A stretch of DNA of 32,064 nucleotides. Origin: Pseudomonadota bacterium. Lineage in GTDB: Bacteria; Myxococcota_A; UBA796; SXON01. This document shows positions 1 to 32,064 of the stretch, piece after piece; the first letter of the stretch is position 1; the number at the start of each line of letters is the position of its first letter. The notes below the pieces were generated by a model, which was given only the letters and a program-made list of their open reading frames with translations, made no database searches and was not told the origin of the DNA. Both the position numbers and the translations under genes were made by a program. The stretch covers positions 1 to 32,064 of the forward strand of contig SXOM01000167.1 in NCBI GenBank assembly GCA_005776735.1. The letters run 5' to 3'.

Positions 1-4
1 CGGC

Positions 5-50
5 GGCGCCGGGCGGGGTCGGCCGCCTTCGGGACGGTCGCGCGGCGCCG
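5..50. repeat. Dispersed intergenic repeat, copy 1
   Basis: ggcgccgggcggggtcggccgccttcgggacggtcgcgcggcgcc; near-identical to 30159-30203. Confidence 0.65.
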
Positions 51-67
51 CCCAGGGTGGGGCTCGG

Positions 68-1639
68 CTACAGCCCGAGCGGCGTGGGCCGGTAGTCGAA
101 CGCGGCCGCGGGGACCGGCACGCCGAAGGTGCGGAGCTGGGCGGCTCGCGTGACCACCGCGGCGCCTTCCAGCAGGTTCAGCGCGATCTGGCCCACCGTG
201 CGGGCCGCGGGTGCCTCGAGGAACGAGCCGCGCGCCCAGTCGTTGAACGCGCCCATCGCCGGGCCGCACCACACCTGGTAGTCGAGGACCCGGTCGGGGT
301 CGCCGTCGATGGCCCACCGGCTCGCTTTGCCCAGGTACCACCGGAACACCAGCGCCATCCGGTGCTTGGGCTCCTTCCGGGCGCGCTCGAGCTGCGCGGG
401 GTCGCGGGCGGCGAAGAACGCCTCGGTCTGCGCCCACACCGCGTCGAGCGGCGCACGGAAGACTTCGCGTTCCAGACGCTGGCGGTCGGCGGGGGGCAAG
501 GACTCGAGGCTGTCGTGGCGCAGGTACAGGTCACGCAACGACTGGCCGCGGGCGGCGAACATCGTGCCGCGGCGGAGCACCTGCACCTGCACGCCCATCT
601 CGAACATGTCGGCGGCCGGCGCCATCGCGACGTCGGCGAGCTGCGCCTTGGCGAGCAGCTCGCGCGCGGCCGGCGCGATGCCCGACTCGACCGCCGCCTG
701 GTTGACGGAGCCGGTCATCACGTACGCGGCGCCCATCCCGAAGGCCGCCGCCACGCTCGCTGGCGTGCCGATGCCGCCGGCGGCGCCGACGCGCGGAACG
801 GTGGTGTACCCCCGCTCGCGCGCGATGTGCTGCGCGAGGTCGCGGATGACCGGGAACGTGGCCACCAGGGGGCGGTTGTCGGTGTGGCCGCCCGAGTCGG
901 CCTCGACGGTGATGTCCTCGGCGACCGCGACCGTGCGGGCCAAGGCCGCTTCGGCGGCGGTGAGCTTGCCGTCGCGGACCAGGCCGTCGAGGAGCGCGGC
1001 GGGCGCGGGCTCGAGGAACTGGCGGGCGACCTCGGCGCGGCTGACCTTGGCCACCACGCGGTGCTTGCGCACCACCCGGCCGTCGGCGCCGCGCGTGAGC
1101 CCCGCGGCCGCATAGCGCACCACCGACGCCGTGATGCGCATGAAGGCGCTGGCTTCGACGGTTCGCACGCCGCGGGCGACGAGCAGATCGGCGACCTCGG
1201 CCTCGACGCGCGGCTCCTGCGGGGAGTGGATGAGGTTGACGCCGAACGGGGCGTCGCCGAGCTCGGCCTGGAGCCGATCCACCGCCTTGGCGACACGCTC
1301 CGGCATCAGGCCGGCCGCGCCGAAGAAGCCGAGGCAACCGGCGCGCGACGCGGCCACGACCACCTCGACCGTGGCGATCCCGTTGGCCATCGCGCCGGTG
1401 CAGTACGCGAAGCGGGTGCCGTGGGCCTCGCAGAACGCGCGGTCGCCGAGCCACTCCGGGTACAGCGGCGGCAGGGCGCCGAGCCAGTCGACCCCCGCGT
1501 CGACGCCGGGCGCGGCGGGTGCGACGCCGATGCGGCCCGCGGCGGGCGGGCGCTCGCGCACGACGTGGAGGGGCTCGCGGACGCGGGCGCACGCGGCCGC
1601 GATCTCGTCGGGGGTGAAGGCGCAGGGGAGGGGATTCAC
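68..1639 (-). CDS. pfaD: PfaD-family trans-acting enoyl reductase / nitronate monooxygenase-like TIM-barrel protein (PUFA/polyketide biosynthesis type)
   Basis: 523-aa ORF. Glycine-rich FMN-barrel motifs (VEADSGGHTDNRPL, RVGAAGGIGTPASVAAAFGMGAAYVMTGSVNQ) and a C-terminal region (RWYLGKASRWAI...YQVWCGPAMGAFNDWARGSFL) typical of PfaD. Confidence 0.9.
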   Translation of the reverse strand: MNPLPCAFTPDEIAAACARVREPLHVVRERPPAAGRIGVAPAAPGVDAGVDWLGALPPLYPEWLGDRAFCEAHGTRFAYCTGAMANGIATVEVVVAASRAGCLGFFGAAGLMPERVAKAVDRLQAELGDAPFGVNLIHSPQEPRVEAEVADLLVARGVRTVEASAFMRITASVVRYAAAGLTRGADGRVVRKHRVVAKVSRAEVARQFLEPAPAALLDGLVRDGKLTAAEAALARTVAVAEDITVEADSGGHTDNRPLVATFPVIRDLAQHIARERGYTTVPRVGAAGGIGTPASVAAAFGMGAAYVMTGSVNQAAVESGIAPAARELLAKAQLADVAMAPAADMFEMGVQVQVLRRGTMFAARGQSLRDLYLRHDSLESLPPADRQRLEREVFRAPLDAVWAQTEAFFAARDPAQLERARKEPKHRMALVFRWYLGKASRWAIDGDPDRVLDYQVWCGPAMGAFNDWARGSFLEAPAARTVGQIALNLLEGAAVVTRAAQLRTFGVPVPAAAFDYRPTPLGL

Positions 1640-1685
1640 GCGCCGCCGATTAGTGCCCCGGGCCGCTCCGCGCTACGATCCGCCG

Positions 1686-2606
1686 GTGTTGATCGCCCTG
1701 TTCGCGTCCGCCCTCGCCGTGCCGGTGGCCGAGTGCCCCCGGCCGTTCACCTCCGCCGAGCTCTTGGCCGCGGCGGATGCGGCCGAGCGGCGCTTCGAAG
1801 AGCAGGACCCCGAAGGGTTCGACGCCGCGAGTCGCGAAGTGCAGGCACGACTCGGCTGCGTGGCCGATCCGCTCTCGGCACTCGACGTGGTGCGGGTGCA
1901 GCGGGTCATGGCGCTCGGTGCATTTTTTGCGCAGAACGACGCGCGGATGCGCGCCGCGGTCGCGGCGATGGTGCAGGTCGACATCACCGCACGTTTCCCC
2001 GAAAATGTGATTCCCAGTGGGCACAAGCTCGACAAGCTGGTCGACGAGCTGGCCGGCCTGCCCCACTCCGAGGGCACGCCGCTGCGCAGCTTCCCCGACG
2101 GCTGGATCGAGGTCAACGGGGCCTATGCGCCCACCGTCGCGGCCGACGTGTCGGCCACGCTCCAGCGGCTCGACAACCAGGGGAAGGTGGTGGAAACCCG
2201 GTACTGGACCCCGGGCGACGATCTCGGGGATTGGGTGTCTGCAACCGGGCAGACTACCGATGTTCCGCCGCCGCCGCAGGCGCGAAAGCGGCCCCCGGTC
2301 AAGCTCCCCGGCAAGGCGACGCCGGGGGCCACCACGCCCGGAAAGCTCACGACCGGGGCCCAGATCGCGAAGGAGAACGCGACCGCGCGCCACACCGCGC
2401 TCATCGCCTCCAGCGGCACCGCGCTCGTCGCGACCGGCGTCGTGTACGCCCTCGCCGCCGATGCCAAGAGCAGGGCGTTGGACCCCCAGGTTCCCGAGGT
2501 CGAAGCGATGGCGTGGCGCGACCAGGCCAACGGCCTCACCTGGGGGTGGATCGCGGGCTCGGTGGTGAGCGGCGGCTTGATGACCACGCTCGTGGTCACC
2601 TGGTAG
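1686..2606 (+). CDS. Secreted hypothetical protein with C-terminal transmembrane-like segments
   Basis: Real start probably GTG 1686 or TTG 1689 inside the longer ORF 1131-2606. Signal-like VLIALFASALAVPVAEC start; hydrophobic segments near the C-terminus. Confidence 0.7.
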   Translation: MLIALFASALAVPVAECPRPFTSAELLAAADAAERRFEEQDPEGFDAASREVQARLGCVADPLSALDVVRVQRVMALGAFFAQNDARMRAAVAAMVQVDITARFPENVIPSGHKLDKLVDELAGLPHSEGTPLRSFPDGWIEVNGAYAPTVAADVSATLQRLDNQGKVVETRYWTPGDDLGDWVSATGQTTDVPPPPQARKRPPVKLPGKATPGATTPGKLTTGAQIAKENATARHTALIASSGTALVATGVVYALAADAKSRALDPQVPEVEAMAWRDQANGLTWGWIAGSVVSGGLMTTLVVTW

Positions 2607-2692
2607 CGGGGGGGCCGGCCCGGCGCGACGGCGGGGCGTCCGCCGGCTATAAAGGAGACACCCGCGCGTCCGACTCCAACGTCGAGGTCTCC

Positions 2693-5600
2693 ATGCTCCG
2701 TACCCGTCTCGTGGCCCCCGGCCTGCTCCTCCTCCTCGCCGCCTGCGCCGAGGCGCCGGTCGGGGACACCTCGCTGGACTCCGCACGCCCGGGTGTCGAC
2801 ACCGCCGGTGCCGCCAAGGTGATCGTCTCCAGCGCCGACGGCGACGGCGACGGCTACGACTCGAGCGTCGACTGCGACGACACCAACGCGAGCATCAACC
2901 CCGGGGCGGCGGAGTCCGACAACCTCACCGACGACGACTGCGACGGGTATGTCGACGAAGACTTCGTCGCGGCGGGCGACGTCCTCATCACCGAGGTCAA
3001 CAAGCGCTCGTTCGTGGGCGGCACGCTGGTGCAGTACAACGCGTCCTGGGTCGAGGTGTACAACAACAGCACGCGCACCGTCGACATGTCGAACTGGACC
3101 ATCGCGCGCGGCCACAGCACCGGGCAGCAGGTCGCGCTCGATCCCGCGTCGGCGCCGATCCTCGCCCCTGGCGACTACGCGGTCTTCTGCGACACCAACG
3201 ACTACGAGGGCAGCGCGGCCGCCTACCCGCTCACCTGCGACTACTACTGGGGCGACGAGTCCCAGGCGGCCACCTACCAGGGCGCGTACCACAACAACGT
3301 CTGGTACATGCGCAAGGACTCCGACGCCTTCGCGCTCTACGTCAATGGCAACCGCAGCACCGGCACGTTGGTCGACAAGGTCGACTACTACTACGACGCC
3401 ACCAGCGGCTACTGGCCGTACCAGGTGCGGTTCTCGATGTCGCTCGACCCGGCGTACTACGACGCCACGCTCAACGACAACGTCGGCGCGTGGTGCACCA
3501 CCAACGAAAACGCCTCCAACCTCGGCGTGCCGAGCACCACCTACCGCTGGTACGACGTCTCCGGCTCGGCCTACGACGAGTACGGCACCCCGGGCGCCGA
3601 AGGCACCGACTGCCAGAACGACCCCGACCTCGACGGCGACAGCTACAGCGGCGCCACCGACTGTGACGACGGCGACGCCGCGATCAACCCCGGCGCCACC
3701 GAGGTGTGCGACGGGGTCGACAACGACTGCGACGGGAACGTCGACAACGCGGGCGGCTACCTCGACGCCGACCTCGACGGCTACGGCGATCCCGCGTCGC
3801 CGGGCGGCTGCTCGGGGTCGGGCACCTACGTCACCAACAGCGACGACTGCGACGACACCAACGCCGCGGTGAGCCCCGCCGAGGTCGAAGCCGACAACCT
3901 GGTCGACGACGACTGTGACGGCTGGGTCGACGAAGACTTCGTCGCCGCCGGCGACCTCGTCATCAACGAGATCAACAAGCGCACGCTCAACGGCGGCACG
4001 GCGCTGGACAACGACGGGAGCTGGGTCGAGGTCTACAACACCTCGGCGCGCTCGGTGAGCCTCGCCAACTGGGTCTTCGCCCGCGGCACGAGCTCCTCGG
4101 GCAACCAGATCTACGTCGACCCGGACACGGCGCCGGTGGTGGCGGCGGGCGGGTACGCGCTGTTGTGCGACTCCAACGACTTCGAAGGGAGCGCGGTCAC
4201 CTACCCGTTGGCCTGCGACTACTACTGGGGCGACGAGAGCCAGGCCGCCACCTACGTGGGCACCTACCACGACAACACGTTCTACATCCGTCGCGACGCC
4301 GACACGCTCGCGCTGTACATCGGTGGCGACCGGACCACGGGCACGCTGATGGACAGCGTGGTGTACGCGTCGGGGTGGCCGAGCAAGGCCCGCTGGTCGA
4401 TCGGGCTCGACCCCGACACGCAGGACACCACGAGCAACGACAGCTCCGCGTCGTGGTGCAACACCAACCTCGGCGTCGAGAGCGACAGCTACCGGTGGTG
4501 GGACAGCTCGGGCACCACGCACGACGAGTACGGCACGCCCGGGGCCGCCAACTACGACTGCGCCACCGACCTCGACGGCGACGGCTACGACACCACCACC
4601 GACTGCGACGACACCGACAACACGATCAACCCCGGCGCGACCGAGGTGTGCGACGGCGTCGACAACGACTGCGACACCCTCATCGACGAGGGCCTGGGCG
4701 GCACGACCTACTACGCCGACGCCGACGCCGACACCTACGGCGATCTGGCCACCACCACCACGAGCTGCTCGGGTAGCCCGCCGGTGGGCTACGTCGCCGA
4801 CAGCACCGACTGCGACGACACCGACGCCAGCGTCAACCCCGCGGCCACCGAGGTGTGCGGCGACGGCATCGACCAGGACTGCGTCGACAACAGCGCAGTG
4901 TGCGAGTTCTCCGGCACGCAGGAGATCAAGGCGGCCTACGACTTCCGGGCCTACGGCACCGCCGCGAACATGGCGGTCGGCACCGCGGTGTGCAACAACG
5001 GCGACTACGACGGCGACGGTTACGACGACGTGGTCGTGGGCCAGGGCTTCTACGACGGCACCGCCACCGACATGGGCCGGGTCAACCTGTGGTACGGCCC
5101 GGTCACCACCGCCGACGACCTCACGACCGCCGACTACACCATCGACGGCGACTCCAGCCGCAACAGCGACCAGTTCGGCTCGACCACCCGCTTCGCCGGC
5201 GACGTCGACAACGACGGCAGCGACGACCTGTTCGCGGCCGCGTGGCGTTCGCACGCCGACGACCGCGGCACCGCCTACCTGTTCTACGGCGGCAACGCGT
5301 CGAGCTCGGTCAGCGGCGCCGACGCGAGCTTCAGCATGACCGGCACCACCACCTACGTCGGCTTCGCGCTCGACGGCGGCGACGCCGACGGCGACCTGCA
5401 GTCCGACGTCATCGTGAGCGCGTACGGCTACTCGTCCGGCGCGGGCCTGGTCGCCTACTACGACGCCACCACGATCAGCGGCGCGGAGGACCTGTCCACG
5501 TCGGCGACGGCGCTCTTCACCAGCGCCACCGCGGGCGAGAACCTCGGGTACTCCATCGCCATGGGCGACGTCGACAACGACGGCCTCGCCGACGCCATCC

Positions 5601-6265
5601 TCGGCGCGCCTTCGGCGTCGAGCGCCACCGCCACGGGCGGGGTGTACGTGTACCTCGGCCTCGGCTCGCTCACGGGCACGCTCGCCACGACCGCGGCCGA
5701 CTTCGTGCTCACCGGGGGCACTGCCGCCGATCGGGCCGGTCTCTCGGTCGCGGCGCTCGGCGACCACGACGGCGACGGCGCGGGCGACTTCGCCCTCGGC
5801 GCCGACAAGTCCGACCTCGCGTCGGCCGACGCAGGCGCGGTCTACATCATCACGACCTTGCCCACCGCGTCCAGCACCGCGGCGGCGGCGGCGGAGTCCA
5901 TCCTCACCGGCGAGGTCGCGTCCGACTTCTTCGGCCGCAGCGTGGCGAACGTCGGCGACGAGAACGGCGACGGCACCACCGAGATCATGGTGGGCGCGAC
6001 GGCGTGGGACTACGGCTCGCTCAGCGGCGCGGGCGCGGCCTACCTGTGGTACGGCCCGGTCGCGAGCGGCACCACGAGCGCGTCGACCTACGACGCCCGG
6101 TGGACGGGCGCGAACACCTCCGACGCGGTCGGCTACCAGCTGAGCGGCGGCGGCGACGTCAACAACGACGGCCTCGCGGACTGGATGTCGAGCGCCACGA
6201 GCTGGGACGGCTTCGGCTACCTCAACTCGGGTGGCTCGTGGTTGTACTACGGCCAAGGCCAGTAG
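2693..6265 (+). CDS. Large lipoprotein with MopE-type metal-binding motifs, two lamin-tail-like domains and C-terminal FG-GAP repeats
   Basis: ATG 2693; lipobox LLLLLAAC. About five DGDGYxxxxDCDDTxxxINPGAxE...DDDCDGxVDE motifs; two LITEVNKR/VINEINKR...WVEVYNxSxRxVxxxNWxxARG domains; C-terminal DxDNDGxxDxxxGA repeats. Confidence 0.88.
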   Translation: MLRTRLVAPGLLLLLAACAEAPVGDTSLDSARPGVDTAGAAKVIVSSADGDGDGYDSSVDCDDTNASINPGAAESDNLTDDDCDGYVDEDFVAAGDVLITEVNKRSFVGGTLVQYNASWVEVYNNSTRTVDMSNWTIARGHSTGQQVALDPASAPILAPGDYAVFCDTNDYEGSAAAYPLTCDYYWGDESQAATYQGAYHNNVWYMRKDSDAFALYVNGNRSTGTLVDKVDYYYDATSGYWPYQVRFSMSLDPAYYDATLNDNVGAWCTTNENASNLGVPSTTYRWYDVSGSAYDEYGTPGAEGTDCQNDPDLDGDSYSGATDCDDGDAAINPGATEVCDGVDNDCDGNVDNAGGYLDADLDGYGDPASPGGCSGSGTYVTNSDDCDDTNAAVSPAEVEADNLVDDDCDGWVDEDFVAAGDLVINEINKRTLNGGTALDNDGSWVEVYNTSARSVSLANWVFARGTSSSGNQIYVDPDTAPVVAAGGYALLCDSNDFEGSAVTYPLACDYYWGDESQAATYVGTYHDNTFYIRRDADTLALYIGGDRTTGTLMDSVVYASGWPSKARWSIGLDPDTQDTTSNDSSASWCNTNLGVESDSYRWWDSSGTTHDEYGTPGAANYDCATDLDGDGYDTTTDCDDTDNTINPGATEVCDGVDNDCDTLIDEGLGGTTYYADADADTYGDLATTTTSCSGSPPVGYVADSTDCDDTDASVNPAATEVCGDGIDQDCVDNSAVCEFSGTQEIKAAYDFRAYGTAANMAVGTAVCNNGDYDGDGYDDVVVGQGFYDGTATDMGRVNLWYGPVTTADDLTTADYTIDGDSSRNSDQFGSTTRFAGDVDNDGSDDLFAAAWRSHADDRGTAYLFYGGNASSSVSGADASFSMTGTTTYVGFALDGGDADGDLQSDVIVSAYGYSSGAGLVAYYDATTISGAEDLSTSATALFTSATAGENLGYSIAMGDVDNDGLADAILGAPSASSATATGGVYVYLGLGSLTGTLATTAADFVLTGGTAADRAGLSVAALGDHDGDGAGDFALGADKSDLASADAGAVYIITTLPTASSTAAAAAESILTGEVASDFFGRSVANVGDENGDGTTEIMVGATAWDYGSLSGAGAAYLWYGPVASGTTSASTYDARWTGANTSDAVGYQLSGGGDVNNDGLADWMSSATSWDGFGYLNSGGSWLYYGQGQ

Positions 6266-6612
6266 TGCCGGGGGGGCCGGCCGACATCGACGCGGCCCTC
6301 GCGGCGGCGACGCCCGAGGCCGCGGCGGTCCTGGCCGAGATTCGTCGCCGGGTCAAGGCGGCGGTTCCCGACGCGGCGGAGTGCATCGGCTACCAGATGC
6401 CCGCCTTCCGTCTCAAGCGCATTTTCTTCTACTTCGCGGCGTTCAAGAAGCACATCGGCGTATATCCCCCGCTTCGGGGCGACGCGGCGCTGGGGGCGGA
6501 GTGTGCGCCGTACCGGAACGAGAAGGGAAACCTCGCGTTCCCGCTCGACCGGCCGATCCCCTACGACCTGATCCAGCGGGTCGCGGTCGCCCTGGCCGCC
6601 GAAGCCGGGTAG
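6265..6612 (+). CDS. DUF1801 / YdhG-like iron-chaperone-fold protein
   Basis: GTG 6265 overlaps the previous stop by 1 nt. Sequence ...IGYQMPAFRLKRIFFYFAAFKKHIGVYPP...YRNEKGNLAFPLDRPIPYDLIQRV is typical of DUF1801. Confidence 0.8.
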   Translation: MPGGPADIDAALAAATPEAAAVLAEIRRRVKAAVPDAAECIGYQMPAFRLKRIFFYFAAFKKHIGVYPPLRGDAALGAECAPYRNEKGNLAFPLDRPIPYDLIQRVAVALAAEAG

Positions 6613-6619
6613 CCGCGGT

Positions 6620-7459
6620 TCAGTCCGCTTCGTCGGGGAACCCCGCCGGTACGCGCACGTCCCGGATGTCGGTGGCGCCGGTGAGCGCCATCACGAGGCG
6701 GTCCACCCCGACGGCGATGCCGGCGCTGCGGGGGAATCGGTCCGACGCGTCGATCACCCCCACGTCGGTCGGGTGCGGCGCTCGCCCGCGCGCCGCGCGG
6801 GCCGCGGCGCTCGCGTCGAACCGGCGCGCGAGCTCGGGGCCGTCGCCGAGCTCGGAGAAGCCGTTGGCGAGCTCCAGGCCCCCCAGGTACAGCTCCAGGC
6901 GTTCGGCGACGGACCCACGCACTTCGGCCAGCGCGGCGTGCCGCGCCGGAAAGTCGAGCACCCAGGTCGGCGCGACCAGCGTCGGGTCGATCTGGTCGAC
7001 CCAGCGACGGTAGAAGGTGTCGTCGTCTTCGGGCACGTGCCCGCCGAACAACTCCGCCACGGTGGCCTGGTGGAAGTGTGGCCGCGCGACGCCCAACGCC
7101 TCGGCGGCGGCGTGCACCAGCCGCTCCACCACCGGGATCAGGTCCAGGTAGTTGGCATTGTGCAGGTACAACTCCAACATCGTGAACTCGCGGGCGTGGT
7201 GGCGCCCGCGCTCTTCGGCGCGGAAGACCGGCGTGATCGCGTAGATGCGCGGCAGGCCCGCGGCGAGCACCCGCTTCAGCGCGAACTCCGGCGAGGTGTG
7301 GAGCCACCCCTCCGCGCACGGCACGGCCTCGAGGTTCTCCTCGAGCGCGGGACCGGGCACGAGCACCGGCGGCTCGACCAGGACGAAGCCCTCCGCCCAG
7401 AGCGTCGTGTGCAACGCGCGTAGCACCGCCGCGCGTGCGCGCAGCAGGCCGACGTTCAC
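6620..7459 (-). CDS. epmA: EF-P--(R)-beta-lysine ligase EpmA (GenX/PoxA; class II LysRS-like)
   Basis: 279 aa. Class II aaRS motifs: TSPEFALKRVLAAGLPRIYAITPVFRAEERGRHHAREFTMLE and SAGIAVGVDRLVM; ELANGFSEL. Adjacent to efp and epmB. Confidence 0.9.
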   Translation of the reverse strand: MNVGLLRARAAVLRALHTTLWAEGFVLVEPPVLVPGPALEENLEAVPCAEGWLHTSPEFALKRVLAAGLPRIYAITPVFRAEERGRHHAREFTMLELYLHNANYLDLIPVVERLVHAAAEALGVARPHFHQATVAELFGGHVPEDDDTFYRRWVDQIDPTLVAPTWVLDFPARHAALAEVRGSVAERLELYLGGLELANGFSELGDGPELARRFDASAAARAARGRAPHPTDVGVIDASDRFPRSAGIAVGVDRLVMALTGATDIRDVRVPAGFPDEAD

Positions 7460-7480
7460 CGGGGTGGCCCGGGCTGCAGG

Positions 7481-8044
7481 CTAGAGGCGCGAGACGTAGG
7501 AGCCACCCTCGCGGGTGTCGACCTTGAGCAGGTCGCCTTCCTTGACGAAGATGGGCACCTGGATCTCGGCGCCGCACTCGAGCTTGCAGAGCTTGGTGAT
7601 GTTGTTGGACGTGTTGCCCTTCACGGCCGGCTCGGTGAACTGCACCTTGCTCTCGATGAAGTTCGGGAGGGTGACGTTGACCGCGCGGCCCTTGTAGAAC
7701 AGCACGTTGACCTCGAGGTTCTCCATCAGGAACTTCGCGTCGTCGCCGAGCACGGTGCCCTGGATCTCGACCTGCTCGTAGGTCTCGGTGTTCATGAAGG
7801 TGTACACACCCTGCTGCTCGTAGAGGAACTGCATCGGCTGCTCCTCCACATCCGCCTCGTCGAGGATCTCGCCGGTGCGGTAGGTGCGCTCGATCACGGC
7901 GCCGGTGAGCAGGTTCTTGAGCTTGGTGCGCGTGAACGCAGTGCCCTTGCCCGGCTTCACGAACTGGAAGTAGACGATGGTATAGGGAGCGCCTTCGGTC
8001 TCGACCTTGAGGCCGTTCCGGAAGTCCGAGGTTTCGTACGCCAT
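7481..8044 (-). CDS. efp: Elongation factor P
   Basis: 187 aa, full-length EF-P. Domain I loop VKPGKGTAF with the modifiable Lys at about position 33; C-terminal KVDTREGGSYVSRL. Confidence 0.96.
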   Translation of the reverse strand: MAYETSDFRNGLKVETEGAPYTIVYFQFVKPGKGTAFTRTKLKNLLTGAVIERTYRTGEILDEADVEEQPMQFLYEQQGVYTFMNTETYEQVEIQGTVLGDDAKFLMENLEVNVLFYKGRAVNVTLPNFIESKVQFTEPAVKGNTSNNITKLCKLECGAEIQVPIFVKEGDLLKVDTREGGSYVSRL

Positions 8045-9017
8045 GAGTGCACCAGGGAGGCCGCGGGGCTATCACGCGGGGGCCGTGTTGGGTAGGCCGG
8101 AAGCGGAGGAGCGCTTCGTGTGGCTGCGATCGCAGCCGTGGGAGGCGGTGGCGGCCCGGTTCCCGATCCGCCTCCCGCGCGGGTACCTGGGCGACGCGAC
8201 GGCCCCCGACGATCCACGGCTCCTCACCGCGCTGCCCGACGCCGCCGAGCTCGTCGACGATCCCGGAGACGTCCCCGACCCGGTGGGTGAGCAGGCGCGC
8301 TCGCCGCTGCCGTGGGTGGTCCGCAAACACGAGGACCGGGTGCTCTTGTTGTTGACCAAGCGGTGCCACCTGTACTGTCGCTACTGCTTCCGGCGCGACC
8401 ACACGCCCGGCGAGAAGGAGGACCCGACGCCCGAAGAGTGGGCGGCGGCGCTGGCCTATACGCGGGGCTCCGGCGCGCGCGAGGTGATCTTCTCCGGGGG
8501 CGACCCGCTGGCGGTGCCCGACGCGCGGCTGTGCGAAGCGATCGATGCGGTGCGGCCGGAGGTCCCGGTGGTGCGCATCCACACCCGCGCGCCCATCACC
8601 TTCCCGCAGCGGGTCACGCCGCGGCTGGTGTCGGAGCTGCGGGCGCGCGCTCCGGTGTGGGTGCTCGTCCACGCCAACCACGCGCTCGAGCTCACCCCGC
8701 CGGTGCGCGAGGCGCTCGCGCGCCTGGTCGACGCGGGCGTGCCGGTGCTCAACCAGGCGGTCCTCTTGCGCGGGGTCAACGACGACGTCGAGGCCCAGGT
8801 GCAGCTCTGCGAGGCGCTCGTCGCGCTGCGGGTGTTCCCGTACTACCTGCACCACCCCGATGCGGCCCCCGGCAACGCCGCGTTCCGGCTGAGCCTGGAG
8901 CGCGGGCGGGAGATCCACGAGGGCATGCGTCGCCGCTTGTCGGGGATCGCCCTGCCCACCTACGTGATCGACCCGCCGGACGGGAGCGGGAAACGGTCCA
9001 TCGGCCCCGCGGTCTGA
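8043..9017 (+). CDS. epmB: EF-P beta-lysylation protein EpmB (lysine 2,3-aminomutase-like radical SAM enzyme)
   Basis: 324 aa from ATG 8043. Radical-SAM motif KRCHLYCRYCFR (CxxxCxxC); IFSGGDPL; VLLRGVNDD; C-terminal GSGKRS with candidate PLP lysine. Confidence 0.92.
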   Translation: MSAPGRPRGYHAGAVLGRPEAEERFVWLRSQPWEAVAARFPIRLPRGYLGDATAPDDPRLLTALPDAAELVDDPGDVPDPVGEQARSPLPWVVRKHEDRVLLLLTKRCHLYCRYCFRRDHTPGEKEDPTPEEWAAALAYTRGSGAREVIFSGGDPLAVPDARLCEAIDAVRPEVPVVRIHTRAPITFPQRVTPRLVSELRARAPVWVLVHANHALELTPPVREALARLVDAGVPVLNQAVLLRGVNDDVEAQVQLCEALVALRVFPYYLHHPDAAPGNAAFRLSLERGREIHEGMRRRLSGIALPTYVIDPPDGSGKRSIGPAV

Positions 9018-9029
9018 TAACGTGGCGGC

Positions 9030-10736
9030 ATGGCCGTCCGTTCCGCCTCCCGAACCTACCCGACGCTGCGCTCGTTCCTGGAGGACTGGCACGGCACGCT
9101 GCGGCTCGGCGCGGTGGCGCTCCCTCCCGGGAGCCTCGACGGCGAGCCTGCGGCCACCCTCAAGCTCGACCTCGTGGTGCCGCTGGTCGGGCGCGTCGGG
9201 CCCATCGAGGTGCAGCTCCTCCAGGCGATGCCCGGCGGCGGGGCGGTGTTCCGCGTGCCGGAGTGGCCGGCCGGGGTGCTCGACGCGGTGAAGCGGGTCG
9301 AGGACGAGGTGCAGGAGCTCAAGGCGTGGCTGCTCCAGAGCGGGCAGCTCACGCTCCCCCGTGGCGACGTCGACGGCGAGCTCCGGGCACTGCGCGCCCG
9401 GGTGCAGGACCTCGAGAGCCGGCCCGCGCGGGTCGGGGCGGCTCCTGGGGCGGCGGGGCCCGCCGCGGCGCCGGCGGCCGTCGAGGGCGGGGTGGTCGAG
9501 CGGGGTCTGCCGGTGCCCGACGTGTCGGGGCTCGCGCCGGCCCTCGCGGGGACCATGGGCGACCGTTCGTTGCGCGACGCGATGATGGAGCTCGCGCTCG
9601 AGCGGGTCACGGGGCTCTTGACGATCGAGCACCCCGACGGGTCGGTGCGCTGGGGCTACTGGCACAAGGGCGGGCCGGTCGCGTGGCGCACCGAGCCGAT
9701 CGTCGAGGACGAGGTGCTCGGCATCCTCCTGTTCCGCGCCAACCAGATCACGCGCGACAACCTGGAGGCGTCGCTCGACCTCATGGAGCGCAACGGCGTC
9801 CGCCAAGGCGAAGCGCTCATCGAGATCGGGGTCATCACGTTCGCGCAGTTGGTCCTGCTGTTGCAGAAGCAGTGCGAGTTCGTGTTTCAGCGGGTCGTGC
9901 GTGAACGGGAAGGCAAGTGGACGTTCCACGTCTTGTCCGAACTGCCCGAACGCTTCGTCGCGCCGGCGCTGCGGGTGCCCTCGTTGTTGTTCCGGTCGTT
10001 GCGGCAGCACGTCAAGGACATGGCGGCCGAGGAGTTGGCGACCACGCTGCGGCCGTGGCTCGACAAGTACGTCTACATCGCCGAAGGTGCGCCGCGGGTG
10101 CTCGACGAGATGAAGACCAACTCCGAAGAGCAGGGGTTCTTCAAGATCGTCGGGTCCACCAGCTACCGTCTGCGCGAGCTCTTCGCAGTCTCCAACCTGT
10201 CACGTTCGGCGACCGCGGGGATGATCTGGACCCTGGCCGACCTGCACCTCATCGAGTTCCGCGACGAAGAGGCGGGGAGCCGCGGGGTGGAGCGGCTGGC
10301 GCGGGTGCTCGACGACCGTCGCCGCGCCGTCACCAAGGGAACCCTTTTCGAAGCGCTCGACCTCCACTGGATCTGCACCTCTGCCGAGGTGGAGATGGCA
10401 TGGCGGCGGCTCTCCAAGGAGTACGGCCCCGACAGCCACGCACGATGGGGCGCAGAAAACGCCAAATCCATTGCTCAACTGTACGAAAAGTTGGAGGCCG
10501 CCTACAACCGCCTCCGGGTGGACGCCCGCCGGCGCGAGTACCGTGCCGAGATCCTCGAGAAGATGAAGATCGAACAGTCGGCCGAGATGTTGGCGAAGAA
10601 GGGCGAGATGGCGGTGATGAAGGAGAGCGCCCGCGAAGCGCTCGAGTGCTATGTCAAGGCCTGCGAGCTGATGCCGAACGTGGCCGAGTACCAGGCGGGC
10701 CTGCAGCAGGCGCGAAACATGCGTGGCGGGGGCTGA
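9030..10736 (+). CDS. DUF4388 (PATAN-like) protein with N-terminal PilZ-like region and C-terminal J-domain-like region
   Basis: 568 aa. 'GLLTIEHPDGSVRWGYWHKGGPVAWR...' DUF4388-like; 'FEALDLHWICTSAEVEMAWRRLSKEYGPDSHARW...YEKLEAAYNRLRVDARRREYRAEIL' resembles a J domain. Confidence 0.75.
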   Translation: MAVRSASRTYPTLRSFLEDWHGTLRLGAVALPPGSLDGEPAATLKLDLVVPLVGRVGPIEVQLLQAMPGGGAVFRVPEWPAGVLDAVKRVEDEVQELKAWLLQSGQLTLPRGDVDGELRALRARVQDLESRPARVGAAPGAAGPAAAPAAVEGGVVERGLPVPDVSGLAPALAGTMGDRSLRDAMMELALERVTGLLTIEHPDGSVRWGYWHKGGPVAWRTEPIVEDEVLGILLFRANQITRDNLEASLDLMERNGVRQGEALIEIGVITFAQLVLLLQKQCEFVFQRVVREREGKWTFHVLSELPERFVAPALRVPSLLFRSLRQHVKDMAAEELATTLRPWLDKYVYIAEGAPRVLDEMKTNSEEQGFFKIVGSTSYRLRELFAVSNLSRSATAGMIWTLADLHLIEFRDEEAGSRGVERLARVLDDRRRAVTKGTLFEALDLHWICTSAEVEMAWRRLSKEYGPDSHARWGAENAKSIAQLYEKLEAAYNRLRVDARRREYRAEILEKMKIEQSAEMLAKKGEMAVMKESAREALECYVKACELMPNVAEYQAGLQQARNMRGGG

Positions 10737-10776
10737 TTCCTTCCGCGTCGCCCCGCGCACCGACGCGGACCTCGCG

Positions 10777-12141
10777 TCAGGGCGGCCGCCCGATGATGCC
10801 GAGCCACCGCTCGACCGCCTCGGCGAGCGCGGGGGCCGCTTCGGGACCGACGACCTGGCGAGGGCCGCCGGTCGCGAGGTCGACCTGCTCCCACGCGCCG
10901 TCGTTCCACGTGGTGCGCACGGTACCCTCCCACTGGGCGGCGCTGCGCGCCTGCGCCGTCGGCTCGTGGTGGCCGGGGCGCGCCGGCCCCGGGCGGTTGC
11001 CGAAGCTCATGGGGGCAGCGAGCGCCGTCGGCGCGGCGCCCGTCTCAGCCAGCGCCGGCGCCAGGAGCGCCGAGGGGGCGACGGGCAGCGGCGCCGGGGG
11101 TTCGGAGCCCGCGACCAAGAGCGGCACGCGCACCAGGCGCTCGTCGACCGGGCCGCCGAGGCCGTAGGTGCCGCCCTCCCCGAGCTTGACGCCGCTGGTG
11201 CCGACGACGACCAGGCGCCAGGGTGCGCTGCGCCACCCCCACGCATCCAGCTCGTCGAGCGCGGCGCCCAGGTGGCGGTCGTCGGCGGCGACGCCGTAGT
11301 CGTACAGATCGGTCAGCTCCTCCACGAAGGCGCCCCGCGCCGCTTCGTCCATGCGGCCCGCGTGGAACGCGGCGCAGCGAGGCTGCAGCCGGCCAAAACA
11401 GCCGAGCCCCCGCCGTGGCGGCGCCCACGAAACGCCGTCGGGCACCGGGGTGAGCGGCTCCCGCGTGGCGGACAGCACCAACGTGAGGAAGAGCGGGCGG
11501 CTCGGGTCCAGCTCCGCGCCCAAGAGCGTCTGCACCGACTGCCGAAGGTGGGTGCTCCGCGCCCCGCCGAAGCGCGACGCCACCCGGCTCGACACAAACC
11601 CCGCGTCCAGGCCCGAGGCCGGCTTCAGGAGCGGGTTCTCGCTCACCAGGGCCGTCTGGTAGCCCGCGTCGAGCAGGCGCTCGGCCACCGTCTGGACCGA
11701 CGCCGCCAGGGGCCGCACCCCCGGGCGGAGCTCGCTGCCATCCGGGGCCCAGCGGCGAACCGTGTCGACGCCGTGCTCGGGCACACCGAGGCCGGTCAGC
11801 GCGGTCGCGATGCCGGGGGTGCTCCACGTCGAGGGGGCGATGGCGTCGCACCGAACCGCGGCCCCGGCCGCGACCAGCGACTCGAGCACCGGCGTGTTCG
11901 GTCGCGGGCCGGCGCACACGCCGAAGCGGTCGGGGCGCGCCGCCTCGACCAGGACGTACACCACCGTGGGCGCGGTACGCGCCCTGGCCCGCAGGCGATG
12001 GTTGAACTTCCGCGACGCCTCCGGCGGGAGCCAGACCACCACGGCGACGCCCACGAGCACCACGAGAAGTACGATCCAGCCAAGATGTATCGTGATGGCT
12101 TGTTCGTTTCGGTTTTTTCTGGTGGGGCGACGGGTGGACAT
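10777..12141 (-). CDS. Membrane-anchored alkaline-phosphatase/sulfatase-fold protein, probably catalytically degenerate
   Basis: 454 aa. N-terminal TM helix (IHLGWIVLLVVLVGVAVVVWL), then PTVVYVLVEAARPDRFG, APSTWSTPGIATALTGLGVPEHGVD and GTYGLGGPVDERLVRVPLLV, which follow the sulfatase sequence order. Confidence 0.75.
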   Translation of the reverse strand: MSTRRPTRKNRNEQAITIHLGWIVLLVVLVGVAVVVWLPPEASRKFNHRLRARARTAPTVVYVLVEAARPDRFGVCAGPRPNTPVLESLVAAGAAVRCDAIAPSTWSTPGIATALTGLGVPEHGVDTVRRWAPDGSELRPGVRPLAASVQTVAERLLDAGYQTALVSENPLLKPASGLDAGFVSSRVASRFGGARSTHLRQSVQTLLGAELDPSRPLFLTLVLSATREPLTPVPDGVSWAPPRRGLGCFGRLQPRCAAFHAGRMDEAARGAFVEELTDLYDYGVAADDRHLGAALDELDAWGWRSAPWRLVVVGTSGVKLGEGGTYGLGGPVDERLVRVPLLVAGSEPPAPLPVAPSALLAPALAETGAAPTALAAPMSFGNRPGPARPGHHEPTAQARSAAQWEGTVRTTWNDGAWEQVDLATGGPRQVVGPEAAPALAEAVERWLGIIGRPP

Positions 12142-12157
12142 GCGGGGGGCGCCCGGG

Positions 12158-13660
12158 TCAGAGCAAGTTGCCGAGCGGGCTGTCGTACAGCACCCGCAGC
12201 GCCTTCTTCAACAGCGGCAGGCGGCCGTTGTCGTACGGGAACCACCACAGCTCCTTGTCGAGCCACGGCAGCGCGTCGTAGTTGACGTGCCGCGCTTCGC
12301 ACATGTGGCGCAGCCCGTCGTCGCTGTGGGCCACACCGATGCCCGAGGCCTTGAGCCCCGCCCACGGCGTCTCGGGCGCGGCGGCGGTGGCCAGGACGTC
12401 GTTGACCATGACCGTCCCGCAGCGGATCTGCTCGGCCAGGCGCCGGCCGCGGCTGCCGCTCCGGGTGAAGACGTAGGCCAGAAGCCCCAGGTGGCTCCGG
12501 TTGGCCTCGAGGATGGCCTCGGCTTCGCTCCCGACCTTCATCACCGGGACCACCGGCCCGAACGTCTCCTTGTTCACGATGTCCATGTCGGCGGTGACGT
12601 CGGTGAGGACGGTCGGCGCGTAGAAGAAGCCGGGCCCCTCGATGCGCTTGCCGCCGCAGGCCACCTTGGCGCCGCGGGCCACCGCGTCGTCGACCAGCGC
12701 GGTCACGATCTCGAGCTGGCGCTGGTTCACCAGCGGCCCCACGTCGATCTCGCCGGGCTGGCTCGCGTCGCCCACGCGCAGCGACTTGACCCGCGCCACC
12801 AGCTTCGGCACGAAGGTGTCGTACACCGCCTGGTGCACCACCAGCCGCTCGATCGACGCGCACACCTGGCCCGCGTTGGCGAACCCGCCCCACAGCACCG
12901 CCTCGAGCGTCCGGCGCGTGTCGGCGTCCTCCATCACCAGGGCTGGCGCTTTCCCGCCGAGCTCGAGCACGCACGGGATGAGCCGCTCCCCACACGCCGC
13001 CGCCACCTTGCGCCCGGTGGCGACGCTGCCGGTGAACTCCACCATGTCGACGCCCGCGGTCACCAGGGCTGCGCCGATGTCGCCGTAGCCGTTGACCACC
13101 TGCAGGCAGCCTTCGGGCACGCCGGCGTCGAGGTACACCTTGCGGAGGATCTGCGCCGACAACGGGGTGAACTCGCTCGGTTTGAGCACGACCGCGTTGC
13201 CCGCGACCAGCGCCATCGCGACGCCCCCGAAGCCGAGGTGGTTGGGGAAGTTCCACGGGGCGATGATCCCGACCACACCACGTGGGCGGTAGTGCAGGTA
13301 GCTGGCCCGGTGTTTGAGGAGCCGCATCGGGATGGGGGAGGGGGCGAGGATGCGCTCGGCCTCCAGCCCGAAGTACGAGAGCAGCTCGAGCTGCGGCATC
13401 ACCTCGTGCAGGAGCCCCTCGTGGCGAGGTTTGCCCGACTCACGCGCGGCGTTCTCGACGATCGTGTCGGTCGCGTCGAGCATCTTGCGGCGCACGCGCA
13501 GGATCACCTCGGCGCGCTCGGCCACCGGCCGCAGCCCCCACTCGACCTGCGCGTCCCGGGCGCGCTCGACGGCGGCGCGCACGGTTTCGGGGGTGTCGAG
13601 GGGAACCTCGCCCACGAAGCTGCCGTTGGCGGGGGAGTGGACACGGAGGGTGGCGCTCAT
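12158..13660 (-). CDS. Aldehyde dehydrogenase family protein
   Basis: 500 aa. PWNFPNHLG, ELGGKAPALV and FANAGQVCASIERL (catalytic Cys) motifs. Confidence 0.93.
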   Translation of the reverse strand: MSATLRVHSPANGSFVGEVPLDTPETVRAAVERARDAQVEWGLRPVAERAEVILRVRRKMLDATDTIVENAARESGKPRHEGLLHEVMPQLELLSYFGLEAERILAPSPIPMRLLKHRASYLHYRPRGVVGIIAPWNFPNHLGFGGVAMALVAGNAVVLKPSEFTPLSAQILRKVYLDAGVPEGCLQVVNGYGDIGAALVTAGVDMVEFTGSVATGRKVAAACGERLIPCVLELGGKAPALVMEDADTRRTLEAVLWGGFANAGQVCASIERLVVHQAVYDTFVPKLVARVKSLRVGDASQPGEIDVGPLVNQRQLEIVTALVDDAVARGAKVACGGKRIEGPGFFYAPTVLTDVTADMDIVNKETFGPVVPVMKVGSEAEAILEANRSHLGLLAYVFTRSGSRGRRLAEQIRCGTVMVNDVLATAAAPETPWAGLKASGIGVAHSDDGLRHMCEARHVNYDALPWLDKELWWFPYDNGRLPLLKKALRVLYDSPLGNLL

Positions 13661-13684
13661 GTCGGGAACCTACCCCGAACGCAG

Positions 13685-13730
13685 CGCGACGCGAGCCGGA
13701 CCCGGATTCCTCCAGGCCGGTCGCGTCGCG
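13685..13730 (-). terminator. Terminator/attenuator-like hairpin between two co-oriented genes
   Basis: cgcgacgcgagccgg (13685-13699) and ccggtcgcgtcgcg (13717-13730) are reverse complements with one bulged base. Located between the lipoprotein stop (13752) and the ALDH start (13660). No clear U-tract. Confidence 0.45.
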
Positions 13731-13751
13731 TCGCCCACCTGTGGGCTTCGA

Positions 13752-14702
13752 CTAGTCCTCGGTCGAGAAGCTCGCTTCGTCGGCGTAGCTCGCCGGGGTG
13801 AAGGCGCAGGCGCCCTCGTCGCCGACACCGGCGTGGATCCCGGCGTCGTCCACCCAGTAGCTCGTGAGGAAGTCGCTGCCCCAGCACTCGCTCGCGGTCA
13901 CCTCGCCCGCGGCCAGGTCGCCGCCGAGGATCTTCGCGTCGCCGCGGCCCATGCCGTCGGCCTGCCAGCGCGACTTCAGGGTGACGATCTCGTCGGTGCC
14001 GCTGAGGTTGAGGTCGGCACCGTAGGCGAGGTCCATCTCGCCGGCGCCGGAGTAGTCCTCGTCGTAGTCGTACACGGCGTCGTACTTCGGCAGGTTCTCG
14101 TAGCCGTAGTCCTCGGTGACCACCAGCGCGCTCACCCCCTCGGCGTCGTAGCTGTAGGTGGTGGAGAACGTGCCGACGTGGTGGATGGCCGGGTCGAGCG
14201 CGGCGGCGGTGGTGAAGTCGATGACGAAGCTGCCGGAGGCCTCCTCACGGGTGGCGCCGGCTTCGACCTCACCGACGATGATGTTGACCGCGTCAGCTTC
14301 GACCGTACCGCCGTTGGGGACCATGAACACGGTCCAGACGTAGCTTTCGTCCTCGTTCTTCTTCACGTAGACGCCGACGGACACCGGGTCGAGGCCGCTG
14401 TCCTTGTAGGGGCCCCACAGGGCCTCGGTCTTGGCCTCGTCGACCCAGGTGGGCTTCTGGGTGTGGACCACGGCCCAGGTGGTGCCGAGCACGACCTTGA
14501 TGAGGCCGTTGACGTTCTCGGTGACGCTGCGGGTGGTCGTGTAGAACTCGGCGTAGGCCGTGGGGTCCTCGGCGGACTTGGCGGCGTCGGACGCCACCGG
14601 CATGTTGATGGCGAGCTGGTCCTCGGTGGGGATGACGTCCTCGCCGAAGATGCTGTCGTCCTGGTTGAAACCGCAGGCGGAGAGGAGGAGGAAGAGGGAC
14701 AT
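13752..14702 (-). CDS. Hypothetical lipoprotein
   Basis: 316 aa; lipobox MSLFLLLSACGFNQDDS; downstream sequence shows normal codon usage. Confidence 0.8.
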   Translation of the reverse strand: MSLFLLLSACGFNQDDSIFGEDVIPTEDQLAINMPVASDAAKSAEDPTAYAEFYTTTRSVTENVNGLIKVVLGTTWAVVHTQKPTWVDEAKTEALWGPYKDSGLDPVSVGVYVKKNEDESYVWTVFMVPNGGTVEADAVNIIVGEVEAGATREEASGSFVIDFTTAAALDPAIHHVGTFSTTYSYDAEGVSALVVTEDYGYENLPKYDAVYDYDEDYSGAGEMDLAYGADLNLSGTDEIVTLKSRWQADGMGRGDAKILGGDLAAGEVTASECWGSDFLTSYWVDDAGIHAGVGDEGACAFTPASYADEASFSTED

Positions 14703-14802
14703 CGTGGGCTCCGTGGTTCGGGGTTGCGCTTATCGGACCCTCGGACCGGGGCGCGTCGAAAAGAAAAGTGTAGGTTAGGCACAGCCGCCCTCGGAGCCTC
14801 GG

Positions 14803-17421
14803 ATGCGCCCCTCCTTCCTGCTTCCCCTCGTGCTGCTCTTGGGGTGCCCGCCTGTCCCCGACTCCGACCCGGGGAAGGACACCGCGCCAAAGGGCCCGGC
14901 CGACGTGGACAACGACGGGTTCGACATCGAGTCGGATTGCGACGACGACGACGCGGCGGTGCACCCGGGGGCCGACGAGCTGTGCAACGAGATCGACGAC
15001 GACTGCGACGGCGTGGTCGACGATGCGCCGGTCGACGAGTCCACCTGGTACGCCGACAGCGACGGCGACGGGTTCGGGGACGCGTCCACGTTCCAGCGGT
15101 CGTGCAGCCAGCCCGCGGGGCTGGTGGCCGACGCCACCGACTGCAACGACGCCAGCGCCGACTACCACCCCGGCGCGCCCGAGACCGGCTGCACCGGTCC
15201 CGACTACAACTGCAACGGCACCTACGACGAGGGCGACGGCGACAGCGACGGGTACATGGCCTGCGACGACTGCGACGACACCCGGGCCGAGGTCAGCCCC
15301 GAGGGGGTCGAAGCGTGCGACGGCCTGGACAACGACTGCAACGGCACGATCGACGACGGCGCCGGCGGTTCGCAGACCTACTACCTCGACGCCGACGGCG
15401 ACCTGTACGGCGACCGGACCGAGCCGGTCGAAGCCTGTGCCCTCCCTCCCGGCTACAGCGAGACGGGCAACGACTGCGACGACGACGACGCCACCATCCA
15501 CCCCGGCGCCGACGAGACGTGCAACGGGATCGACGACGACTGCGACGACGATCGCGACGAGAACCCGATCGACCCCGACACCTTCTACGCCGACGGCGAC
15601 AACGACGGCTACGGGTCGAGCGCGGTCACCGCGGCCGCATGCGACGCGCCCGCCGGCTACGTCGCCGCCTCCGGCGACTGCAACGACCGCAACGCCAGCA
15701 TCAACCCTGCCGCGCTCGAGTATTGCGGGGGTACGGACTGGGATTGCGACGGCGCGGTCAACGAAGCGGACAGCGTCGACATCGCTTCGTACTACGAGGA
15801 CACCGACGGCGACGGGTACTACGGAACGTACGCGGGTGCGGCCTGTACCGCGCCTTCGGGCACGAGCTTCTCGAGCACCGACTGCGACGAGAGCGACGCC
15901 ACCATCAACCCCGCGGCCGATGACGTGTGCAACGACGTCGACGACGATTGCGACGGCGCCACCGACGACGGCAACCGGGTGCCCGAGGACTATGCGTCCA
16001 TCCAGTCGGCGGTGCTCGCGGCGTCGGCCGGCGAGCGGGTGTGTGTCGCGGGCGGCACCTACTACGAGGACGTCGACTTCTCCGGTCACAGCGTGATCCT
16101 CGAGGGCGAGGACGGTTCGGGGTCGACGACCATCAAGGGCACGGCCACGGGGTCGGTCATCACCATCGCTTCGGGCGAAGCGGCGCCCGAGCTGCGCGGC
16201 TTCACCATCACCAACGGCGACGCGGCGTACGGGGCGGGCCTGTACCTGTACGGGTCGCCCGCCGTGCTCGACGACCTCGTCATCACCGGCAACTCGTGCA
16301 CGGACACCTACTGCTACGGCGTGGGCGCGTATGTCTACTACGCCGACGTGCAGGCCACCGACGTGGAGATCTCCGACAACGCCGCGGTGCCGGCGGTCAC
16401 CAGCTCCACCACCTACTACTACACTTCGGGCGTCGGCCTGATGTACGCGGGTTCCTACGGTACGTGGGACGGCCTCACGGTGTCGGGGAACTACGCCTAC
16501 TACAGCGGCCTCTCCAGCAGCTCCCAGTACGGCTACGCCTACGGCGTCGGCATGTACCTGTCGAGCGACCACAGCACGATGGAGAACATCGTCGTGTCGG
16601 ACAACTACGCGTACCGGGGCTCCAGCACCTACGGCTACATCTACAGCTACGGTACCGGGGTCTACGCCAACTCGGGCGACTCGACGTTCGACGGCCTGGA
16701 GATCAGCGGCAACTACGCGTACCTGTACGGCACCTACGACTACATCACCGGGGCCGGCCTCTACTCCTACTACGACACGTGTGATTACAACCACCTCGAC
16801 ATCCGCGGCAACACGGCGGACGCCTACAGTATCAACGGCGTCGGGGCCTACATCGGGTACAACTCCACGCCGACCATCACCAACGCGGTGATCGCCGGCA
16901 ACAAGGGAACGTACTCGGTCAGCGGCTACAACTACATCCAGGGTGTCGGATTCGTCGCCGGCCAGAACGCGATCCCCGTGCTCACCAACGTCGACATCTA
17001 CGGCAACAAGGGCACGGCCGACTATGTGTACGGCGCCGGTATCTACCTCGACTACTACGGCGGGATCGACGCCACCAACATCGCGGTGTGCAGCAACACG
17101 GCGGCCTACAGCTCCTCGGGTGGCGGCGGCGCCGTGTACCTGTACTCGAGCAGCTACTCGTCGGGCTATTCGTTTGCCTACTCCAACTTCTACGGCAACA
17201 GCAGCAGCGAGTTCACCAACCTGTCCACGGTGGTCGGCTCGTCTGGCAACATCGCGGTCACCCCGGGCTACACCAGCGTGGTCTCGAGCGACCCGACGGC
17301 GTGGGACCTCACCCTCACGGCCAGCTCGTCGATGAAGAACGCGGGCGACGCGACGATCACCGACACCGACGGCACGCGCTCCGACATCGGCAGCCAGGGC
17401 GGCCCCGGCGGCGGCTGGTAG
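14803..17421 (+). CDS. Lipoprotein with tandem MopE-type metal-binding motifs and a C-terminal tyrosine-rich right-handed beta-helix
   Basis: 872 aa. Lipobox LVLLLGC; repeated DCDDDDAxxHPGADExCNxIDDDCDG; then beta-helix-like rungs (VITGN..., ISGNYAYLYG..., NVDIYGNKG...). Confidence 0.85.
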   Translation: MRPSFLLPLVLLLGCPPVPDSDPGKDTAPKGPADVDNDGFDIESDCDDDDAAVHPGADELCNEIDDDCDGVVDDAPVDESTWYADSDGDGFGDASTFQRSCSQPAGLVADATDCNDASADYHPGAPETGCTGPDYNCNGTYDEGDGDSDGYMACDDCDDTRAEVSPEGVEACDGLDNDCNGTIDDGAGGSQTYYLDADGDLYGDRTEPVEACALPPGYSETGNDCDDDDATIHPGADETCNGIDDDCDDDRDENPIDPDTFYADGDNDGYGSSAVTAAACDAPAGYVAASGDCNDRNASINPAALEYCGGTDWDCDGAVNEADSVDIASYYEDTDGDGYYGTYAGAACTAPSGTSFSSTDCDESDATINPAADDVCNDVDDDCDGATDDGNRVPEDYASIQSAVLAASAGERVCVAGGTYYEDVDFSGHSVILEGEDGSGSTTIKGTATGSVITIASGEAAPELRGFTITNGDAAYGAGLYLYGSPAVLDDLVITGNSCTDTYCYGVGAYVYYADVQATDVEISDNAAVPAVTSSTTYYYTSGVGLMYAGSYGTWDGLTVSGNYAYYSGLSSSSQYGYAYGVGMYLSSDHSTMENIVVSDNYAYRGSSTYGYIYSYGTGVYANSGDSTFDGLEISGNYAYLYGTYDYITGAGLYSYYDTCDYNHLDIRGNTADAYSINGVGAYIGYNSTPTITNAVIAGNKGTYSVSGYNYIQGVGFVAGQNAIPVLTNVDIYGNKGTADYVYGAGIYLDYYGGIDATNIAVCSNTAAYSSSGGGGAVYLYSSSYSSGYSFAYSNFYGNSSSEFTNLSTVVGSSGNIAVTPGYTSVVSSDPTAWDLTLTASSSMKNAGDATITDTDGTRSDIGSQGGPGGGW

Positions 17422-17451
17422 GCGGGGGCCGACGCCATCGGGCGCGTTGGG

Positions 17452-17473
17452 GGCCGCCGCGCGACCGTCCCGA
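17452..17473. repeat. Dispersed intergenic repeat, core only, inverted
   Basis: ggccgccgcgcgaccgtcccga is the reverse complement of tcgggacggtcgcgcggcggcc. Confidence 0.5.
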
Positions 17474-17543
17474 GGCGGGCAAAGGCGGCCCGGCGGCCCG
17501 GCGTCGGGGCGACGGGCGCCTCACGTCGGGCGCTTGCCCTCGG

Positions 17544-17843
17544 TCAGTCGCACTCGCGGGAGTCGCCGGCGAAGCTGGCCCAGTGCCAGGTCAGGTCCTT
17601 GTCCTGGACGCAGACGCAGGCGGGGGCGCCGCCGCCGCGGTGGTCGATGTCCATGTACATCCAGCCCGCGCGGGCCGGATCGCAGTAGTCGGGCGGGTGC
17701 TCGGCCATGGGCAACGCGAGGGCGACGCCCGACGGGGGGGCCTTGCGGGCCTTGAGCAGCTCCTTCGGCGTGAGGGCGAAGGCGGTGCCCGCGCCGAGCA
17801 CGAGGGCGGCCAGGCCGGCGGTGATCCAGGGCTTGAACGTCAT
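17544..17843 (-). CDS. Small secreted cysteine-containing hypothetical protein
   Basis: 99 aa; signal peptide MTFKPWITAGLAALVLGAGTAFA; mature part with four Cys (DYCDP..., APACVCVQ..., SRECD). Confidence 0.65.
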   Translation of the reverse strand: MTFKPWITAGLAALVLGAGTAFALTPKELLKARKAPPSGVALALPMAEHPPDYCDPARAGWMYMDIDHRGGGAPACVCVQDKDLTWHWASFAGDSRECD

Positions 17844-18006
17844 GGTCTCTCCAGAGGTGCGCGCGGCTAACCCGGTTGGCGGGCCGCGCCTTCCCGCGAC
17901 GCGAGGAGGGGGGCCCCCCGCGGCGGTGGCTGGCGTGGTGGGTGGGCGGCGACGGCGGCGAGGGCGGCGGGCGACAGTGGGCGCGGTGGGTTACGCGCGC
18001 GACCGC

Positions 18007-18081
18007 TGGGGCGTCGACAAGCGGTAAGTCAAGGGACTTTGACTCCCTCATCCGAAGGTTCGAATCCTTCCGCCCCAACCA
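18007..18081 (+). tRNA. tRNA-Gln (anticodon TTG), CCA encoded
   Basis: Cloverleaf folded by hand: acceptor TGGGGCG/CGCCCCA, D-stem GAC/GTC, anticodon stem AGGGA/TCCCT with loop CTTTGAC, T-arm GAAGG-TTCGAAT-CCTTC, then A+CCA. Confidence 0.95.
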
Positions 18082-18579
18082 CTAGGTAGAACGCCGGGTA
18101 TTTCGATGTGACGGAAGGTGCTCCCAGCGAATCACGGCGTTGATAGAGGAGTTCCTGCGTTCGGGTTCGGCGGCGAGCAACTCGGTGGCGAGGGCGTCGG
18201 GGTGTTCCGCTCGGAGCCCGATTGTGGTGAGGGCCTCGTCGGGGAAGTCCGACAGGTTGTAGGTGACGATCCTTGGGGCCTGGGCCGCAATCGCGGTGCC
18301 GACGACATGCGCATCGTCGGGGTCGGGGAGCGCGATGTCCACGGGCGTTGGCGGGACGGCGCCGCGCGGAAACGCCCGGGTCATGGCCCCCCGCAGCCGG
18401 TGCCGCTGGTCCTCCGTGATGTCGGGCCGAGTCCTCGCGAGCGCCGCGAAGCACTCGTCCAAGATGCGGCCGGACCACACCGGCTCGATGAGGCCGGCCG
18501 ACCCGAGCCGAAGGAGGAGGTCGCGGACCGCCGCGTCGTAGAGAACGCAGGCGTCGATGACGATTCGGGAGGACGCCAC
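18082..18579 (-). CDS. PIN-domain toxin-like protein (type II TA)
   Basis: 165 aa. IVIDACVLYDAAVRDLL start, DPDDAHVVGTAIAAQAPRIVTYNLSDF (PIN acidic residues). Preceded by an HTH antitoxin. Confidence 0.85.
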   Translation of the reverse strand: MASSRIVIDACVLYDAAVRDLLLRLGSAGLIEPVWSGRILDECFAALARTRPDITEDQRHRLRGAMTRAFPRGAVPPTPVDIALPDPDDAHVVGTAIAAQAPRIVTYNLSDFPDEALTTIGLRAEHPDALATELLAAEPERRNSSINAVIRWEHLPSHRNTRRST

Positions 18580-18585
18580 GCCGTG

Positions 18586-19029
18586 TCAGTCGTAGAGGCC
18601 GAGTTCGTCCGACAGCCCGGTCAACTCGTCCAGCGCGGCACGGCGAGCCTCGTCGTCGCGCCTCTTGAAGGCGAGTACGTCGGCGAGGCGAATCCGTCGA
18701 TGGGTGCCGACTCGCCGGTGCGGGAGCTCGCCCGCGTCGAGCATTGCGACGAGGTGGGGACGGGAGACGTGCAGGAGTGCGGCTGCTTCGTTGGTCGTGA
18801 GCTCCTCGTCGTCGGCGACCACACGCACCGCGTGCCCGTTGCCGATGGTCTCAAGGACGTCTCCAAACACTTCGACGGCGGCGGCAGGCACCACGATCTC
18901 GATCACGCGTCCGGCGCGATCCTGGACGCGAAGAACGGCGTCGGCGGGACTCGACACGTCCGCCAAGGCTTCGCCGGCCTGGCGGGCGGTTCGCACCGTG
19001 TCGCGGTCCGGGGTGGTGTGGATGGACAT
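18586..19029 (-). CDS. Helix-turn-helix (excisionase/MerR-like) antitoxin partner of the PIN toxin
   Basis: 147 aa. ELTTNEAAALLHVSRPHLVAMLDAGELPHRRVGTHRRIRLADVLAFKRR is an excisionase-type HTH; 6 nt upstream of the toxin gene. Confidence 0.82.
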   Translation of the reverse strand: MSIHTTPDRDTVRTARQAGEALADVSSPADAVLRVQDRAGRVIEIVVPAAAVEVFGDVLETIGNGHAVRVVADDEELTTNEAAALLHVSRPHLVAMLDAGELPHRRVGTHRRIRLADVLAFKRRDDEARRAALDELTGLSDELGLYD

Positions 19030-19032
19030 GGA

Positions 19033-19341
19033 TCAAGGATAGCCACCGTACGGCCTAAGTGCAATATGTGAAACGCTGTCGCGCTCACGGATTCGGGCAC
19101 GCCGACGGCGGCGGGGGGCGAAGGACTCGAGCCACGGTGACCGGCCGAGGTCGAACATGGCAGCGGGGCGATGGGTGGCGAGGAGCGGGCCGAGGGTGGC
19201 GTAGTCGATCACCTCCTCGGGCGTGATCATGGCGACCTGGGCGCGGGCGAACCGCACCCGGCGGACGGGGGTGGTGCTCCCCCAGTCGGGGTTGTGGTAG
19301 TCGGTCCCCCGGAGGCTGGTGCCGCTCGAGTCCCAATGCAA
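19033..19341 (-). CDS. Hypothetical protein (possibly truncated), between the J1-like gene and the HTH antitoxin
   Basis: Open frame extends back to the stop of the 19399 gene. Text ...VESFWHEGRGPELLRLHWDSSGTSLRGTDYHNPDWGSTTPVRRVRFARAQVAMITPEEVIDYATLGPLLATHRPAAMFDLGRSPWLESFAPRRR looks like real protein; the basic tail may be a frameshifted end. Start codon uncertain (TTG or GTC-region). Confidence 0.45.
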   Translation of the reverse strand: MHWDSSGTSLRGTDYHNPDWGSTTPVRRVRFARAQVAMITPEEVIDYATLGPLLATHRPAAMFDLGRSPWLESFAPRRRRRARIRERDSVSHIALRPYGGYP

Positions 19342-19398
19342 CCGGAGTAACTCCGGCCCGCGGCCCTCGTGCCAGAACGATTCGACGTGTATTGGGGA

Positions 19399-19773
19399 TC
19401 AAGGTGCCGCCGTGAACGAAGCCACCACCTCGATCTCACCGACGAGCGCGTCGTTGAACGCTTCCAGCTCCTCCGCCGGGATCCAGTACTCCTCGTGCTC
19501 GCGCGCGCCGACGACGTGCCGCTCGTACCGGTCCAGGAACGCCTTCCGCACCGCGAAGCGCGTCACGAACCCGACGCCGCTCTCCTTGACGTTCCAGCGC
19601 TCGGCGATCTCCCGCGCGTAGGCCTCGTTCGTCACCGGGTAGAAGATCGGCTGATCAGGCAGACGGCGCGGCCAGCGCAGCCAGCCCGAAGCCGCTACGA
19701 GCGCGAGCTCCTTCGGGCCGGTGGGGCGAAACAAGGTGACGACGTCTTCCACCCCGCCCTCGTACTCCCGCAT
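19399..19773 (-). CDS. Small conserved-type protein of the family often auto-annotated 'ADP-ribosylation/crystallin J1' (function unknown)
   Basis: 124 aa from ATG 19773, or 117 aa from GTG 19752, which is the start shared with the two truncated copies. VEDVVTLFRPTGPKELALVAASGWLRWPRRLPDQPIFYPVTNEAYAREIAERWNVKESGVGFVTRF...EYWIPAEELEAFNDALVGEIEVVASF. Family name recalled, not searched. Confidence 0.7.
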   Translation of the reverse strand: MREYEGGVEDVVTLFRPTGPKELALVAASGWLRWPRRLPDQPIFYPVTNEAYAREIAERWNVKESGVGFVTRFAVRKAFLDRYERHVVGAREHEEYWIPAEELEAFNDALVGEIEVVASFTAAP

Positions 19774-19821
19774 CCACGGGCCGGCATCGTCGCCGGGCGC
19801 CTTCGGCGCTATGATTGCTGC

Positions 19822-20094
19822 ATGTCCGCACCTGCCCGCACCGTCGATGTCGCCACCGCGCTGCCTTGGGGTCGCGCGGGAGAGCCCGACGTCCGCGCGC
19901 TGGCTCGCGAGCTGCGCCTGCTCTGGATCATCGAGGAGGTTCGCCAGCACCGCCTCGGGGTCGGCAAGGGCGCCGAGCTGGCGGACGTGCCCCGCGCGGC
20001 GTTCATGCGTGTCCTCGGGGAACATGGCGTGCCGGTGATCGACTACTCGGCCGACGATCTCGAGCGTGAACTCGGCACCTTCGGTCCCGGGTGA
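19822..20094 (+). CDS. UPF0175-type antitoxin
   Basis: 90 aa. ALARELRLLWIIEEVRQHRLGVGKGAELADVPRAAFMRVLGEHGVPVIDYSADDLERELG matches the UPF0175 pattern; overlaps the downstream toxin by 4 nt. Confidence 0.75.
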   Translation: MSAPARTVDVATALPWGRAGEPDVRALARELRLLWIIEEVRQHRLGVGKGAELADVPRAAFMRVLGEHGVPVIDYSADDLERELGTFGPG

Positions 20095-20576
20095 TCGTCG
20101 TTCCGGACGCTGGCCCGCTGATCTACTTGGCGGGGGCGGGCCAGATCGAGTTGTTGCGGACCCTCTACACGGAAGTGGTCGTGCCACGGGTCGTCTACGA
20201 TGAGGTCACCGTCGGCGGCGCGGGGCTGACAGGCAGCGCGGAGGTTGCGGCGGCCGCGTGGATCCGGGTCGTCGACCAGGCTCCTGACGCCACGCTCCTC
20301 GGTCGCCTGGACGCAGGTGAGGCGGCGGCGATTCCACTGGCGGCGGCGTTGGGTGCGATCCTCCTTGTCGACGACGGGGAGGCGCGCGCTGTAGCCGGGG
20401 AGCGCGGCATCCCTGTCATCGGGAGCCTGGGCGTGCTGCTCGGTGCGAAGCAGCGGGGGCACGTCGCAGCGGTCCGTCCGGTTCTGGACCGGATGATGGA
20501 GCTGGGGATGTTCGTGTCATCGGCGCTCCGGGCGCGTGTGCTCGTGCTGGCGGGTGAGGGCGACGGCGGAAGTTAG
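20091..20576 (+). CDS. DUF3368-type PIN-like toxin
   Basis: 161 aa. IVVPDAGPLIYLAGAGQIELLRTLYTEVVVPRVVYDEV...LDAGEAAAIPLAAALGAILLVDDGEARAVA...GSLGVLL; GTGA overlap with the UPF0175 gene. Confidence 0.85.
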   Translation: MIVVPDAGPLIYLAGAGQIELLRTLYTEVVVPRVVYDEVTVGGAGLTGSAEVAAAAWIRVVDQAPDATLLGRLDAGEAAAIPLAAALGAILLVDDGEARAVAGERGIPVIGSLGVLLGAKQRGHVAAVRPVLDRMMELGMFVSSALRARVLVLAGEGDGGS

Positions 20577-20634
20577 AACTCCGCGAGTGGCTTCGGGGAC
20601 GCATCGAGGTCCGCGCGCGAGGCCGCTTACGGCG

Positions 20635-20724
20635 CTACTTCGCCGCCATCAAATACTCGAACTCCTCGATGGCGCTCTCCCCTGGATCGACCCAGAAAGT
20701 TCTATAATCATCCAATATGCCCAC
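20635..20724 (-). pseudogene. 29-aa coding-like remnant ORF (VGILDDYRTFWVDPGESAIEEFEYLMAAK)
   Basis: GTG 20724 directly abuts the stop of the truncated J1-like copy (20725-20727). Short but protein-like composition. Confidence 0.3.
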
Positions 20725-20904
20725 TCAGCCAGGCCGCCACGGGCCGCCCGACGAGCCCGCGAGCCGTGCGTAGGCCTCGTTCGTCACCGGGTAGAAGCTC
20801 GGCTGCTCGGGCCGCCGAGGGGGCCAGCGCTTCCAGCGCGAAGCCGCCACGAGCGCGAGTTCCTTCGGGCCGGTCGGGCGGTAGAGGATGACGACGTCTT
20901 CCAC
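20725..20904 (-). pseudogene. Truncated copy 2 of the J1-like gene (59 aa)
   Basis: V-EDVVILYRPTGPKELALVAASRWKRWPPRRPEQPSFYPVTNEAYARLAG... aligns with the N-terminal half of 19399-19752, then diverges and stops. Confidence 0.75.
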
Positions 20905-21028
20905 GGCTGCCCTGTACTCCCGCTCGCCGCCTCCGGCATCGTCGCCGCGCGCGCCTCGTTCTTCACGACGGCGACCGCGCGGTTATAACGTCGTTCATAC
21001 GAGGTGCCCCATGGTCAAGACGCTCTCC
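20831..21028. repeat. Direct repeat copy A flanking the AbrB-Doc module
   Basis: 198 nt; gapless alignment with 21697-21894, about 165/198 identical by hand count. Spans the J1-like 5' end, the intergenic promoter region and the first 18 nt of the antitoxin. Confidence 0.8.
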
Positions 21029-21232
21029 CCGATCGGCAACAGCCTGGGACTCATCATCGACAAGGCGATCCTTGATCTTCTCGGGATCTCCCGCGACACC
21101 CCCCTGGACATCAAGACGGACGGGGAGGCGTTGATCATCCGACCGGTGCGGACCGAGGCCACCACCGTCGCCGACTCGACGCGCCGGATGATGGACGTGC
21201 ACGCGGAGACGCTGCGGAAGCTCGCGAAGTGA
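21011..21232 (+). CDS. AbrB/MazE-type antitoxin
   Basis: 73 aa. MVKTLSPIGNSLGLIIDKAILDLLGISRDTPLDIKTDGEALIIRPV (SpoVT/AbrB fold signature); GTGA overlap with doc. Confidence 0.88.
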   Translation: MVKTLSPIGNSLGLIIDKAILDLLGISRDTPLDIKTDGEALIIRPVRTEATTVADSTRRMMDVHAETLRKLAK

Positions 21233-21633
21233 GGTTCCTGTCGGCCGCGGAGGTGCTGGAGATCCACGCGGCCCAGCTCGCACGCTTCGGAGGAGGGAGC
21301 GGCGTGCGTTCGCCGGAGCTGCTCGAGTCCGCGGTGGCGCAGGCGGAGGCGACGTTCGCAGGCGAGTACCTTCACGTGGACGTGTTCGAGATGGCGGCGG
21401 CGTACCTCTACCACATCGTCCAGAACCACCCCTTCGTGGACGGGAACAAGCGCGCGGGGCTGCTGAGCGCTCTCGTGTTCCTCGATCTGAATGGCAGGAC
21501 GGTCGGGGTCTCGGACGAGCGGCTGTACGCGATGACGATGGCGGTCGCGAGTGGGGAGGCCGGGAAGGAACAGGTCGCCGCGCTCTTGCGGGAGCTGGCC
21601 GAAGGCGCGTCGCTACCAGGGGATGTTCGTTAG
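21229..21633 (+). CDS. doc: Death-on-curing (Doc/Fic) family toxin
   Basis: 134 aa. HPFVDGNKRAGLLSALVFLDLNGR matches the Doc HxFx(D)xNKR motif; follows an AbrB-type antitoxin. Confidence 0.9.
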   Translation: MRFLSAAEVLEIHAAQLARFGGGSGVRSPELLESAVAQAEATFAGEYLHVDVFEMAAAYLYHIVQNHPFVDGNKRAGLLSALVFLDLNGRTVGVSDERLYAMTMAVASGEAGKEQVAALLRELAEGASLPGDVR

Positions 21634-21692
21634 AACCCACCACGTCTCTCGCGGGCCCTTTCCAGGTCCCTCGACGTACGCGTTCAGCGGTC

Positions 21693-21770
21693 CTACTTCC
21701 AGCCGGACGCCGCCACCAAGGCGAGCTCCTTGGGGCCGGTCGGGCGGTAGAGGACGACGACGTCTTCCAT
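21693..21770 (-). pseudogene. Truncated copy 3 of the J1-like gene (25 aa)
   Basis: MEDVVVLYRPTGPKELALVAASGWK* aligns with the first 25 residues of copies 1 and 2. Confidence 0.7.
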
Positions 21771-21894
21771 GTCTGCCCTGTACTCCCGCTCGCCGCCTCC
21801 GGCATTGTTGCCGCGTGGGACTCCTCCTTCACCATCGCGGCCGTGTGGTCATTACATCGTTCCTACAGGGTGCTGCATGGTCACGACGCTCTCC
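21697..21894. repeat. Direct repeat copy B flanking the AbrB-Doc module
   Basis: See 20831-21028. Ends with an antitoxin-start remnant ATGGTCACGACGCTCTCC (MVTTLS). Confidence 0.8.
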
Positions 21895-22829
21895 AGGACG
21901 TTCGGCGATACGCGATCCAGGAAGCGGGTGACCGACGAGCGCCACAGCGCGGCGTCTGCGGAGTAGAGGCCGACGTGGCCCGCGCTGGGGAACACGACGA
22001 GCTCAGAGGGTCCCGCCAGCGAGGCACGAATGGACTCGACCTCGGCGAGGTGTGCCCGAGGATCGTCCTCTCCATTGAGGAGCAGGGTCGGCGTATCGAT
22101 GTTCGCCGCGAAGTCGACAGGGTTCATCTCGAAACCGTTGAACCCGAGCTCGACCCCGCCCCAGAAGACCAGCAGCGCCGCTCCGGGTTGCGCGGGGAGG
22201 CCCATCGCCTCGAACCGGTGGCCGACCGTCGTGAGGAGCCGGTCATAGGGGTTCTCGAGGACCAGGGCGTCCGCAGCGGCACCCAGCACCCCGACCGCGC
22301 GCAGCACCGCGGCGCTCCCCATCGACTTGCCGAACAGCACCACACGACCGTCGCCTTGGTGTGCGTTGGCGAGCGCGGCGACGATGTCCGCCTCGGCCCA
22401 GCCGAGCGACGTGGTGTTGCCAGGCGACTCCCCGGATCCCGGGAAGTCCACCATCACCGTTGTCCAGCCCGCGGCGTGGAGCACCGCGGCCTCGTCGAGC
22501 AGGTCCGACTTGGACCCGCCGTATCCGTGGAACAGCAACGCCGTCCCTCGGCCTGACCCCGGAACGGTCCAGGTTGACACCCCAGCCTGTACCGTACTCG
22601 AGGCGACGAGGCCGACATCGACGGGAAGTCGGCTCACGGTCGGTCTCGGCACCACGACGCCGGTGAGGGCCACCGCGATGCGCTCGGTCGCGGAGAGGGC
22701 TTCTGGATTGCCGGTCTTCGCCCCATCCGATGCGAAGTGGGTGAACCGCCAGGCGTGCGCGGCGACGATGACGTTGCCGCATGCGAGGGCGACAGACGCG
22801 GCGAGTACCGCCTGGCGACGACGCGTCAC
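21852..22829 (-). CDS. Alpha/beta hydrolase with N-terminal signal anchor
   Basis: GTG 22829, 325 aa. LLFHGYGGSKSDLLDEA, GKSMGSAAVL (GxSxG nucleophile elbow), NGEDDPRAHLAEVE and SAGHVGLY (catalytic His). Confidence 0.88.
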   Translation of the reverse strand: MTRRRQAVLAASVALACGNVIVAAHAWRFTHFASDGAKTGNPEALSATERIAVALTGVVVPRPTVSRLPVDVGLVASSTVQAGVSTWTVPGSGRGTALLFHGYGGSKSDLLDEAAVLHAAGWTTVMVDFPGSGESPGNTTSLGWAEADIVAALANAHQGDGRVVLFGKSMGSAAVLRAVGVLGAAADALVLENPYDRLLTTVGHRFEAMGLPAQPGAALLVFWGGVELGFNGFEMNPVDFAANIDTPTLLLNGEDDPRAHLAEVESIRASLAGPSELVVFPSAGHVGLYSADAALWRSSVTRFLDRVSPNVLESVVTMQHPVGTM

Positions 22830-22923
22830 AGCAATCCGCCTGCGCGAGCCAAGAGCCTGGCCGGGTCGAGGTCGGGTCGGTTGATCCTGCTTTCCGCGTG
22901 CGCCACCCGCCCGCGACGCCCGA

Positions 22924-23955
22924 TCACGGGGCCACCCGGGTGTTGGTGGCGTCGATCTCGGCCTGGAACGCCGCGGCGACCCAGGCGTGCCCGCGTTCGT
23001 TGAGGTGCACCGCGTCGTTGGAGTCCCGTCGCAGCGCGACCGGGTCGGCGGGCCGCGGGACCATGGCGACGTCGAGCCCCGCCTCGCGGGCGATCCCGGC
23101 CAGCTCGACGGGGCGCATCCACGCCGCCTCCAGCCGCGGCACCATGCGCGTGATCGGCCGCAGTTCGGCGAGTCGCCGGAGCGCCGGAACGGCCCGGCGA
23201 ACCTCCGTCGGCGCGGCCGGGAGCGTGGCGCTCCGGCCCGTGCGCAGCGCGAGCTGCCAGCTCGTGAAGCGCCAGGCCTCGGAGTGGGAGAAAAGCCACG
23301 GCCAGTGCGCGTCCTTCCAGACCGTGAACTGGGTGGGTGGGGAGGCCAGCGCCCAGCGCCCTTGCACCCGCGTGGCGCGCCGCGGCGTGACGTCGCCGAG
23401 GTCGTTGCCGCAGAGGAGGAGCAGGGTTCGCTCGGGACGCAGCCGGTCGCCGAGCGCCTCGATGAGCGCCACCAGGTCGCTCGGGTGGTACCCCACCTCC
23501 GCCAGCACACACACGGGTGGGCCCCCGGTCCGGATCGCCAGCGGCCAGGCGTTGGCGAAGTCGGTGGTGCGGCCACCGGCGGTGGTCTGCGTGGTGGTGC
23601 TGTCGCCGAGCGCGAGCCAGTGGGGCCGGGTCAGGTCGCAGGTCCCCCACCGGCTCGTGAACCCCGTCGGGGTCAGGGTGAATCCGCGTGGGACGTAGTC
23701 CACAGCGCTGAGATCGACGCCGTGGGCCGAGCGTGGCACCGTGTCGGTACCGGGCATCCCGGTGTTGAGTCCCTGCCACAGATCGAGGTGCTCCCGCCGC
23801 GCCCAGTGCTCGATTGCGCCGAGCGTTCCGACGAGGACCACCGCCGCCGCGCCGAGCAGGCGGCGCCTACGCAACGGAGCCCCCGCGCCCGCGTTGGGCG
23901 TCGCGCCGCGGTGGCTCGCAGGGAAGGCGCAGGGGAGCTCCGACGTGCAGGGCAT
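22924..23955 (-). CDS. SGNH/GDSL-like hydrolase with N-terminal membrane anchor
   Basis: 343 aa. LALGDSTTTQ, LLLCGNDLGD and DAVHLNERGHAWVA blocks; hydrophobic N-terminus LLGAAAVVLVGTLGA. Confidence 0.8.
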   Translation of the reverse strand: MPCTSELPCAFPASHRGATPNAGAGAPLRRRRLLGAAAVVLVGTLGAIEHWARREHLDLWQGLNTGMPGTDTVPRSAHGVDLSAVDYVPRGFTLTPTGFTSRWGTCDLTRPHWLALGDSTTTQTTAGGRTTDFANAWPLAIRTGGPPVCVLAEVGYHPSDLVALIEALGDRLRPERTLLLLCGNDLGDVTPRRATRVQGRWALASPPTQFTVWKDAHWPWLFSHSEAWRFTSWQLALRTGRSATLPAAPTEVRRAVPALRRLAELRPITRMVPRLEAAWMRPVELAGIAREAGLDVAMVPRPADPVALRRDSNDAVHLNERGHAWVAAAFQAEIDATNTRVAP

Positions 23956-24016
23956 CCTACCTCGCGGACGGCGGCTCCGAACGGCGCCGTGGGCCGGCCG
24001 GCGGACTCGGCGCGTG

Positions 24017-24034
24017 TCGGGACGGTCGCGGGCC
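24017..24034. repeat. Dispersed intergenic repeat, partial core
   Basis: tcgggacggtcgcgggcc in the divergent intergenic region. Confidence 0.35.
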
Positions 24035-24091
24035 GGACCCCGAGAGGTGAATCGGTGCTATGATCGCGGCCTCTCGTCCCGGGACCGCAGC

Positions 24092-26674
24092 ATGCACCGT
24101 CCGTCGTCCAGCCTCCTCCTCGCCCTCCTCGCTGCGTGCTCCGACTCGGGCGTGACGCAGCACAACGTCGACCCGGTCGCCGAGATCACCTCGCACCAGG
24201 ACGGGGACACGGTTTCCGAGGGGTACGCCGTCACCCTCCGCGGCAGCGTCGGCGACGACGACGACGCGCTCGACTCGCTCTCCGTGGCGTGGTTGGTGGC
24301 GGGGGTGCAGGTGTGCGAGGAGGCCACGCCGGACGCGGCCGGTGTGGTGGTCTGTGATCACACGTTCGTGCCGGCGGGTGGCCAGGTGGTCCTCGAGGTC
24401 GCCGACGCACACGGGGGCCGCGGTTCGGACACGCTCTCGCTCGGGGTCACGCCGACCGACGCGCCGACGGCCACCATCACCAGCCCCGTGGCCGACGGGC
24501 GGTACTACGCAGACCAACTCATCACGTTCTCGGCCCTGATCGGCGACGCGGAGGACGCCCCGTCGGCGCTGGTCCTGAGTTGGGAGACCGAAGCGCTCGG
24601 CGAGCTCGGCCTGGACCTGACGGTGGGCGACGACGGCGCGGTCGAGGGCTTCAGTCGGCTCCCGGCCGGAGACCACTGGTTGCGCCTGCACGTCACCGAC
24701 ACCACCGGCAAGGAGACGATCGACAGCGTCTTGTTCACCGTCGGACCGGACAATTCCGCGCCGACGTGCAGCCTGCTCGCGCCGGTGGACGGCGCGGCGG
24801 GTGCGCTCGGAGACGAGCTGCGGCTGGACGGCATGGTGGGCGACGTGGACGTGCCTGTCGACGTGCTGAGCGTGGTGTTCACCTCGAGCCTGGACGGGGC
24901 CCTCGGGGCGCCCACGGTCGACACCGATGGGCGGGTTCGCTTGAGTTGGGACGCCCTCTCGGCGGGCACCCACCTGTTGTCGCTGGAGGTGGTCGACGAC
25001 GTGGGCGCCACGTGTGTCACGAGCGTCTACTACACGGTCGGGACGCCCCCCTCGGTGGTGATCGACGCGCCGCTGGATGGGGAGGTGGTCAATGAGGGGG
25101 ACGAGCTCGACATCGAGGTCACGGTCTCCGACACCGAGAGTGATCCTACTGAACTCACGTTGTCTTGGGCGAGTGACCTCGACGGCGAGCTGGGCACCGA
25201 GGGGGCCGACTTCTCGGGGTACGCCGCGCTCGCCGCCACGTTGTCGGCGGGCGATCACCGCCTGACGGTCACGGCCACCGACCCCGAAGGGCTGTCGGCG
25301 GTGGACGCGGTCTCGGTGACGGTCAACGCCCTCCCGACCGCGCCCACCGTGACGTTGTCGCCCGATCCGGCCGGCACCGACGACGCGCTGACGGCGTCGG
25401 CGACGGGCTCGGTCGACCCCGACAGCTCCGGCACCCTCTCCTACACCTACGATTGGTACGTCGACGGCGTGCTCAGCGGCGCGTCCACCAGCGCCATCCT
25501 GCCCGCGGCCTACACGACCAAGGGCGAGGTCTGGCGGGTTGTCGTCACCCCCAACGATGGGTGGGGCGACGGCGCCCCCGGCGAAGCGAGCCTCACCATC
25601 GGCAACACCGCGCCGACGGTGAGCGTGAGCCTGACCCCCACCACCGCGCGCACCGACGACACGCTCACTGCCGCGCCGGTCACGAGCGACACCGATGGGG
25701 ACGCCGTGAGTGTCACCTATGACTGGTTCGTCGACGGCGTCCTGGTCCGCTCGGGCGCGTCCAGCACGTTGTCGGGCTCCTACTTCGACAAGGGCGAAGA
25801 GGTGGTCGTCGAGGCCGTCGCCGACGACGGGGTGACCACCACCACCGCCGCCTCGGCCGGCGTCGTCATCGCCAACACTCCGCCCGGGGCCCCGACCCTC
25901 GCCATCGATCCCTCGGGGGCCACCGCCGGAGACGACCTGTGGTGCGAAGTGACGGTCCCGAGCGTGGACGCCGACGGCGACACCGTCACCTACTCCATGG
26001 ACTGGTCGGCTGACGGCGTCGCCTACACCGCGCCCACCACCACCACCTGGACCGACGACACCGTCGACGGAACCGATGTCGGCGCCAGCGAGATGTGGAT
26101 GTGTGTCGCGACGCCCCACGACGGCGAGGACGTCGGCACCACCGCCTCGGCCAGCGTCACCACCACCACTTCGTCGTGGTCGGGCACCATCGAGATGCCT
26201 TCGACCTCGACGGTCGACGGGTTCAACCACGGCGAGTGGTCGGCGCTCAATGGCGGCGGGCGTGTCGCCACCCGCATCGATCTCACCGGCGACTGCGTGA
26301 ACCCGCGATTGGCGTTCTACCAGCACAGCTCGGCCGACACCTCGATCACCGGCTCGTTCTACGTCATGAACAGCTCCGGAACGGTCCTGGACTACTCGAC
26401 CTACGCCACCTACTCCGGCTGCAACGACTGTTGGCTCGGCCCCTCCTCCGACCTCTCCCTCACCATGAGCGCAGGAACGGTCTACTACCTCGGCTTCTCC
26501 AACGACTCCGGCGGCGACATGTCGGGCCCCTCCATCTACCTGGACGCCTCCAGTCGCACCGTCGGCATCGCGACATTCAGCGATCCGCGCGCCGACAAGC
26601 CGGCCTCCCCCACCCGCGGCCTCCCGAGCACCACGGTGAGCTGGCAGAATCGGTGGCGCGTGATCTGCAACTGA
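24092..26674 (+). CDS. Multi-Ig/PKD-like repeat lipoprotein
   Basis: ATG 24092; lipobox LLLALLAAC. Repeated domains such as TLSPDPAGTDDALTASATGSVDPD...YDWYVDGVLSGASTSAILPAAYTTKGEVWRVVVTPNDGW and a C-terminal domain. Confidence 0.87.
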   Translation: MHRPSSSLLLALLAACSDSGVTQHNVDPVAEITSHQDGDTVSEGYAVTLRGSVGDDDDALDSLSVAWLVAGVQVCEEATPDAAGVVVCDHTFVPAGGQVVLEVADAHGGRGSDTLSLGVTPTDAPTATITSPVADGRYYADQLITFSALIGDAEDAPSALVLSWETEALGELGLDLTVGDDGAVEGFSRLPAGDHWLRLHVTDTTGKETIDSVLFTVGPDNSAPTCSLLAPVDGAAGALGDELRLDGMVGDVDVPVDVLSVVFTSSLDGALGAPTVDTDGRVRLSWDALSAGTHLLSLEVVDDVGATCVTSVYYTVGTPPSVVIDAPLDGEVVNEGDELDIEVTVSDTESDPTELTLSWASDLDGELGTEGADFSGYAALAATLSAGDHRLTVTATDPEGLSAVDAVSVTVNALPTAPTVTLSPDPAGTDDALTASATGSVDPDSSGTLSYTYDWYVDGVLSGASTSAILPAAYTTKGEVWRVVVTPNDGWGDGAPGEASLTIGNTAPTVSVSLTPTTARTDDTLTAAPVTSDTDGDAVSVTYDWFVDGVLVRSGASSTLSGSYFDKGEEVVVEAVADDGVTTTTAASAGVVIANTPPGAPTLAIDPSGATAGDDLWCEVTVPSVDADGDTVTYSMDWSADGVAYTAPTTTTWTDDTVDGTDVGASEMWMCVATPHDGEDVGTTASASVTTTTSSWSGTIEMPSTSTVDGFNHGEWSALNGGGRVATRIDLTGDCVNPRLAFYQHSSADTSITGSFYVMNSSGTVLDYSTYATYSGCNDCWLGPSSDLSLTMSAGTVYYLGFSNDSGGDMSGPSIYLDASSRTVGIATFSDPRADKPASPTRGLPSTTVSWQNRWRVICN

Positions 26675-26764
26675 CGGGGAGGCGCGCCGCGACCGACCGC
26701 TTCGAGCCGGTTTGGCGTGCGCGCGCCTCGGCGCGGGGGCGACGCTGCGATAACGCCGGGCCCC

Positions 26765-28798
26765 ATGCTCCTGTCGTGCTGGCTCCTGGCCTGTGACTCC
26801 GACGGCTCCCGCGTGGAAGCCGCGCCGGGCGCCGACACCGCCGCCGACACCGCCGCCGACACCGGTGACGTCGCCGCCGACACCGCCGACACCGCCGACA
26901 CCGCCGACACCGGCGATACAAGTGATACATCCGTCGATTCGGATACGGGATCGTCATGGGAGTTGCCTGAGCGTCCCGATCTCGACGCGCCGGCCGCCGA
27001 TGTGTCGTGGCGCTGGGGGGGAGGGGAGGGCTACCCCGACGCGGTGGACCCGACGTGGCCGGTGGTCACTCGGGTCTCCGACCGGGCGAGCCTCGAGGCG
27101 GCGCTCGGCGCGGCGGTCGCGGGCGACGTGGTGTGGGTCGAGGACGGTGTTTCCATCGACCTGACCGGGGCTTCGCTGTGTGTGCCCGCCGGGGTGTGGT
27201 TGGCCGGAGGCCGAGGCCAAGGTGGGGAGGGCGGGGCGCTCTTGTACAGCACCGCGGGCTCCAGCTCGCCGGTGCTGCGCGCGTGTGGGGACGGGGTTCG
27301 CATCACCGGGCTGCGGCTGCGTGGGCCCGACCCGGACACCTGTCCGGCCGAGTGGCCCGACCGGTGCCCCGAGGACGTGGCCGGCGACCCCAACTGTGCG
27401 TACTGCACCAAGACCGCCTACGCGATCGGCACCGACGGTTTCGACGCGCTCGAGGTGGACAACAACGAGCTGAGCGGGTGGACGTACACCGCCGTGGGTG
27501 TCAAGAACGCCGTGGGGGCCGACGTCCACCACAACCACATCCACCACGGGTGGCGTGAGGGCCTGGGCTACGGCGTGGTGTTGTACGGAACCGGCGCCAC
27601 GACGGCGATCATCCGTTGGAATCGGTTCGACGCCATGCGCCACGCCGTCGCCGGGCAGGGCTACGCGACCGAAGACTACGAAGCGCGCGACAACCTCGTC
27701 GGGACCGAGTCGATCGGCCACGTCTTCGACATGCACGGCCAGGACGAAGCGACCGGCGACGGGAGCAGCGCCGCGGGCGGGGACCTCCGCGTGCATGGAA
27801 ACGTGGTGCTCGTGCCCGACCAATACTCGTTCGTCGTGCGCGGACGCCCCGACACCGGTGCGTGGTTCTACGACAACTGCGTGGCGCCGGCGAAGGCTTC
27901 CGCCTACGACCAGCGCTATTTCACCGGCAACTTCTGGGTGGACCAGGCCCCCGACGGCAGCGCGGCGCCCAACGCCTATGGGCAGGGTGCGTCGGACTGC
28001 GGGACGGTGCGCTGGTGTGTCGCCGATCGGGCCAGCGGCCCCTACGCCTACGGGAGCGCGAGCGGAACCGACGTCTCGGGTCTCCGGGTCGGGGACTTCG
28101 ATGGCGACGGGCAGGACGACGTCTTCTCGACCACCGGGAGCCAGTGGCGGTGGGCCAACCCCCACGGGGGCAGCTGGGCCGCGCTGGCGACCTCCGGCGA
28201 CGCGCTCGACGACCTCGGCCTCGCCGACCTCGACGGCGACGGCGTCACCGACGTGTTCATCGCGACGGGCGCGGCGTGGCGGTGGTCACGCAGCGGGACC
28301 GGCTCCTGGTCGACGTTGCGATCCTCCACCCTCGGACTCGACGACGTACGCTTCGGGGACTTCGACGGCGACGGGGCCACGGACGTCTTCACCAGCGAGG
28401 GTGGCCGGTGGTACGCCTATCCTTCGGGCTCCGGGGCGGCGGTGGCGCTGGCCTCGTCCGGGGTGGACATCGCGGCGCTCCAGCTCGGCGACTTCGACGG
28501 AGACGGCGTCGCCGACGTGTTCTACGCCGACGGGACCGAGTGGCGCTGGTCGCGGTCGGGCACCTCGAGCTGGGCCACGCTTGCGTTGGCCTCCACCACC
28601 TCGGTGCGGCTCGCCGACGTCGACGGCGATGGGCGTACGGATGTCTTGGGGGTGTCGGGACACACGTTGCGTTGGTCGCGCAGCGGCGCGACGAGCTGGG
28701 CCGACCTCCGCCACCAGTCCGAGGGGCTCGACGACGTGCTCCTTGGCGACTTCGACGGGGACGCCGCGGACGACCTGCTCGTCGGTGGGTGCCTGTAG
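26765..28798 (+). CDS. Lipoprotein with Asp-Thr repeat linker, beta-helix-type domain and C-terminal FG-GAP/VCBS repeats
   Basis: ATG 26765; MLLSCWLLACDSDG. DTAADTAADTGDVAADTADTADTADTGD linker; ITGLRLRG...NNELSGWTYTAVGV...HHNHIHHGW; repeated GDFDGDGxxDVFxxxGxxWRWSRSG. Confidence 0.87.
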   Translation: MLLSCWLLACDSDGSRVEAAPGADTAADTAADTGDVAADTADTADTADTGDTSDTSVDSDTGSSWELPERPDLDAPAADVSWRWGGGEGYPDAVDPTWPVVTRVSDRASLEAALGAAVAGDVVWVEDGVSIDLTGASLCVPAGVWLAGGRGQGGEGGALLYSTAGSSSPVLRACGDGVRITGLRLRGPDPDTCPAEWPDRCPEDVAGDPNCAYCTKTAYAIGTDGFDALEVDNNELSGWTYTAVGVKNAVGADVHHNHIHHGWREGLGYGVVLYGTGATTAIIRWNRFDAMRHAVAGQGYATEDYEARDNLVGTESIGHVFDMHGQDEATGDGSSAAGGDLRVHGNVVLVPDQYSFVVRGRPDTGAWFYDNCVAPAKASAYDQRYFTGNFWVDQAPDGSAAPNAYGQGASDCGTVRWCVADRASGPYAYGSASGTDVSGLRVGDFDGDGQDDVFSTTGSQWRWANPHGGSWAALATSGDALDDLGLADLDGDGVTDVFIATGAAWRWSRSGTGSWSTLRSSTLGLDDVRFGDFDGDGATDVFTSEGGRWYAYPSGSGAAVALASSGVDIAALQLGDFDGDGVADVFYADGTEWRWSRSGTSSWATLALASTTSVRLADVDGDGRTDVLGVSGHTLRWSRSGATSWADLRHQSEGLDDVLLGDFDGDAADDLLVGGCL

Positions 28799-28813
28799 GG
28801 TTAGCTCGGCGCC

Positions 28814-29407
28814 ATGATGTTCCTGTTCTTCGCCTGCGCGACGTCTCCCACTGATTCTGCCGACACGGCCGACACGAGCTCCGACACGGCCGACACCGGG
28901 GCCACAAGCGCCGCCGAGGGGGTCTGGCTCACGCCGGGGCCCGAGTTCAGCGCGTCCTGGGTCGGGGCGCAGGCGCTCACGGCGTGCACCGCCGCGTGGC
29001 AGGCCGACGCGCACCTCGCCGCGGTGTGGATCAACTTCATCTACACCGGGTACGCCGTGGCCTTTTCCGAGTCCGCGCCGGACGAGGTGTGCGAGTTCCG
29101 CGTCGACGACGCGGGGACGGGGGTGGCGTCGATCACGCCCGCCGCGCAGTACGCGCCCGGGTGGACGTGGACGGCGAGCGACCACATCGGGGGGTGGCAA
29201 TACGACAGTCCCGAGGCGGCGGCCGATCTGGGACACGACGAAGCGTCGTTCTACTTCTCGGTCAACCCGGCCCAGCACCGCGCCCAGACGGGGTGGCAGT
29301 CCACCCTGGAGGGCTACGCCGACAACGTCCCGGTGGTGCTCGTCGGCGCCGGCGTGAGCAGCCTGGACGGCCTGTTCGACGGACGGACGGGGGCGGGGAT
29401 CGAGTAG
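28814..29407 (+). CDS. Small lipoprotein with Asp-Thr linker
   Basis: 197 aa; MMFLFFACATSPTDSADTADTSSDTADTGATSAAEGVWLTPG...; lipoprotein-like start. Confidence 0.78.
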   Translation: MMFLFFACATSPTDSADTADTSSDTADTGATSAAEGVWLTPGPEFSASWVGAQALTACTAAWQADAHLAAVWINFIYTGYAVAFSESAPDEVCEFRVDDAGTGVASITPAAQYAPGWTWTASDHIGGWQYDSPEAAADLGHDEASFYFSVNPAQHRAQTGWQSTLEGYADNVPVVLVGAGVSSLDGLFDGRTGAGIE

Positions 29408-29419
29408 GGGGGGGGGGGC

Positions 29420-30109
29420 GTGCGGATCGGGACGTGGAACCTCGAAGGGCGATGGGACCCCCGGCACCGTGATCTTCTGGAGAGGTCGGACTGCGACGTC
29501 TGGCTGCTCACCGAGGTGCGCGAGGACGTCGCGCTCGTCGGGTACGTCGGGCACTTCAGCGCGGCCTCGGCCCCCGGGAGGGCGGTACGCTACGCGGCGG
29601 TCTTGACCCGGGGGGCGGCCGAGCCTGTGGCGAACCTGCACGGCGCGAGCGCGGCCGTCCGGGTCGGTGGGGTGGTGTACTGCAGCTCGGTCCTTCCGTG
29701 GCGCGCGTGTGGGGCGCAGGCGCCGTGGTGCGGCGCCAACCACGCGGAGCGAACGGCGGCTGCGGTCGATGCGCTGATGGCCGCCCTGCCCGACGACCCG
29801 CTGGTGTGGGGCGGGGACTGGAACCATGCGCTCGGGGGGCGCGAGTACGCCGGGAGTGCCGCAGGTCGGGCCCGAATCCTGGAGGCCGTGGAACGTCGAG
29901 GGTTGTGGGTGCCCACCCGAGCGCTCCCCCACCGCATCGAGGGGCTCGTGAGCATCGACCACATCGCCTTGCCGCAGGGGGTGTCCGCGACGGCCCACGC
30001 GGTGTCGGCGGTGGTCGACGGCGTGGCCTTGTCCGACCACGATCTGTACCTGGTGGAGGGTGTCGAATTGGAGCTCGCGCACCGGTCGCCCGCGGGGGGA
30101 GGGGAGTAG
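29420..30109 (+). CDS. Endonuclease/exonuclease/phosphatase (EEP) family protein
   Basis: GTG 29420, 229 aa. RIGTWNLEG, LLTEVRED, WGGDWNHAL, SIDHIALP, LSDHDLYLV catalytic blocks all present. Confidence 0.87.
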   Translation: MRIGTWNLEGRWDPRHRDLLERSDCDVWLLTEVREDVALVGYVGHFSAASAPGRAVRYAAVLTRGAAEPVANLHGASAAVRVGGVVYCSSVLPWRACGAQAPWCGANHAERTAAAVDALMAALPDDPLVWGGDWNHALGGREYAGSAAGRARILEAVERRGLWVPTRALPHRIEGLVSIDHIALPQGVSATAHAVSAVVDGVALSDHDLYLVEGVELELAHRSPAGGGE

Positions 30110-30158
30110 GCGGCCGGCGGAAAACGCGCGCGTCGAGAACGGTTTGGGGCGACCGCGG

Positions 30159-30203
30159 GGCGCCGGGCGGGGTTGCGGCCTTCGGGACGGTCGCGCGGCG
30201 CCC
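30159..30203. repeat. Dispersed intergenic repeat, copy 2
   Basis: ggcgccgggcggggttgcggccttcgggacggtcgcgcggcgcc; matches 5-50. Confidence 0.65.
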
Positions 30204-30276
30204 CCCTTCGGCGGGCTGCCCCGGGGGGTGACGTAGGGTCCGTCGTGAGCGCGGCCTCGCGCGCTTCCCCACGCCC

Positions 30277-30684
30277 TTGCCGAGATACCTGCCGTTCGTG
30301 GACCCGCGCTGCCCGTTCTGCGTCCCCGACCCCGGCTGCCTGGTTCGGCGAGGCGCGCTCACGACGTCGCTTCGCGATGCTTACCCGCTCACGGAGGGGC
30401 ACTCGCTCGTGACCCCCGCACGGCACGTCGCGTGCCTGTTCGACCTGTCGTCGGCAGAGCGTGAGGCCGTCTGGGACGAGGTCGGCCGGGTCCGCGCCGA
30501 CCTGATGCGGAACCTCGGCGTCGAGGCGTTCAACATCGGGCTCAACGACGGCGTCGCCGCGGGCCAGACCGTCCTGCACGCCCACGTCCACGTGATTCCG
30601 CGGCGCCCGGGCGACGTTCCGGATCCCCGCGGCGGGGTCCGCTGGGTAGTCCCCACACGCGCTGCGTGGTGGGAGTCCCCGTGA
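30277..30684 (+). CDS. HIT-family protein (histidine triad nucleotide hydrolase/transferase)
   Basis: 135 aa (TTG 30277; GTG 30298 also possible). LTEGHSLVTPARHV, NIGLNDGVAAGQTVLHAHVHVIPR histidine triad. Confidence 0.9.
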   Translation: MPRYLPFVDPRCPFCVPDPGCLVRRGALTTSLRDAYPLTEGHSLVTPARHVACLFDLSSAEREAVWDEVGRVRADLMRNLGVEAFNIGLNDGVAAGQTVLHAHVHVIPRRPGDVPDPRGGVRWVVPTRAAWWESP

Positions 30685-31739
30685 GCCCGTGGGCGCCCCC
30701 GGCGCCGCAGGCGCAGGTCGAGTTCCTGCTGACGCTACAGCGGCTCCTCGCCGAGGGGAGCTTCGTCGCGACCTACAAGTTCGCCCTCCTGCACGCGCTC
30801 GCAGACCTCGCCCTCGTGAAAGGGGACGACTCTGGAGCGCCGCTGGCGCTGTCGACGGCGGACATCAGCAGCAGGATGGCCGAGTTGTACTGGCGCCAGG
30901 CCGCGCCGTATTCCGGTGGGACCCATCGCCATGAGGTGCTTCGTCACGCGACAGGCAGCCAGGCAGCCATCGTGAACGAGCTGCTGGCCGCGCGGCAGGA
31001 TGCAGAGGGTTCGCTGTCGCGCTTCCGTCGCGACCCGGCAGCATGGTGGGCGCTCGTGCGGCGCGTTGATCGGGTCGTTCGGCAGATGCCGCTGTGGAAG
31101 CTTCAGACCGTCGGCACCGAGCGTTTGGGCTTCCTATACGACAACGTGGACGGGGGGACGTCCATCGAGCTCAAGCCGGGCGTGGCGTGGTGTCTCCGCG
31201 CCTACTACAGCCTTGTCACCGAGCTCGTCAGGAGTGCGTGGCTGCGGTTCATCCGCCGGCACAACCCCGGATTGGAGTCTGGTGCGGACCTCGGCACGTT
31301 CCTGTTCGGCGGCGAACGCTGCGACCTGTCGCCCTACCTGCCGTTGCTCCGCGAGGTTCAACGCGGCGAGTGTTTCTACTGCGAACGGCGGCTGGTGGGC
31401 GAGGGGGCCGCGGTGGATCACTTCATCCCCTGGTCTCGCTACTCCGTGGATCTCGGACACAACTTCGTGCTGGCGCACGGGACCTGCAACGGGCGGAAGT
31501 CGGATCTCCTCGCGGCGGAGCGCCACCTCGAGCGGTGGGTGGAGCGCAACGAACGGACAGGTCTGTGGCTGGCCGAGGCATTCGGCGAGGCGGGCCTCCC
31601 CGCGGACATGGACGCGTCGGTCGGCGTCGCCCGATGGGCCTACGCACAGACCGCGCGGGCCAACGGGCAGGTGTGGACGCACGGCACCGAGCTGGAGCAC
31701 CTTTCCGGCTCGTGGATGACGTTGCTCGCAGCGTCGTGA
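30681..31739 (+). CDS. HNH endonuclease with uncharacterised N-terminal domain
   Basis: 352 aa from GTG 30681. CFYCERRLVGEGAAVDHFIPWSRYSVDLGHNFVLAHGTCNGRKSDLL (HNH core); N-terminal LLAEGSFVATYKFALLHALADLALVKGDDSG. GTGA overlap with the HIT gene. Confidence 0.88.
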   Translation: MSPWAPPAPQAQVEFLLTLQRLLAEGSFVATYKFALLHALADLALVKGDDSGAPLALSTADISSRMAELYWRQAAPYSGGTHRHEVLRHATGSQAAIVNELLAARQDAEGSLSRFRRDPAAWWALVRRVDRVVRQMPLWKLQTVGTERLGFLYDNVDGGTSIELKPGVAWCLRAYYSLVTELVRSAWLRFIRRHNPGLESGADLGTFLFGGERCDLSPYLPLLREVQRGECFYCERRLVGEGAAVDHFIPWSRYSVDLGHNFVLAHGTCNGRKSDLLAAERHLERWVERNERTGLWLAEAFGEAGLPADMDASVGVARWAYAQTARANGQVWTHGTELEHLSGSWMTLLAAS

Positions 31740-31762
31740 AGCCCGTCCTGGGCGGGACCGGT

Positions 31763-32009
31763 CATCCGCCGCGCGGCGAGAAGGGTCGTGCATGCTCGGC
31801 GAACCAGCGCGGGAAGTCGCCGGGGCCGTCGTGGGCGCGCGTGGCGCGGTCCACGCGCGTGGGATCCGGCCAGATGCCGAAGTCGCCGACGTGCAGGACG
31901 TGTGCGAACCTCTCCCCAGCGCCGCCTCGAAGGCGAGCACATCCGCGTAGAGGCGGTCGAGGGCGCCGTGGATGTCGCCCGCGGCGCAGTAGAGGGGGCG
32001 GCTGCTCAT
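31763..32009 (-). pseudogene. Frameshifted, truncated calcineurin-like metallophosphoesterase
   Basis: Frame 1: MSSRPLYCAAGDIHGALDRLYADVLAFEAALG. One-nt shift, then frame 2: ERFAHVLHVGDFGIWPDPTRVDRATRAHDGPGDFPRWFAEHARPF. Ends before any GNHE/D motif. Confidence 0.65.
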
Positions 32010-32064
32010 GGGAAGACTCGGACCGCGGAAGGCGGCGACCGAGGCGCTCTATCGCCGGGGAAGC

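Follow-up and report, generated by a model that had tools for sequence, protein, structure and literature searches.

The locus considered here raises the question of why two direct repeats of nearly 200 nt, each holding the start of an antitoxin gene, stand on either side of an antitoxin-toxin (TA) pair. The window (the whole stretch of DNA analysed, 32,064 nt) is one entire contig of a draft genome of 5.07 Mb in 676 contigs, which is 80.9% complete; the relatives with which it was compared are mostly draft genomes. A preliminary description read the repeats, here called copies A and B, as either the footprint of a duplication or a substrate for deletion of the module. The explanation favoured here is that positions 18007-21895 are probably a tandem array of small TA cassettes, gathered at the 3' end of a tRNA-Gln gene by serial integration, and that copies A and B form the front ends of such cassettes. 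The features concerned are collected in Table 1. Elsewhere in the window, three stretches (2832-6265, 14803-17421, and 26717-28798) encode big repeat-rich proteins with DxDGDGY...DCDD-type repeats and contain many short coding repeats (families D1-D14).

Table 1. Features between the tRNA-Gln gene and the hydrolase gene, with the evidence for each
Feature	Position	Strand	Details and evidence
tRNA-Gln (TTG), proposed anchor	18007-18081	+	3' end ...CCGCCCCAACCA; ARAGORN, Rfam
PIN_3 toxin-like gene	18082-18579	-	Pfam PF13470, 1.2e-13
HTH_17 (excisionase-type HTH) antitoxin-like gene, partner of the PIN_3 gene	18586-19029	-	Pfam PF12728, 1.4e-13
Intact J1-like gene	19399-19773	-	Left end of UPF0175-PIN cassette; no Pfam family; homologues in relatives 45-86% identical
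Partial third repeat copy	19612-19800		84% to copy A; BLAST
UPF0175 antitoxin-like gene	19822-20094	+	Pfam PF03683, 2.4e-13
PIN/DUF3368 toxin-like gene	20091-20576	+	Pfam PF11848, 2e-13
Junction site E	20572-20727	+	GTTAGAAC (holds PIN stop codon), 63-nt spacing, CTACTTC, ...AGAAAGTTCTATAATCATCCA, then CCCACTCA (degenerate tRNA-like end)
J1 remnant A	20764-20952	-	5' part only, 3' half missing; tblastn 75-79% identity, BLAST
Repeat copy A	20831-21028		J1 remnant, intergenic region, first 6 AbrB codons; BLAST
AbrB/MazE-type antitoxin	21011-21232	+	TIGR02609, 1e-05; PF04014, 0.0005; each below cut-off
Doc (Fic-fold, death-on-curing) toxin	21229-21633	+	Motif HPFVDGNKR; TIGR01550; PF02661, 9.5e-20
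Left half of second E	21629-21700	+	GTTAGAAC (holds Doc stop codon), 64-nt spacing, CTACTTCC; severed where copy B begins
Repeat copy B	21696-21894		J1 remnant (~25 codons), intergenic region, first 6 codons of a lost AbrB; BLAST
Alpha/beta hydrolase, right neighbour	21852-22829	-	PF00561, 2e-12

The repeat had been given as gapless and about 83% identical over 198 nt, and pairwise alignment bears this out: 20831-21028 and 21697-21894 agree at 165 of 198 positions (83.3%, zero gaps), with a longest perfect run of 33 nt. The BLAST alignment is slightly longer (20830-21028 against 21696-21894; 199 nt, 83.4%, E = 2e-56). Shuffling one copy leaves 56 ± 6 matches (maximum 80), against 166 for the real pair. 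The edges coincide and are sharp, identity dropping to background on the left and on the right, and the contents are as first described, namely the 5' end of a minus-strand J1-like gene, the intergenic region and six antitoxin codons (MVKTLS and MVTTLS). The full AbrB and Doc genes do lie between the repeats, though the first 18 nt of AbrB are inside copy A. Two things had been overlooked, the partial third copy of 189 nt within the intact J1-like gene and the variable TA array, between tRNA-Gln and the hydrolase gene, in which all three copies sit; a search of the draft genome gave no repeat copy beyond these three.

The enclosed genes have the anatomy of a TA module. The assignment of Doc is well supported (TIGR01550, 64.2 bits against a cut-off of 38.65; HPFVDGNKR fits the HxFx(D/N)GNK motif), and its toxin activity is predicted from gene anatomy. 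The Doc start codon overlaps the AbrB stop by 4 nt. The antitoxin matches are weak (TIGR02609, 25.8 bits against a cut-off of 55.9; PF04014, 20.5 against 24.7). The nearest Doc proteins in relatives reach no more than 54% identity and never have a J1-like gene alongside; plasmid and phage matches all stay under 60%. The J1-AbrB-Doc combination was not found outside the present contig, so the two cassettes of this type proposed below rest on a single contig. As a general TA partner the J1-like gene was rejected, since a survey of 80 J1 loci had the TA proteins of the window next to J1 just once, in the relative G014 itself.

To the right, copy B runs into the hydrolase gene and remakes its end (21852-21896), the final ~14 residues being encoded by the J1-AbrB intergenic region read in reverse. 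Homologues of the hydrolase in relatives align only to residues 300-311, and the tail is read from copy B; copy B has therefore taken the place of the natural gene end.

The same tRNA-Gln heads the locus in genomes G003-G006, G014, and G015, and a J1-like gene lies beside it in G003, G004, G005, G006, and G014. In G006 and G014 the entire interval from tRNA-Gln to the hydrolase is kept, with other TA modules, a changed order, no AbrB-Doc, and neither repeat. Since this empty site has no repeats, A and B came in together with AbrB-Doc instead of marking an older target. The suggestion that the repeats serve as a substrate for deletion finds no supporting allele: loci carrying a single repeat and no AbrB-Doc were sought in relatives and none was seen, the empty site of G006 and G014 having zero repeats. 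The 33-nt perfect run makes deletion by homologous recombination possible, though it was unobserved. For a short ORF between the HTH gene and J1 (19033-19341, minus strand), G014 has a counterpart of 69% identity next to its J1 and G004 has a fragment; the ORF is perhaps another module remnant. A public contig matching G014 (CAMAXZ010000022.1) is labelled Klebsiella pneumoniae, which is incompatible with a GC-rich lineage and is probably a wrong MAG label.

The modules of these loci end in a junction site, E, whose core of 36 nt is CCAGAAAGTTCTATAATCATCCA-N5-(G/C)CC(A/G)ACCA and whose end imitates a tRNA 3' terminus. E ends in GCCCAACCA, resembling the end of tRNA-Gln (...GCCCCAACCA); in the window this end is degenerate. 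An element of 89 nt, at 20635-20723 in the window, is found again at the ends of modules in G004 and G014 (two copies each), G015, G017, and G019. Sites of the tRNA-Gln type start with (C/T)AGAAC, and from there the spacing to the ACTT anchor is exactly 63 nt in 8 of 8 copies, taken from different modules and genomes, although the intervening sequence is poorly conserved. A BLAST query lacking an intact CCNACCA end still retrieved E copies, mostly bearing CCNACCA at a fixed +5. Downstream of Doc, just ahead of copy B, the same two anchors are found; this composite occurs at only two places in the window and in none of 300 shuffles, and at both its first element carries the stop codon of a toxin, the two toxins (PIN and Doc) being unrelated. 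The site after Doc is severed exactly at the start of copy B, the join being a 5-nt microhomology, CTTCC. No E is left between the first TA pair (PIN_3/HTH_17) and J1.

The E core is strongly conserved, and a minus-strand frame ...LDDYRTFWVDP... can be read through it (window 20635-20723; G017:C253, G019:C117, G044:C9, G039:C89). E was considered as a protein tail (frame DDYRTFWVDP), as a known RNA and as a DNA hairpin, and each was rejected: neither the Pfam nor the Rfam search gave a match, and folding is no better than that of shuffles (z = -0.5 to -0.8).

The relation of E to tRNA genes is seen in an exchange of flanks. The right flank of tRNA-Gln in G006 is also the right flank of E in G004 (80% over 300 nt), while the left flanks of the two agree at 44% over 60 nt, random pairs being at ~50%; the J1 stop codon lies exactly 368 nt from the G006 tRNA-Gln and from the G004 E. 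In G036, the same terminator (60 nt at 85.5%) comes after a tRNA-Pro(CGG) and again after an E lying 3102 bp from it, with left flanks at 52%. E is thus a border, and the DNA to its right has the character of a downstream tRNA flank that has been displaced. The marks of tRNA-integrating elements, border repeats of the tRNA 3' end together with a displaced flank, are both present (the G036 terminator and the G006/G004 exchange).

The E core is present in 18 of 63 genomes of this uncultured order and in 1 of 236 sampled genomes beyond it; the reversed pattern gave no match. Across the order it also lies behind tRNA-Pro(CGG) (G044:C9, G036:C20), in many cases with terminator-like hairpins after it; use is therefore not confined to a single tRNA. 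An encoded CCA is missing from the tRNA-Pro of G044. Some E sites have no tRNA within ~15-20 kb upstream (G017, G039). When a unit is defined as having a tRNA or E on its left and E on its right, UPF0175-PIN is found in units of the window, G004, G014, and G039, and HTH_17-PIN_3 in units of G004, G014, and G017. Other payloads are DUF433-DUF5615 and a GNAT toxin with a TacA-like antitoxin in G044 (similar genes, judged by eye, occur at G040), DUF433 plus a partner of no recognised family in G015, and an MqsR-like protein and AbiE in G019. Non-TA payloads include a beta-lactamase-like protein (G036) and a sulfatase (G017), and several E neighbours contain no recognised TA. Viral contigs searched for E gave zero exact matches. 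No recombinase is among the annotated genes of the window locus, and E-bearing contigs have no integrase-type gene among the matches listed.

The array reading is built on the repeats, the differing contents of the orthologous loci, the position of E where modules end, the exchange of flanks between tRNA-Gln and E, and many TA-bearing units; similar cassette stacks occur across the order. Counting against it are the degenerate end of E in the window, the missing E ahead of J1, the E sites far from any tRNA, the payloads that are not TA or not recognised as such, the G044 tRNA-Pro, the unremarkable folding of E, the restriction of J1-AbrB-Doc to this contig and the lack of a recombinase at the locus. 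As the anatomy suggests, a cassette would start directly after CCNACCA, whether at the tRNA or at the junction site before it, hold one TA payload and end in E, which again presents CC(A/G)ACCA and would allow the next cassette to follow. Cassette 1 would be J1/UPF0175-PIN/E, in which the intact J1-like gene faces UPF0175-PIN on the opposite strand just as J1 remnant A faces AbrB-Doc. Cassette 2 would be J1(A)/AbrB-Doc/E', the 3' half of its J1 having been lost, and cassette 3 would be J1(B)/AbrB, cut to 199 nt by two deletions, the left one reaching into E' at the CTTCC microhomology and the right one into the hydrolase gene. The repeats would then be the front part, running from J1 into the antitoxin, that cassettes 2 and 3 have in common, both being AbrB-Doc cassettes. 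Site-specific recombination, circular cassette intermediates and this order of events are inferred from the same anatomy.

The strongest competitor is in-place tandem duplication, in which CTTCC in J1 recombined illegitimately with CTACTTCC lying past Doc, doubling one J1-AbrB-Doc segment, and the second copy then kept only its first 199 nt, so that A and B arose without cassette mobility. Duplication of cassette 2 would yield the same two repeats, and copy B does begin exactly at a 5-nt microhomology (CTACTTCC / GCGCTTCC). The J1 tree joins A and B as sisters (88/93 support), with B evolving faster; its longer branch is what a decaying copy would show, and the cassette reading draws on the same result. 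Against this, identity of 83% would make the event old, and the J1-coding part is less diverged than the intergenic part (11 of 93 against 22 of 88 sites, p = 0.03), hinting that the J1 copies diverged while both were under selection and mildly favouring two separately diverged cassettes. Duplication also leaves E and the variable TA content at this tRNA unexplained, and as a full account it is rather unlikely. The duplication footprint proposed in the preliminary description is partly borne out by the sister relationship and the longer branch of B, but at this identity the pair is no recent duplication and is better taken as equivalent ends of successive cassettes.

That the array belongs to an integron whose attC sites are the repeats or E is much less probable than duplication. 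TA cassettes are typical of chromosomal integrons, and a true integron integrase is present in the genome (443 bits against a cut-off of 265), but the gene is on contig C18 only, and the array is headed by tRNA-Gln, with no IntI there. The RYYYAAC...GTTRRRY pair is absent at the locus, the fold of E is unlike that of attC (z = -0.5 to -0.8), and E and IntI are unassociated across genomes, many E-bearing genomes having no IntI over the cut-off. The integron reading is contradicted on these grounds. The integrase gene itself lies at a contig end (G000:C18:196-1131); further genomes of the order have it too, among them G003, G004, G005, and G006. L088 and L090 show canonical attC pairs. Just as improbable as the integron is a reading of A and B as operators or promoters, duplicated and retained for AbrB-Doc regulation: the repeats hold the divergent J1-AbrB intergenic region, but copy B stands behind the toxin, leads into just six antitoxin codons that are fused to the hydrolase gene, and is the faster of the two to decay. 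Least credible of all is insertion of AbrB-Doc by a transposon with duplication of its target, which would account for a module flanked by direct repeats but is contradicted by a repeat that, at 199 nt, is much too long for a target duplication and includes AbrB's own start, where a short duplication and terminal inverted repeats would be looked for, and by the empty site of relatives, which has no repeat.

If the cassette array is accepted, then a wider proposal can tentatively be made: the tRNA 3' end may be the entry point and E the cassette-borne site of an integron-like system, served by a trans-acting enzyme and specialised in TA modules in this order, a possibility held with distinctly less confidence than the array itself. 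Cassette stacks may be an overlooked means of collecting TA genes, and they bear on the question by what route TA modules build up and relocate on chromosomes when no integron, phage or conjugative element is involved. Being short, searchable and found beside TA pairs from a number of unrelated families, at two different tRNA genes, the junction site provides a testable handle. The repeat pair illustrates how an array would decay, with truncated front ends persisting and damaging a neighbouring gene. No array of this kind was found described in the open literature searched, a scope that mostly excludes subscription papers.

Among known systems, the TA arrays of chromosomal integrons are similar in having small promoter-bearing TA cassettes in tandem, a shared end site and rapid turnover between relatives. 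The present array differs in being anchored at a tRNA 3' end, in a junction site with neither the signature nor the fold of attC, in having no adjacent integrase, in cassettes lying in both orientations and in units that are not all TA. Islands targeted to tRNA genes and tandem integrative elements likewise integrate at a tRNA 3' end and displace its downstream flank, and they too have border repeats of the tRNA end and grow by accretion of units; here, however, the units are ~1-4 kb, the shared tRNA identity is ~8 nt (CCC(A/G)ACCA), and no integrase gene was found in the units. Tycheposons of Prochlorococcus resemble the array in carrying gene cargo at tRNA genes, but are larger elements with their own recombinase, and TA pairs are not known to be their main cargo. 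The name tycheposon was later applied in Methylophilaceae (PMC10872708). AbrB/MazE-Doc and UPF0175-PIN modules of type II have the same gene order and overlap as those found here and, subject to the weak AbrB match, the same domain content; the genes are ordinary, and it is the array and its junction site that are unusual.
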